Positions 1 to 52,443 of a DNA stretch of 52,443 nucleotides are shown here, in pieces. Within the stretch, counting starts at the first letter, position 1. Each line of letters begins with the position of its first letter. The stretch is from an uncultured Oscillospiraceae bacterium. Its GTDB lineage: Bacteria > Bacillota > Clostridia > Oscillospirales > Oscillospiraceae. Location: positions 1 to 52,443 of the forward strand of contig CATLFX010000015.1 in assembly GCA_949935795.1 (NCBI GenBank). The letters run 5' to 3'. The position numbers were made by a program, and so were the translations under genes. The notes beneath the pieces were generated by a model. That model did not search any database. It saw nothing but the letters and a program-made list of their open reading frames with translations, and was not told the DNA's origin.

Positions 1-122
1 TGGGGGCCCGTGTGCCCAGGGCGGAGGCCTACGCCATCCAGCGGGAGGCCGCACGGCGGGGCCAGTCCGTCTACCGCTTTGTCCGTGAAACTCTGTACCG
101 GGAGGTGAACTGGCGCTTCTGA
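1..122 (+). CDS. C-terminal end of an unidentified protein (partial)
   Basis: An open frame runs from the left edge to a TGA at 120-122. The last 39 residues are rich in arginine, glutamate and aromatics, and the protein ends VNWRF. No start is visible and I recognise no domain, so no function is given. GC and codon use match the neighbouring genes. The downstream hairpin at 303-332 could be its terminator. Confidence 0.5.
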   Translation, partial: GARVPRAEAYAIQREAARRGQSVYRFVRETLYREVNWRF

Positions 123-426
123 CCACCAGCCGGGGGCCGGGCCGCGCCCCCCGCTCTGGGCCGTGCCAACCACTCCAACCCACGGCCCGCCGCTCGGGGC
201 CGCGCCCCGTCCCCCGGCCACGGGCCCGTGCTGGCCTACGGCATCTCGGCCAGCGTGGTCTACGGGATTATTTTGTATATTGTGGGGCTGTTCTAGCGGA
301 GAGACGGCGGACGGAGAAGCGCCGCCGTCTTTCCGCGTCCTCCCAAATTGCGCGCGGCGGCTTATGCGGCGGCGGAGAAACGCCGATACTGAACAAGAAG
401 AGAAAAAGCGCAAAGGAGATGCTGTC
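123..426. other. Intergenic region with no convincing gene
   Basis: Between the partial gene and the beta-galactosidase lies a very GC-rich stretch (123-225), then a short frame at 228-296 that would encode a hydrophobic 22-residue peptide (VLAYGISASVVYGIILYIVG and two more residues), then a hairpin. The peptide frame starts with GTG and has no ribosome binding site, so I do not call it a gene. I see no clear sigma-A promoter for the beta-galactosidase here. Confidence 0.4.
303..332 (+). terminator. Probable intrinsic terminator
   Basis: GACGGCGG at 303-310 pairs perfectly with CCGCCGTC at 322-329 across an 11-nt loop, followed by only TTT. It lies between the partial gene and the beta-galactosidase. 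The T-run is short, so termination may be weak. Confidence 0.45.
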
Positions 427-3201
427 ATGCTGGCAGATTTGAACTGGCTCGCCGACCCCGCCGTGTTCCAGGTAAACCGCCTGGACGCCCATTCCGACCA
501 CGTGTGCTATGCCTCCGCCCAGGAGGCGGAGCGGGGGGAGAGCTCCCTGCGCCAGTCCCTGGACGGGGCGTGGCGGTTTGCCTGGAGCCCCAATCCCGCC
601 GCCCGCCCGGCGGATTTCTGGCGGGAGGGGTTCGACGATTCCGGGTTTGGGGCCATTCTGGTTCCCGGTCACATGGAGACTCAGGGGTACGGCCAGATCC
701 AGTACATCAACACCCTCTACCCCTGGGACGGCCGGGCTGAGCTGCGCCCGCCCCAGATCGATTGGGAGGACAACCCGGTGGGCAGCTATGTCCGGGAGTT
801 CGACCTGGACCCCGGCCTGCGGGGCAAGCGGGTGTGCGTCAGCTTCCAGGGGGCAGAGCAGGCCGTCTATGTCTGGCTCAACGGGAGCTTTGTGGGCTAC
901 GCCGAGGACAGCTTCACCCCGTCGGACTTCGATTTGACCCCCTTCATCCGGGAGAGGGGCAACCGTCTGTGCGTGGAGGTGTACAAGCGATCCAGCGCCG
1001 GCTGGATCGAGGACCAGGACTTTTTCCGGTTCAGCGGCATTTTCCGCCCGGTGTACCTCTACGCCAAGCCCGCGGTGCACTTGGAGGATGTGTGGTTCCA
1101 GCCGGAGCTCTTAGAGGACAACGCCACCGGCACATTGTCCATCCGGCTTCTGCTGGACGGAGTGGCGGCGGTTCACTGTAAGGTGGCGCATCCTGATCGG
1201 GGGGCGCTGTTTGACGGCGCTCTGGAGCTGGGGCCGGACGGCAGATACCTCCGCAGCCAGTCCTTCCGCTTTGAGAACATCCGCTCCTGGAGCCATGAGA
1301 CGCCCCAGCTGTACCGGGTGACGCTGACCCTCACCGCCCCGGATGGGACGGTGGCCGAGGTGGTCCCCTACGATATCGGCTTCCGGCGGTTCGAGCTGAA
1401 GGACCGGCTTTTGCTTCTCAACGGGGAACGGCTGGTGCTCAACGGCGTGAACCGCCACGAGTGGAACCCGGACACGGGCCGGGCCATCGGCCTGGCGGAT
1501 ATGACCGCCGCCATGGACGTGTTCAAACGAAACCATATCAACGCCGTGCGCACCTCCCACTACCCCAACCAGACCCCCTGGTATCACCTGTGCGACCAGA
1601 ACGGCGTCTATGTGATGGACGAGGCCAACCTGGAGAGCCACGGGTCCTGGCAGAAGCTGGGCGGCATCGAGCCCTCCTGGAACGTGCCGGGGAGCCGCGA
1701 GGAATGGCGGGACTGCGTGGTGGACCGGGCCCGGTCCATGTTTGAGCGGGACAAAAACCACGTCTCCGTCCTGTTCTGGTCCTGCGGCAACGAGTCCTAT
1801 GCCGGAACCTGTATCCAGGCCATGGCGGACTTCTTCCGGGAAAACGATCCCAGCCGGGTGGTGCACTACGAGGGCACCTTCAACTGTCCTGGCTTTGACG
1901 GCATCTCCGACGTGGAGAGCCGGATGTACGCCTCCCCGGAGAATATCCGCAAATATTTGGAGCATGACCCGAAAAAGCCCTTCCTCCTCTGCGAGTACAT
2001 GCACGACATGGGCAACTCCCTGGGGGGAATGGAGAGCTACATCCGCCTGGGGGAGGAGTTCCCCATGTACCAGGGGGGCTTCATCTGGGACTACATGGAC
2101 CAGGCCCTGTGGCACACCAACTGCAACGGAGAGCGGGTGCTGGGCTACGGCGGCGACTTTGGCGACCGGCAGACCGACTACGCTTTCAGCGGCAACGGCA
2201 TCGTGTTCGCCGATGGGACCGAAAAGCCCGCCATGCAGGAGGTGCGGTACTGGTATTCCTCCCCAGAGGAGCGGGAACACCACGACGCGGCCAACCGCCG
2301 GACGGAAAAAGTGTCAGCGCGCCCCAAACGAGCGGGTAAAAAGTCCCCCCTCCACATCGCCCACGGCGACGGGGCCCTGGGCGTCCGGGGAGAGGGGTTT
2401 GATGCGTTGTTCTCCTATGTGGAGGGCGGGCCGGTATCCCTGAGAACCGAAGGCCGGGAGTGGCTGTGGCGGGCCCCCCGCCCGGCCTTCTGGCGGGCCC
2501 CCACGGAAAACGACCTGGGGAATGGCTTCGCTGTGAACAGTTCCCTCTGGGCGGCGGCGGAGGGCTGGCAGGTGTGTGAGAAGTGGGATATCTTGGCCGA
2601 CGGCCCGGAGGAGGTCTCCATCCGCTACGCCTATGGGTCCCCGGCCCTGCCGGGGCTGAAAACCGAGATCACCTACACCGTGGACGATACGGGCCTGATG
2701 ACGGTGGAAGCTCAATATTACGGGGCGGCGGGCCGTCCCGGCCTGCCCCTGTTCGGACTGCGGTTCGAGACGCCCGAGCCGCTGGAGTATGTGGAGTGGC
2801 TGGGCCTGTCCGGGGAGACCTACCCAGACCGCAGAAAGGGCGGTGCGTTCGGCTGGCACCGGGAGGCTCCCCACATCCCGGCTTACCTAGTACCGCAGGA
2901 GTGCGGCTGCCATGTGGACACCCGGGCCGCCGTCCTGCGCGGGCTGGGCGGGGGAAAGCTGGCGCTGGAGATGGACGGCGCGCCCTTCGCCTTCTCCGCC
3001 ATCCCCTACACGCCGCAGCAGCTGGCCCAGGCCGCCCACCGGGAGGAGCTGCCCCGGCCCGTACGCACGGTGGTGACGGTGTGCGGGGCCATGCGGGGCG
3101 TAGGCGGCATCGATAGCTGGCGCACCGATGTGGAAGAGGCGTACCGGGTCAGCGGGGAGGACGGTCACAGGCTGTCTTTCCTGATCCGGCTGAGGGACTG
3201 A
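427..3201 (+). CDS. lacZ: Beta-galactosidase, glycoside hydrolase family 2
   Basis: Hydrolyses terminal beta-galactosides such as lactose. The 924-residue protein has the LacZ order: N-terminal sugar-binding jelly roll (opening FQVNRLDAHSDH), Ig-like domain, TIM barrel and C-terminal beta-gal small-chain domain. The expected acid/base glutamate is E456 in SCGNES and the nucleophile E523 in CEYMHDMGNS; NGVNRHEW is also typical. No signal peptide is seen, so it should be cytoplasmic. I chose ATG 427 because AAAGGAG lies 8 nt upstream and the protein then starts like other LacZ proteins; in-frame upstream codons (GTG 163, ATG 364) would add a low-complexity tail. It is shorter than E. coli LacZ (about 1020). 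No permease or regulator is adjacent. Confidence 0.95.
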   Translation: MLADLNWLADPAVFQVNRLDAHSDHVCYASAQEAERGESSLRQSLDGAWRFAWSPNPAARPADFWREGFDDSGFGAILVPGHMETQGYGQIQYINTLYPWDGRAELRPPQIDWEDNPVGSYVREFDLDPGLRGKRVCVSFQGAEQAVYVWLNGSFVGYAEDSFTPSDFDLTPFIRERGNRLCVEVYKRSSAGWIEDQDFFRFSGIFRPVYLYAKPAVHLEDVWFQPELLEDNATGTLSIRLLLDGVAAVHCKVAHPDRGALFDGALELGPDGRYLRSQSFRFENIRSWSHETPQLYRVTLTLTAPDGTVAEVVPYDIGFRRFELKDRLLLLNGERLVLNGVNRHEWNPDTGRAIGLADMTAAMDVFKRNHINAVRTSHYPNQTPWYHLCDQNGVYVMDEANLESHGSWQKLGGIEPSWNVPGSREEWRDCVVDRARSMFERDKNHVSVLFWSCGNESYAGTCIQAMADFFRENDPSRVVHYEGTFNCPGFDGISDVESRMYASPENIRKYLEHDPKKPFLLCEYMHDMGNSLGGMESYIRLGEEFPMYQGGFIWDYMDQALWHTNCNGERVLGYGGDFGDRQTDYAFSGNGIVFADGTEKPAMQEVRYWYSSPEEREHHDAANRRTEKVSARPKRAGKKSPLHIAHGDGALGVRGEGFDALFSYVEGGPVSLRTEGREWLWRAPRPAFWRAPTENDLGNGFAVNSSLWAAAEGWQVCEKWDILADGPEEVSIRYAYGSPALPGLKTEITYTVDDTGLMTVEAQYYGAAGRPGLPLFGLRFETPEPLEYVEWLGLSGETYPDRRKGGAFGWHREAPHIPAYLVPQECGCHVDTRAAVLRGLGGGKLALEMDGAPFAFSAIPYTPQQLAQAAHREELPRPVRTVVTVCGAMRGVGGIDSWRTDVEEAYRVSGEDGHRLSFLIRLRD

Positions 3202-3212
3202 CAGGCGAAAAC

Positions 3213-3248
3213 AGAGGACCAGGGAGCCGTACCGCTCCCTGGTCCTCT
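3213..3248. terminator. Terminator between convergent lacZ and copA
   Basis: A perfect 15-bp stem (3213-3227 with 3234-3248, loop CGTACC) lies between the two convergent stop codons. On the minus strand it is followed by TGTTTTC, so it best serves copA. It may also stop lacZ transcripts, although the plus-strand T-run is poor. Confidence 0.75.
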
Positions 3249-3284
3249 GCCGTCGATTCTGCGCTTATGGGGACGTTTCTCCCC

Positions 3285-5816
3285 TCAGCTGATGCTGACC
3301 ACCTGATACCCGGCCTCCTCCACGGCGGCTCGGATGGCCTCGTCGGACACATCTCCGGTCACCACGGCGGTTTTGCTCTCCAGGTCCACGGCGGCGGACG
3401 CTCCCGGGATGGCGTTCAGGGCCTTGTCCACGTGGGCCCGGCAGTGCTGGCACATCATGCCTTCGATCAACACGTTCTTTTCCATGACTTTTTGTTCTCC
3501 TTTCATTTCAACAGCGGCGGCTTCGCCGGGTTTTACGTCGGAATGGGACTGAATGCTGGGCTTGAAGAAGCGCAGGCGCAGGGCGTTGGACACCACGCAC
3601 ACCGAGCTGAAGCTCATGGCGGCCCCGGCGATCATGGGGTTGAGCTGGGGCCCGCCCCAGATGGCCAGCAGTCCCGCCGCCACCGGGATGCACACGGCGT
3701 TGTAGAAGAACGCCCAGAACAGGTTCTGCTTCACATTGCGGATGGTGGCCCGTGACAGCTCCACCGCCGTCACCGCGTCCGCCAGGTCGGACTTCATCAG
3801 CACGATGTCGGCGCTCTCAATGGCCACGTCCGCCCCCGCGCCGATGGCAAGGCCCACGTCCGCCCGGGCCAGGGCCGGGGCGTCGTTGATGCCGTCCCCC
3901 ACCATGGCCACCTTTTCCCCCTGGGCCTGGAGGGCGGCGATCTGCCGCTCCTTGTCGGCGGGGAGCACCTCGGACACAACCTGCGTCAAGCCCAGTTCTT
4001 TGCCAATCGCCTCGGCGGTGCGCCTGTTGTCCCCGGTGAGCATGACCACCTTGAGGCCCAGCCTCTGGAAGCCCTCAATGGCGGCGCGGCTGGTCTCCTT
4101 CACCGTGTCCGCCACGGCGATGATGCCGATGGGCCGTCCGTCCTCCGCGAAAAACAGGGGAGTTTTGCCCTGTTTCGCCAATTCGTCGGCGATCATGGAA
4201 TTCTGGCCCAGATCCACCTTGGCGTCCGCCAGCATGGCGGCGTTGCCCGCCAGGTAGTCCGCCCCCTGGATGGCGCCCCGGACCCCTTTGCCGTGGACGG
4301 CTTCAAATCCCTCCACCGGGACCAGGGGGATGGAGTGGCCGGCGGCCTCCTCTACGATGGCCGCCCCCAGCGGGTGTTCCGACGGCTTCTCCAGCGACGC
4401 GGCCACACACAACAGCTCTTCCGCGGTGGTCTCCCCCAGGGGGTACAGGTCGGTGACCCGGGGCTTGCCCTGGGTGACGGTGCCCGTCTTGTCCAGCACT
4501 ACCGTGGTGACGGAGCGCAGGTGCTCCAGCCCTTCGGCGGACTTCACAAGAATGCCGTGCTCGGCCCCCTTGCCGGTGCCCACCATAATGGCCACCGGGG
4601 TGGCCAGCCCCAGGGCGCAGGGGCAGGAGATCACCAGCACCGCCACGCCGGAGGTGAGGGCCCGCTCCACGGAGCCGGTGGCGACCATCCAGATCATGGC
4701 GGTGACCAGAGCGATGGCCATGACCACAGGGACGAACACCCCCGCCACCTTGTCCGCCAGTTTGGCGATGGGGGCCTTGGAGGAGGCCGCCTCGTCCACC
4801 AGCCGGATCATCTGGGCCAGGGTGGTGTCCTCCCCCACCCGGGTGGCCCGGAGGGTGAGCACACCGGACTTGTTGATGGAGGCGGAGATCACCGTGTCGC
4901 CGGGGCCCTTGTCCACCGGGATGGACTCCCCGGTGAGGGCGGACTCGTCCACGCTGGACGCGCCCTCCACCACCACGCCGTCCACCGGCACCGACCCGCC
5001 GGGGCGCACCAGCACCAGGTCTCCCGCCTGCACCTGCTCCACGGGAACCTCCGTCTCCGCCCCGTCCCGGAGGACGGCGGCGGTTTTGGGGGTCAGGTCC
5101 ATGAGCCGGGCGATGGCCTGGCCCGTCTTGCCCTTGGAGCGGGTCTCCATATATTTGCCCAGGGTGATGAGGGTGAGGATCATCCCGGCGGACTCGAAGT
5201 ACAGGTCCATGGAGTAGTGCTCCACCAGGGCCAGGTCCCCGTGGCCCAGCCCCCAGCCGATGCAGTACAGGGCCGCGACGCCGTACACCACGGCGGCGGC
5301 GGAGCCCACGGCGATCAGCGAGTCCATGTTGGGGGAGAGATGCCAGAGAGTTTTAAATCCAACCCGGTAATACTTTTGGTTGATGACCATGATGGGCACG
5401 GTGAGCAGGAACAGGGTCAGGGCGTAGACCATAGCGTTGTCCGTCCCGTGGAAGAAATGAGGGATGGGCCAGCCCATCATGTGGCCCATGGACAGGTAAA
5501 ACAGGGGGATGAGGAACACAAAGGACCAGATCAGCCGGGCCTTCATGTTCTTCAGATCATCCTCCATGGCGTCCGCGGCGGGCTTGGCCTGGGCCTTTTC
5601 CCCCGCCGCCGCGGGCAGGGACGCCCCGTACCCCGCCTTTTCCACCGCGGACACGATCTGGTCCGGGGTGAGGGACCCGTCCCAGTCCACCGTCATGGAC
5701 CCGCCCAGCAGGTTCACATTGACCTCGCACACCCCGTCCAGCTTCCGCACCGCCTTGTCCACATGGGCGGAGCAGGCGGAGCAGGTCATGCCGGTGACGT
5801 TGAATTTTTGCTTCAT
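3285..5816 (-). CDS. copA: Copper-translocating P-type ATPase with an extra C-terminal HMA domain
   Basis: Exports Cu(I) across the cytoplasmic membrane using ATP. In order it has an N-terminal HMA domain (GMTCSAC), transmembrane segments, the ion-binding CPC motif (C398-P-C400 in SCPCALGLATP), the phosphorylated aspartate D442 in DKTGT, GDGINDAP, two last helices, and then, unusually, a second HMA domain at the C-terminus (MMCQHC, last 66 residues). CopA proteins normally carry their metal-binding domains only at the N-terminus, so this looks like a copA-copZ fusion. The start ATG has GAGGTG about 9 nt upstream. It lies 236 bp downstream of csoR on the same strand, so control by CsoR is likely. 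Confidence 0.96.
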   Translation of the reverse strand: MKQKFNVTGMTCSACSAHVDKAVRKLDGVCEVNVNLLGGSMTVDWDGSLTPDQIVSAVEKAGYGASLPAAAGEKAQAKPAADAMEDDLKNMKARLIWSFVFLIPLFYLSMGHMMGWPIPHFFHGTDNAMVYALTLFLLTVPIMVINQKYYRVGFKTLWHLSPNMDSLIAVGSAAAVVYGVAALYCIGWGLGHGDLALVEHYSMDLYFESAGMILTLITLGKYMETRSKGKTGQAIARLMDLTPKTAAVLRDGAETEVPVEQVQAGDLVLVRPGGSVPVDGVVVEGASSVDESALTGESIPVDKGPGDTVISASINKSGVLTLRATRVGEDTTLAQMIRLVDEAASSKAPIAKLADKVAGVFVPVVMAIALVTAMIWMVATGSVERALTSGVAVLVISCPCALGLATPVAIMVGTGKGAEHGILVKSAEGLEHLRSVTTVVLDKTGTVTQGKPRVTDLYPLGETTAEELLCVAASLEKPSEHPLGAAIVEEAAGHSIPLVPVEGFEAVHGKGVRGAIQGADYLAGNAAMLADAKVDLGQNSMIADELAKQGKTPLFFAEDGRPIGIIAVADTVKETSRAAIEGFQRLGLKVVMLTGDNRRTAEAIGKELGLTQVVSEVLPADKERQIAALQAQGEKVAMVGDGINDAPALARADVGLAIGAGADVAIESADIVLMKSDLADAVTAVELSRATIRNVKQNLFWAFFYNAVCIPVAAGLLAIWGGPQLNPMIAGAAMSFSSVCVVSNALRLRFFKPSIQSHSDVKPGEAAAVEMKGEQKVMEKNVLIEGMMCQHCRAHVDKALNAIPGASAAVDLESKTAVVTGDVSDEAIRAAVEEAGYQVVSIS
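3483..3503 (-). promoter_or_regulatory. Possible internal ribosome binding site and start for a CopZ-like peptide inside copA
   Basis: Within copA, AAAGGAG (complement of 3497-3503) precedes an in-frame ATG (3485-3483) by 11 nt. Translation from here would yield a 66-residue protein starting MEKNVLIEGMMCQHC, the size and motif of a free CopZ copper chaperone. The preceding linker is Ser/Glu/Ala-rich and reads like a former intergenic spacer. Initiation here is inference; the spacing is slightly long. Confidence 0.4.
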
Positions 5817-5838
5817 TTGGCGTTCACCTCGCTTGATT

Positions 5839-6036
5839 CTTCCTTTTTTCTTTGAAAAGAAAAAAGGAAGCGAAAAAAGAAACTTTTAGAACGTTTCCAA
5901 CGCAGGCTGTAACCCAAAGCATCACGCCGGCGACGAAAGGCGGCAATCGTGCGCACATCCATTTGTGACAGCATTTTTTCGCCGGCGGTTTAAAAGTTTC
6001 TTTTTGCTTACTTTTTCTTTACAAAGAAAAAGTAAG
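5839..6036. repeat. Inverted pair of hairpin-headed repeat ends between csoR and copA
   Basis: Two A/T-rich hairpins (5839-5870 and 6007-6036, the latter with 14-bp arms) face each other. Just inside each is a shared motif, GAAACTTTTA, preceded by GCGAAAAAA or GCAAAAA, in inverted orientation. The whole is about 198 bp. The right hairpin begins 16 nt after the csoR stop. Hairpin plus adjoining CAAAAAGAA-type sequence resembles the repeats near 19.8, 27.1 and 37.6 kb, though the central sequence differs. No gene is evident inside. Confidence 0.6.
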
Positions 6037-6052
6037 GCCCTTGAACTCGTCC

Positions 6053-6313
6053 TTATAGTATCTTCCCCAGGGCGGCTACCAATTCGTCGATCTTGTCCGA
6101 CCGCTCCTTGTCGTCCTTGGCGTTCTCCACGCAGTGCTTGAGGTGGGCGGTCAGGATTTCCTTGTTTACCCGCCGCAGCATGGCGTCGGCGGCGGTGACC
6201 TGCTGGGAGATGTCCATGCAGTAGCGGTCCTCTTCTACCATTTTGATGATGCCGTCGATCTGGCCCCGGGCCGTTTTCAGCAGCCGGAGCACTGTTTTCT
6301 GGTCCGCCATCAT
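6053..6313 (-). CDS. csoR: CsoR-family copper-sensing transcriptional repressor
   Basis: A small all-helical DNA-binding protein that releases its operator on binding Cu(I). The 86-residue protein shows the family metal ligands with exact spacing: C32, H57 and C61 (C-x24-H-x3-C, in DRYCMD and AHLKHC). The start ATG at 6313 has AGGAGG 8 nt upstream; a second ATG follows directly. It is the first gene before copA, and a palindromic G/C-tract operator with a promoter lies immediately upstream, so it should repress itself and copA. The related nickel and persulfide sensors (RcnR/CstR) are alternatives, but the ligand set and the copA neighbour favour copper. Confidence 0.93.
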   Translation of the reverse strand: MMADQKTVLRLLKTARGQIDGIIKMVEEDRYCMDISQQVTAADAMLRRVNKEILTAHLKHCVENAKDDKERSDKIDELVAALGKIL

Positions 6314-6338
6314 AGGCGCCGCCTCCTGTCTCGATTGA

Positions 6339-6355
6339 TACCCCCCTGGGGGGTA
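6339..6355. promoter_or_regulatory. CsoR operator
   Basis: TACCCCCC-T-GGGGGGTA is a perfect palindrome 25 bp upstream of the csoR start and 5 bp downstream of its -10 element. G/C-tract palindromes with TA ends are the known type of CsoR site, so repression by blocking polymerase at the start site is expected. Confidence 0.85.
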
Positions 6356-6360
6356 GTGTC

Positions 6361-6389
6361 ATCCTACCATGCCGCTGGGCTTTTGTCAA
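6361..6389 (-). promoter_or_regulatory. csoR-copA promoter
   Basis: On the minus strand TTGACA (6389-6384) and TAGGAT (6366-6361) are separated by 17 bp. The CsoR operator follows the -10 directly. Confidence 0.75.
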
Positions 6390-6434
6390 GAGCGGAGAAC
6401 AGAAAAATTTCTGCTTTTACGGGCGTTGTCATAA

Positions 6435-6602
6435 TTAAGGAACCTCTGAACAAATGCGTCTGCGGCGCTTTGCAGATCTTTTCCGCCGCAACTTCGTTGT
6501 GATTTCTTGAAATAAACACAATTATTCCTGCGAAGTCCAGCCTCGTTGTGGCGGAAAATCTCTCGCAAATCGCTCTTGCCGATTTATTCAGAGGTTCCTT
6601 AA
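6435..6602. repeat. MITE-like element with 21-bp terminal inverted repeats
   Basis: The ends TTAAGGAACCTCTGAACAAAT (first 20 bases at 6435-6454) and the reverse complement at 6582-6602 differ at one position. The element is 168 bp and has no coding capacity. TTAA at both ends may be the target duplication, leaving GGAACCTCTGAA as the true inverted repeat. It sits upstream of the csoR promoter. The mobilising transposase is not in the window. Confidence 0.75.
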
Positions 6603-6760
6603 CATTTTCTTTTTATGGTATAGATTTTGTAATGCGCAGCCCAAACCTTATGTAACTCGGCAAATGGCGGCAAAGCCTTGGGATTCATATCCTGTCCTAT
6701 GCGGTTTCGGCGGGAATGGAACCTGTATTTCAATCATATTTGGCTGACTCCATAAAAGTA
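6603..6760. other. Intergenic, nothing recognised
   Basis: A moderately AT-rich spacer between the MITE-like element and the purA terminator. I see no gene, promoter or repeat in it. Confidence 0.4.
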
Positions 6761-6793
6761 TTGGGAGGAACTTCTTCACGAAGTTCCTCCCAA
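6761..6793 (-). terminator. purA terminator
   Basis: TTGGGAGGAACTTC (6761-6774) pairs with GAAGTTCCTCCCAA (6780-6793) around a 5-nt loop. On the minus strand it is followed by TACTTTTATGG. It lies 22 nt after the purA stop. Confidence 0.8.
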
Positions 6794-6815
6794 ACAGGGC
6801 GGCGCTTTTTCATGT

Positions 6816-8099
6816 TTACTTGCGCAAAGCGATCTCGTGGCGCTTGGGCCCGGTGGATACAATGGTGATGGGCGCGCCGATGTGTTTTTCCAGGAACTCT
6901 ACGTAGTTTCTGGCGTTGGCGGGCAGAGCGCCGTAATCCGTCACACCCCGCACGTCGCTCTTCCAGCCGGGCAGGGTCTCAAACACCGGCTTGGCCCGCA
7001 TCAGCCTGGGGGTGGTGGGGAATTGGTCCGTCACCTGCCCGTCAATCTCATAGCCCACACAGACCTTGATCTCGTCCAAGTAGCCCATGACGTCCAGGCA
7101 GGTCAGCGCCACCTGGGTGGCTCCCTGAACCATGCAGCCGTATTTGGTGGCCACGGCGTCGAACCAGCCCACCCGGCGGGGACGGCCTGTGGTGGCTCCG
7201 AACTCTCCCCGGTCTCCGCCCCGGCGGCGCAGCTCGTCCCCCTCGGGGCCCAGCAGCTCGCTGACGAAGGGTTCTGTGTTGGAGCCCACGCTGGAGGAAT
7301 AGGCCTTGGTGACGCAGATCACGTCCTCAATGGCGGTGGGGGGCACGGGAGCGCCCACGCAGCCGTAGCCCGCCAGGGTATGGGAGGAGGTGGTCATGGG
7401 GAATATGCCCAGGTCCGGGTCCTTCATGGAACCCAGCTGGCCCTCCAGCAGGATGGTCTTGCCCTCCTTGACCGCCCGGTGGAGGAATTCCACCGCGTCG
7501 CCCACATAGGGTCCGATGAGCTCCCGGTAGCCCAGCAGTTGGTCGTACAGGGCCTTGACGTCCAGAGGGGGCTTGTGGTACAGGTGCTCGAAGAGGACGT
7601 TTTTCAACTCCACCGCCCGGCTCAGCCGGTCCCACAGCCGGTTCTCGTCGAAGAGGTCGCATACCTGTATGCCCGTCTTGGCGTACTTGTCGGAGTAGAA
7701 GGGGGCGATGCCGCTTTTGGTGGAACCGAAGGCCTTCCCCCCCAGCCGCTCCTCCTCATAAGCATCCTGGAGGACGTGGTAGGGCATGAGCAGCTGGGCC
7801 CGCTCGGACACAATGAGGTTGGGGGCGGGCACCCCCTGGCCGGTCACATCCCTCAGCTCTGCCGCCAGCTTGGCCGCGTCCAGCGCCACCCCGTTGCCGA
7901 TGACGTTGGTCACATGGGGATAAAAGGTCCCCGACGGCAGGATGTGGAGGGCAAACCGCCCATAATCGTTGATGATGGTGTGCCCCGCGTTGGCGCCTCC
8001 CTGAAAGCGCACCACCACGTCGGACGCCTCGGCCAGCAGGTCGGTGATCTTGCCCTTGCCCTCGTCGCCCCAGTTGGCCCCTACGATCGCTTTAACCAT
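6816..8099 (-). CDS. purA: Adenylosuccinate synthetase
   Basis: Catalyses GTP-dependent condensation of IMP with aspartate to adenylosuccinate, the first committed step from IMP to AMP, in the cytosol. The 427-residue protein is full length. It opens with the family P-loop and catalytic region GANWGDEGKGKITD, followed by FQGGANAGHT; TTGRPRRVGW is the conserved IMP/GTP-site region. The ATG start has a modest AGAGGT 6 nt upstream. It is a single-gene unit with its own promoter and terminator, divergent from yerC. The C-terminus (GPKRHEIALRK) departs from the common GPDRDQTI ending but lies outside the active site. Confidence 0.97.
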   Translation of the reverse strand: MVKAIVGANWGDEGKGKITDLLAEASDVVVRFQGGANAGHTIINDYGRFALHILPSGTFYPHVTNVIGNGVALDAAKLAAELRDVTGQGVPAPNLIVSERAQLLMPYHVLQDAYEEERLGGKAFGSTKSGIAPFYSDKYAKTGIQVCDLFDENRLWDRLSRAVELKNVLFEHLYHKPPLDVKALYDQLLGYRELIGPYVGDAVEFLHRAVKEGKTILLEGQLGSMKDPDLGIFPMTTSSHTLAGYGCVGAPVPPTAIEDVICVTKAYSSSVGSNTEPFVSELLGPEGDELRRRGGDRGEFGATTGRPRRVGWFDAVATKYGCMVQGATQVALTCLDVMGYLDEIKVCVGYEIDGQVTDQFPTTPRLMRAKPVFETLPGWKSDVRGVTDYGALPANARNYVEFLEKHIGAPITIVSTGPKRHEIALRK

Positions 8100-8167
8100 T
8101 GCAATACCTCTGCCGCCGGGATTCGCAGCCAGCCGCGCTGGTCTGCCTTATCCGGTTCGGCTTTCCC

Positions 8168-8196
8168 ATTATAATCAACTTCAAAACCGTCCGCAA
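8168..8196 (-). promoter_or_regulatory. purA promoter
   Basis: Minus-strand TTGCGG (8196-8191) and a perfect TATAAT (8173-8168) are 17 bp apart, about 70 bp upstream of purA. Confidence 0.7.
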
Positions 8197-8225
8197 GTCC
8201 TTTTTCGGCTTTTTTGGTTTTCCTC

Positions 8226-8254
8226 TTTACTTCCGTAAAGCACCATGCTAAAAT
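8226..8254 (+). promoter_or_regulatory. yerC operon promoter
   Basis: TTTACT (8226-8231) and TAAAAT (8249-8254) with a 17-bp spacer, 36 bp before the yerC start and divergent from the purA promoter. Confidence 0.7.
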
Positions 8255-8290
8255 GAGGGCATAGTGATATCGCAGGATGGAGGAGGCTCT

Positions 8291-8575
8291 ATGCAAAAAG
8301 AGACTATGGGGCAGGACGCCCTGCTGTTTGAAGCCATTCTCGCCCTGAAAGACCAGGAGGAGTGCCGCGCCTTTTTCCAGGACCTGTGCACCGTGGCCGA
8401 GCTGAAGGCCATGGCCCAGCGGCTGGAGGTGGCCCAGCTCCTGGACCAGGGGCTCATTTACAACGACATCCTCCAGCGCACCGGGGCGTCCAGCGCCACC
8501 ATCAGCCGGGTGAACCGGGCGCTGCAATACGGCGCGGACGGCTATAAGACCGTCTTGCCCAGGCTGAGCAAATGA
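8291..8575 (+). CDS. yerC: YerC/YecD family TrpR-related DNA-binding protein
   Basis: A 94-residue helical protein of the TrpR-like YerC family. It shows the family features LKDQEECRAFFQDLCTV and AELKAMAQRLEVAQLL, then a helix-turn-helix with TGASSATISRVNRAL. The start ATG follows GGAGGAGG closely. It is first in an operon with a methyltransferase and hslO, and its stop overlaps the next start (ATGA). The B. subtilis homologue has no well-settled target; a regulatory role is family knowledge, and the target here is unknown. Confidence 0.9.
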   Translation: MQKETMGQDALLFEAILALKDQEECRAFFQDLCTVAELKAMAQRLEVAQLLDQGLIYNDILQRTGASSATISRVNRALQYGADGYKTVLPRLSK

Positions 8576-9315
8576 CGGACGCCTACACCGTGCTGGCCCG
8601 GTGCTATGACCGGCTCACCGCCGACGTGGACTACGGGAAGTGGGCGGACTATGTGGAGCGGCATTTTCGGAGGCGGAAGCGGCCCGTCCGCTGTGTGGCG
8701 GAGCTGGGCTGCGGCACCGGGAGCCTGACCAGGCTGCTGGCTGAGCGGGGCTATCAGGTAACCGCCGTGGACCTGTCGCCCGACATGCTGGCGGTGGCGG
8801 AGCAGAAATGCCGGGGGCTGGGAGTGCTGTTTCTGTGCCAGGACATGTCCCGCCTCACCCTGCTGGAGAGCGCCGACGCCGTGATCTCCTGCCTGGACAG
8901 CGTGAACTATGTCACCCGGCCCGCCGCCCTGCGGCGGACCTTCCAGCGGGTGTACCGGGCCCTTACCCCCGGCGGGCTGTTTCTCTTCGATGTGAAAACC
9001 CCCGCCGCCCTGGAGGGGGCCGGCGGTCAGACATACCTGGACGAGGATGAGGACCTATTCTGCGTCTGGCGGGGGGAGTATTCCCCGAAACGGCGGGTGT
9101 GCGGCTACGGCTTGGATCTGTTCCTCCGGGAGGAGGACGGGAGCTGGAGCCGGGGCGGCGAGTACCACGAGGAGTACGCCTACACGCCGGAGGAACTGGA
9201 GGGCTTCCTCCGGGAGACGGGCTTCACAGACATCAAGGTATACGGCGACAAGACCATGCGGGCCCCCAGGGAGGGCGCACAGCGGGTGTTTTTCGCCGCC
9301 GGAAAGGAAGAGTAG
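8572..9315 (+). CDS. Class I SAM-dependent methyltransferase
   Basis: A 247-residue cytosolic methyltransferase. The SAM-binding motif I is VAELGCGTGSLTRLL (about residues 42-56), followed by the acidic ribose contact in VTAVDLSPDML and LFLCQDM; YDRLTADVDYGKWADYV at the N-terminus is typical of this subfamily. It overlaps the yerC stop by 4 nt, so it is translationally coupled, and hslO follows 2 nt after its stop. The substrate cannot be read from sequence. Confidence 0.88.
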   Translation: MTDAYTVLARCYDRLTADVDYGKWADYVERHFRRRKRPVRCVAELGCGTGSLTRLLAERGYQVTAVDLSPDMLAVAEQKCRGLGVLFLCQDMSRLTLLESADAVISCLDSVNYVTRPAALRRTFQRVYRALTPGGLFLFDVKTPAALEGAGGQTYLDEDEDLFCVWRGEYSPKRRVCGYGLDLFLREEDGSWSRGGEYHEEYAYTPEELEGFLRETGFTDIKVYGDKTMRAPREGAQRVFFAAGKEE

Positions 9316-9317
9316 CG

Positions 9318-10202
9318 ATGGATCAGATTGTCCGCGTCATCGCCAAGGACGCCCCTGTCAAGGCCATGGCCATCTCCGCCCGGGACACGGTGGAGCGGGC
9401 CCGGGCCATCCACGACTGCTGGCCGGTGGCCGCGGCGGCGCTGGGCCGTCTGCTGATGGCCGCGTCCATGATGGGAGCCGTCATGAAAACGGAGGAGGGA
9501 GCCGTCACCCTGCGGGTCAAGGGCGGCGGTCCTCTAGGGTCCCTTACCGCCGTGTCCGACAGCCGCGGCAATGTGCGGGGCTATGTGCAGAACCCGGCTG
9601 TGGATGTGCCCCGAAAGGCGAAAGGCAAACTGGACGTGGGGGCCGCCGTGGGCGCGGACGGCGATTTGACCGTCATCCGGGACCTGGGGCTCAAGGAGCC
9701 TTACATCGGGTCGGTTCAGCTGGTGGGGGGCGAGATCGCCGAGGACGTGGCCGCCTATTTCGTGGAGAGCGAGCAGGTGCCCACCGCCTGCGCCCTGGGT
9801 GTGCTCATCGCCCCGGACCAGACGGTTCAGGCGGCGGGAGGCTACCTCATTCAGCTCCTGCCCGGTGCGGACGAGGGAGTGGTGTCCGCCGTCGAGAACG
9901 GCGTGGCCCGCCTGGGGGCAGTGAGCGCCCGGCTGGACGGGGGGATGGACCCGCTGGACCTGCTGAAGGAAGTGCTGAGCGATTTTGAGCTGGAAGTGCT
10001 GGAGACCTCTCCTGTGGAGTACCGCTGCTACTGCACCCGGGATCGGGTGAGCCGGGCCCTCATCAGCCTGGGAAAGGATGAGCTGAATTCCCTTATTGAG
10101 GAGCAGAAGGGCGCGGAGCTCACCTGCCAGTTCTGCGATAAAGTGTACCAGTTCAGCGCAGAGGAGCTGACTGCCCTCCGGGATGAGGCCTCTGCCAAGT
10201 AG
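9318..10202 (+). CDS. hslO: Redox-regulated chaperone Hsp33
   Basis: A holdase activated by oxidative unfolding that protects cytosolic proteins from aggregation. The 294-residue protein has the N-terminal Hsp33 domain (MAISARDTVERARAIH) and a C-terminal zinc switch with four cysteines: C237-x-C239 and C270-x2-C273, separated by 30 residues, as the family requires. ATG 9318 is chosen because it falls just after the methyltransferase stop; the ribosome binding site is the upstream GGAAAGGAAG. It is third in the yerC operon, so stress-linked expression with YerC and the methyltransferase is possible but not shown. Confidence 0.95.
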   Translation: MDQIVRVIAKDAPVKAMAISARDTVERARAIHDCWPVAAAALGRLLMAASMMGAVMKTEEGAVTLRVKGGGPLGSLTAVSDSRGNVRGYVQNPAVDVPRKAKGKLDVGAAVGADGDLTVIRDLGLKEPYIGSVQLVGGEIAEDVAAYFVESEQVPTACALGVLIAPDQTVQAAGGYLIQLLPGADEGVVSAVENGVARLGAVSARLDGGMDPLDLLKEVLSDFELEVLETSPVEYRCYCTRDRVSRALISLGKDELNSLIEEQKGAELTCQFCDKVYQFSAEELTALRDEASAK

Positions 10203-10215
10203 CTCACAAAAATAC

Positions 10216-10244
10216 TTGACGGACGGCCCCGGTTTGGATAAAAT
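10216..10244 (+). promoter_or_regulatory. Promoter of the DUF362 gene
   Basis: TTGACG (10216-10221) and TAAAAT (10239-10244) with a 17-bp spacer, directly after hslO and 36 bp before the next start. Confidence 0.75.
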
Positions 10245-10279
10245 AGAGCTGACTTTATATATATCTGAGGTGAATTGTC

Positions 10280-11143
10280 ATGAAATCTACCGTTTATTTC
10301 ACCCGGGACCTGTCTCCCCAGGCTGTGATCCGGCTGTACGACGCCCTGGGCGTCCAGCTCCCCGGCAAGGTGGCCGTCAAGGTCCACTCCGGCGAGCCGG
10401 GCAACCAGAACTTCCTTCGCCCCGACTTCTGGAAGCCCATGATCGACAAGGCGGGGGGGACCATCGTGGAGTGCAACACCGCCTACGACGGCGGGCGCAA
10501 CACCACCAAGGCCCATAAGATCACCATGGAGCGCCACGGCTGGCTCAACGCCGCCGAAGTGGACATCCTGGACGAGACGGGCGAGATGGAGCTGCCCATC
10601 CCCTGCGGCAAGGTCATCAAAAAGAACTTTGTGGGGGCCCACCTGGCCGATTACGACTCCCTGCTGGTGCTGTCCCACTTCAAGGGCCATCCCATGGGGG
10701 GCTTTGGCGGGGCGCTGAAAAATATCTCCATCGGCATCGCCTCCTCCCACGGCAAGGTGTATATCCACGGCGCCGGGGACGAGGAGAAGTTCTGGGACTC
10801 CGACCATGATTCCTTCCTGGAGTCTATGGCAGACGCGGCCTGGTCCATCCACAACCGCTTCCAGGGTAAGTCCGCCTATATCAACGTGATGAAGAACATG
10901 TCGGTGGACTGCGACTGCTGCGCCGTGGCCGCCGACCCCAAAATCGGCGATATCGGCATGTTGGCCTCCCTGGACCCGGTGGCCCTGGACCAGGCCTGCC
11001 TGGATCTGGTGTACGCCTCCGACGACCCCGGCAAGGGGGACCTCATCGAGCGCATTGAGTCGCTGAACGGCGTCCACACCGTGGAGGCCGCGGCGGACCT
11101 GGGCATCGGCAGCCGGGAGTATGAGCTGGTGGAGCTGCCCTGA
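10280..11143 (+). CDS. DUF362 domain-containing protein
   Basis: A 287-residue soluble protein that is DUF362 throughout: KVAVKVHSGEPGNQNFLRP near the start, VLSHFKGHPMGGFGGALKN in the middle, and DCDCCA with DIGMLASLDPVALDQACLDLV near the end. Some DUF362 proteins carry ferredoxin 4Fe-4S domains; this one does not, though the DCDCC motif could bind metal. The start has GAGGTG 7 nt upstream. It has its own promoter and terminator. The function of the family is unsettled, so none is assigned. Confidence 0.85.
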   Translation: MKSTVYFTRDLSPQAVIRLYDALGVQLPGKVAVKVHSGEPGNQNFLRPDFWKPMIDKAGGTIVECNTAYDGGRNTTKAHKITMERHGWLNAAEVDILDETGEMELPIPCGKVIKKNFVGAHLADYDSLLVLSHFKGHPMGGFGGALKNISIGIASSHGKVYIHGAGDEEKFWDSDHDSFLESMADAAWSIHNRFQGKSAYINVMKNMSVDCDCCAVAADPKIGDIGMLASLDPVALDQACLDLVYASDDPGKGDLIERIESLNGVHTVEAAADLGIGSREYELVELP

Positions 11144-11175
11144 CCGGGTGGAAGCACTCAAATATTGTGACAACT

Positions 11176-11218
11176 GCGGGCCGTTCTCTCTTCGGAGGGC
11201 GGCCCGCGCTGTTTTTTT
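11176..11218 (+). terminator. Terminator of the DUF362 gene
   Basis: GCGGGCCG (11176-11183) pairs with CGGCCCGC (11200-11207), followed within 3 nt by a run of T (11212-11218). Confidence 0.8.
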
Positions 11219-11249
11219 CAAAACGGTCCGCCCAACGCGCCATTCTCTC

Positions 11250-11278
11250 TTGCAAAACGCGGCCCGGCATTTTATAAT
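11250..11278 (+). promoter_or_regulatory. ktrB-ktrA promoter
   Basis: TTGCAA (11250-11255) and a perfect TATAAT (11273-11278) are 17 bp apart. About 90 nt of GC-rich leader follow before ktrB; I see no c-di-AMP (ydaO) riboswitch features in it. Confidence 0.8.
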
Positions 11279-11376
11279 ATGGAGAGATTCAGAACCTGCG
11301 CACCCCGCCGCAGGCGGCCGTCAGGCCGGGGAATTTTCGACTGTGGATACACCTTTCAGAAAAAGGAGCCTTGGCC

Positions 11377-12714
11377 GTGAAGAAGAGATCCATCGGACTG
11401 GCCCCCAATCAAGTGATCGCCCTGGGCTTTCTGGGCATCATCGTGACGGGGGCCCTGCTGCTCATGCTGCCCTTCGCCAACCGCGCCGGGCAGGGGCTGT
11501 CCTTCCTGGACAGCCTGTTCACCGCCACCTCCGCCACCTGCGTGACCGGCCTGGTGGTGGCGGACACCTGGACCCAATTCAACCTCTTTGGCCAGATCAT
11601 CCTGCTGCTGCTCATCCAGGTGGGCGGGCTGGGCTATATGACCATGATGCTCCAGGCCTCCCTGTTTCTGGGAAAGAAGGTGGGCCTGCGCCAGCGCTCC
11701 ATGATGATGGAGAGTGTCAGCGCCGAGCGGCTCAGCGACGTGCTCACCCTGTTGAAATACATCCTGCGGGGCACCGCCGCCATCGAGGGGGCGGGGGCCG
11801 TGCTGTTTGCCGTCCGGTTCGTACCGGAGCTGGGTCCGGCACGGGGAATCTGGTATTCCATTTTCCACAGCGTGTCCGCCTTCTGCAACGCGGGCTTTGA
11901 TTTGATGGGCTTCCGGGAGCCCTACAGCTCCCTCACCCACTATGTGTTTGACCCCCTGGTGAACCTCACCGCCGTGGCACTGATCCTGCTGGGCGGGCTG
12001 GGCTTCCTGGTGTGGCGGGACGTGATGGAGAGGGGCCTGCGTTTCCGGCTCTACTCCCTCCACACCAAGCTGATCCTCACCGCCACCCTGGTCCTGACCC
12101 TGGGGGGCACGGCCCTGTTCTGGTGGGCGGAAAACGGCAATCTGCTGGCTGGGATGGACGGGGGGCAGAAGCTCCTGGTATCCCTGTTCCAGGCGGTGTC
12201 CCCCCGGACGGCGGGGTTCAACACCGTGGACCTGGCCCAGCTCACCAGCGGCGGCGGCCTGCTCACCATCGTGCTCATGTTCATCGGGGCGGGCCCCGGC
12301 TCCACCGGCGGCGGCGTGAAGATCACCACCGTGGTGGTGTGCCTGCTCACCCTGTTCAGCTATATCCGGGGCAGGCGGGAGGTGGGTGCCTTCAACCGCC
12401 GGCTGGATGAGGAGCAGATCCACCGCTCGGCGGCGGGGGTGACCCTTTACATGACCCTGGCCATGGCGGGTGGCTTCCTCATCCTGGCCACCCAGCCCTT
12501 CCCCCTCCAGGACGCGCTGTTCGAGGTGTTCTCCGCCATGAGCACGGTGGGATTGTCCACCGGCATCACCCGAGACCTGTCGGCGGTGAACCGGGCCATC
12601 ATCATTGTGATGATGTACTGCGGGCGCATCGGCAGCCTGACCATGATGATGGCCCTGGCCCAGCGCATCCCGCCCAGGGTGAAGGACCCGGTGGAGCATA
12701 TCACCATCGGCTGA
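11377..12714 (+). CDS. ktrB: KtrB/TrkH-family potassium channel-transporter subunit
   Basis: Membrane subunit of a Ktr-type potassium uptake system. The 445-residue protein has the repeated M1-P-M2 architecture with four pore loops, whose filter segments are visible as ATCVTGLVV, SAFCNAGFD, SPRTAGFNT and MSTVGLSTG. The C-terminal stretch GAGPGSTGGGVKITT is also typical. I take GTG 11377 because AAAGGAG sits 8 nt upstream; a TTG two codons earlier is only 2 nt from it. It is followed 85 bp later by its regulatory partner ktrA, apparently in one transcript. Confidence 0.93.
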   Translation: MKKRSIGLAPNQVIALGFLGIIVTGALLLMLPFANRAGQGLSFLDSLFTATSATCVTGLVVADTWTQFNLFGQIILLLLIQVGGLGYMTMMLQASLFLGKKVGLRQRSMMMESVSAERLSDVLTLLKYILRGTAAIEGAGAVLFAVRFVPELGPARGIWYSIFHSVSAFCNAGFDLMGFREPYSSLTHYVFDPLVNLTAVALILLGGLGFLVWRDVMERGLRFRLYSLHTKLILTATLVLTLGGTALFWWAENGNLLAGMDGGQKLLVSLFQAVSPRTAGFNTVDLAQLTSGGGLLTIVLMFIGAGPGSTGGGVKITTVVVCLLTLFSYIRGRREVGAFNRRLDEEQIHRSAAGVTLYMTLAMAGGFLILATQPFPLQDALFEVFSAMSTVGLSTGITRDLSAVNRAIIIVMMYCGRIGSLTMMMALAQRIPPRVKDPVEHITIG

Positions 12715-12799
12715 CCGGGTCCCTGACAGTAAAAGTTTTCCCTCCCGTCCCCAGGCCACGAGGATGGGACACAGTTGATTGAGAAAGGTGTGCATGGAT

Positions 12800-13444
12800 A
12801 TGGCGTCCACATTTCTGGTGATCGGCCTGGGCCGGTTCGGCACCAACCTGGCCCTGCGGCTGATGGACTCGGGCAGCGAGGTGATGGTCATCGACACCGA
12901 CGAGGAGGCGGTGAACCGCCTGGCTCCCCACGTCACCCAGGCCAAGATCGGCGACTGCATGGACGAGGAGGTGCTGCGCTCCCTGGACCCGGCCAGCTTC
13001 GACTTCTGCTTTGTGTGCATCAGCGACAATTTCCAGTCCTCCCTGGAAATCACCTCCCTGCTCAAGGAGATGGGGGCCCCCATGGTGATCTCCAAGGCGG
13101 ACAAGGACCTCCACGCCCGGCTGCTGCTGAAAATCGGCGCGGACGAGGTGGTCTTTCCCGAGCGGGACATGGCCCGCCGCACCGCCGTGCGCTTCAGCGT
13201 CAACGGGGCGCTGGAGTACGTGGAGCTGGCCCCGGGCTACGCCATTTTCGAGCTGGACGTGCCCGACCACTGGGCGGGCCAGACCCTCATCGACTTGGAC
13301 ATCCGGAAAAGATACAACGTGAACGTCATCGGCCGGAAGGAAAACGGCTCCATCCTCCCCATCGACACCAGCTTTATTTTCGCGGCGGACACCCACATCA
13401 TGGTGGCGGGCCGCCCGGACGACGTATCCAGGATGGTGGAGTGA
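12800..13444 (+). CDS. ktrA: KtrA/TrkA-type RCK regulator of potassium uptake
   Basis: A cytosolic ring-forming subunit that binds nucleotides and gates KtrB. The 214-residue protein has an N-terminal Rossmann RCK domain (FLVIGLGRFGTNLA, then VIDTDEEAV) and a C-terminal TrkA-C domain from about residue 135, where c-di-AMP binds in related proteins. ATG 12800 has AAAGGTG 9 nt upstream; ATG 12794 is only 3 nt from it. Pairing with ktrB and matching orientation support the call. Confidence 0.92.
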   Translation: MASTFLVIGLGRFGTNLALRLMDSGSEVMVIDTDEEAVNRLAPHVTQAKIGDCMDEEVLRSLDPASFDFCFVCISDNFQSSLEITSLLKEMGAPMVISKADKDLHARLLLKIGADEVVFPERDMARRTAVRFSVNGALEYVELAPGYAIFELDVPDHWAGQTLIDLDIRKRYNVNVIGRKENGSILPIDTSFIFAADTHIMVAGRPDDVSRMVE

Positions 13445-13523
13445 GAGGGCCGGACTCGGAACACAGCCAGCGCCCCGCCTTTTCCCGTCAGGAACGGCGG
13501 AGACAGTGGTTCGGGAGGCCTAT

Positions 13524-13634
13524 ATGGAGCGGGTCATCACCCTGGCCGTCATCCCGGAGCGCCTGCCCGAGCTGCTGGAGCGCTGCCTGAAGGGCCAGAG
13601 CCTGGACGGACTAACCAAACTGGAGCACAAATAA
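13524..13634 (+). CDS. Possible 36-residue small protein
   Basis: A short frame after ktrA starts MERVITLAVIPERLPELLER and ends KTLEHK-like (LDGLTKLEHK), with GGGAGG 5 nt before its ATG; an in-frame GTG lies at 13506. It would form an amphipathic helix with leucine repeats. I recognise no family. It is in the coding direction of ktrBA with no terminator between, so it could be a third gene of that operon. Conservation is the missing evidence. Confidence 0.35.
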   Translation: MERVITLAVIPERLPELLERCLKGQSLDGLTKLEHK

Positions 13635-13697
13635 CGCGGCCCCAAGGGTACTTTTTTGACAGGCTCTTCTTTCGTCCGGAGGGACAAATATTTACGG

Positions 13698-13726
13698 TTG
13701 ACATCGGGGTATGCTTTGTCTATCAT
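13698..13726 (+). promoter_or_regulatory. Promoter of the DUF4430-ECF unit
   Basis: Perfect TTGACA (13698-13703), 17-bp spacer, TATCAT (13721-13726), 43 bp before the DUF4430 start. Confidence 0.8.
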
Positions 13727-13769
13727 CGGGACAGAGGGGGCGGACGCCTCCCCACGGAAGGAGAACAAC

Positions 13770-14168
13770 ATGAATACGGACAGAAAAAGGACTATCCTGC
13801 TGGCCGCGGCGCTGGCCGCGCTGATCGCCGTTTTCGCCCTCGTCTGGTGGTTCAACCGCCCGGAGACCAGCGGGGGAAGCAAGAACATCACCGTGGAAGT
13901 GATCCACAAGGACGAGAGCAAAAAGACTTTTCCCTGCAAAACCGATGAGGAATATCTGGACAAGGTACTGGTGGGCGAGGGCATCGTGGAGGACAATCAG
14001 GCGGACTTCGGCCTGTACATCCTGGTGGTGGACGGCGAGCGGGCCGATTACAACGAGGACGGCGCCTATTGGGCGGTGCTCCAGAACGGCGAGGCCACCG
14101 TGACCGGCGCCAGCGAGACCCCCATCCACGACGGCGACGTCATCTCTCTGGTCTACACCCGTGCATAG
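13770..14168 (+). CDS. Membrane-anchored DUF4430 domain protein
   Basis: A 132-residue protein with one N-terminal membrane helix (about residues 8-27, ILLAAALAALIAVFALVWWF) and an extracytoplasmic DUF4430 domain containing YLDKVL and YWAVLQNGE. DUF4430 is related to the C-terminal domain of transcobalamin, so ligand binding outside the cell is plausible. The start has AAGGAG 7 nt upstream. Its end overlaps the ECF S-component gene by 8 nt, which suggests the two act together in vitamin uptake. The ligand, perhaps a corrinoid, is inference. Confidence 0.82.
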   Translation: MNTDRKRTILLAAALAALIAVFALVWWFNRPETSGGSKNITVEVIHKDESKKTFPCKTDEEYLDKVLVGEGIVEDNQADFGLYILVVDGERADYNEDGAYWAVLQNGEATVTGASETPIHDGDVISLVYTRA

Positions 14169-14721
14169 CTGCAAAAAGCGCAGGCTGAAGCTGGCCCTGT
14201 CCGAGGTGGCGCTGTTCGGCATCCTGGGGGGGATGACCTTTGCCGCCAAGATGGTGATGGCCGCCTTTGCCAACATCGAGCCGGTGTCCCTGATGGTGAT
14301 GCTGTTCGCCGTCGTCTTCGGAAAAAAGGCGGTTTTCCCCATCTACGTCTACGTGCTGCTGGAGTATGTGCTCTTCGGCTTCGGGCTGTGGTCGGTGAAC
14401 TACCTGTATATCTGGCTGGTGCTGGCCCTGGCCGCGTGGCTCCTGCGGGGGATGACCCATCCCGTGGGCTGGGCCATCCTGTCAGGGCTGTTCGGGCTGT
14501 CCTTCGGGGCCCTGTGCGCGCCGGTGGACCTGTTTGTGGGGGGCTGGAATTACGCCGTGACCAAATGGGTCAGCGGTATCTCCTTCGACATCGCCCACTG
14601 CGCCGGCAACCTCGTCATGGCCCTGCTGCTCTTCGTCCCCCTGCGCCGGACGCTGGAGCGGCTCTACCGGGGGATGGGCGGGTCCACCCCTGGAAATACC
14701 GGGACAGATGGTGCGGAATGA
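14161..14721 (+). CDS. ECF transporter substrate-binding (S) component
   Basis: A 186-residue hydrophobic protein with about five or six membrane helices. It shows the S-component pattern: a short basic N-terminus, then ALSEVALFGILGGMTFAAK and a central loop in SFGALCAPVDLFVGGW. S components bind a vitamin or metal and share the EcfAAT module, which is not in this window. The start is GTG inside the end of the DUF4430 gene, giving translational coupling. The DUF4430 partner makes a corrinoid-like substrate possible. A strong terminator follows 4 nt after the stop. Confidence 0.8.
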   Translation: MHSCKKRRLKLALSEVALFGILGGMTFAAKMVMAAFANIEPVSLMVMLFAVVFGKKAVFPIYVYVLLEYVLFGFGLWSVNYLYIWLVLALAAWLLRGMTHPVGWAILSGLFGLSFGALCAPVDLFVGGWNYAVTKWVSGISFDIAHCAGNLVMALLLFVPLRRTLERLYRGMGGSTPGNTGTDGAE

Positions 14722-14724
14722 ACG

Positions 14725-14762
14725 AAAATGACCGGCCGGTTTCATACCGGCTGGTCATTTTT
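14725..14762 (+). terminator. Terminator after the ECF S component
   Basis: AAAATGACCGGCCGGT (14725-14740) pairs with ACCGGCTGGTCATTTT (14746-14761) with one mismatch and ends in TTTTT. Confidence 0.85.
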
Positions 14763-14777
14763 CCGCACAAAACAGGC

Positions 14778-14806
14778 TTGCCAACCGGGAGGACAAGGAG
14801 TAAAAT
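14778..14806 (+). promoter_or_regulatory. Promoter of the dehydratase/activase operon
   Basis: TTGCCA (14778-14783) and TAAAAT (14801-14806) with a 17-bp spacer; the first gene starts 58 bp further on. Confidence 0.75.
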
Positions 14807-14864
14807 AGACCACTATGGGGGAGGCGTTCCGCCTGCCCGTCAAAAATAACGCGAGGATATGACT

Positions 14865-15797
14865 ATGGAGAAAGAAATCATCAAAATCGGTCTGCCCCGG
14901 GCCCTGCTGTACTACCGTTACCGGGTGCTGTGGCGGACCTTTTTCCAGGAGCTGGGGATGGAGACGGTGGTCAGCGCCCCCACCGACCATGCCATCCTGG
15001 AGCGGGGGACGGCGCTGGCCATCGACGAGGCCTGCCTGTCCCTGAAAATCTATCTGGGCCACGTGGCGGCGCTGGTCGGGCAGTGCGACTACATCCTGGT
15101 CCCCCGGGTGAGTAATTTCGGCCGCCATCGGGCCATGTGCACCCGGTTTGAGTCCACCCCCGACCTGGCGCGCAACGTTTTCCGCAATTCCGGTCAAAAA
15201 TTCCTGTCCTACGAGGTGGACCAGGAGATGCAGAAGACCGGGGAGGAGGACGCCTTTGTGGAGATGGGCAAAAGCCTGGGCTGCACCGCCAAGGCGGCCA
15301 GGAAGGCGTACAAGGTGGCCAAAAAGGCGGAGCTCAGCCACCACAAGGAGCGGGTCCAGCGGTACGAGCAGCAGTACAAGAAGGATGGCATGAAGGTGCT
15401 CATCGCCGCCCACAGCTACGTGGCGGAGGACCCCTATATGGGCCGCATGGTGAGCGATTACCTGAAAAAGGCGGGGGTGATCCCCGTCCGGGCGGACATG
15501 GTGGACCGGGAGGCCGCCCTCAAGCGCGGCCGGGATCTGTCCCCCACCTGCAAATGGGAGATCAGCCGCGAAATTTTGGGGGGCATCGCCATGCACAAGG
15601 AGGACGTGGACGGCATCATCCTGCTCAGCGCCTTTCCCTGCGGCCCCGACGCCATGGTCAACGAGCTCATCACCCGGCGGGTGAAGGGCGTGCCCATCCT
15701 CAACCTGGTGCTGGACAGCCAGAGCGGTACCGCCGGGGTAGAGACCCGGCTGGAGAGCTTCATCGACATCATCCGTTTTCAGGAGGGCAAGCTGTAA
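14865..15797 (+). CDS. Acyl-CoA dehydratase activase-related protein (DUF2229-type)
   Basis: A 310-residue protein resembling the DUF2229 portion of large fused activase-related proteins. It begins IKIGLPRALLYYRYRVLWRT and contains DEACLSLKIYLGHV, SAFPCGPDAMVNEL and, near the end, DSQSGTAGVETRLESFIDII, with cysteines that could hold an iron-sulfur cluster. GAGGA lies 7 nt before ATG 14865; ATG 14859 is too close to it. First gene of a three-gene operon: it overlaps the next by one base (TAATG). In many Firmicutes these parts are fused; here they are separate. The reaction is unknown. Confidence 0.85.
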   Translation: MEKEIIKIGLPRALLYYRYRVLWRTFFQELGMETVVSAPTDHAILERGTALAIDEACLSLKIYLGHVAALVGQCDYILVPRVSNFGRHRAMCTRFESTPDLARNVFRNSGQKFLSYEVDQEMQKTGEEDAFVEMGKSLGCTAKAARKAYKVAKKAELSHHKERVQRYEQQYKKDGMKVLIAAHSYVAEDPYMGRMVSDYLKKAGVIPVRADMVDREAALKRGRDLSPTCKWEISREILGGIAMHKEDVDGIILLSAFPCGPDAMVNELITRRVKGVPILNLVLDSQSGTAGVETRLESFIDIIRFQEGKL

Positions 15798-16876
15798 TGG
15801 CAGAGGTAAAAAAGAGAAGCGTCTCCTTCCCCCGGTACGCGGAGTACAGCTGCGCGTTCAAGTATATCGTGGAGCAGGCCCTGGGGTGCCGGTACGTCAT
15901 GCCCCCCGCCCTCACCAAACGGACCATGGAGCTGGGCACCAAGTACAGCCCCGACTTCGTGTGCACCCCCTTCAAGACCATTCTGGGCAGTATGATCGAG
16001 TCACTGGAGGCGGGGGCGGACACCCTGCTCATGACCCACGGGCTGTGCCGCCTGGGGTACTACGGCGAGCTGCTGGAGCAGATCCTCCGGGACCTGGGCT
16101 ACCAGTTCGACTTCATCAACCTGTCCGACTATGACATGTCCAAGAAAAAGGAATACATCCGCATACTCCGGCGGTTTGACCCCAAGGTGAACTACGCCCG
16201 GTTCCTGGTCCAGTTCATGGAGGGCCTGCGGATGGTGGAATATGTGGACGAGGTCACCGGTGAGTATTACAAAAACTGCGGCTTCGACGCCACGGACGGC
16301 CAGTACAAGCGGGCCTATCAGGACTTCCTCACCGCCATGTACACCGCCCAGAACCGGGGGGATGTGGAGGCGGGCTACCGGGCCGTCAAGCGCTCCCTCC
16401 AGTCCATCCCCCTGGACAAGCCCCAGCGCCCCCTGCGGGTGGGCATTGTGGGGGAGTTCTACACCGCCATGGACGCCTTCTCCAACCTGGAGGTGGAGCA
16501 GAAACTGGCGGACATGGGGGTGGAGATCCACCGCTGGATGAACGTGACCAACCAGTTCCTGCGCTACGGCAGCGGCCAGAAGAACCTGCGGGTGAAAATT
16601 CAGGACCTGAGCGTCTACGACATGGGGCCCACCTCCACCGCCAACATCTGGTATGCCCGGGAGTGCGCCGAGCGGGGGTATGACGGCCTGATCCACATCA
16701 AATCCGCCGCCTGCACCCCGGAGATCGACGTGATGCCGGTACTGCAAAACATCAGCGCCGACTACAAGATTCCGGTGCTCTACCTCACCTATGACGCCCA
16801 GACCAGCGACGTGGGCCTGATGACCCGGCTGGAGGCGTTTTACGACATGATCGACATGAGAAAGAAGGTCTTATAA
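15797..16876 (+). CDS. 2-hydroxyacyl-CoA dehydratase-like (HgdB-type) protein
   Basis: A 359-residue protein of the HgdB/CoA-dehydratase D family. It has YSPDFVCTPFKTILG, THGLCRLGYYGELLEQI, SAACTPEIDVMPVLQ and a C-terminal TYDAQTSDVGLMTRLEAFYD. The cysteines at these positions probably hold a [4Fe-4S] cluster. Genuine dehydratases have two related subunits; here there is one canonical HgdB-like protein plus the DUF2229-type protein, so the substrate need not be a 2-hydroxyacyl-CoA. AGGAGG lies 10 nt before the ATG, inside the upstream gene. Confidence 0.87.
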   Translation: MAEVKKRSVSFPRYAEYSCAFKYIVEQALGCRYVMPPALTKRTMELGTKYSPDFVCTPFKTILGSMIESLEAGADTLLMTHGLCRLGYYGELLEQILRDLGYQFDFINLSDYDMSKKKEYIRILRRFDPKVNYARFLVQFMEGLRMVEYVDEVTGEYYKNCGFDATDGQYKRAYQDFLTAMYTAQNRGDVEAGYRAVKRSLQSIPLDKPQRPLRVGIVGEFYTAMDAFSNLEVEQKLADMGVEIHRWMNVTNQFLRYGSGQKNLRVKIQDLSVYDMGPTSTANIWYARECAERGYDGLIHIKSAACTPEIDVMPVLQNISADYKIPVLYLTYDAQTSDVGLMTRLEAFYDMIDMRKKVL

Positions 16877-16877
16877 C

Positions 16878-17828
16878 TTGGAACACGCGTATCTGGGCGT
16901 CGACGTGGGGTCCATCTCCACCAAGGGCGTCGTCATCGACAAGAGAAACAACATTCTGGCCAGCCAGTATATCTGGACCCAGGGGGACCCCATCGGCGCG
17001 GTGAAGCGGCTGGTGGGCCTGCTGGAAGAGCAGTTTGACAAGGAACACTATAAAATCGTGGCCACCGGTACCACCGGCTCCGCCCGCAAGCTGGTGGGGG
17101 TGATCCTGGGGGCCACCATGGTGAAGAACGAGATCACCGCCCACGCCGTGGGCACCACCACCTTCTACCCCGACGTGCGCACCATCTTGGAGATCGGCGG
17201 ACAGGACTCCAAGATCATCCTGGTGGAGAACGGGGTGGCCGTGGATTACGCCATGAACACCCTGTGCGCCGCGGGCACCGGGGCCTTCCTCTCCAGCCAG
17301 GCCAAGCGGCTGGGCATTGAGGTGGAAGAGATCGGCGACTACGCCCTGCGCTCCACCCACCCCACCCAGATCGCCGCCCGGTGCACCGTCTTCGCCGAGT
17401 CCGACCTGGTCCACAAGATCCAGATGGGCCACCCCCGGGAGGACATCATCGCCGGTGTGTGCAACGCGGTGGCGGCCAACTATCTGAACAACGTGGGCAA
17501 GGGCAAAAAAATCGTCTCCCCGGTGGTGTTCCAGGGGGGCGTGAGCAAAAACCAGGGTGTGGTGGCCGCTTTCGAGCGCACCCTGGGCTGTCCCGTCATT
17601 GTGGACCCCAACGGCCATCTCATGGGGGCCCTGGGGGTGGCCATCCTGGCCCGGCGGGGCAGCGGGCGGCAGGATTTTGACTTCTCTGTGGAGAACATGG
17701 AGTTCCGCACCCGGGAGGCCAGCTGCGGGGGGTGCTCCAACCACTGCGAGATCATCTGCGTCTACCGGGGGAACGAGCTCATCGATTCCTGGGGCAACCG
17801 CTGCGAGCGGGGGGCGCGGGTCCACTGA
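16878..17828 (+). CDS. Acyl-CoA dehydratase activase (BadF/BadG/BcrA/BcrD ATPase family)
   Basis: An ASKHA-fold ATPase that drives one electron at very low potential into a dehydratase-type partner. The 316-residue protein has the phosphate-1 motif GVDVGSISTKGVVID, TGTTGSARKL, IGGQDSKII, and the two cysteines that bridge the dimer [4Fe-4S] cluster in HgdC homologues (NTLCAAGTGAF and ARCTVFAESD). A further Cys-rich tail, CGGCSNHCEIIC, is present. The start is TTG, with AAGG 9 nt upstream and 1 nt after the previous stop. It presumably powers the two preceding proteins. Confidence 0.92.
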   Translation: MEHAYLGVDVGSISTKGVVIDKRNNILASQYIWTQGDPIGAVKRLVGLLEEQFDKEHYKIVATGTTGSARKLVGVILGATMVKNEITAHAVGTTTFYPDVRTILEIGGQDSKIILVENGVAVDYAMNTLCAAGTGAFLSSQAKRLGIEVEEIGDYALRSTHPTQIAARCTVFAESDLVHKIQMGHPREDIIAGVCNAVAANYLNNVGKGKKIVSPVVFQGGVSKNQGVVAAFERTLGCPVIVDPNGHLMGALGVAILARRGSGRQDFDFSVENMEFRTREASCGGCSNHCEIICVYRGNELIDSWGNRCERGARVH

Positions 17829-17843
17829 GCCCGGACATCTAAA

Positions 17844-17882
17844 AACAGCGCGGAGGGATTTTTGCCATTCCTCCGCGCTGTT
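17844..17882. terminator. Bidirectional terminator
   Basis: AACAGCGCGGAGG (17844-17856) pairs perfectly with CCTCCGCGCTGTT (17870-17882) between the convergent activase and ABC transporter genes; T-rich sequence lies on both sides. Confidence 0.8.
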
Positions 17883-17893
17883 CTGTTTTCCCT

Positions 17894-19684
17894 CTACCCA
17901 AACTGGCTGGCGTACATCTGGTAATAGGCCCCCTTTTGCTCCATGAGGGAGCGGTGGGTGCCCTGCTCCACCACGTCGCCGTGCTCCACCACCAGGATGT
18001 GGTCCGCGTTCTGGATGGTGGACAGCCGGTGGGCGATGACAAAGCAGGTCTTGCCCGCCATCAGGGAGCGGATGGCCTTCTGCACCTGCCGCTCGGTGGC
18101 GGTGTCCACGTTGGAGGTGGCCTCGTCCAGGATCAGCATGTCGGTGTCGTAGAGCATGGCCCGGGCGATGGTGAGCAGCTGCTTCTGCCCCTTGGAGATG
18201 GAGCCGCCGTCCTCGCCGATCACCGTGTGGTAGCCCTGGGGGAGACGCATGATGTAGCCGTGGATCCGGGCGGCCTTGGCGGCCCGGACCACCTCGTCCA
18301 TGGTGGCCCCCTCCTTGCCGTAGGCGATGTTGTCGAAAATGGTGCCCCGGAACACCCAGGTATCCTGGAGGACCATGGCGTACCCCCGGCGCAGGGAGTC
18401 CATGGTATAGGCCCGGTTCTCCGTTCCGTCCACATAGATGCAGCCCTGGTCCGGGTCATAGAACCGCATGAGCAGGTTGATAATTGTGGTCTTGCCCGCC
18501 CCGGTGGGCCCCACAATGGCGATGGTCTGCCCCGGCTTCGCCTCAAAGTCCAGGTGGTGGAGCACCGTGCGGCCCGGCACATAGCCAAAGCTGACCCCTT
18601 CCGCCTTCACGTGGCCCGACCCGTCCCGGCGCTCCACAGCGCCGTACACGTCCTTGACCTCCTCGGGCTGGTCCAGCAGGCGGAACACCCGCTCGGAGGC
18701 CGCCAGGGCGGAGAAAATCTCGTTGATGATGTTGGAGATCTCGTTGATGGGCCCGGAGAACTTCCGGGAGTAGAGCACAAAAGAGGAGATCTGCTCCAGC
18801 CCCACCACCCCCAGCATGTACAGCACCGCGCCCCCCGTGCCGATGGCGGCCAGGCCGAAGTTGGAGATCATACCCACGGTGGGGCCTGTGGTCATGCCCA
18901 AGCCGTCCGCCTCCCGGTAGGCCTCGGCGGCGGCCCGGTTCACCCGGCTGAAATCGCCGCACACCCGGCCCTCCTGGGCGTAAGCCAAAATGGTACGCTG
19001 GCCGGTGAACATCTCCTCTGCGAAACCGTTCATCTCCCCATAGGCGGCGCTGCGCTTGGCGTAGAGGGGCCGGGTCCTTTTCCCCATGTGCCGGGTGAAC
19101 AGGATGGAGGCCGGGATGGTGGCCGCCATGCACAGCACCAGAGGCGGGGAGATGACGCACATCATCACAAAGCTGCCAGCCACGGTGACGGTGCTGGTCA
19201 GGATGTGGATCACGTCGGTGGACAGGCTGGTGCACACCACGTCCACGTCGTAGCTCACCCGGCTGATGATATCCCCCGCCTGATGGCGGTCGAAAAAGCC
19301 CACCGGCAGGGCCATCAGCTTGTCAAACACGTCCTGGCGGAGCTTCCGGGCCACCCGGCGGCCCACCCGCATCATGCCGATATTCACTAAAAAGTTCATC
19401 ACGCTGCCCACCCCATAGCAGGCCAGCATCAGCAGGGCGTAACGGGCCACGGCGTCCATGTCCACATGGCCCGGTCCCAGCTGATAGCCCTTCTCGGCCA
19501 AGCCGATGGCTTTTCCGGCAAACCGGGGGCCCAGCAGATTGCCCACGTTGCTCAGGCAGGCGCACACCAGAAACAGCGCCACCTGCCAGCGGTAGGCCGT
19601 CAGGTATTGGACAATGCGGCGCAAAGTCCCCTTGGCGTCACGGGGCCGCTCTTTTTTCCCGCCCCGGTCTCCCGGTCCAGGCAT
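17894..19684 (-). CDS. ABC exporter subunit (canonical Walker site)
   Basis: Half-transporter of 596 residues: six membrane helices (about residues 30-330), then a nucleotide-binding domain. Walker A is GPTGAGKTT and Walker B LILDEATSNVD with the catalytic glutamate. The signature is SISKGQKQL rather than LSGGQ. The partner encoded upstream has the opposite pattern, which is the hallmark of heterodimeric multidrug/lipid exporters such as BmrCD or TM287/288. AGGAGGAG precedes the ATG. The substrate is unknown. It is separated from the partner gene by two tandem repeat units. Confidence 0.92.
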   Translation of the reverse strand: MPGPGDRGGKKERPRDAKGTLRRIVQYLTAYRWQVALFLVCACLSNVGNLLGPRFAGKAIGLAEKGYQLGPGHVDMDAVARYALLMLACYGVGSVMNFLVNIGMMRVGRRVARKLRQDVFDKLMALPVGFFDRHQAGDIISRVSYDVDVVCTSLSTDVIHILTSTVTVAGSFVMMCVISPPLVLCMAATIPASILFTRHMGKRTRPLYAKRSAAYGEMNGFAEEMFTGQRTILAYAQEGRVCGDFSRVNRAAAEAYREADGLGMTTGPTVGMISNFGLAAIGTGGAVLYMLGVVGLEQISSFVLYSRKFSGPINEISNIINEIFSALAASERVFRLLDQPEEVKDVYGAVERRDGSGHVKAEGVSFGYVPGRTVLHHLDFEAKPGQTIAIVGPTGAGKTTIINLLMRFYDPDQGCIYVDGTENRAYTMDSLRRGYAMVLQDTWVFRGTIFDNIAYGKEGATMDEVVRAAKAARIHGYIMRLPQGYHTVIGEDGGSISKGQKQLLTIARAMLYDTDMLILDEATSNVDTATERQVQKAIRSLMAGKTCFVIAHRLSTIQNADHILVVEHGDVVEQGTHRSLMEQKGAYYQMYASQFG

Positions 19685-19704
19685 ATGCTTTCTCCTCCTC
19701 TCCG

Positions 19705-19808
19705 ATCAAACAGCCTGTCCGCCGCCGGGCGGCAGTGGAACAGTGCCTGCCTGCGAACGTCAGCGGACTGAAGTTCTTTATGGATACTTTTTCTTTCAAG
19801 AAAAATTA
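19705..19808 (-). repeat. Hairpin-headed repeat, ABC locus, distal copy
   Basis: Read on the minus strand it starts with a hairpin (complement of 19784-19808, one arm slightly decayed), then AAGAACTTCAGTCCGC, GACGTTCGCAGGCAGGC and a GC-rich tail ending in TGTTTGA. It is in tandem with the copy at 19809-19920. Confidence 0.8.
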
Positions 19809-19920
19809 CCCGGCGCGTCTAGCGTCCTGTCCGCCGCCGGGCGGCAGTGGAACAGTGCCTGCCTGCGAACGTCAGCGAACCAAGTTCTTTTTGGATACTT
19901 TTTCTTTCAAGAAAAAGTAT
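19809..19920 (-). repeat. Hairpin-headed repeat, ABC locus, proximal copy
   Basis: The head is a perfect 12-bp stem (19895-19906 with 19909-19920, loop of 2 nt). The tail is CCAAAAAGAACTTGGTTCGC, then GACGTTCGCAGGCAGGC and a GC-rich section. The stop codon of the upstream ABC gene (19909-19907) lies inside the hairpin. Confidence 0.85.
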
Positions 19921-21664
19921 CTCCCATCTGTAGCTGATAGGTCTCACGGTAGGGGGCGCAGGTCTCCAGCAGCTCCTCATGGGTGCCGCAGCCCACGCAT
20001 TTTCCGTTGTCCAGCACCAGAATCCGGGTCATACCCATGACGGAGCTCACCCGCTGGGCCACCAGGATGAGGGCGGCCTCCCGGTAATTCCGGGTGATGG
20101 CCCGGCGCAGGCTGGCGTCGGTGCGGTAGTCCAGGGCGGAGGAGCTGTCGTCCAGGATCAGGACCTCCGGCTTCCCCGCCAGGGCCCGGGCCACCAGCAG
20201 CCGCTGCTTCTGCCCTCCGGACAGGTTGGCCCCCTTGATGTCCGCCCGGTGGTCCAGGCCGTCCTCCAGCGCGTCAATGTACTCCGCCGCCTGGGCGTCC
20301 TCCACGGCGGAGCGCAGGGCAGCCTCCTCCAGCTCCCGGCCAAAGTCCACATTGGCGCGCAGGGTGTCCTGGAACACCATGCCGCTCTGGAAGCACACGC
20401 CGAATTTCCGGCGCAGCTCGTCCTTCTCGTAGGCGCGCACATCCCGGCCGTCTACGAACACCCCGCCCCCGTCCGCGTCGTAGAACCGCAGGAGCAGATT
20501 GATGATGGTGGATTTGCCGCAGCCGGTGGGGCCGATGATCCCCAGGCTCTCCCCCCGGTCCAGGGTGAAGCTGACATCGCTGAGGGCCTTTTCCCGGGCC
20601 TCTCCGGCGAAGTCGGCGGCGTCGGCGGAGCCCTCTCCATAGCTGAAGTCCACATGCTCAAAGCGGAGAAAACCGGGCCCGGCGGGGGACTTGGCCTCTT
20701 GAGGCGGCAGCACCCGCTGGCTCTCCTCCGCCTGGAGCACCTGGCCGATGCGGCCGGCGCTGGCCGCCGCCCGGCTCATGGTCATGAAAATGCGGGACAG
20801 GCCCATGAGCCCCATGTTAATCATGTTGAAGTATGTAAGAAAAGCCAGGATCACCCCCGGCTCCAGGGCGCCGGCGTTCACCCGCCCCGCCCCGGTGAAC
20901 ACCACCAGGGCCAGCCCTCCGTTGAGGCAAAGCTGCATGAGCGGGGAGGGAACGGCCATCACCGTCCCGGCGGCGATGTCGCTGTCCGTCATGGCGTCGT
21001 TGGCCTGGGCGAACCGCCGCTTCTCATGCTCCGTCTTGGACAGAGCCTTCACCACCCGGATGCCGGTGATGTTCTCCCGCATGATGCGCACCACCTCATC
21101 CAGCCGCCCCTGAACCTGTCGGTACATGGGCAGGCCCCGGAGGTAAACCGCCAGCACCACCAAAATCAGCACCGGCAGCAGCGCCACCAGGATCATGGCC
21201 AGGGATGGGTCCATGATGAGCGCCATCACCGTCCCGCCCACCAGCAGCATGGGGGCCCGGACGCACAGGGTCTGGAGTTGCTGCACCGCCGATTGGACGT
21301 TGTAGCTGTCGCTGGTCATGCGGCTGATGAGGGAGGGCAGGCCGAAGGCGTCGAACTGCTCCCCCGACAGGTTGACGGTCTTCTGAAACAGGGCCTGGCG
21401 GACGTCATAGCTCACATTGTGGGCGTTTTGGACCCCCCGGCGGTTAGCCCACACGTTAAGCTGGCGGCACACCAGGGCGGCGGCGAACATCACCGCCCCC
21501 CAGAACAGGGCCAGGGGCAGACTGCCCATGGGGGCCACGCCGTCGATGATGTGCTCCAAAATATAGGGCAGCAGCAGCTCGCTGAAGGTGGCCAGCAGTT
21601 TGATGAACACGCACAGGGCCACCGCCCCCTTGTAACGGCCCATGGCCCGGCCGATCAGGCTCAT
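19907..21664 (-). CDS. ABC exporter subunit (degenerate Walker B, canonical signature)
   Basis: Second half-transporter, 585 residues, six membrane helices then a nucleotide-binding domain. Walker A is GPTGCGKST and the signature is the standard NLSGGQKQR, but Walker B reads LILDDSSSALD, with aspartate in place of the catalytic glutamate. With the next gene it forms one active and one degenerate ATP site. ATG 21664 has AAGGAGG upstream; a TTG seven codons earlier overlaps that site. The last residues, GDTFS and the stop, are encoded by the head of a repeat element. Confidence 0.92.
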   Translation of the reverse strand: MSLIGRAMGRYKGAVALCVFIKLLATFSELLLPYILEHIIDGVAPMGSLPLALFWGAVMFAAALVCRQLNVWANRRGVQNAHNVSYDVRQALFQKTVNLSGEQFDAFGLPSLISRMTSDSYNVQSAVQQLQTLCVRAPMLLVGGTVMALIMDPSLAMILVALLPVLILVVLAVYLRGLPMYRQVQGRLDEVVRIMRENITGIRVVKALSKTEHEKRRFAQANDAMTDSDIAAGTVMAVPSPLMQLCLNGGLALVVFTGAGRVNAGALEPGVILAFLTYFNMINMGLMGLSRIFMTMSRAAASAGRIGQVLQAEESQRVLPPQEAKSPAGPGFLRFEHVDFSYGEGSADAADFAGEAREKALSDVSFTLDRGESLGIIGPTGCGKSTIINLLLRFYDADGGGVFVDGRDVRAYEKDELRRKFGVCFQSGMVFQDTLRANVDFGRELEEAALRSAVEDAQAAEYIDALEDGLDHRADIKGANLSGGQKQRLLVARALAGKPEVLILDDSSSALDYRTDASLRRAITRNYREAALILVAQRVSSVMGMTRILVLDNGKCVGCGTHEELLETCAPYRETYQLQMGDTFS

Positions 21665-21717
21665 GGCACTCCCCCTCCTTCCCAATCAAATCATCCGACA
21701 GCACGTCCCACAGGAAA

Positions 21718-21744
21718 GGGCTCCAGCGCCCCGCGCTGAAGCCC
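21718..21744 (-). terminator. Terminator after the solute-binding lipoprotein gene
   Basis: GGGCTCCAGCGC (21718-21729) pairs with GCGCTGAAGCCC (21733-21744) with one mismatch. On the minus strand it is followed by TTTCCTG. It separates the kinase/lipoprotein unit from the ABC exporter. Confidence 0.55.
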
Positions 21745-21772
21745 TGTTGCGGCTGTTCAGAGGCTCTGTTCC

Positions 21773-23080
21773 TTATCCGGCCAGCGCCGCGTCCTGGAGC
21801 GCGTCAAAGGCCTCCATGCACTGGTCCACCGTGGCGCCGCCCAGCAGCTGGCGCACAATCAGGCAGGTGTTGCCCCACTGCTCCACGTTCATCCCCGCGT
21901 TGGAGCCCAGCACGTATACCCCCTCCTCAATTCTGTCGTTCAGGGGGCGCAGGGCGGGGACGCAGTCCACCTTCACGTTTTTCGAGGGGGAGATCACCCG
22001 GTTGGTCTCCGAAAACAGCTGAAGGGCCTCGTCGGAGGTGATGACTTCCATCACCCGCATGGCGTCCTCGGCGTGCTCCGCCTGAGCGCCCACGGCCCAG
22101 CCGGTCATGGGCATCACCGGCATCTGCCCCCGGCTGCTGGGAAAGCCGATGACCTGCATCTCAAAATCCGTCTTGCCGTAGGCGGTCTCCGTGTTGGCCG
22201 CCCCCCAGTAGGCCATGACGATGGGGGTCTTCCCCGCCAGGAAATCCGGCCCCTCCGCCTCGATGGCCTCGCTGACCAGGGCCTTTTCTGCGTCGACGTA
22301 TCCCCGGTCGATCAGCGTCTGGAGGAACTCGAAACCGGGGCGCATATAGTCGCTGTAGCGGGCCTGGCCGCTGTTGAGGGCTTTGATCTCCGCCTCCGTG
22401 TTCCCGCCGTTGTAGAGGCCGGCGTAGGCCTGGGCGAACACAAAGGTCTCCAGCCACCAGCGGTTGGCCCCGATGGGCGTCTCGATCCCGTTCTCCTGGA
22501 ACACCCGGCAGCACTCTAAAAACTCCTCCGGGGTATTGGGCAGGTCCAGGCCGTACTGCTTGAACAGGTCCACATTGACGAACAGGCCGTAGGCCACCAC
22601 CTCCTGGGGGATGGCCACCAGCTTGCCGTCCACCGTGTTGGCCACCCGGATGATCTCCCGCAGGTTTTTGGCGCTGTCCAGCCCGGACAGGTCCATCAGC
22701 TTGCCCTCCGCCCCCAGGGCCAGGACGGTGTCGGGGTTGAGCAGGTACAGGTCGTCCATGTTGTTCCGGGCCCGGTCCAGGGCCACCTCGTCATAGGTCC
22801 TGTCCTGATAGTCCTCCGCGGTGTAGGTCCAGTAGTCCACGGTGACCCCCAGCCGCTCCTCCGCCATGGCGATCGTCAGGTCCGCCGCGGTCCGGGCCAC
22901 GTTTTCCGCGCCGGGGGTGGTCTTTTCCATGGGGCTGAACAGGTTGACCACCCGTTTGGTCTCCTCCTCCCGGGTAATCAGGTTTTTGGGGTCCTCGCTG
23001 CCCGCGCAGGAGGACAGCGCCAGCGCCGTCAGCGCCGCCAGCAGCAGGGCGGCCCATCTTCTTTTTCCACATTGTCTCAT
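21773..23080 (-). CDS. Extracellular solute-binding lipoprotein (family 1, sugar type)
   Basis: A 435-residue lipoprotein: basic N-terminus, hydrophobic stretch and lipobox LSSC with C25 as the lipidated residue, then a two-lobed periplasmic-binding-protein fold (LYLLNPDTVLALGAEGKLMDL, GLFVNVDLFKQYGLDLPNTPEEFLE, MPMTGWAVG). These proteins usually feed ABC sugar importers, but no permease or ATPase is nearby. The start overlaps the stop of a hybrid histidine kinase (ATGA), so it is translationally coupled to it. It may therefore present a ligand to the kinase, or supply permeases encoded elsewhere. Confidence 0.9.
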   Translation of the reverse strand: MRQCGKRRWAALLLAALTALALSSCAGSEDPKNLITREEETKRVVNLFSPMEKTTPGAENVARTAADLTIAMAEERLGVTVDYWTYTAEDYQDRTYDEVALDRARNNMDDLYLLNPDTVLALGAEGKLMDLSGLDSAKNLREIIRVANTVDGKLVAIPQEVVAYGLFVNVDLFKQYGLDLPNTPEEFLECCRVFQENGIETPIGANRWWLETFVFAQAYAGLYNGGNTEAEIKALNSGQARYSDYMRPGFEFLQTLIDRGYVDAEKALVSEAIEAEGPDFLAGKTPIVMAYWGAANTETAYGKTDFEMQVIGFPSSRGQMPVMPMTGWAVGAQAEHAEDAMRVMEVITSDEALQLFSETNRVISPSKNVKVDCVPALRPLNDRIEEGVYVLGSNAGMNVEQWGNTCLIVRQLLGGATVDQCMEAFDALQDAALAG

Positions 23081-25650
23081 TGCGTTTCCTCCCCTTCAAT
23101 ACGCTGCCGGACCACTTTTTTCAGCAGTTCCACGTCCAGCGGCTTGGCCACGTGGGCGTCCATGCCGGCGTTCAGCGCCGCCTTCTCGTCTTCCGCAAAG
23201 GCGTTGGCCGTCATGGCGATGATGGGAATGGTCCCGGCGTCCGCCCGGTCCAGGGCCCGGATGGCCCGGGCCGCGTCGTGGCCGTTCATCACCGGCATCT
23301 GCACATCCATCAGAATCGCGTCAAACTCCCCCGGCCGGGAGCGCTGGAACCTCTCCACCGCCAGGCGGCCGTTCTCCACAATCTCGCAGGAGGCCCCCTC
23401 CAGCTCCAGCAGCTCCGCCAGAATCTCCGCGTTGATCTCGTTGTCCTCCGCGGCCAGGAAGTGAAGGCCCGCCAGATCCATATCGTCCTCAGTCCCGCGC
23501 TCCTCTTCCCCGTCGTCCCCCCACAGCTCCGACACCTTCTCCCGGAGGGCGGCCACAAAAAAGGGCTTCGTGAGAACACGGACGCCGCCCATGGACAGGG
23601 CCTCGCCTAATCCCTCCGCCTCGTGCTCCGCCAGGAACAGGACGGGCACGGGGCCCTGGAGCGCCTCCCGCAGCGCCCGGACCGCCTGGGCGGCGGGGAC
23701 GCTCAGCGCCTCCCAGTCCAACAGGACCAGCTGGAAGCCCCCCTCCTCCCGGATCAGGGCCAGGGCCTCCTCCATGCCGGCGGCGGCACTCAGCCGGACG
23801 TCGGCCTCCTCCATCAGAGCCCGGACGCTCTCCCGGCTCTCCCCGTCTCCGTCCACGGCCAGGATGCGGGCAATCCCCCGCTTCTCCCAGAACTGCCGGT
23901 CCGTCACCGGCTCCTGGACCCGGAGCTCCAGCTCCACCCGGAACAGGGACCCCCGGTCCACCTGGCTGGTGACCTCGATGGTGCCGCCCATCAGCTCCAC
24001 GATGCTCTTGGTGATGGCCATGCCCAGCCCGGTGCCCTGCACCTTGTTGGTGGTGCTGTTCTCCGCCCGGGTGAAGGCGTCGAAAATGGTCTCCAGATAC
24101 TCCGGGGTCATGCCGTAGCCGTCGTCCTCCACCTCGATGCGGATGTGCTCATACTGGCTGGAGCGCTGCTTGAGGCCGATGATGCGCAGGCAGATATGGC
24201 CCCGCTCGGGGGTGTATTTCACCGCGTTGGACAGCAGGTTGATGAGGATCTGGTTGAGCCGGGTCTCGTCCCCGATGAGGAACTCGTGGCGCAGGCCGGA
24301 GGCCTCCACCCGGAACTCCTGCCCCTTGGCCCGGGCCATGGGCTGGATGATGGCGTCCACCGAGGACACCACGTCGCTGAGGGCAAAGGCCTCGTAGCTG
24401 AGCACCACCTTGCCGCTCTCAATCTTGGACACGTCCAGAATGTCGTTGATGAGGCTGAGCAGGTGCTGGCCGGAGGCCGTGATCTTTTTGGTGTACTCCC
24501 GCACCTTCACCGGGTCCTCCGCGTCCCTGGACAGCAGGGTGGTGAACCCCAGCACCGCGTTCATGGGGGTGCGGATGTCGTGGGACATGTTGGACAGGAA
24601 GGTGGTCTTAGAGCTGCTGGCGATCTGGGCGGCCTGAAGGGCCTGGGCCAGCTGCCGGCTGTGGACCTGACGCTCCTCCTCCTGCTCCCTGCGGACCCGC
24701 TCCTGCTGCCGCCAGCTGATATAGTACAGGATCACGCACAGGGCAAAGGCCGCCAGCATGGCCGCCACCACGATAAATATATTCTGGGTGACCGCCTTGC
24801 CCTCCTGCTGGATGGCCTCCACCGGCACATAGCCCACCAGGAAGATGGTCCCGCCGTTCACCGCCCACATGTAGTTGAGGGCCTGGACATCCCGGATGTC
24901 GTGGTAGAACAGGAGATCCTCCCCGTTTTTCAGGCAGCCGTCCACCTCCGCCTGGATGCCGGGCTCCTGGATATTGTTGGCCCGGTAAAAGTCCGTCAGG
25001 TTCAGATGGCCCGCGCTGCGCTGGCCCATTCCCTTGGGCTTGAGGACAAACCGTTCGCTCTGGGCGTCCATGATATACAGCGCCGCCCGCTGGTTATAAA
25101 AGCCCTCCTTGGGCAGGAACCTGTCGATGGTGTCATAGACGTATTCCACGTACAGCGTACCGATCTCCCGCCCGTCCCGCCGGACGGGACACTTCATGGT
25201 GTAGGCCCAGGTGCCCATATAATTCAGATAGGACCGGGAGACGGGCAGGCCTCCCGCCACTTCCCCGGCGGAAAAATCCAGGTCCTCCGCGGTGAAGGGT
25301 TCCCCGGTGTTGGACACCCCCTGGGTCTGGCCGGACAGGACCAAGGACATCCTGGCCATGGTCTGGCTCCTCTCATAGGACTGGACATAGGCCGCCGGGT
25401 CGTCCATCCTGGCCAGGTCCTGGGCGATCAGCTCCTGAAAATCCGCCTCGCTGCGCAGGATGGCCTCAATGGTGGACTGGATCAGGTCCAGGCTCTCATT
25501 CAAGTTCTGGATGGCCGAGGCGGACATCTCCCTGGAAATCTTCCTGGACACGGCGTACACCACCGTCCCAAAGACGCCGAAAATCAGTATGATGGACAGG
25601 AGCAGGGCCGTCCCCCTCCTGCGGACCTTTTTGTCAGCCTTCTCTTTCAT
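23077..25650 (-). CDS. Hybrid sensor histidine kinase with two receiver domains
   Basis: A membrane sensor of 857 residues. A first membrane helix (about 15-35) is followed by a large extracytoplasmic Cache-like region, a second helix (about 290-312), a HisKA domain with H357 (SHDIRTPMN), and a HATPase with NLLSNAVKYTP, DDGYGM and GTGLGMAI. The first receiver is partly degenerate (LLDWEA and TKPF remain, other positions drift). The C-terminal receiver is canonical, with D782 in LMDVQMPVMNG. No response regulator with DNA-binding output is adjacent. ATG 25650 has GGAG 7 nt upstream. The next gene is a solute-binding lipoprotein. Confidence 0.93.
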   Translation of the reverse strand: MKEKADKKVRRRGTALLLSIILIFGVFGTVVYAVSRKISREMSASAIQNLNESLDLIQSTIEAILRSEADFQELIAQDLARMDDPAAYVQSYERSQTMARMSLVLSGQTQGVSNTGEPFTAEDLDFSAGEVAGGLPVSRSYLNYMGTWAYTMKCPVRRDGREIGTLYVEYVYDTIDRFLPKEGFYNQRAALYIMDAQSERFVLKPKGMGQRSAGHLNLTDFYRANNIQEPGIQAEVDGCLKNGEDLLFYHDIRDVQALNYMWAVNGGTIFLVGYVPVEAIQQEGKAVTQNIFIVVAAMLAAFALCVILYYISWRQQERVRREQEEERQVHSRQLAQALQAAQIASSSKTTFLSNMSHDIRTPMNAVLGFTTLLSRDAEDPVKVREYTKKITASGQHLLSLINDILDVSKIESGKVVLSYEAFALSDVVSSVDAIIQPMARAKGQEFRVEASGLRHEFLIGDETRLNQILINLLSNAVKYTPERGHICLRIIGLKQRSSQYEHIRIEVEDDGYGMTPEYLETIFDAFTRAENSTTNKVQGTGLGMAITKSIVELMGGTIEVTSQVDRGSLFRVELELRVQEPVTDRQFWEKRGIARILAVDGDGESRESVRALMEEADVRLSAAAGMEEALALIREEGGFQLVLLDWEALSVPAAQAVRALREALQGPVPVLFLAEHEAEGLGEALSMGGVRVLTKPFFVAALREKVSELWGDDGEEERGTEDDMDLAGLHFLAAEDNEINAEILAELLELEGASCEIVENGRLAVERFQRSRPGEFDAILMDVQMPVMNGHDAARAIRALDRADAGTIPIIAMTANAFAEDEKAALNAGMDAHVAKPLDVELLKKVVRQRIEGEETQ

Positions 25651-25746
25651 GGGCGGTCTCCATTTCATCGGTTCTGGGACAGGCCGGGGCCCCGTGGGGC
25701 GCTCCGCCGTCTCCCTGAGACAGGCAGCAAGCTCTTATACCATCTT

Positions 25747-25774
25747 ATTATACTCTATCCCGTTTGGGTGTCAA
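25747..25774 (-). promoter_or_regulatory. Promoter of the kinase/lipoprotein operon
   Basis: On the minus strand, perfect TTGACA (25774-25769) and perfect TATAAT (25752-25747) are separated by 16 bp. Confidence 0.85.
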
Positions 25775-25809
25775 TAGTCTCCGACGTCCCTTCCGCCCCA
25801 AATCACAGC

Positions 25810-25836
25810 GGCCCGGTCCCCATGGGGGACCGGGCC
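25810..25836 (-). terminator. Terminator after the DHHW gene
   Basis: GGCCCGGTCCCC (25810-25821) pairs with GGGGACCGGGCC (25825-25836). It lies 33 nt past the DHHW stop on the minus strand; the downstream sequence TGTGATTTGG has only a weak T-tract. Confidence 0.6.
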
Positions 25837-25868
25837 TGACCGCTTCTCCGCCGCGCCTGGGGCCGCGC

Positions 25869-27008
25869 TCACAGCCCCAGCTTGAACAGGTTTTTGTCCG
25901 TGTTGAAGTTATTGGCGGAGTAGAGCACCAGCACCTGGTCGACGCCGTTTTCCGCCACATATTTTTTGAGGGAGACGTTGTTGTAGCGCAGGTCGTACAG
26001 ATGGACCTCCCGGAACTCCTCCGCCAGGAAGGGGGCCAGGCAGTCGGAGTAGGAGTCCCGGACCACCAGCAGCTTCCCGTTTGCCGCGTCTGGGTTTTTG
26101 ATGACGCACAGGGGCTGGTTGCCCCCCAGGAAGTAGGCGTACTTGTCCTTAACCTCCAGCTTTTCCGGGTAGTACAGCCCGCCGGGGATGGGCTCCCCCT
26201 CGGGATAGCGGTCCACAGTGATATGGCCCCGGGTACCCCCCTCTGGGATCATGGTATAGATGCTGTCCGGGCGCACCCAAGCCGCCCCGGCGGCAGACCA
26301 GGTGGTGCCGTAGAACTGGTCGGATCTCAGCTCCGGTTCGTGATACCAGTCGCCGCTGTTCCCCCCGGAAATGTCCCGTATCAGGTCAAAGCAGGCCCGC
26401 ATAGCCCCCATGGTGGTCCAGTGGTGATCGGTGCGGTAGAAAGCGTCGCCCTCCCCGCCCAGGGTACCCCGCAGGTCGATATACTTCACATTGCCCCGGC
26501 ACAACTCCTGGGCCTTCTCAATGGTGGAGCCGTCGTCTACATTGGGGGCGTAATCCGGCAGATAGTCGGCCCAGGCCCAACTCTTGTCCGGCACCAGGGA
26601 GAAGTAGACCGGCACGTCCAAGTTTTCCCCCAGCTTGTTCACAAAGCCCACCCGGGTGGCCAGGTCCTCGTCGGAGATCTTGGTGAAGTGGGCGAACAGA
26701 GTCTGGCCGCCCTCAATTCGGTCAAAGTAGACCTTGTTGTTCTCCTGCTTGCCCAGGGCCCGCTCAGAGTATGCCTTCATCTGCACCCACTGGTCCCGGA
26801 GGGGGAACTGGTCATTGTAATACTTCTCGAACTTCTCCATGAACTCCCCGGAGCGCACCGTCTCCCAGGTGGGGGCCCTGAACAAAGTCAGGTTTTTGTT
26901 CTCCTGCTCGGAAAACTCCCGGTCGGGGAGGATGAAGTGGGCGGCGCCGAAGCCGAAAATGAACAGGCAGAACAGCGCCGTAATAAAAATAGAGTATTTT
27001 TTGCTCAT
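25869..27008 (-). CDS. DHHW-family protein (AlgJ/SGNH-like partner of MBOAT)
   Basis: A 379-residue protein with one N-terminal membrane helix (about 5-25) and an extracytoplasmic domain. It shows the family signature YRTDHHWTTMG and, near the end, VVRDSYSDCLAPFL, which resembles the block with the catalytic serine in SGNH/AlgJ-type proteins. Such proteins work with MBOAT acyltransferases to transfer acyl groups onto cell-surface polymers. ATG 27008 has GGGGA 7 nt upstream; earlier in-frame codons lack a site. The MBOAT gene lies just upstream on the same strand, separated by a partial repeat. Confidence 0.88.
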   Translation of the reverse strand: MSKKYSIFITALFCLFIFGFGAAHFILPDREFSEQENKNLTLFRAPTWETVRSGEFMEKFEKYYNDQFPLRDQWVQMKAYSERALGKQENNKVYFDRIEGGQTLFAHFTKISDEDLATRVGFVNKLGENLDVPVYFSLVPDKSWAWADYLPDYAPNVDDGSTIEKAQELCRGNVKYIDLRGTLGGEGDAFYRTDHHWTTMGAMRACFDLIRDISGGNSGDWYHEPELRSDQFYGTTWSAAGAAWVRPDSIYTMIPEGGTRGHITVDRYPEGEPIPGGLYYPEKLEVKDKYAYFLGGNQPLCVIKNPDAANGKLLVVRDSYSDCLAPFLAEEFREVHLYDLRYNNVSLKKYVAENGVDQVLVLYSANNFNTDKNLFKLGL

Positions 27009-27072
27009 AAACATATCCCCAATATCAGCGCCGGCGGTGGCCGGGCGGTAATCCAACAAAAATAACCTACTA

Positions 27073-27127
27073 CGTCAGCGAACTAAAAGTTCTTTTTCGG
27101 TTCCTTTTTCTTTCAAGAAAAAGGAAC
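27073..27127 (-). repeat. Hairpin-headed repeat, MBOAT-DHHW locus (short copy)
   Basis: A perfect 13-bp stem (27100-27112 with 27115-27127) is followed on the minus strand by GAAAAAGAACTTTTAGTTCG and CTGACG; the GC-rich tail of other copies is missing. The hairpin starts 2 nt after the MBOAT stop codon. Confidence 0.8.
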
Positions 27128-27129
27128 GC

Positions 27130-28560
27130 TCAGAATCGGAAGTAGAGGAACGGATTGTAGGTTCCGTCCACCAGGTAGGCGGTGGTGAGCGCCAGCCCCG
27201 CCAGCATCAGCATCGGGAACGCAGCCTGCCGCGCCCGCTGGGGGAGCTTGTGCCAGACGGTTTTTCCCAGCGGGGTAGCCGCCGCGATGGCAATGACCAG
27301 AATGGGCAGATAGTTGCGCAGATAGTAGAGGAAATCCCCATCCAGCGCCCCCGCCCCGAAGCCGAACATAGCGGCCAGATAGGGCCCCATGGCGGAGAAG
27401 TCCTCCACGGCGAAGATGGCCCAGCCCACCACGGCGATGACCACGCCGTAGATGTGGCACACCCAAGCCGGGGTTTTCTCCAGCACTCTGCCCAGCCACA
27501 GCTTTTCCAGGCCGATCCACACAAACCAGTACAGGCCCCAGAGGAGGAAGTTCCAGCTGGCCCCGTGCCAGATGCCGGTGGCAGCCCACACCACCAGCAG
27601 GTTGAACACCATCCGGGGGGGCTTCACCCGGCTGCCCCCCAGTGGGAAGTAGAGGTACTCCCGGAACCAGCTGCCCAGGGAGATGTGCCACCGCCGCCAG
27701 AACTCGCTGGCAGACTTGGAGATATAGGGATAGTTGAAGTTCTCCAAAAACTCGAAGCCCAGCATGCGGCCCAGGCCGATGGCCATGTCGGAGTAGCCGG
27801 AGAAATCAAAATAGAGCTGGAGGGAGAAGGCCACGATGCCCAGCCAGGCCCCCAGGGTGGTGAGCCGGTCCCCGGGCGTGGCCAGGTACACGTCCCACAG
27901 GGGACCCAGGGCGTTGGCCAGCAGCACCTTTTTACAGGCGCCGATGGTAAAGCGCTGGACGCCGGAGGCAAATTTCTCAACGGTGTGGTCCCGGTGCTCC
28001 AGCTGATCGTCCAGGTCCTTATATTTAATGATGGGTCCGGCGATGAGCTGGGGGAACAGAGTGACGAAGGTGCCGAAGGTGATGATATTCTTCTGGCACC
28101 GGGCGTCTCCACGGTACACGTCGATGGTGTAGCTCATGGTCTGGAAGGTATAGAAGGAGATGCCGATGGGAAGGGTGAAGGGGATGGACCCCCCCGGCAG
28201 GGGCAGGCTGTCGATGACGGGCAAAAAGCCCGCGCCCACCGCCGCCAAACTGCCCGCGATGAAGTTGTAGTACTTGAAAAAGCCCAGCAGCAGCAGGTTG
28301 AACACCACCGACGAGGCCACCGCCATCCGGGCGCCCCTGTCGTTGCCGCTGGCCTTGCACCGGGTGACGATCCGCCCGTGGGAGTAGTCGATGGCGATGG
28401 AGGCAAACATGATGAGCACATATACCGGCTCTCCCCAGCCGTAGAAGATCAGGTTGACAACAAGGAGTACCAGGTTGCGCCACTTCAACGGAGAGATGTA
28501 GTATAAAAGCAATACGGCGGGGAAATAGAGAAACAGAAAATACGGACTGGAAAATATCAC
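27130..28560 (-). CDS. MBOAT-family O-acyltransferase (AlgI/DltB-like)
   Basis: A polytopic membrane protein of 476 residues with about 10-12 helices. It starts SPYFLFLYFPAVLLLYY and has the MBOAT active-site histidine in GIWHGASWNFLLWG and the upstream block FWRRWHISLGSWFREYLYFP. The family moves an acyl group across the membrane for O-acylation of surface polysaccharide or teichoic acid. The start codon is GTG with GAGGTG 7 nt upstream. It is followed by the DHHW partner and preceded by two DUF4358 lipoprotein genes, an arrangement common in Clostridia. Confidence 0.93.
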   Translation of the reverse strand: MIFSSPYFLFLYFPAVLLLYYISPLKWRNLVLLVVNLIFYGWGEPVYVLIMFASIAIDYSHGRIVTRCKASGNDRGARMAVASSVVFNLLLLGFFKYYNFIAGSLAAVGAGFLPVIDSLPLPGGSIPFTLPIGISFYTFQTMSYTIDVYRGDARCQKNIITFGTFVTLFPQLIAGPIIKYKDLDDQLEHRDHTVEKFASGVQRFTIGACKKVLLANALGPLWDVYLATPGDRLTTLGAWLGIVAFSLQLYFDFSGYSDMAIGLGRMLGFEFLENFNYPYISKSASEFWRRWHISLGSWFREYLYFPLGGSRVKPPRMVFNLLVVWAATGIWHGASWNFLLWGLYWFVWIGLEKLWLGRVLEKTPAWVCHIYGVVIAVVGWAIFAVEDFSAMGPYLAAMFGFGAGALDGDFLYYLRNYLPILVIAIAAATPLGKTVWHKLPQRARQAAFPMLMLAGLALTTAYLVDGTYNPFLYFRF

Positions 28561-28592
28561 GGGCCTTCACCTCACCGGGCAGATTTCAGGGT

Positions 28593-28622
28593 AAAAGGAG
28601 CGGCGCAAGCGCCGCTCCTTTT
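28593..28622 (-). terminator. Terminator after the first DUF4358 gene
   Basis: A nearly perfect palindrome, AAAAGGAGCGGCGC (28593-28606) with AA between and its complement ending TTTT at 28622. It lies 8 nt past the stop of the 254-residue lipoprotein and 33 nt before the MBOAT start, so MBOAT may depend on readthrough or its own weak promoter. Confidence 0.8.
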
Positions 28623-28629
28623 GTCGGGC

Positions 28630-29394
28630 TCAAAACAGGGCATTAAACTGGGCCACGATGTCGTCGCAGTTCTCGTGGACCACCATCATGACGTAATTGC
28701 CGTTGGAAACCACACGGGAGTTGTTCTGCCAGGACTCGATGGCCCCCGGATACCAGGCCGCGCCGGGGTTGTCGTCGGTGCCCACCATCTGGTCGATGCG
28801 GGCCTGGAAAACAGCCTTTACCGCCGCCACATCCGCGCTGTCCTTCACCTGCACCAGACCAAATTCTCCGTTGTTCATGGTCATCTGACAGATGTAGATC
28901 AGGCGCTGCTCAGCGGCAATCCCGCTCAGGCCCGGATAATAGCCGTCCAACAGACCGTCGCTGGCCAGCTCCAAGGGGCCAAACTCATATTGACCCGTCA
29001 CCTTCGCATAGAAGGCCGCCAGGTCCACGCCGGGGGCGGGTGTGGGAGTGGGTTCCGGCGTGGGGGTCGGTGCGGGGGTAGGCTTGGGCTTGGGCTTGGG
29101 GGTGGGCGCGGGAGTCGGCTTCGGTGTGGGCTTGGCGGTCGGGGCCGCGGTCGCCGGGGCCTGAGAGGGCTCCTGGCTGGGCTCCGCAGAGGACTCCGGG
29201 CTGGGCTCCGTGGAGGGCTCCACAGAAGGCTCCGCACTGGGCTCCGGCGTAGGGGTGGCGGTGGGCTGGACGGACTCCGCGGCCTCGGAGGGGTCGGCGG
29301 GGATCACGGTCTCTTTGGCGCCGGAATTGCCGCATCCGGCCAGCAGGGACAGCGCCATGGCGGCGCTCAGGGTCAGGGCAAATACGCGTTTCAT
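28630..29394 (-). CDS. DUF4358 lipoprotein with a long Pro/Thr/Ser-rich tether
   Basis: A 254-residue lipoprotein with lipobox LAGC (C21). Residues about 42-120 form a low-complexity linker: first EPS-type repeats (AEPSVEPSTEPSPESS), then PTPKP/PTPAP repeats, with lysines toward the membrane-distal half. The C-terminal 130 residues are a DUF4358 domain (VDLAAFYAKVTG, DGYYPGLSGI, MMVVHENCDDIV). The tether is suited to crossing the cell wall. AAAGGAG lies about 12 nt before the ATG. A shorter paralogue lies directly upstream. The function of the family is unknown; its place beside MBOAT and DHHW suggests a surface-modification role. Confidence 0.87.
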   Translation of the reverse strand: MKRVFALTLSAAMALSLLAGCGNSGAKETVIPADPSEAAESVQPTATPTPEPSAEPSVEPSTEPSPESSAEPSQEPSQAPATAAPTAKPTPKPTPAPTPKPKPKPTPAPTPTPEPTPTPAPGVDLAAFYAKVTGQYEFGPLELASDGLLDGYYPGLSGIAAEQRLIYICQMTMNNGEFGLVQVKDSADVAAVKAVFQARIDQMVGTDDNPGAAWYPGAIESWQNNSRVVSNGNYVMMVVHENCDDIVAQFNALF

Positions 29395-29436
29395 ATGTCT
29401 CTCAAACTCCTTTAATCCATTATGTCTGGCCCGCGC

Positions 29437-29937
29437 TTACGCGAACAGAGCCTCAAATTCGCTGACGATGGCCTCGCTGTCCTGGTGGTTCACCAGCATC
29501 ACATAGCTGCCGCTGCCCGCCACCTTGGCGCTGCGCTGCCACATCTCCACCTCCTCGGGGTAGTTGCCCGGCCCCTCGGTGGTCTTGGCCTCAATACGGG
29601 CCTGGAAGATCTCCTTCACCTTGGCCGCGTCCTCGGGGCTCTTGGCCTGGGCCAGCGCCAGCTCGCCGCCGCTGAAGGAGATCATGGGCAGATATGCCTC
29701 CAGCTGCTCCAGATCCATGTCCTTCAGCCCGGGGTAGGCGTTCTCCAGCATGATGGCTCCCACCTCTTCATCAGCGGGGTCAGCCTTCTCCAGGGCGGAA
29801 AACTCGTGGTTTTTCATCACCTCCTGGGCAAAGGCGGCCAGGTCCACCTGCTTTTCCTCCGGCTCCTTGGGAGCACAGGCAGCCAGCAGGGACAGGCACA
29901 GCGCCGCAGCGGTGCACAGAAAAATCATTCGTTTCAT
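29437..29937 (-). CDS. DUF4358 lipoprotein (short paralogue)
   Basis: A 166-residue lipoprotein with lipobox LAAC (C21), followed almost directly by the DUF4358 domain (VDLAAFAQEVM, NAYPGLKDMDLEQL, YVMLVNHQDSEAIVSEFEAL). It aligns with the C-terminal domain of the neighbouring 254-residue protein but lacks the proline-rich tether, so the pair probably arose by duplication. ATG 29937 has AGGAAGG 8 nt upstream; the ATG two codons earlier is too close to that site. Reported only as a probable cell-surface protein of unknown function. Confidence 0.85.
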   Translation of the reverse strand: MKRMIFLCTAAALCLSLLAACAPKEPEEKQVDLAAFAQEVMKNHEFSALEKADPADEEVGAIMLENAYPGLKDMDLEQLEAYLPMISFSGGELALAQAKSPEDAAKVKEIFQARIEAKTTEGPGNYPEEVEMWQRSAKVAGSGSYVMLVNHQDSEAIVSEFEALFA

Positions 29938-29982
29938 GGTCATTACCTTCCTTTCAGTTCTTCAGGGGATAGCATACCCCGT

Positions 29983-30600
29983 TCAGCGCCCTTCAATGTG
30001 GGCTTTGATGCGCTGGGTGAGCATGTCCAGCGCCACCAGGTTGTGCCCTCCGGCCAGCACCACGATGTCGGCGTACTGGCGGGACGGCTGGACGAACTGC
30101 TCGTGCATGGGTTTGACGGTGGTGAGGTACTGGTTGATTACCGAGTCCAGGGACCGGCCCCGCTCCTTCACGTCCCGGAGGATGCGGCGGAGGATACGCA
30201 CGTCGGCGTCGGTGTCCACGAAAATTTTCACATCCATCAGGTCCCGAAGGGCTTTGTCTGCAAAAATGAGGATGCCCTCCACAATGACCACCTTGGTGGG
30301 GCGCACCTCCACGGTGTCCTCCGAGCGGTTGTGGATGGAGTAGTCGTACACCGGGCAGTGGATGGTCTCCCCCGCCGCCAGCCGTTTCAGGTCCGCCACC
30401 ATCAGGCCTGTGTCGAAGGCGTCCGGGTGGTCGTAGTTCAGCGCCGCCCGCTCCTCGTAGGTCATCCCCACGTGCTTCTTATAATAGTTGTCGTGGTAGA
30501 CCACGGACACATCCGCCCCAAAGGCGTCCTGGAGTCTGCGGGTCAGTGTAGTCTTGCCTGAGCCGGTGCCCCCGGCGATGCCGATCATCATGACGTCCAT
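29983..30600 (-). CDS. udk: Uridine kinase
   Basis: Phosphorylates uridine and cytidine to UMP and CMP in pyrimidine salvage. The 205-residue protein has Walker A GGTGSGKTT at the start, the nucleoside-binding HDNYYKKH, NYDHPDAFDT, CPVYDYSIHNR and VIVEGILIF. ATG 30600 has GAGGGGAG 7 nt upstream; in-frame codons further up lack a site. It has its own promoter and heads the minus-strand block that continues into the DUF4358 genes. Confidence 0.95.
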   Translation of the reverse strand: MDVMMIGIAGGTGSGKTTLTRRLQDAFGADVSVVYHDNYYKKHVGMTYEERAALNYDHPDAFDTGLMVADLKRLAAGETIHCPVYDYSIHNRSEDTVEVRPTKVVIVEGILIFADKALRDLMDVKIFVDTDADVRILRRILRDVKERGRSLDSVINQYLTTVKPMHEQFVQPSRQYADIVVLAGGHNLVALDMLTQRIKAHIEGR

Positions 30601-30644
30601 GCACATTCTCCCCTCTATATACGGTCGGTCGGACAATCGCCGCT

Positions 30645-30673
30645 ATTGTAGCACATGCGGGGGAAAATGGCAA
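30645..30673 (-). promoter_or_regulatory. udk promoter
   Basis: On the minus strand TTGCCA (30673-30668) and TACAAT (30650-30645) with a 17-bp spacer, 45 bp before the udk start. Confidence 0.65.
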
Positions 30674-30865
30674 CCTCTGCCTCCGGGCCAGCCCGTCTTT
30701 TAACAATACCCGCCGGCAGGCCCCAGGGTTGCACCGGCGGACAAAAAAATCCTCTTCGGACGCAAAATTTTCCCCGGGCCGCTGAAAATTTGAAAAAATG
30801 GAGCATCGCTCGGCATAGTGACAACAAAAATGGGTAAATTTTTAACACTTTCGCCACATTTTCTC

Positions 30866-30894
30866 TTGCTATTTCTTTGACGAACGTCTATAAT
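30866..30894 (+). promoter_or_regulatory. trmL promoter
   Basis: TTGCTA (30866-30871), 17-bp spacer, perfect TATAAT (30889-30894), 33 bp before the trmL start. The rest of the udk-trmL divergent region (30674-30865) is AT-rich toward its right end and shows nothing else I recognise. Confidence 0.7.
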
Positions 30895-30926
30895 GTGCAT
30901 GGTTGAGAGAGGATTTGGGGGAACAT

Positions 30927-31454
30927 ATGGTCAATATCGTGTTAGTTGAACCGGAAATCCCGCAGAATTGCGGAAACATCGCCCGCACCTGCGCGGCCAC
31001 CCGCTGCCGCCTTCACCTGGTGGAGCCCCTGGGCTTCGACATCAGCGAGAAGGCGGTAAGGCGGGCGGGACTGGACTACTGGCCCATGGTGGACCTCACC
31101 GTCTACCAGAGCCTGGAGGACCTGTTCTCCCGGAATCAAGTGGACGATCTCTGGCTGGCCACCACCAAAGCCTCTCAAGATTACTCCCGGGCCCAGTTCC
31201 GGGAGGGCTGCTGGCTTTTTTTCGGCAAGGAGACCGCCGGATTGCCGGAGCGTTTTCGTCTGGCCCACGCGGATCGCTGCATCCGCATCCCCATGCGCGC
31301 CGACGCCCGCAGCCTGAATCTGTCCAATTCGGTGGCCATCCTGGCCTATGAGGCCCTTAAGCAGCAGGGCTTCCCCGGGTTGAGCGGAAGCGCGAGGATA
31401 GACGCGCAGGGGAGCTTGGAGCGGAGCGAAGGCAAGAGCCCAGGGCCCGCGTAG
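30927..31454 (+). CDS. trmL: tRNA (cytidine/uridine-2'-O-)-methyltransferase, TrmL type
   Basis: A SPOUT-class methyltransferase that 2'-O-methylates the wobble nucleotide 34 of certain leucine tRNAs. The 175-residue protein has motif 1 EPEIPQNCGNIARTC, motif 2 LFFGKETAGLP and motif 3 IPMRADARSLNLSNSVAI. ATG 30927 follows GGGGGA; a TTG eight codons upstream is not supported. The normal fold ends around ALKQQGFPGL; the last 20 or so residues are encoded by a repeat insertion (31385-31542). Without that insertion the frame would end shortly after SGSARID. The tail is unlikely to be functional. Confidence 0.93.
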   Translation: MVNIVLVEPEIPQNCGNIARTCAATRCRLHLVEPLGFDISEKAVRRAGLDYWPMVDLTVYQSLEDLFSRNQVDDLWLATTKASQDYSRAQFREGCWLFFGKETAGLPERFRLAHADRCIRIPMRADARSLNLSNSVAILAYEALKQQGFPGLSGSARIDAQGSLERSEGKSPGPA

Positions 31455-31542
31455 CGGAGCCAGGGCTTGCCTGAGTCGCAGTGAAAGCGACCCGGCAGCG
31501 CGTCCAATCCGAGCGTGACAACACGGAAGCGCGAGGATAGAC
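31385..31542 (+). repeat. Insertion-like repeat flanked by 19-bp direct repeats at the 3' end of trmL
   Basis: CGGAAGCGCGAGGATAGAC occurs at 31385-31403 and again at 31524-31542 (period 139 bp). Between them is a GC-rich sequence with an internal inverted repeat (AGGCAAG and GGGCTTGCCT). Removing one repeat and the intervening DNA puts a TAA directly in the trmL frame, so the simplest history is insertion or local duplication into the end of trmL. Confidence 0.7.
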
Positions 31543-31619
31543 ACGTAACAGCAAGCAACGCATTTAAAAGGAAAGAACTATCACTTCAAGTTGTAAGAAA
31601 TGAAAGGAGTCAGATCGCC

Positions 31620-32900
31620 ATGAACTACAACAAGAAGACGGTCAAGGACATCGACGTGAAGGGTAAGAAAGTGCTTTTGCGCTGCGACTTCAACGTCCCC
31701 ATGGCCAAGGACGGCAGCGGCGTCATCACCGATGACAAGCGCATCCGCGCCGCTCTGCCCACCATCCAGTACCTGCTGGACCAGGGCGCGGCGGTGATCG
31801 CCTGCTCCCACATGGGCAAGCCGGTGGCCACCTTCGACAGCTACAAGAAGAAGCAGCTGGAGAAGGGCAAGGACGAGGCCTCCATCACCGAGGAGAAGTG
31901 GAAGAAGTCCCTGGCCGAGCTGCGCATGGAGCCGGTGGCCGCCCGGCTGGGCGAGCTGCTGGGCAAGAGCGTGATCCTGGCCGACGACGTGGTGGGCCCC
32001 GACGCCCAGGCCAAGGCCGCCGCCCTGAAGCCCGGCGAGATCATGCTGCTCCAGAACACCCGCTTTGAGAAGGGCGAGACCAAGAACGACCCCGAGCTGG
32101 CCAAGAAGATGGCCGCCCTGGCCGGGGCTGACGGCGTGTACGTGTCCGACGCCTTCGGCGCGGTCCACCGCGCCCACGCCTCCACCGCCGGCGTGGCGGC
32201 CCATCTGCCCGCCGTGTCCGGTTTCCTGATCCAAAAGGAGCTGGACTTCATCGGCGGCGCGCTGGCCAACCCCAAGCGCCCCCTGGTGGCCATCCTGGGC
32301 GGCTCCAAGGTGAGCTCCAAGATCGGCGTCATCAACAACCTGCTGGAGATCGCCGACACCATCATCATCGGCGGCGGCATGGCTTACACCTTCTCCGCCG
32401 CCCAGGGCGGCAAGGTGGGCGACTCCCTGCTGGAGGCCGACTGGAAGGACTACGCCAACGACATGGTGAAGAAGGCCGCGGACAAGGGCGTGAAGCTGCT
32501 GCTCCCCGTGGACACCGTCATCGCCGACAAGTTCGCCCCTGACGCGGAGAGTAAGGTGGTCAAGTCCGGCGAGATCCCCGACGGCTGGCAGGGCCTGGAC
32601 ATCGGCCCCGAGACTGTGAAGCTGTACTGCGACGCCGTGGCCGACGCGGGCACCGTCATCTGGAACGGCCCCATGGGCGTGTTTGAGTTTGAGAAGTTCG
32701 CCGTGGGCACCAAGGCCGTGGCCGAGGCCCTGAGCAAGACCTCCGCCATCACCATCATCGGCGGCGGCGACAGCGCGGCGGCGGTGCAGCAGCTGGGCTA
32801 CGCCGACAAAATGACCCACATCTCCACCGGCGGCGGCGCTTCCCTGGAGTTCATGGAGGGCAAGGAACTGCCCGGCGTCGCCTGTCTGCTGGACGCTTGA
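31620..32900 (+). CDS. pgk: Phosphoglycerate kinase
   Basis: Interconverts 1,3-bisphosphoglycerate and 3-phosphoglycerate with ATP formation in glycolysis. The 426-residue protein starts with the conserved LLRCDFNVP, and has [13 protein letters not shown] and, at the C-terminus, GGGDSAAA with [14 protein letters not shown]. After HMGKP it carries a lysine-rich insertion of about 25-30 residues, which makes it longer than the usual 390-400. AAAGGAG lies 10 nt before the ATG. First gene of the run pgk-tpiA-gpmI-eno; no clear promoter is visible in the 165 bp before it, most of which is repeat DNA. Confidence 0.97.
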
Positions 32901-32994
32901 CCTGGAGCGGCGTCCGGGGCCCCAGCAAGAGCGCCCCTCAGCTTTTGAAACCTGCCAACACACCTCTTTTAAATATAAGAAGGGAGTTCCACAA

Positions 32995-33768
32995 ATGAAC
33001 CTCAAGTACCGCAAGACCATCATCGCCGGAAACTGGAAAATGAACAAGACCCTCACTGAGACCAAGGCCTTCGCCGACGCCCTCAAGCCCCAGCTGGGCC
33101 GCCACAAGTGGTGCGAGGTGGTGCTGTGCGTCCCCGGCGTGAACATCCCCGGCGCGGTCCGGCTGTTCAAGGACACCCGGGTGTCCATCGGCGGCGAGAC
33201 CTGCCATTTTGAGGCCTCCGGCGCTTTCACCGGCGAGATCACCGTGGAAATGCTCAAGGACGTGGGCGCCAAGTACGTCATCATCGGCCACTCCGAGCGC
33301 CGCCAGTACTATAACGAGACCGACTTCACGGTCAACAAGAAGGTCCACGCCGCCCTGGAGGCCGGCCTGCGTCCCATCGTGTGCGTGGGCGAGAGCCTGG
33401 AGCAGCGGGAACTGGGCGTCACCGAGGAGCTGATCTCCTACCAGGTGAAGGTGGCCCTGGCCGGCCTGAACGAGAGCCAGGTGCGCCGCGTGGTCATCGC
33501 CTACGAGCCCATCTGGGCCATCGGCACCGGCAAGACCGCCACCGCCGAGCAGGCCGGGGCCGTGTGCACCCACATCCGCTCCATCATCCGCAAGCAGTAC
33601 GGCGCCCGGGTGGCCCGCGCCGTCACCATCCAGTACGGCGGCTCCATGAACGCCAAGAACGCGGCGGAGCTGCTGGCCCAGCCCGACATCGACGGCGGCC
33701 TCATCGGCGGCGCCTCCCTGAAGCCCGACGACTTCATGGCCATCATCAACGCGGCCAACCAGGAGTAA
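32995..33768 (+). CDS. tpiA: Triosephosphate isomerase
   Basis: Interconverts dihydroxyacetone phosphate and glyceraldehyde 3-phosphate. The 257-residue TIM barrel is full length. Catalytic residues are visible: N13 and K15 in GNWKMN, the histidine in IIGHSERR and the glutamate in AYEPIWAIGTG; QYGGSMN and GGLIGGASL bind phosphate. AAGGGAG lies about 9 nt upstream of the ATG. It is 94 bp after pgk in the same direction. Confidence 0.97.
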   Translation: MNLKYRKTIIAGNWKMNKTLTETKAFADALKPQLGRHKWCEVVLCVPGVNIPGAVRLFKDTRVSIGGETCHFEASGAFTGEITVEMLKDVGAKYVIIGHSERRQYYNETDFTVNKKVHAALEAGLRPIVCVGESLEQRELGVTEELISYQVKVALAGLNESQVRRVVIAYEPIWAIGTGKTATAEQAGAVCTHIRSIIRKQYGARVARAVTIQYGGSMNAKNAAELLAQPDIDGGLIGGASLKPDDFMAIINAANQE

Positions 33769-33779
33769 GGAGGACGGCT

Positions 33780-33917
33780 ATGAATATGACCGAGGTCGCA
33801 AGACTGCTTTTGGGGCTGAGAGCGGCCGGATGGAGCGAAAAGAAGATCAATGACTTCGTACTGTATATTGAATCGGGCGACGAAAGCTATAAGCCTCAGC
33901 CGGACAACAAAGACTGA
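33780..33917 (+). CDS. Small protein between tpiA and gpmI
   Basis: A 45-residue protein, MNMTEVARLLLGLRAAGWSE then KKINDFVLYIESGDESYKPQ and a short charged tail. AAGGAGG sits exactly 7 nt upstream, as strong as for the glycolytic genes, and spacing to tpiA (11 nt) is operon-like. The sequence predicts a helical, helix-turn-helix-like fold (AGWSEKKINDFVLYIE), but I do not recognise the family. It has no membrane segment. The good ribosome binding site and position argue that it is real. Confidence 0.75.
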   Translation: MNMTEVARLLLGLRAAGWSEKKINDFVLYIESGDESYKPQPDNKD

Positions 33918-33954
33918 CAGCCGCGCCCCATTCTGAACAGAGAGGCATCCATTT

Positions 33955-35478
33955 ATGAAAACACCTACCACACTCATTATCATGGACGGTTTTGGCCTGT
34001 CCTCCTCCACCGCGGCGGGGGACAACGCCATCTACGCCGCCAACACCCCCAATCTGGACCGCATTTTTGCCGGGAACCCCTGCTGTAAGCTGTCCGCCTC
34101 CGGCCTGGACGTGGGCCTGCCCGACGGCCAGATGGGCAACAGCGAGGTGGGCCACACCAACATCGGCGCGGGCCGGGTGGTGTTCCAGGACCTGCCCAAG
34201 ATCACCAAGGCCATCCAGGACGGGGACTTCTTTCTGAATCCCGCCTACAAGAACGCCATGCTGGCCGCCAAGGAGGCCGGAAAGGCCGTCCACATCTACG
34301 GCCTGATGTCCAATGGCGGCGTCCACAGCCACATCACCCACATTCAGGCGGCGGTGAAGATGGCCCACGAGCTGGGCTGTCCCAAAATCTTTGTCCACTG
34401 CTTCATGGACGGCCGCGACGTGCCCCCCACCTCCGGCAAGGACTTCGTGGCCCAGATGAAGGAAACCTGCGACCAGTACGGGGCCCAGATCGCCACCATC
34501 TCCGGGCGCTACTACGCCATGGACCGGGACACCAACTGGGACAGGGTGGAGCGTTCCTACAAGGCCATGGTGTACGGCGAGAGCGAGCACCGCTTCATCG
34601 GCGACCCGGTGGGGGCCATGCAGGCCAGCTATGACGCGGGCGTCACTGACGAGTTCGTGGTCCCCGTCATCACCGCCGAGCACGCCGAGATCGGCGAGGG
34701 GGATTCCATCATCTTCATGAACTTCCGCCCCGACCGGGCCCGGGAGATCACCCGCACCTTCGTGGACCCCGACTTTAAGGGCTTTGAGCGCCGCAAAGGC
34801 TTTTTCAAGGTGAACTACGTGTGCACTACCTCTTACGACGCCTCCATGCCCAACGTGGTCATCGCTTTCCCCAAGGAGAGCCTGGACAACATCTTCGGCG
34901 AGTATATCGCCCAGCAGAACATGACCCAGCTGCGCATTGCCGAGACCGAGAAATACGCCCACGTCACCTTTTTCTTTAACGGCGGCGTAGAGACCGTCTT
35001 CCCCGGCGAGGACCGCTGCCTGATCCCCTCCCCCAAGGTGGCTACCTACGACCTCCAGCCCCACATGAGCCAGCCCGAGGTCACCGCCGAGGCAGTCAAA
35101 CGCATCAAGAGCGGCAAGTACGACGTGGTCATCCTCAACTTCGCCAACTGCGACATGGTGGGCCACACCGGCGTGTTCGACGCCGCCGTCAAGGCCGCCG
35201 AGGCGGTGGACAACGGCGTGAACCAGGTGGTGAACGCCACCCGTGAGATGGGCGGCGTGGCCATCATCACTGCCGACCACGGCAACGCCGAGCACATGGT
35301 GGACACGGACGGCTCCCCCTTCACCGCCCATACCACCAACCTGGTGCCCTGCTGTGTGGTGGGCGCGGACGTGAAGCTGCGGGACGGCCGCCTGGCCGAC
35401 CTGGCCCCCACCATGCTGGACCTGATGGGCCTGAAGCAGCCCGCCGAAATGACCGGCCAGACCCTAATCGTCAAGTAA
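33955..35478 (+). CDS. gpmI: 2,3-bisphosphoglycerate-independent phosphoglycerate mutase
   Basis: Interconverts 3- and 2-phosphoglycerate using two manganese ions and a phosphoserine. The 507-residue protein has the alkaline-phosphatase-type N-terminus (LIIMDGFG), the catalytic S63 in QMGNSEVGHTNIGAG, HCFMDGRDVPPTSG, NFRPDRAREITR, and the metal-binding NCDMVGHTG and TADHGNAEHM. It is full length. AGAGAGG lies about 9 nt upstream of the ATG. It sits in the glycolytic run between two unidentified small genes. Confidence 0.97.
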   Translation: MKTPTTLIIMDGFGLSSSTAAGDNAIYAANTPNLDRIFAGNPCCKLSASGLDVGLPDGQMGNSEVGHTNIGAGRVVFQDLPKITKAIQDGDFFLNPAYKNAMLAAKEAGKAVHIYGLMSNGGVHSHITHIQAAVKMAHELGCPKIFVHCFMDGRDVPPTSGKDFVAQMKETCDQYGAQIATISGRYYAMDRDTNWDRVERSYKAMVYGESEHRFIGDPVGAMQASYDAGVTDEFVVPVITAEHAEIGEGDSIIFMNFRPDRAREITRTFVDPDFKGFERRKGFFKVNYVCTTSYDASMPNVVIAFPKESLDNIFGEYIAQQNMTQLRIAETEKYAHVTFFFNGGVETVFPGEDRCLIPSPKVATYDLQPHMSQPEVTAEAVKRIKSGKYDVVILNFANCDMVGHTGVFDAAVKAAEAVDNGVNQVVNATREMGGVAIITADHGNAEHMVDTDGSPFTAHTTNLVPCCVVGADVKLRDGRLADLAPTMLDLMGLKQPAEMTGQTLIVK

Positions 35479-35506
35479 AACACACCCGCAGAAAGGAGAC
35501 TGCCCC

Positions 35507-35653
35507 ATGTCAGGCGAAAAGGAAATGCTCATGGTTCAAAAAGCTACAATGTATGATCTAAAGCGAATTTTGGAGCAGGACCCCGATAAGACCTATACGG
35601 TCGAGGAGCTGAAACAGCTCATTGACGCCTATATTCAGGGCATGGAACAGTAA
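35507..35653 (+). CDS. Small protein between gpmI and eno
   Basis: A 48-residue acidic, helical protein beginning MSGEKEMLMVQKATMYDLKR, with DPDKTYTVEELKQLIDAYI near the end. AAAGGAG is 8 nt upstream and the gene lies 28 nt after gpmI. No membrane segment and no family that I recognise. The pattern (short helix, Asp/Pro loop, longer helix) suits a small protein-protein adaptor, but this is only a guess. Confidence 0.72.
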   Translation: MSGEKEMLMVQKATMYDLKRILEQDPDKTYTVEELKQLIDAYIQGMEQ

Positions 35654-35703
35654 CCCTACCACTTGGTCTCTGAGGCGTACGCCTCTTATACCTATACCTT
35701 TGA

Positions 35704-37029
<1,326 letters not shown>

Positions 37030-37050
37030 TCAGGTTTTTACAAGCACTTT

Positions 37051-37079
37051 GGGCGGCGGAGGACACCTCCGCCGCCCTT
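37051..37079 (+). terminator. Terminator of the glycolytic operon
   Basis: GGGCGGCGGAGG (37051-37062) pairs perfectly with CCTCCGCCGCCC (37066-37077) over a 3-nt loop. Only TT follows, so some readthrough into the next gene is possible. Confidence 0.65.
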
Positions 37080-37103
37080 ACTACATCAAACAGGAGAAAA
37101 ACT

Positions 37104-37574
37104 ATGTCAATTCAGCGTGTCAAAGAATATTTTCGTTCTCTGGGCATGGAGGACCGGGTGCTGGAGTTCGACGTGTCCAGCGCCACCGTAGACTTGGCCG
37201 CCCAGGCTCTGGGGTGCCAGCCCTGCCGCATCGCCAAGACCCTGTCCTTCCTGGTGGATGGCCGCGCCATCCTCATTGTGGCCGCCGGAGACGCCAAGGT
37301 GGACAACCCCAAATATAAGGCCCAGTTCGGGACTAAGGCCAAAATGCTCACGCCCGAAGAAGTGGAGGAGCTGGTGGGCCACGCGGTGGGGGGCGTGTGT
37401 CCCTTCGCCGTCAACCAGGGCGTGACCGTCTACTTAGACCACTCCCTTAAGCGGTTTGAGACGGTGTTCCCCGCCTGTGGCAGCGGAAACAGCGCCATTG
37501 AGCTGTCCATTCCCGAGTTGGAGCAATACTCCGGCTGCGACTGCTGGGTGGACGTGTGCAAGGGCTGGCAGTAA
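37104..37574 (+). CDS. YbaK/EbsC-type aminoacyl-tRNA deacylase
   Basis: A 156-residue protein of the YbaK/ProX editing superfamily, which hydrolyses mischarged aminoacyl-tRNAs. Typical elements are CRIAKTLSFLVDG with the catalytic-pocket lysine, AAGDAKVDNPKYK, the GGVCPFAV glycine-rich loop and VYLDHSLKRFETVFPACGSGN. It is free-standing, not part of a prolyl-tRNA synthetase. AGGAG lies about 8 nt before the ATG. A triple repeat array begins 9 nt after its stop. Confidence 0.9.
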   Translation: MSIQRVKEYFRSLGMEDRVLEFDVSSATVDLAAQALGCQPCRIAKTLSFLVDGRAILIVAAGDAKVDNPKYKAQFGTKAKMLTPEEVEELVGHAVGGVCPFAVNQGVTVYLDHSLKRFETVFPACGSGNSAIELSIPELEQYSGCDCWVDVCKGWQ

Positions 37575-37582
37575 GGGCAAGA

Positions 37583-37698
37583 GGATACTTTTTCTTGAAA
37601 GAAAAAGTATCCAAAAAGAACTTTAGTCCGCTGACGTTCGCAGGCAGGCGTTGGGTCATTGCCGCCCGGCGACGGACAGGCCGTTTGACACACAGTGC
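37583..37698 (+). repeat. Hairpin-headed repeat, ybaK locus, copy 1
   Basis: A 14-bp stem (37583-37596 with 37599-37612) begins 9 nt after the YbaK-type gene's stop and is followed by CAAAAAGAACTTTAGTCCGC, TGACGTTCGCAGGCAGGC and a GC-rich tail with GACGGACAGGCCGTTTGACA. Confidence 0.9.
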
Positions 37699-37809
37699 AC
37701 TTTTTCTTGAGAGAAAAAGTACCAAAAAGGACTTTAGTCCGCTGACGTTCGCAGGCAGGCGTTGGGTCATTGCTGCCCGGCGACGGACAGGCCGTTTGAC
37801 ACACAGTGC
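37699..37809 (+). repeat. Hairpin-headed repeat, ybaK locus, copy 2
   Basis: Direct repeat of copy 1 with a 111-bp period. The head hairpin (37699-37720) has one G-U pair. The tail is almost identical to copy 1 (one difference in TTGCTGCCCGG). Confidence 0.9.
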
Positions 37810-37891
37810 ACTTTTTCTTGAGAGAAAAAGTACCAAAAAGGACTTTAGTCCGCTGATGTTCGCAGGCAGGTACTGTTCCACAGCCGCCTGG
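37810..37891 (+). repeat. Hairpin-headed repeat, ybaK locus, copy 3 (truncated)
   Basis: Same head and CAAAAAGGACTTTAGTCCGC as copy 2. The tail switches to CAGGTACTGTTCCACAGCCG, which matches the ABC-locus copies, then breaks off at the end of the convergent pseudogene. Confidence 0.85.
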
Positions 37892-37892
37892 C

Positions 37893-38170
37893 TCTCCCGC
37901 CACAGGGCAAACACCGTCTTCACGCTTTGGTGACAGCGTCGCCGCACACCAACAATACGCGGGAGCGGCGCAGCAGGTCCCGGCTCATGTCAATGCTGCT
38001 CTTGTGCTCCTCCGGCACTGCGTCATTGAGAAACAGGGGGAGATACAATGTGGGGCAGATAGGTGAAAAGCCCGCCTCATAAACGGCCCGACAGTACCGG
38101 GTGGCCTGTTCCGCCGCTTCCGTGGGATCGCCGCTCCATGCGGCGTGACATACATCAAAGGCATTTTCAT
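37893..38170 (-). pseudogene. Frameshifted DUF7768/DUF4406-like gene remnant
   Basis: A ribosome binding site (CGGAGG) and ATG at 38170 open MKMPLMYV. The conserved body then continues in another frame: CHAAWSGDPTEAAEQATRYC, EAGFSPICPTLYLPLFLND, DLLRRSRVLLVCGD. A 4-nt contraction in the TATG-rich start would explain the shift. After CGDAVTKA a TGA appears, where one missing base would restore MKTVFALW. The 3' end runs into repeat copy 3. The family resembles nucleoside deoxyribosyltransferase-like proteins of phages and clostridia. Family name from memory, moderate certainty. Confidence 0.65.
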
Positions 38171-38247
38171 GTTCAAAACCTCCGTTCAGAATCAATAATT
38201 GGATAGAGTGGTGGTCGGGGAAGCGGATCGACTCCTTTTCTCCCCGT

Positions 38248-38271
38248 CCCTTTCCCAATCTTGGGAAAGGG
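38248..38271. repeat. Perfect hairpin upstream of the IS transposase
   Basis: CCCTTTCCCAA (38248-38258) and TTGGGAAAGGG (38261-38271) form an 11-bp stem. It could be a subterminal IS structure that blocks readthrough into the transposase, or a terminator. I could not match the IS ends. 38171-38326 otherwise holds no gene. Confidence 0.45.
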
Positions 38272-38326
38272 GGGCGGCTCTGGGGGATAAATCCACAGGA
38301 GCCCCCTACTCACAAGGGAAAGGCGC

Positions 38327-39361
38327 ATGAATGAAGCGGGAGTGGGGTGCGAAGGTATGCAGCTGAAATATCACATGATAACGATAGAAGACCTGGTGCC
38401 ACAAGATCATTTTTTGCGGAAGCTGGAAGCGGCGCTGGATTTGACATTCGTCTATGAGGAAATGGCGCATCTGTACAGCCGGAGGTATGGCCGTCCGCCC
38501 ATCGACCCTGTGGTCATAATCAAGTATTTGCTGGTAGGCTTTCTGTATGGCATCCCCTCGGAGCGGCAGATTGAGGAGCGGTACATGGACAGCAACGCGT
38601 TTCGCTGGTATCTTGGTATTGATCTGGATGAACGGGTGCCGGATCACAGCACGATCAGCCAGCTGCGGCGGCGGAAGCCGACGTTTCGGAAGGTGTTCCG
38701 GCGGTTGTTTGAGGAAGTGGGGCTGGAAACACTCAAAACGCGGACAGGCGGGCGGCGGAAGAAGCGCACCCGGAAGATCAAAAAAGATACCCGGCGGACG
38801 AAGAAACGGGTCAGCCGGACAGACCCCGAGGCCGGGCACATGAAACGGCCAGGGAAACCGCGGGGCCAATACTACCTTTCCCACCAGACTTTGGACAGCG
38901 ACCATGGGATCATCATCGGCCTGACCGTTACGCCGGGGGATGTCCATGATACGGTGCCCTATCTGGAACAGGTGGAATCTGTCCATCAAAGGGTCATTCC
39001 GCTGCGGGCTGCCGCCGCGGACTCGGCCTACGATTTTCCTCTGGCCCACCGGGAATTGGAGAAATTGGGGATCGATTTCTTTGTCCGGCCTCAGCCGGCT
39101 CATGACCGAACCAAGGTGGAGCTAAAACGGGATGCGTTCACGTATGACGCAGCGAAAGATGTTTACATCTGTCCAAACGGGAATGCTCTGCGTCCGAAAG
39201 GCCTGTACCGCAGCGACAGCGGCCTGTTCTGGGAATACTGGGCGGACAAGAAGGACTGCGGCAGCTGTCCTTTGCGGGAAAAATGTTTGAGCGCGGAGGA
39301 TCACTGCCTCCTTTCCGCCGTAGCTATGAACCTCAAAAGAATGATACGATGCCTGAATTGA
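38327..39361 (+). CDS. IS1182-like transposase, internally deleted (probably inactive)
   Basis: A 344-residue transposase with the family N-terminus (DLVPQDHFLRKLEAALDLTF, GRPPIDPVVIIKYLLVGFLY), RWYLGIDL with PDHSTISQLRRR, the zone of the first catalytic aspartate (TLDSDHGIIIG) and the second (AAADSAYDFPLAH). The cysteine cluster CGSCPLREKC follows. Full-length relatives then have about 70 residues bearing the third catalytic glutamate; here the frame jumps straight to LLSAVAMNLKRM. The deletion keeps the frame. The element probably cannot transpose unaided. Terminal inverted repeats were not found. Confidence 0.85.
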   Translation: MNEAGVGCEGMQLKYHMITIEDLVPQDHFLRKLEAALDLTFVYEEMAHLYSRRYGRPPIDPVVIIKYLLVGFLYGIPSERQIEERYMDSNAFRWYLGIDLDERVPDHSTISQLRRRKPTFRKVFRRLFEEVGLETLKTRTGGRRKKRTRKIKKDTRRTKKRVSRTDPEAGHMKRPGKPRGQYYLSHQTLDSDHGIIIGLTVTPGDVHDTVPYLEQVESVHQRVIPLRAAAADSAYDFPLAHRELEKLGIDFFVRPQPAHDRTKVELKRDAFTYDAAKDVYICPNGNALRPKGLYRSDSGLFWEYWADKKDCGSCPLREKCLSAEDHCLLSAVAMNLKRMIRCLN

Positions 39362-39381
39362 CGCTTAAAGGCGTCTTTTTT
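39360..39381 (+). terminator. Terminator after the transposase
   Basis: GACGC-TTAAAG-GCGTC followed by TTTTTT, overlapping the transposase stop. Confidence 0.75.
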
Positions 39382-39456
39382 CTTGCCCGGAACCAATCTG
39401 TATTAAATATTTTGAGACTTTGTCAACAGACCCATTTTGTCCCAAGGATAAGGGGC

Positions 39457-39485
39457 TGGACATTTATGCAAGAAAGTGCTATACT
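39457..39485 (+). promoter_or_regulatory. Promoter of the low-GC membrane protein gene
   Basis: TGGACA (39457-39462), 17-bp spacer, TATACT (39480-39485). Confidence 0.65.
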
Positions 39486-39541
39486 TAATTTTCCAAATAA
39501 GCTCGTTACTAACAAATTGGAATTGCTGTGGAGGGGCGGAT

Positions 39542-39973
39542 ATGAGAATCTACAATAAATCAGCATTTTTGTTTGGAATACTATGTGTAGGTGGATTGTT
39601 CCTTTTTGCTTTAGATATTATATCGGTTGATTGGTGGCAATGGGTACTCGCTATTGCTATTTCATGCAGATATTTGTATGTTGGCTTGTCCAAGACAGCC
39701 AATAAGCAGGCAGCTGCCATTCGTCAATCTTATAAAGAAACTGCTATTATGCTTTATGGTAAGTATGCTCTCGTCAAAACAAATTTACCGATTATTCTCA
39801 CAGTTTCCTTTTTTGGCATTGCTCTATTTATACGAGTTGCTTTTGATTTTATAACTTCCGTTGGTGTTGTAACTATCTTTTGTATTCTGTTGACAATTTC
39901 AGTAGTATATAGCATTAGTTTAGACCGAACTATTCAAAACACTATAAGAGATGAAATAGACACCGTACAATGA
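39542..39973 (+). CDS. Unidentified four-helix membrane protein (low GC)
   Basis: A 143-residue protein with four hydrophobic segments at about residues 8-28, 32-52, 82-103 and 108-130, and short basic loops (SKTANKQAAAIRQSYKE between helices 2 and 3). The gene is visibly AT-rich, unlike everything around it, and uses codons such as TTT, ATT and TAT freely, which indicates recent acquisition. It has its own promoter, a GGAGGGG site just before the ATG and a terminator, so it may be a small cargo gene. No family is recognised. It lies between an IS and a decayed recombinase. Confidence 0.7.
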   Translation: MRIYNKSAFLFGILCVGGLFLFALDIISVDWWQWVLAIAISCRYLYVGLSKTANKQAAAIRQSYKETAIMLYGKYALVKTNLPIILTVSFFGIALFIRVAFDFITSVGVVTIFCILLTISVVYSISLDRTIQNTIRDEIDTVQ

Positions 39974-40005
39974 ATTTGGGTTTTGAAACAAGCTGACACA
40001 TTAAA

Positions 40006-40034
40006 GGCAGCAGGCGTTTGTCTTGCTGTCTTTT
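40006..40034 (+). terminator. Terminator of the membrane protein gene
   Basis: GGCAGCA (40006-40012) pairs with TGCTGTC (40024-40030, one G-U) followed by TTTT. Confidence 0.55.
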
Positions 40035-40097
40035 CATAAGGAAACATCGCTTGACAATGGTAAACACACCATTGTGTAAGGCGCTGGGGGTAAAGAA

Positions 40098-41308
40098 TCA
40101 GATTTTCCACTCAAAGGAAATACAATCACCCGTGGCATGAACCTGGGAGAGAATCATATCGGCCACCTGCCGCCGGTCCTCGAAGTTGATGCTGTCCCAA
40201 TTCTCCAGGTGGGAGGACAGGAACTCGATCTTTTGCGGGGAGACCGTTCAGCGTTCAGCGCGGCGATTTCCTTAATGAGCCGCTGCCGGTTGTTGTCCAG
40301 GTCCTCGATTTTCCCGTTGGCGTAGGAGATCAAAACCGCGCTTGCCCGTCAGGGTATGGAATTGAGCCATCTTTTTTACCATTTCACCGCAAATAAACTG
40401 CTCAAATTCCCTTGTGCGGAGCGTCCCACAGCCCGGACAGCTTTTGTTGTCCGCCCGCTTGGAGCATCGCAGGTATTGAACGCCTGACGGGTTCCCCACG
40501 CTCATTAAGGCGTACCCGCAGCGGCCACACTTCACTTTCCCAGCCAGCCAGGTATTTTTCGCCTTGCGCCCGTTCTGGAACGTGGTGTTTGCCATCAGCT
40601 TTTTCCGGCAGCGGAGCCGCACATCCGCCGATACCAGCCCCTCGCTGGGAACCACCACAAGGATTTGGTCTTTCAGGTGTTTGTTTTTCCGCGCCTGTAC
40701 GTCCCGGCCCTGGTAGAGATAACAGACGTTTGTCCCCGCGAAGTCCGCCGCCTCGTTAATCACCACCGTACCCTGGCCTTTGAAAAATTCGTACATTTCC
40801 AGATCGGCCTGGGCGTAAATGGGGTTGTGGAGCATTTGGGAGATAAAGCCACGGGTCAGTTCCTTGTCGTAAATCAGGATACCCTCGCCCGCGAAAGAGG
40901 TGGAGTGCTGGACGTACATTTCAAACATCAGCCGGGCGATGTCCGTTGTTTCCGGGTCGGGCTTCATCATTTTTGTGCGGATGCCCTGAATGGTGGTGGG
41001 TTCCAGTTGGAAGCCGAACGGGGCCGCGCCGCTCATGTAAAAACCGCGCTGGCAGCGGGAATGGAGCGGCTGATCCTGTCCAGCTTGTAGACCACCACCC
41101 GCTTAATCAGGCCCCGCTTGATGTCGGCCATCAACTCCTGGAATTTGGGGCGGTCGGTGTTCTTGCCGGAATAGCCCTTGTCGGTGTACTGGCGGAAGTT
41201 ACCCCCTCTCAGCTCGTACTTGCAAAACTCGATTTGACTTTCAGTGCTGATACTGTCCTTGCGGTCTACCGGTTGCCGTCCGTAAATTGCATCTTCCCGA
41301 ATGTTCAC
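40098..41308 (-). pseudogene. Large serine recombinase pseudogene
   Basis: Pieces of one site-specific serine recombinase lie in order on the minus strand. The catalytic domain (41308-41033; DSISTESQIEFCKYEL, YTDKGYSGKNTDRPKFQELM, KRVVVYKLDRISRS) stops early. The recombinase and zinc-ribbon domains (about 41050-40330; RGFYMSGAAPFGFQLEPTTI, CGRCGYALMSVGNPSG) follow in another frame, with the stretch after DRISRS missing. The C-terminal coil continues in further frames (SYANGKIEDLDNNRQRL; KIEFLSSHLENWDSI) to a TGA at 40100-40098. At least three lesions, so inactive. It was probably the integrase of a mobilisable element now lost. Confidence 0.88.
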
Positions 41309-41362
41309 TTGGTATTCCTTTGCTATTTCAGTCCGCAGCTGCGGGAGGCCCTTTTTATATGA

Positions 41363-41629
41363 TCAAAGGTACAACGCCGCCCGATACTCTGCCAAGAACT
41401 CATGCCCCACCGCTGTCCTGTTTTCCCGGCTGAAACTCGCAGTTCGTATGGGACACACGTTCTTGACCATCTGGCCGCCCACGGAGCCCGCCTGACGGCT
41501 GGTCAGGTCGCCGTTGTAGCCCTGCTTCAGGTTGACGCCCACCTCGTTGGCCGCCTCCATCTTGAACTTATCCATGGCCTCACGGGCGCCGGGGACCACC
41601 AGACGGTTGGAATTATTGCTGTTAGACAT
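41363..41629 (-). CDS. Alpha/beta-type small acid-soluble spore protein with an altered C-terminus
   Basis: Coats DNA in the spore core and protects it from UV. The first 55 residues are canonical: VVPGAREAMDKFKMEAANEV, GVNLKQGYNGDLTSRQAGSV, GGQMVK. Family members end about 10-15 residues after GGQMVK; here an unrelated 33-residue tail (NVCPIRTASFSRENRT and on) follows, bringing the protein to 88 residues. AAGGAG is 9 nt before the ATG, and a sigma-G-like promoter lies upstream. The recombinase pseudogene begins 54 nt beyond the stop, so an insertion probably replaced the 3' end. Confidence 0.87.
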   Translation of the reverse strand: MSNSNNSNRLVVPGAREAMDKFKMEAANEVGVNLKQGYNGDLTSRQAGSVGGQMVKNVCPIRTASFSRENRTAVGHEFLAEYRAALYL

Positions 41630-41690
41630 ATCCTTGTTCTCCTTTTTGAATCTTGGTTGTTTTCTCTGTGCTGGATTGGGAATCCGAGCA

Positions 41691-41719
41691 TAGTTTGAGC
41701 GATCCCCGTTTTTATATGC
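41691..41719 (-). promoter_or_regulatory. Sigma-G-type forespore promoter of the SASP gene
   Basis: On the minus strand GCATA (41719-41715) and CAAACTA (41697-41691) are 17 bp apart, close to the sigma-G consensus (GHATR and CATXHTA). It fits the spore-protein gene 62 bp downstream. Confidence 0.6.
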
Positions 41720-41814
41720 GGCCGCACACGCTGGTAAATTCCGCTTGTATTGGAAAGGCGCCTGTCCTGCCAGCCACCGTCACCGCTGCGTGGACATCAT
41801 TGCTTTGTAAAAAG

Positions 41815-41856
41815 AAACGCGGAGGGCATGGTGCGCACCATGCCCTCCGCGTTTTT
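41815..41856. terminator. Bidirectional terminator between pepP and the SASP gene
   Basis: A perfect 20-bp palindromic stem (41815-41834 with 41835-41854) with T-runs on both sides, 60 nt past the peptidase stop. Confidence 0.85.
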
Positions 41857-41914
41857 ATATTTTTATTGTATGTGTCAATTTAATGAAGCAGCTTCCACCG
41901 CGGACTCGGGGGCC

Positions 41915-42979
41915 TCAGAGAATGATGAGTTGCTTGGGAGAGTGGGTGATGTCGATGCAGCCGTCCTCGGTGAGCATAATCACGTCCTCAATGCGCACAC
42001 CGAACTTCCCCGGCAGATAAATGCCCGGCTCGGCGGACAACAGGGCCCCGGCGGGAATGGGCTTTTTATTGCGGGTATGGAATCCGGGGTTCTCGTGGAT
42101 CTCAATGCCCAGGGAATGGCCGAAGCCGTGGCCGAAATAGTCCCCGTAGCCCGCCTCTTCGATGACCTTGGCCCCGGCCTCGTGGACCTCCTTGCCGGTG
42201 ACACCGGCGCGGGCCGCGGCAATGCCCGCCAGCTGGGCCTTGAGGACGGTGTTGTAGACGAACTCCATCTCCTCGCTGGGCTGGCCGATGGCCACGGTGC
42301 GGGTCATGTCGGAGCAGTAGCCGCCCACCTTGCAGCCGAAGTCCATGGTGACGAACTGGCCCTTCTGGATCACGTCCGGGCCGGGGACGGCGTGGGGCTT
42401 GGAGCCGTTGGCCCCGCAGGCCACGATGGGGTCGAAGGAATTGCGCTCCGCCCCCTTCCGGGCCATGATGTAGGTGAGCCGCGCGGCCACCTCCTGTTCG
42501 GTGAGGCCGGGCTTCAGGAAGTTCAAAATCTCCAGCAGGGCCTCGTCGGTGATGCGCTGGGCCTCCTTCATGGCGGCCAGCTCCCCGGCGTCCTTCACCA
42601 TCCGCAGCTCGGTGAGCAGCTGGGAGGCGGGGACAAACTCGGCCTCCACCTCCTTGGTCCACGCGGTGTGGGCGGCCACGGACATGTACTCCTCCTCAAA
42701 GCCCAGCTTGGCCACGCCGTTTTCCTTCACCAGGCCGGCCACCAGCTTGTGGTAGCCCACCCCTTTGGGAGGCAGGGCTACCTCCGCCCCGGTGATGAGG
42801 GCCTGCGCGGCCTCAATGTACCGGGAGTCGGTGTAGTACCAGGTCTTGCCCGGGGTGATGAGGGCCACGCCCTCCCCGTGGAAACCCATGGCGTAGAACT
42901 CGCCGGGCTCACTGGTGATGAGCATGGCGTCCAGGCCCCGGTCCTTCAATTCTTCCGCGATTTTTTCAAAATGTGTCAT
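41915..42979 (-). CDS. pepP: M24-family aminopeptidase P (Xaa-Pro aminopeptidase)
   Basis: Removes N-terminal residues that precede proline. The 354-residue cytosolic protein has an N-terminal creatinase-like domain (LITSEPGEFYAMGFHGEG) and a pita-bread catalytic domain with five metal ligands: aspartates in VTMDFG and CSDMT, histidine in GHGFGHSLG, and glutamates in SAEPGIY and VRIEDV. ATG 42979 has GGAG 9 nt upstream; a TTG five codons earlier overlaps that site. A single-gene unit with a strong terminator. In clostridia this gene often precedes efp, which is not here. Confidence 0.94.
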   Translation of the reverse strand: MTHFEKIAEELKDRGLDAMLITSEPGEFYAMGFHGEGVALITPGKTWYYTDSRYIEAAQALITGAEVALPPKGVGYHKLVAGLVKENGVAKLGFEEEYMSVAAHTAWTKEVEAEFVPASQLLTELRMVKDAGELAAMKEAQRITDEALLEILNFLKPGLTEQEVAARLTYIMARKGAERNSFDPIVACGANGSKPHAVPGPDVIQKGQFVTMDFGCKVGGYCSDMTRTVAIGQPSEEMEFVYNTVLKAQLAGIAAARAGVTGKEVHEAGAKVIEEAGYGDYFGHGFGHSLGIEIHENPGFHTRNKKPIPAGALLSAEPGIYLPGKFGVRIEDVIMLTEDGCIDITHSPKQLIIL

Positions 42980-43017
42980 TTGAACCATCTCCAATTATTT
43001 TAATCATATTCTTTGAT

Positions 43018-43044
43018 GTTCCCGCCCTCCCGGAGGGCGGGAAC
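43018..43044 (-). terminator. Hairpin after the small membrane protein gene
   Basis: GTTCCCGCCCTCC (43018-43030) pairs perfectly with GGAGGGCGGGAAC (43032-43044) 13 nt past the stop on the minus strand. The T-run is poor, so it may act as a 3'-end stabiliser rather than a strong terminator. Confidence 0.5.
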
Positions 43045-43057
43045 AGGATCAACGGTT

Positions 43058-43306
43058 TCAGTTCTGGTTCATGCTGAGCCAGCCGATGACGGCCATGAGG
43101 ATGGCGGCCAGCCCCACAAAGCGGGCGGCCCAGAGCGCCGATTTTTCCGGCTCCCTGCCGGAGGCCCGGCCCCGGCCCCAGCGCAGAAAGGCCTTGGGAT
43201 TGATGATGATGTACAGCCCCGCCGCCACCAGCAGCGTGGCAAGCACCAGGTACATGGTGGGCGAAAGCTGAATGCCATAGGGCGATGATAATGTGATGTT
43301 CAGCAT
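43058..43306 (-). CDS. Small two-helix membrane protein
   Basis: An 82-residue protein with two membrane helices (about residues 16-34, MYLVLATLLVAAGLYIIINP, and 59-78, WAARFVGLAAILMAVIGWLS) joined by a basic loop, RWGRGRASGREPEKS. ATG 43306 has GAGGAGG 6 nt upstream, and the gene begins just past the end of the TIM-barrel gene, so it is probably in the same operon. No named family is recognised. Function unknown. Confidence 0.75.
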   Translation of the reverse strand: MLNITLSSPYGIQLSPTMYLVLATLLVAAGLYIIINPKAFLRWGRGRASGREPEKSALWAARFVGLAAILMAVIGWLSMNQN

Positions 43307-43317
43307 GATGCTCCTCC

Positions 43318-44190
43318 TCATTTCTCGTGTTTCTCCGATATTTTCTCAAAATTCTGATAGATCCGCTTCATAGCCAGCGCGTCCTCCGCCTGGGTTCCCG
43401 CGCTCTCGCAGATGAAGGTGGGGCTCCATCCCCGCCTTGCCACCGCCTGAGCCAGCGGCGTCCAATCCGGGCCGTAGCCCCCGTCGTCGGCAAAGGTGCG
43501 GTGACACTTCTCGCCGCCGTTGGGGGTAAACTCGATGTGGGAAAAGTGGCTGTGGAAGCGTCTGGCCCGCTCCGGGCCCAAAACCTCCTCCATGCGGTCC
43601 AGCATCCGCTCCATGGCCTCGGGCCCTTCGTCCGCCCCCAGGGAGCGGGCGTACAGGTGGCCGAAGTCCACACAGGGGATGAGGCGCTGGTCGATGGTGC
43701 ACAGCTCCAGCACCTCGTCCAAGTCTCCCAGCTGGTTGATCTTGCCCATGGTCTCGGGGCATAGGGTAATATGGCCGAAGCCCGCATCGTCACAGGCGGC
43801 GACAACCTTTTTCAGGGAGCGCAGAGCGGTGTCCTGGGCCTCCCGCCGGGTTCTCTTCATCAGCGCCCCGGAGTGAATGACCACCCGCTTCGCCCCCATC
43901 CAGTCCGCCGCCAGGCAGGCCCCTGTGATATAGCCGATGGTCTTTTGCAGAGCGTCCGGGTCGGGGTTTGCCAGGTTAATAAAGTAGGGCGCGTGGAGGG
44001 AGAGGGTAATCCCGTGCTCCACGGCGGCGAGCCCCACCTTTCGAGCGGTGTCCTCCCCCACGTGGACCCCCTTCCCGCACTGGTATTCGTAACAGTCCAG
44101 GCCGATTTCCGCCAGCCACTCGGGCGCGTCGGCGGAGGTCTTATAAGGAAAATTTTCCGCGTTTCCCGCGGGGCCGAAAATGGCGCTCAC
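43318..44190 (-). CDS. Endonuclease IV-like TIM-barrel protein (AP endonuclease family 2)
   Basis: A 290-residue TIM-barrel protein. Metal-ligand-type segments are visible: LSLHAPYFINLAN, RVVIHSGAL, LCPETMGKINQLG, CVDFGHLYARS, HSHFSHIEF and ICESAG. This matches Nfo-like enzymes and the wider xylose-isomerase-like group; abasic-site endonuclease activity is plausible but not proven. The start is GTG 44190 with AAAGGAG 7 nt upstream, overlapping the YqeG stop by 4 nt (GTGA). It forms a coupled operon with yqeG and the small membrane protein. Confidence 0.88.
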   Translation of the reverse strand: MSAIFGPAGNAENFPYKTSADAPEWLAEIGLDCYEYQCGKGVHVGEDTARKVGLAAVEHGITLSLHAPYFINLANPDPDALQKTIGYITGACLAADWMGAKRVVIHSGALMKRTRREAQDTALRSLKKVVAACDDAGFGHITLCPETMGKINQLGDLDEVLELCTIDQRLIPCVDFGHLYARSLGADEGPEAMERMLDRMEEVLGPERARRFHSHFSHIEFTPNGGEKCHRTFADDGGYGPDWTPLAQAVARRGWSPTFICESAGTQAEDALAMKRIYQNFEKISEKHEK

Positions 44191-44690
44191 AGCGTCTCTC
44201 CTTTCCCGGACAACAGCCGGAAGGGCCACTCTGCGGCGTACCGCAGATACCGCCCCGGATTGCCCGCCAGCCGGATGGGCTCCACCAAAATGGCGCTCAC
44301 CCCCGCCAGATTGCCCCCCAGCACGTCGGTAAAAATCTGGTCGCCCACAATGGCAGTCTGTTCTTTCGTCACGCCCATGCGCTCCATAGCTTTTAAAAAG
44401 GAGGGCGTCTTGGGCTTGCCCGCGTGGCCGATGTAGGGCACGCCCAGCCCCTCGGAGAAAATACGGGGGCGGTTCTCATGGCGGTTGTTGGACAGGATGA
44501 ACAGCGTCACCCCGTGAGCGTTCAAATCGTCCCGCCACGCCTTCAATTTTTCATCGGGCAGGGGCACGCCGTAGGGGACCAGGGTGTTGTCCAGGTCCGC
44601 CAGCAGGAGCTTGAAGCCCCGGCGGGCCAGGGCCGCGCCGGACAGCTCATAAATATCATGGGCCGTGAACCGGGCCCGGAACCATGCCAT
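44187..44690 (-). CDS. YqeG-family HAD phosphatase (class IIIA)
   Basis: A 167-residue haloacid dehalogenase-type phosphatase. Motif I is ADLDNTLVPYG with the nucleophile aspartate, motif II ILSNN, the lysine is in GKPKTPSF and motif III is VGDQIFTDVLGGN. The B. subtilis and mitochondrial (GEP4) relatives dephosphorylate phosphatidylglycerol phosphate, so a role in phospholipid synthesis is possible. AAGG lies about 6 nt before the ATG. First gene of a three-gene minus-strand operon. Confidence 0.92.
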   Translation of the reverse strand: MAWFRARFTAHDIYELSGAALARRGFKLLLADLDNTLVPYGVPLPDEKLKAWRDDLNAHGVTLFILSNNRHENRPRIFSEGLGVPYIGHAGKPKTPSFLKAMERMGVTKEQTAIVGDQIFTDVLGGNLAGVSAILVEPIRLAGNPGRYLRYAAEWPFRLLSGKGETL

Positions 44691-44789
44691 AAGCCACCTT
44701 CTATTCCGCTTTGGACGAGCATAGATTTGTAATAGAAAGACTGCGCCTATCTTAACACAAATTTTTGCGCTTCACAAGGGGGAACCGAC

Positions 44790-45563
44790 ATGAAAGAATT
44801 GCTGCTGGCTCTGCCCGCCGGGCGGGAGACCAGGGGGCGCGCCTTTGGCCTCACCCCCGCCCACATGGCCTACCGGATCGGGCCAGGCCCCAAGCTGCTG
44901 GGCATCCGCCTGCCCCAGGCCCTGCGGGGCGGCCTGATGCTGATGGACTGCGCGGGCTTTGACGGCGCGGGGGACCCGGTGGGGTGCTGCCGCCAGATCC
45001 TGGGGGAGTGCCGCCGCCGGTCCTTCCGGGGGATCGTGTGCGACTTCGAGGGCCCGCCCAGGGGCTGCCTGCCCAAGCTGGTGGAAATTCTGGACCGCAA
45101 CTGCGCCGCCCAGGGCTGGGCGCTGTATGTGCCCGAGGGCTTCGCCCCCCACGGGCCCAAGTCGCGGGTGCTGATCCCCTCGGTCCTCACCCACGGCACC
45201 TTGGAGCGCCGCCTGCGGGGAGCGCTGGAGCAGTACGGCAGGGAGCGGACGGCCCTGGCGGTGGAGTGGGCCCGGGAGGAGTTCCCCCTCCCCGCCCAAG
45301 GCCGGGGGGAGCCCATCTCCCAGGAGCGGCTGGAGGAGCTGCTCCGGCGGCTGGAGCCCGCCGTGTTCTTCGACCGGGGGCTGTGCGCCCACTATTTCAC
45401 CTACATGCAGGGGCCCCAGGCCCACTTTGTTCTGTTTGACAGCCCCCGGTCCATCCGGGAAAAGCTGGAGCTGGCCAAGCGGCTGGGGCTGGCCTCCGCC
45501 CTGCTGCCGGAGCCGGAGGTGGAGGACCGCCTGGAGGAAATTTTTGGGCCGGACGGAGGCTGA
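44790..45563 (+). CDS. Hypothetical protein, possibly TIM-barrel
   Basis: A 257-residue protein of unknown family, with no membrane segment or signal peptide. Strands ending in acidic residues (GIVCDFEGPP near residue 81), FFDRGLCAHYFTYMQGPQ and a final RLGLASALLPEPEVEDRLEE recall GH18-like or other TIM barrels that have lost or changed the active site. That is a weak impression. AGGGGGAA lies before the ATG. It is monocistronic, between divergent yqeG and niaR. Confidence 0.72.
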   Translation: MKELLLALPAGRETRGRAFGLTPAHMAYRIGPGPKLLGIRLPQALRGGLMLMDCAGFDGAGDPVGCCRQILGECRRRSFRGIVCDFEGPPRGCLPKLVEILDRNCAAQGWALYVPEGFAPHGPKSRVLIPSVLTHGTLERRLRGALEQYGRERTALAVEWAREEFPLPAQGRGEPISQERLEELLRRLEPAVFFDRGLCAHYFTYMQGPQAHFVLFDSPRSIREKLELAKRLGLASALLPEPEVEDRLEEIFGPDGG

Positions 45564-45570
45564 GCCCCGC

Positions 45571-45599
45571 TTGCGGGGGCGGGGCAGGTGTGGTATACT
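45571..45599 (+). promoter_or_regulatory. niaR promoter
   Basis: TTGCGG (45571-45576), 17-bp spacer, TATACT (45594-45599). The -35 lies inside a G/C hairpin that may also end the preceding gene. Confidence 0.6.
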
Positions 45600-45633
45600 G
45601 TGGAAAAAACCACCGCCGTGAGGAGGACCCGCC

Positions 45634-46143
45634 ATGAACACCAGCCAGCGCCGGGCGCGCATTTTGGAGTACCTGAGAGCCGCCGAAGCCCCCCTGTCCG
45701 CCACCGTCCTGGCCCAGCGCCTGTCGGTGAGCCGCCAGATCATCGTAGGGGACGTGGCCCTGCTCCGGGCGGCGGGCGAGGCCGTCTCCGCCACCCCCCG
45801 GGGCTATGTGCTGGACCGCCCCCAGCCGGGAATCGCCCGTACCGTGGCCTGCCTCCACAGCGGGGCGGACATGGAGCGGGAGCTGACGCTGATGGTGGAC
45901 CAGGGGTGCACGGTGGAGAACGTCATCGTGGAGCACCCGGTATACGGCCAGCTCACCGGGCCGCTGGACCTGTCCTCCCGGTATGACGTCTCGGAATTTA
46001 TACGGAAAGTAGAGGAAAACGCCGCCCGGCCCCTGTCGCTGCTCACCGACGGCATCCATCTCCACACCCTGCGCTGTCCCGGCGAGGAGGCGTTCCAGCG
46101 GGTGGTGAAGGCCCTGGAGGAGGTGGGATTTCTGGCGAAATAG
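45634..46143 (+). CDS. niaR: NiaR-type niacin-responsive transcriptional repressor (3H domain)
   Basis: Represses NAD biosynthesis and niacin uptake genes when niacin is available. The 169-residue protein has an N-terminal HTH_11 domain (RARILEYLRAAEAPLSATVL, LSVSRQIIVGDVALLRAAG, RGYVL) and a C-terminal 3H domain with the family histidines in CLHSG, VEHPVYGQLTG and LTDGIHLHTLRC, which bind a metal and the ligand. GAGGAG lies about 8 nt before the ATG. A candidate operator stands before the PTS_EIIC_2-type transporter about 1 kb downstream. Confidence 0.93.
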   Translation: MNTSQRRARILEYLRAAEAPLSATVLAQRLSVSRQIIVGDVALLRAAGEAVSATPRGYVLDRPQPGIARTVACLHSGADMERELTLMVDQGCTVENVIVEHPVYGQLTGPLDLSSRYDVSEFIRKVEENAARPLSLLTDGIHLHTLRCPGEEAFQRVVKALEEVGFLAK

Positions 46144-46160
46144 GCCGCCGCCGTTTGTAA

Positions 46161-46320
46161 CCGCGCTGCTCACGACGGCTTCGCAACCTGTAGTCGTGCT
46201 CCGCCTGTTCGCGACGCGCGGTTTCCCTCCGTCTCGGAGAAAACCCGTCCCCGCTGCGCGGTGACTGGGCTTTTCTCCTCGCTCCGGTCCATCCGCGCTG
46301 CTCATGACGGCTTCGCAACC
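46161..46320. repeat. Insertion-like repeat with 28-bp direct repeats after niaR
   Basis: The 28 bp at 46161-46188 (CCGCGCTGCTCACGACGGCT and 8 more) recur at 46293-46320 with one difference, a 132-bp period. The intervening DNA is GC-rich with internal complementarity (TCTCCGAGACGGAG-type). No gene is supported. The layout resembles the repeat at the end of trmL, but the sequence differs. Confidence 0.65.
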
Positions 46321-46404
46321 GATAGTTGCGCAAATTTCCAGTGCCGGTTGGTGGCCCGCAACCGGATTTTCTGATAGGATAGCCTCAGAAAGGAGGCGGC
46401 TTTG

Positions 46405-47076
46405 ATGAAGCTGAACGAGAAAATTTTATACTACCGCCGGGCGGCCAAGCTGTCCCAGGAGGAGCTGGCCGCCATGGTAGGCGTATCCCGCCAGGCGGTG
46501 AGCAAGTGGGAGCTGGGCGACGCCACGCCGGAGGTGGACAAGCTGCTGGCCCTGGCCCGGGCCTTCGGCGTGACCACCGACGAGCTGCTGGGCGGCGGCG
46601 AGCCCAACCGTGACCGGGAGGAGGCCGAAGCGCCCAGGGAGGAGCCGCCCGGCCACACCGCGCCGAACGCCCCCCAGGAGGGTAGCTTTGAAAAGGCCAC
46701 GGGGCTGTTGGGCAGGCTGATCCGAAAATATGGCTGGCTGGCGGGAGTGCGCATCGCCCTGAGCGGGCTGGGGTTTACCCTGGTGGGCGTGCTAGCCCGG
46801 TGGGGCTTCGGAGCAATGTTTGACACGTCGAGGGATATGATGTCCGGGTTCGGCGGGTTTGGCGGCGGCGTGGAGTTCTCCCCAGGCACCTCCCCGGAGA
46901 TTCAGCGGGCGGTTTTAGAGCAGCTAGGCATGGCCCCCGCCTCCTCGCCTTTCGGCGGGATCGAGGGTTTCTTCCTGGGCTTTGCCACGGTAATCCTTGT
47001 AGTTGGCATCATCACTATGATTGCCGGGGTGGTGCTGGCCGCCTACCTCTACCAAAAGGGGAACAAGCGGCCCTGA
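46405..47076 (+). CDS. XRE-family regulator with C-terminal membrane helices
   Basis: A 223-residue protein. Residues about 5-64 are an XRE helix-turn-helix (LSQEELAAMVGVSRQAVSKW, PEVDKLLALARAFGVTTDEL). An acidic, proline-rich linker follows, then two membrane helices (about 108-130 and 187-216), separated by a Gly/Phe-rich loop, FGGFGGGVEF. Membrane-anchored XRE proteins of this type are common in clostridia; targets are unknown. ATG 46405 has AAAGGAGG 8 nt upstream. Transcribed alone, between niaR and the transporter gene. Confidence 0.87.
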   Translation: MKLNEKILYYRRAAKLSQEELAAMVGVSRQAVSKWELGDATPEVDKLLALARAFGVTTDELLGGGEPNRDREEAEAPREEPPGHTAPNAPQEGSFEKATGLLGRLIRKYGWLAGVRIALSGLGFTLVGVLARWGFGAMFDTSRDMMSGFGGFGGGVEFSPGTSPEIQRAVLEQLGMAPASSPFGGIEGFFLGFATVILVVGIITMIAGVVLAAYLYQKGNKRP

Positions 47077-47094
47077 GTTTGGTCAAATAGCCAA

Positions 47095-47122
47095 TTGACA
47101 TTTTTCCCCCAGCCTGTATAAT
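47095..47122 (+). promoter_or_regulatory. Promoter of the PTS_EIIC_2-type transporter gene
   Basis: Perfect TTGACA (47095-47100), 16-bp spacer, perfect TATAAT (47117-47122); the operator-like palindrome begins at the last base of the -10. Confidence 0.85.
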
Positions 47123-47157
47123 AGTCCACACAGTTGTCTTGACACCTGTGTGGACTA
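47122..47157. promoter_or_regulatory. Candidate NiaR operator
   Basis: TAGTCCACACAG (47122-47133) and its exact reverse complement CTGTGTGGACTA (47146-47157) flank TTGTCTTGACAC. The palindrome covers the expected start of transcription, so a bound protein would block initiation. TGTCTTGACA with ACAC/GTGT arms resembles NiaR sites described in Firmicutes (from memory). niaR is about 1 kb upstream. Confidence 0.55.
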
Positions 47158-47182
47158 CTTTTTTGAGAGTTGAGGGATGGAA

Positions 47183-48289
47183 ATGGAAAAACTCAAGGCG
47201 TTCCTGAAGCGCAAGAACATTGTGATCTCCGCCAAGCGGTACGGCATCGACGCTCTGGGGGCCATGGCCCAGGGCCTGTTCTGCTCGCTGCTCATCGGCA
47301 CGATCCTGAACACCATCGGCAGTCAGTTCGGCATTGGCTTTCTCACCGCCCATATCCTTGAGATCAACAAGCAGGGGTACACCATCGGCGGGCTGGCCTC
47401 CTTCATGAGCGGCTCGGCCATGGCCGTGGCCATCGGCTACGCCCTCCAAGCGCCCCCCATGGTGCTGTTCTCCCTGGTGACGGTGGGCTACGCCTGCAAC
47501 GCCCTGGGCGGGGCGGGAGGGCCGCTGGCGGTGCTGTTCGTGGCCATCATCGCCGCCGAGTGCGGCAAGGCGGTGTCCAAGGAGACCAAGGTGGACATTC
47601 TGGTCACCCCCATCGTCACCATTTTAGTTGGCATCGGCGCGGCCTGGCTTATCGCCCCGCCCATCGGCGGCGCGGCCAATGCCTTCGGCCAGCTCATCAT
47701 GCGAGCTACCGTCCTCCAGCCCTTCTGGATGGGCATCCTGGTGTCCGTGCTGGTTGGGGTGGCCCTCACCCTGCCCATCTCCTCCGCTGCCATCTGCTCG
47801 GTGCTGGGCCTCACCGGGCTGGCGGGCGGCGCGGCGGTGGCCGGATGCTGCGCCCAGATGGTGGGCTTTGCCGTCATGTCCTTCCGGGAAAACCGCTGGG
47901 GCGGGCTGGTGAGTCAGGGCATCGGCACCTCCATGCTGCAAATGCCCAACATCGTGAAGAACCCCCGGATCTGGATTCCCCCCACCCTGGCCTCCGCCAT
48001 CACCGGCCCCCTGGCCACCTGCCTGTTCAAGCTGGAGATGAACGGCGCGCCCATCAACTCCGGTATGGGCACCTGCGGCCTGTGCGGCCAGCTGGGGGTC
48101 TGGACCGGCTGGCTCAACCCCAGCGAGAAGGCGCTGTCCAACGGCGCCGCCGCCATCACCCCGGGGGCCTTCGAGTGGATCGGGCTGATCCTGATCTCCT
48201 TTGTCCTGCCCGCCGTGCTGTGCTGGGCCTTCGGCCTGTGGTTCCGGAAAATCGGCTGGATCAAGGAAGGCGACCTCAAACTGGATTGA
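47183..48289 (+). CDS. PTS_EIIC_2-family membrane transporter
   Basis: A 368-residue protein with about ten membrane helices that resembles the PF13303 (PTS_EIIC_2) family. Characteristic parts are ISAKRYGIDALGAMAQGLFC, GYACNALGGAGGPLA, SSAAICSVLGLTGLAGGAAV, CCAQMVGFAVMSFRENRWGG and INSGMGTCGLCGQLGVW. No PTS EIIA or EIIB domain is present or adjacent, so phosphotransfer is unlikely. The candidate NiaR operator suggests niacin or a related pyridine as substrate, which is inference. ATG 47183 has GAGGG 6 nt upstream; ATG 47177 would abut the site. Confidence 0.85.
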   Translation: MEKLKAFLKRKNIVISAKRYGIDALGAMAQGLFCSLLIGTILNTIGSQFGIGFLTAHILEINKQGYTIGGLASFMSGSAMAVAIGYALQAPPMVLFSLVTVGYACNALGGAGGPLAVLFVAIIAAECGKAVSKETKVDILVTPIVTILVGIGAAWLIAPPIGGAANAFGQLIMRATVLQPFWMGILVSVLVGVALTLPISSAAICSVLGLTGLAGGAAVAGCCAQMVGFAVMSFRENRWGGLVSQGIGTSMLQMPNIVKNPRIWIPPTLASAITGPLATCLFKLEMNGAPINSGMGTCGLCGQLGVWTGWLNPSEKALSNGAAAITPGAFEWIGLILISFVLPAVLCWAFGLWFRKIGWIKEGDLKLD

Positions 48290-48312
48290 TTTCACGCTTT
48301 TATGTCCCAAAG

Positions 48313-48341
48313 AGCTCCGCCCGCTTGGGCGGGGCTTTTTT
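48313..48341 (+). terminator. Terminator after the transporter gene
   Basis: AGCTCCGCCC (48313-48322) pairs with GGGCGGGGCT (48327-48336, one G-U) followed by a run of T. Confidence 0.85.
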
Positions 48342-48406
48342 GACGGTTTCGACAAAGAAACCCCGGTCCAGGCCGGAAAAAAGGTGGAAAAAAGGTTGAA
48401 ATCAGC

Positions 48407-48435
48407 TTGACGGACTGTTGCGTCTGTGTTATAAT
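48407..48435 (+). promoter_or_regulatory. str operon promoter
   Basis: TTGACG (48407-48412), 17-bp spacer, perfect TATAAT (48430-48435), 37 bp before the L7Ae-like gene. Confidence 0.85.
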
Positions 48436-48472
48436 TTCAAATTGCGTTGATATGCGAAGGGAGGACCGTTTG

Positions 48473-48712
48473 ATGCTGACAGAATTGGAAAACGCGGCCA
48501 AGGTCGCAGGCGTCAAGCAGGTCCGCCGGGCCCTGGCAGGCGGACGGGCCAAGCGTATCTACCTGGCGAAGGACGCCTACCCGGACCTCACCGAGCCCCT
48601 GGAGCGCCAGGCCTCAGAGCAGGGCGTGGAAACCGCCTGGGCCGAGTCCATGAAGGCCTTGGGGAAGGCCTGCGGCATTGCCGTGGGGACCGCCGCAGCT
48701 GCAATTATTTGA
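48473..48712 (+). CDS. L7Ae/L30e-family k-turn-binding protein (YbxF-like)
   Basis: A 79-residue RNA-binding protein of the L7Ae/L30e/Gadd45 fold. Typical elements are VAGVKQVRRALAGGRAKRIYLAKDA and AESMKALGKACGIAVGTA, in which GKACGIAVG is the RNA-contact loop. B. subtilis YbxF (RplGB) occupies the same place before rpsL and binds kink-turns. ATG 48473 has GGGAGG 8 nt upstream. First gene of the str operon. Confidence 0.93.
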   Translation: MLTELENAAKVAGVKQVRRALAGGRAKRIYLAKDAYPDLTEPLERQASEQGVETAWAESMKALGKACGIAVGTAAAAII

Positions 48713-48734
48713 GGATCTCCCCAACTTTTTCCGG

Positions 48735-48768
48735 TTTTAACGAATAATCCCCGGATTACTCGTTAAAA
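48735..48768 (+). repeat. Inverted repeat in the rpsL leader
   Basis: TTTTAACGAATAATCC (48735-48750) and GGATTACTCGTTAAAA (48753-48768) form a long stem with one mismatch, just upstream of the rpsL ribosome binding site (AAAGGAGG). It could be a translational control structure or a processing site. No T-run follows, so a terminator is unlikely. Confidence 0.55.
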
Positions 48769-48795
48769 TATATATTCATTGAAAGGAGGAAAATC

Positions 48796-49221
48796 ATGCC
48801 TACTTTTAATCAACTGGTCCGCAAGGGCCGCGAGAAGAGCACCTACAAGTCCAACTCTCCCGCCATGCAGCACGGTCTGAACACCCTGAAGAACAAGGAG
48901 ACCGACCTGCCCTCTCCCCAGAAGCGGGGCGTGTGCACCGCCGTTCGTACTTCCACCCCGAAGAAGCCGAACTCCGCTCTGCGTAAGATCGCCCGTGTGC
49001 GCCTGACCAACGGCTACGAGGTCACCGCCTATATTCCCGGCGTGGGCCACAACCTGCAGGAGCACTCCGTGGTCATGATCCGCGGCGGCCGTGTCAAGGA
49101 CCTGCCCGGCGTTCGTTACCACATCATCCGCGGCACGCTGGACACCCAGGGCGTCAACGGTCGTATGCAGGCCCGCTCCAAGTACGGCGCCAAGCGGCCC
49201 AAGGCTGCCAAGAAGAAGTAA
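48796..49221 (+). CDS. rpsL: Ribosomal protein S12
   Basis: Part of the 30S decoding site. The 141-residue protein is the long clostridial form, with an insertion of about 15 residues after the N-terminal arm ([20 protein letters not shown]). The decoding-site motifs [11 protein letters not shown] and [13 protein letters not shown] carry the wild-type lysines whose mutation gives streptomycin resistance elsewhere. AAAGGAGG is 9 nt before the ATG. Second gene of the str operon; an unusually long 350-bp gap follows before rpsG. Confidence 0.98.
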
Positions 49222-49319
49222 TTTTCTTTCAGAAAATCACTTCAAACGGACCGCGTCAAGCGGCCCGACCAAGAAGGAGCTGTCAGCTTCTTCACCCATC
49301 ACGAGTTTTGCGCACACGC

Positions 49320-49338
49320 GCAAGGCCGAAAGCCTTGC
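49320..49338 (+). other. Stable small hairpin in the rpsL-rpsG spacer
   Basis: GCAAGGC-CGAAA-GCCTTGC is a perfect 7-bp stem with a GNRA-like loop. It lies about 100 nt after the rpsL stop. No T-run; may be an RNA stability or binding element. Confidence 0.45.
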
Positions 49339-49366
49339 CGAGCGTTTATTCCATATAATTTTGGGT

Positions 49367-49400
49367 AAACCTCGGACAGGCACATTACGCGAGGTTTTTT
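49367..49400 (+). terminator. Terminator-like hairpin inside the str operon
   Basis: AAACCTCG (49367-49374) pairs with CGAGGTTT (49390-49397), ending in a T-run through 49400. Placed between rpsL and rpsG it would attenuate transcription of the downstream genes. Confidence 0.6.
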
Positions 49401-49525
49401 CGACCAAGTATCGTTGCGTCAGGCGAGGAGCGGGGTTCTGAGCAAGGGGAGCATACTTTGTGTATGTGACCCGCCGCGAGGGTTCCCGCGACGAAGCATG
49501 GCGCAATGAGACGCCGGTCGAAACT
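49399..49525. repeat. Structured GC-rich element between rpsL and rpsG
   Basis: The stretch is bounded by TTCGACC and GGTCGAA inverted repeats (about 49399-49405 and 49518-49524). Inside are further complementary pairs: GCGTC/GACGC, GCATAC-TTTGT-GTATG and a GCGAGGG/CCCGCG hairpin. No frame with coding features is present. It looks like an inserted palindromic repeat or a structured leader RNA. Confidence 0.5.
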
Positions 49526-49571
49526 TCGAGTACCTGTGAATTCTAATTTTATATAGAAGGAGGGAAGCGAA

Positions 49572-50042
49572 GTGCCCAGAAGAGGAAACGTACCCAAGCG
49601 GGAAGTTTTGCCCGACCCGCTGTATAATTCCGTACTAGTCACTAAGCTCGTCAACAGCATCATGCTGGACGGCAAGAAGGGCGTAGCCCAGAAGGTCGTC
49701 TACGGTGCCTTTGACATCATCAAGGACAAGACCGGCAAAGAGCCCCTTGAGGTCTTCACCACCGCCATTGAGAACATCATGCCTTCCCTGGAGACCAAGT
49801 CCCGCCGCGTGGGCGGCTCCACCTACCAGGTCCCCATGGAGGTCCGCCCCGAGCGCCGTCAGACCCTTGGCCTGCGCTGGCTGACCACCTACTCCCGCAA
49901 CCGCGGCGAGAAGACCATGAAGGAGCGGCTGGCGGGTGAGATCATGGACGCCGCCAACAATACGGGTTCCGCCGTGAAGAAGCGCGAGGACACCCACAAG
50001 ATGGCCGAGGCCAACAAGGCGTTCGCCCACTACCGCTGGTAA
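49572..50042 (+). CDS. rpsG: Ribosomal protein S7
   Basis: Primary 16S rRNA-binding protein that nucleates the 30S head. The 156-residue protein is full length, with [40 protein letters not shown] and [20 protein letters not shown]. The start codon is GTG, with AGGAGGG about 8 nt upstream. In E. coli S7 represses str translation by binding the S12-S7 spacer, which makes the long structured spacer here notable. fusA follows 22 nt after the stop. Confidence 0.98.
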
Positions 50043-50064
50043 GGACGGAGGCAAACTAACCAAT

Positions 50065-52170
50065 ATGGCAAGAAAAGTAACTCTGGAAAACACACGTAAT
50101 ATCGGCATCATGGCCCACATCGACGCCGGTAAGACCACCACCACCGAGCGCATCCTGTACTACACCGGCGTGAACTACAAGATCGGCGAGACCCATGACG
50201 GCACCGCCACCATGGACTGGATGGCCCAGGAGCAGGAGCGCGGCATCACCATCACCTCCGCCGCCACCACCTGCTACTGGAAGGGCACCAAGGACCAGTT
50301 CCCCCAGACCCGGATCAACATCATTGACACCCCGGGACACGTGGACTTCACCGTAGAAGTGGAGCGCTCCCTGCGCGTACTGGACGGTTCTGTCACGGTC
50401 ATGTGCGCCAAGGGCGGCGTGGAGCCCCAGTCCGAGACCGTCTGGCGCCAGGCGGACCACTACAAGGTCCCCCGCATGATCTACGTCAACAAGATGGACA
50501 TCATGGGCGCCGACTTCTACAACGTGCTCCACATGATCCACGACCGGCTCAAGGCCAACGCCGTGCCCATCCAGCTCCCCATCGGCAAAGAGGAGACCTT
50601 CAAGGGCATCATCGACCTGGTGGAGATGGACGCCGACGTCTACTACGACGAGATGGGCAAGGATATGCGGGTGGAGGAGATCCCCGCCGACATGATGGAA
50701 CTGGCCCAGGAGTACCGCACCAAGCTGGTGGACGCCTGCGCCGACATTGACGAGGAGATCATGGAGCTGGCCCTGGAGGAGAAGCCCATTCCCCAGGAAA
50801 TGCTCCGCCGGGCCATCCGCAAGGGCACCATCGACAACCTGATGGTCCCCGTGGTGTGCGGCACGTCCTACAAGAACAAGGGCGTGCAGAAGCTGCTGGA
50901 CGCGATTGTGGACTATATGCCCGCCCCCACCGACATCCCCCCCATCAAGGGCGTCAACCCCGAGACCGAGGAGGAAGAGGAGCGCCCGTCCTCCGACGAC
51001 GAGCCCTTCTCCGCCCTGGCGTTTAAGATCGCCACCGACCCCTTTGTGGGCCGCCTGTCCTTCATCCGCGTCTATTCCGGCACGCTGAACACCGGCACCC
51101 AGGTGCTCAACTCCACCAAGAAACAGAAGGAGCGTATCGGCCGCATCCTCCAGATGCACGCCAACCACCGGGAGGACATCGAGACCGTGTATTCCGGCGA
51201 CATCGCCGCCGTCATCGGCCTGAAGAACTCCACCACCGGCGACACCCTCTGCGACGAGAAGCACCCGGTCATTTTGGAGTCCATGGAGTTCCCCGAGCCT
51301 GTCATCCGCGTGGCCATCGAGCCCAAGACCAAGGCCGGCCAGGAGAAGATGGGCATCGCCCTGATGAAGCTGGCCGAGGAGGACCCCACCTTCAAGACCT
51401 ACACCGACGAGGAGACCGGCCAGACCATTATCGCCGGCATGGGTGAGCTCCACCTGGAGATCATCGTGGACCGCCTGCTCCGCGAGTACAAGGTGGAGGC
51501 CAATGTGGGCGCGCCCCAGGTGGCCTACAAGGAGACCATCAAGAAGTCTGTCAAGCAGGACACCAAGTATGCCCGCCAGTCCGGCGGCAAGGGCCAGTAC
51601 GGCCACGTGGTCATCGAGGTGGAGCCCAACGAGCCCGGCAAGGGCTATGAGTTCCTCAACGAGATCACCGGCGGCGTCATTCCCAAGGAGTTCATCCCCG
51701 CCGTGGACGCGGGCATCCAGGGGGCCATGCAGGCCGGCGTCATGGCCGGTTATCCCGTGGTGGACGTGAAGGTCCATCTGGTGTTCGGCTCCTACCACGA
51801 GGTGGACTCCTCCGAGATGGCGTTCAAGATCGCCGGCTCCATGGCCTTCAAGGAGGCCTGCCGCAAGGCCGGGGCCTGCCTGCTGGAGCCCATCATGAAG
51901 GTGTCCGTCATCGCCCCCGAGGAGTACCTGGGCAACGTCATCGGCGACATCACCAGCCGCCGCGGACAGATCCTGGGCCAGGAGGCCCGGCCCGGCGCCC
52001 AGCAGGTGGACGCGCTTGTGCCCCTGTCCGAGATGTTCGGCTACGCCACCGACCTGCGCTCCCGCACCCAGGGCCGCGGCCAGTACACCATGGAGCCCCA
52101 CAGCTACGTGGAGATCCCCAAGAACATCGCCGAGAAGATCATCGCCCAGCGCGGACGGAAAGAGGACTAA
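50065..52170 (+). CDS. fusA: Translation elongation factor G
   Basis: GTPase that drives ribosome translocation. The 701-residue protein has the P-loop [19 protein letters not shown], switch [36 protein letters not shown], domain IV ([15 protein letters not shown]) and a C-terminal domain V ending [14 protein letters not shown]. Full length and canonical, so it is the housekeeping EF-G rather than a ribosome-protection paralogue. GGAGG lies about 10 nt before the ATG. Confidence 0.98.
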
Positions 52171-52178
52171 AATAGTAG

Positions 52179-52207
52179 TTGCAATTTCCGCCGCCATAGG
52201 ATAAAAT
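52179..52207 (+). promoter_or_regulatory. tuf promoter
   Basis: TTGCAA (52179-52184), 17-bp spacer, TAAAAT (52202-52207), directly after fusA and 61 bp before tuf. It would allow extra tuf expression on top of operon transcription. Confidence 0.75.
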
Positions 52208-52268
52208 AGGCCCATCAACCTGTTTCTCTTAACTATTTATTCAACAAGTACAAGGAGGAAAACTCAAA

Positions 52269-52443
52269 ATGGCTAAGCAAAAGTTTGAGCGCAGCAAGCC
52301 CCACGTCAACATCGGCACCATCGGCCACGTTGACCACGGCAAGACCACCCTGACCGCCGCCATCACCAAGTGGCTGGCCCTCCAGGGCTTCGCTGACTAC
52401 AGCGACTACTCCAGCATCGACAGCGCCCCCGAGGAGCGCGAGC
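52269..52443 (+). CDS. tuf: Translation elongation factor Tu (partial, cut by window end)
   Basis: The first 58 residues of EF-Tu, beginning [20 protein letters not shown] and including the P-loop [15 protein letters not shown]. The segment before APEERE is [12 protein letters not shown], somewhat different from most EF-Tu. AAGGAGG is 9 nt before the ATG. The rest lies outside the window. Last visible gene of the str operon. Confidence 0.97.

Follow-up and report, generated by a model that had tools for sequence, protein, structure and literature searches.

The hairpin-headed repeat that follows a gene end at positions 37583-37891 raises the question of whether such a sequence is a module of RNA 3'-end formation or an element that inserts itself behind genes. 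It lies in the window, the whole 52,443-nt stretch of DNA of an uncultured Oscillospiraceae bacterium (the host) that was analyzed here. We consider it rather likely that the repeat is a non-autonomous interspersed element of the REP/BIME kind, which has spread by insertion and acts as a structured, non-terminating spacer.

The repeat units of the window

Eight units were found at four loci of the window. Gene ends were taken from our own codon-usage gene caller, and gene starts are approximate.

37583..37696, plus strand: unit 1 of the triple array; first hairpin (HP1) at 37583-37612 with 14-bp arms GGATACTTTTTCTT, tag AAAAAGAACTT, second hairpin (HP2) to about 37678, then a tail
37699..37807, plus strand: unit 2 of the triple array; HP1 at 37699-37720 with 10-bp arms
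37810..37891, plus strand: unit 3 of the triple array, 3' end incomplete
37104..37574, plus strand: gene with an aminoacyl-tRNA editing domain (PF04073), upstream of the triple array, whose first HP1 begins 8 nt after the stop of this gene
19812..19921, minus strand: unit at 19.7k; HP1 at 19894-19921; the upstream ABC transporter gene has its TGA stop (19907-19909) in the HP1 loop
19705..19811, minus strand: second tandem unit at 19.7k, with an imperfect HP1 palindrome
19907..21664, minus strand: ABC transporter gene, whose last codons and stop come from the unit, unlike in relatives
27032..27127, minus strand: full unit at 27k; HP1 at 27100-27127, beginning 2 nt after the MBOAT stop codon (27130-27132)
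27130..28560, minus strand: MBOAT O-acyltransferase gene, upstream of the 27k unit
5940..6036, minus strand: unit with a GAAACTT tag; HP1 at 6007-6036, beginning 16 nt after the stop of the csoR-type gene; inner end approximate
5839..5935, plus strand: convergent partner unit; HP1 at 5839-5870, 22 nt from the copA-type gene start, which it faces; inner end approximate
6053..6313, minus strand: csoR-type metal-sensitive repressor gene (PF02583)
3285..5816, minus strand: copA-type heavy-metal ATPase gene (E1-E2_ATPase, HMA)

The three tandem units at 37583-37891, which the first-pass annotation had reported, were recovered by Tandem Repeats Finder with a period of 111 and 97% matches, and two tandem units at 19705-19921 on the minus strand were likewise found. 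The copy given as 27073-27127 is present (minus strand, HP1 from 27127) but is not short, its G+C-rich part extending to about 27032 in the unit alignment. Hairpins do lie at 5839 and 6036, but they belong to two convergent units, not to one diverged copy as had been thought. One transposase gene (DUF772, DDE_Tnp_1; 38357-39361, plus strand) lies downstream of the triple array.

A unit is about 95-115 bp long and combines an A/T-rich palindrome (HP1), a AAAAAGAAC tag and a G+C-rich imperfect hairpin (HP2). The HP1 palindrome is built around CTTTTTCTT and has 2-3 nt at its centre. C or CG usually comes next, and after it the tag, AAAAAGAACTT or AAAAAGAAACTT, the G+C-rich HP2 stretch and a tail. 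By tag, units fall into two types, GAACTT and GAAACTT. HP1 arms as drawn by our script measure 10-15 bp in 88 of 97 host units (the remainder up to 19), and the palindrome is perfect in 80 of the 97. The HP2 stretch often reads TTCGCTGACG...GCCCGGCAACG and could form an imperfect hairpin; its 3' motif was detected in 78/97 units, and for 66 of the 78 the distance from the start of HP1 to the end of the motif is 86-96 nt. Single units, tandem arrays and convergent pairs are all found. Terminal inverted repeats are not visible in a single unit, inverted ends being present only in convergent pairs.

Two variations on this plan were seen. A GCGAAACTTCGTTTCGCTT-type hairpin replaces HP2 after HP1 and the tag in L023, L035, L028 and L052 (one copy with a single change). 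In several units (L036, L044, L015, L012, L079) HP1 is closely preceded by a shared GGTCAAGGGC, which may belong to the element as an outer part.

Copy number and distribution

The host assembly is partial (2.24 Mb, 69.7% complete). Scanning the window and 46 fetched stretches gave at least 97 units in the host genome; the stretches had been selected for containing matches, and the fetch favoured intact HP1. An exact pattern of 3' arm plus tag had 67 matches in the host genome against none for a reversed control, so the repeat is not a product of chance. BLASTN of the host returned 51 matches, some of them the palindrome matched on both strands. Since dispersed copies are only 72-85% identical (BLASTN matches longer than 120 nt), recent movement is not demonstrated.

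Nine of 24 other species of the genus carry the pattern, at 1 to 40 matches per species (a single match in 3/24 for the reversed control), and BLASTN found unit-like matches in further species of the genus. Among genomes of the order outside the genus, 20/193 had one match each, one of which resembles the core, and the reversed control matched in 13/193; the pattern is therefore at background there. At least 117 stretches of the named-genome collection carry it. The 80 titles among the matches listed name Oscillospiraceae, Oscillibacter, Flavonifractor, Lawsonibacter, Intestinimonas, one Faecalibacterium, and uncultured Clostridia, Clostridiales, Bacillota or bacterium.

Four contigs of a viral collection carry the pattern as well. 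The phage-like contig L202 (IMGVR_UViG_3300010163_003533) has units at 1200-1500 and 2560-2880 between phage-like ORFs, which we take, reading them by eye and not by family search, to be terminase, portal and head genes. The first of these units is preceded by a second copy of the 5' half of HP1, and the TGA in this copy is the stop of the upstream ORF. Collections of plasmid and phage records gave no matches at E 1e-5. Rfam returned no match above the gathering score in the window, and over 37540-37960 one weak match (E 8.3) outside the units. In the open-access literature, searches with the motif letters gave no bacterial-repeat paper by title, and searches combining repeat and host names gave nothing relevant among the matches listed; a further search listed no paper dealing with REPs close to stop codons. 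The earlier view that no named family has this layout thus holds for the sequence, absent from Rfam and the open literature searched, but not for the layout, which is known from REP repeats in passages of PMC3733652.

Position and orientation relative to genes

Units lie between genes: none of the 97 host units and only one of 157 first-in-line units in other species lies inside a called gene (a first-in-line unit has no same-strand unit within 200 nt upstream). The first-pass annotation had held that the hairpin always abuts gene 3' ends and had suggested tabulating orientation and distance to stop codons. Across the host genome this tabulation revealed a bias to stops and not a rule. Among the 91 first-in-line units of the host, the hairpin points to a 3' end in 62 and to a 5' end in 27, the copA-type start included; the other 2 have no called neighbour. 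Both neighbours were called for 88 units; 39 had no facing partner and lay between co-directional genes, and in 32 of the 39 the hairpin faces the 3' end of the upstream gene (32:7, binomial p 7e-5). The bias is weaker in other species, where 51 of 81 such units have this orientation (51:30, p 0.026). It differs between tag types, GAACTT units facing 3' and 5' ends in a ratio of 48 to 9 (2 undetermined) and GAAACTT units in a ratio of 14 to 18.

Stop-facing units also tend to begin close to the stop codon. HP1 starts at -16 to +1 of the stop in 29/61 stop-facing host units, against 13.5 expected for uniform placement in the same spacers, and in 54/89 such units of other species, against 24.0 expected. 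The stop codon lies at least partly within HP1 in 19/61 and 34/89 units, respectively. Spacers with units are unidirectional, convergent and divergent in 54, 10 and 3 cases in the host and in 88, 29 and 10 cases in the other species; compared with unit-free spacers, the shortage of divergent ones is not significant (Fisher p 0.056 in the host, 0.13 in the others). At one shared junction, three genomes carry units with two HP1 arm types (L045 1973, L154 2560, L178 1834); the flanking genes there we read as mraZ- and rsmH-like.

Orthologous spacers with and without the unit

Six loci were compared with 40 orthologous stretches of relatives, of which 30 have no unit, nine have one and one, in G018, has an HP1-like start and about 1.3 kb of other DNA. 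The units are best read as insertions, because the relatives' spacers at the six loci exist without a unit; insertion at gene 3' ends, one of the options raised at first pass, is thereby borne out.

At 19.7k, the aligned flanks are 11-13 nt apart in 6/11 relatives, and the upstream gene there ends in TAG. The window gene lacks this TAG end, and the TGA of the HP1 loop is its stop. Among the remaining five relatives, a different G+C-rich repeat is present in three and 45 nt of other sequence in a fourth; the fifth is G018. The different repeat family, of the GCCGAAGGCTGCC or GCCGCAAGGCGACC type, was seen right after that stop codon in G042, G049 and G043 (L069, L071 and L075), and for this reason the position may be a general hotspot. 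At 27k, 3/9 relatives have 13-16 nt and 6/9 have units; the arms of four of these six are unlike those of the window and still self-complementary, and the window's downstream flank GGGGATAT is common to three of the six.

The unit is missing from two of four relatives at C4:36.9k and from all nine relatives examined at 44k and 76.8k. At C4:72k, six of seven relatives have no unit, and their stop and the following start codon overlap (three as ATGA, three as GTGA), whereas 113 nt separate the two genes in the host. Neighbouring genes are thus set apart, and the suggested intercistronic decoupling is plausible as an effect. Units without a partner have been inserted at C4:36.9k, 72k and 76.8k.

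At three loci the stop codon has been rebuilt with letters of HP1: GGC-TGA (ancestral) against GGC-TAG+TTC (host) at 36.9k, GCA-TGA (ancestral) against GCA-TAG+TTC (host) at 72k, and, in the comparison involving G054 at 27k, TTT-TAA against TTT-TAG+TTCC. No clean target-site duplication could be read at these sites because the spacers diverge fast and the flanks have become too different; an AT is possibly doubled at C4:72k.

In G016, a different G+C-rich repeat sits within the HP1 loop of an otherwise intact unit at the C4:72k site (L229). Elsewhere half an HP1, from 5' arm to loop, directly precedes a whole one, an arrangement to be expected had an existing unit received a newer one in its loop (L015 6510, L027 8958, L031 4053, L040 3998, L044 6112, L094 637, L100 1948, L123 6240, L172 3782, L177 4106). 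The script for half HP1s flagged 12/255 units, two of which (L010, L147) resemble plain pyrimidine runs.

Conservation of the two hairpins

Conservation was analyzed in the 55 of 97 units that passed filters on tag type, HP1 anchor and HP2 motif. Four variable HP1 pairs contain 75 double changes and no one-sided change, and all 12 HP1 pairs together contain 19 unpaired cells and one G-U in 660 cells. The change cells do not amount to 75 events, as the 55 units have only 17 different five-letter arm strings and thus few independent arm types. None of 500 shuffles attained the covariation score computed for the complete structure as drawn, with HP2; two other measures, pairs with double changes (27/500) and further pair types (494/500), did not go beyond shuffles. 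HP2 as an RNA fold is a modest claim, because RNAalifold predicts HP1 only and HP2 as drawn is paired in 71.9% of cells, with few double changes and 46 G-U cells.

Selection at the RNA level is expected to pass through G-U pairs. The rarity of G-U in HP1 suggests that either both strands of HP1 matter or template switching restores the palindrome. As HP1 is kept as a near-perfect double-strand palindrome, the data point to its recognition or correction at the DNA level.

The near-perfect palindrome could also be the outcome of a mutational process, quasipalindrome correction by template switching, and not of selection, in which case the unit would be functionless. Such a process would fit HP1 changes that are nearly all double Watson-Crick, set against the G-U cells of HP2, as well as arms that differ at orthologous sites yet stay complementary (27k, and 36.9k with GTTC/GAAC in the host and GTCC/GGAC in G002). 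It would also fit the frequent degradation of HP1 in later tandem copies, which is intact in 14/24 of them against 63/67 first copies in a set whose fetch favoured intact HP1. However, it leaves both the AAAAAGAAC tag and the position at stop codons unexplained, only 80/97 palindromes are perfect, G-U occurs in the script-drawn (in part over-extended) arms of 12/97 units, and the independent arm types are few. We regard this explanation as doubtful and retain an inserting REP/BIME-like element as the preferred one.

Convergent pairs and the search for a mover

A facing partner lies within 450 bp of 40/91 first-in-line units, and 51/91 have none. The 21 convergent pairs comprise 14 of GAACTT with GAAACTT, 6 of GAAACTT only and 1 of GAACTT only. 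Such pairs, together with the similar inverted ends that frame the window pair at 5839-6036, might be taken for the terminal inverted repeats of a longer MITE of a DDE-type insertion sequence, with partnerless units as its broken remains. This origin is unlikely, given that 51/91 units are partnerless, that the anatomy of units is constant (the HP2 3' motif and its spacing described above), that the partners differ in tag type in 14/21 convergent pairs, that partnerless units have themselves been inserted at the three C4 loci, and that no transposase was recognized by eye in the translations between facing units. Nor was one recognized among the six clusters of three or more formed by 355 adjacent genes, whose printed sequences were read by eye; these clusters presumably represent ordinary genes (response regulators, MraZ-like, RsmH-like and others). 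These readings by eye thus gave no candidate for an autonomous parent element.

The Y1_Tnp family of RAYT transposases (PF01797) is absent from the host, whose assembly is 70% complete and could be missing the gene. It is present in 16/42 genomes of the genus searched; among nine unit-bearing relatives, three have it (G004, G015, G024) and six do not (G002, G014, G016, G017, G018, G023). An IS200/RAYT origin is unsupported by this search of 42 genomes.

Termination and RNA ends

HP1 is followed by C or CG and then AAAAAG, with no T run. In 131 stop-facing units, terminator calls numbered none at HP1, seven starting in the HP2 stretch and seven on the antisense strand. Because the terminator caller requires 4 G-C pairs, which many HP1 stems lack, the argument concerning HP1 rests on the missing T run, which rules out HP1 as an intrinsic terminator and leaves the earlier suggestion of RNA 3'-end formation unsupported as far as this route is concerned. 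In convergent spacers, a terminator call starts at least 75 nt from HP1 in 12/34 units.

Terminators were called in 17/26 convergent and 35/117 co-directional unit-free spacers of the host, and in 29/50 and 32/204, respectively, in other species. Co-directional spacers with a unit had calls in 4/46 cases in the host, against 35/117 without, and in 9/51 against 32/204 in the other species; as the difference is absent in the latter, nothing is concluded from the host deficit. Predicted RNA folds are more stable than shuffles in four of five units (z -3.2 to -4.9; the fifth, z -1.2). Some cores continue into terminator-like hairpins in place of HP2.

A rival view, in which selection maintains the unit at gene ends as a module of RNA 3'-end formation or termination, would agree with the polarity to stop codons, with the folds that beat shuffles in 4/5 units and with the cores running into terminator-like hairpins, but is very unlikely in view of the missing T run, the 0/131, 7/131 and 7/131 calls at HP1, HP2 and antisense, the calls further downstream in convergent spacers and the 27/91 first-in-line units that face 5' ends. 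Processing or protection of RNA 3' ends by the unit is possible.

Proposed explanation and its significance

For the REP/BIME-like element we propose the following course. Units would spread by insertion into the short interval that separates a stop codon from the following ribosome-binding site, and would be tolerated there because HP1 restores the stop and the next start is kept. Once inserted, a unit would be transcribed as a structured spacer without terminating transcription, and would separate the translation of the neighbouring genes. It may in addition shield the upstream message from 3' exonucleases, a proposed role of REPs.

It is conceivable, if on balance not expected, that the units form a third, AAAAAGAAC-tagged super-family of REP-like repeats, moved by an enzyme whose cleavage sites are stop codons or their immediate surroundings, and having ends that recreate the stop (T+GA, TA+G or the loop TGA). 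If so, the repeat would be adapted to invading operons while leaving intact the gene to which it attaches, and translational coupling would be replaced by a structured spacer. REP-like genomic behaviour in Oscillospiraceae-type bacteria, without the REP tag and apparently without the transposase, raises the question of whether stop-adjacent palindromes arise via different movers. Filled and empty sites at transporter and other operons make it testable how insertion finds stops and how a non-terminating spacer affects operon expression.

Comparison with known systems

Work in E. coli has reportedly dealt with REPs near stop codons. A RAYT in the genome is a feature of GTAG REPs. According to portions of PMC3733652, REPs lie less than 20 bp from gene 3' ends and their termini supply TAG stop codons, and descriptions of REP repeats and of their single-strand transposases come predominantly from gamma- and alphaproteobacteria; the main text contains no word starting with Firmicutes or Clostridi. 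As far as these portions describe them, the present units resemble REP/BIME in being intergenic palindromes of high copy number that occur as singles and opposite-orientation dimers, and resemble REPs in adjoining gene 3' ends and supplying stop codons (PMC3733652). Unlike REPs, they have neither a GTAG nor a CGTC tag and carry a 3' AAAAAGAAC tag instead: in the 55-unit alignment the conserved unpaired letters, on the 3' side, read AAAAAGAAC, and GTAG is confined to one arm class, where it forms part of the paired 3' arm. They further differ in joining an A/T-rich palindrome to a second hairpin, in that no RAYT-type gene was found in the host, and in matching beyond background only in Firmicutes of one group.

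YPAL/RU-2 of Yersinia, in the account given by parts of PMC2229807, is a non-autonomous repeat of about 168 bp with target duplications of 3-26 bp. It shares with the present units internal inverted repeats and empty and filled sites, and is said to be co-translated with upstream genes; host and size differ, no target duplication was resolved here, and those parts do not mention stop-codon targeting. RUP, Correia/NEMIS and ERIC are likewise about 100-200 bp, mostly intergenic and able to form stem-loops (PMC2229807, in part), but theirs are terminal inverted repeats ending in TA, of which none is visible in a single unit here.

Altogether, REP/BIME is the closest known kind by behaviour, although by definition the units are neither GTAG nor CGTC REPs. 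Judged by sequence, they are best described as a REP-like family with a new sequence that favours stop codons, and the function given to them above is a proposal.
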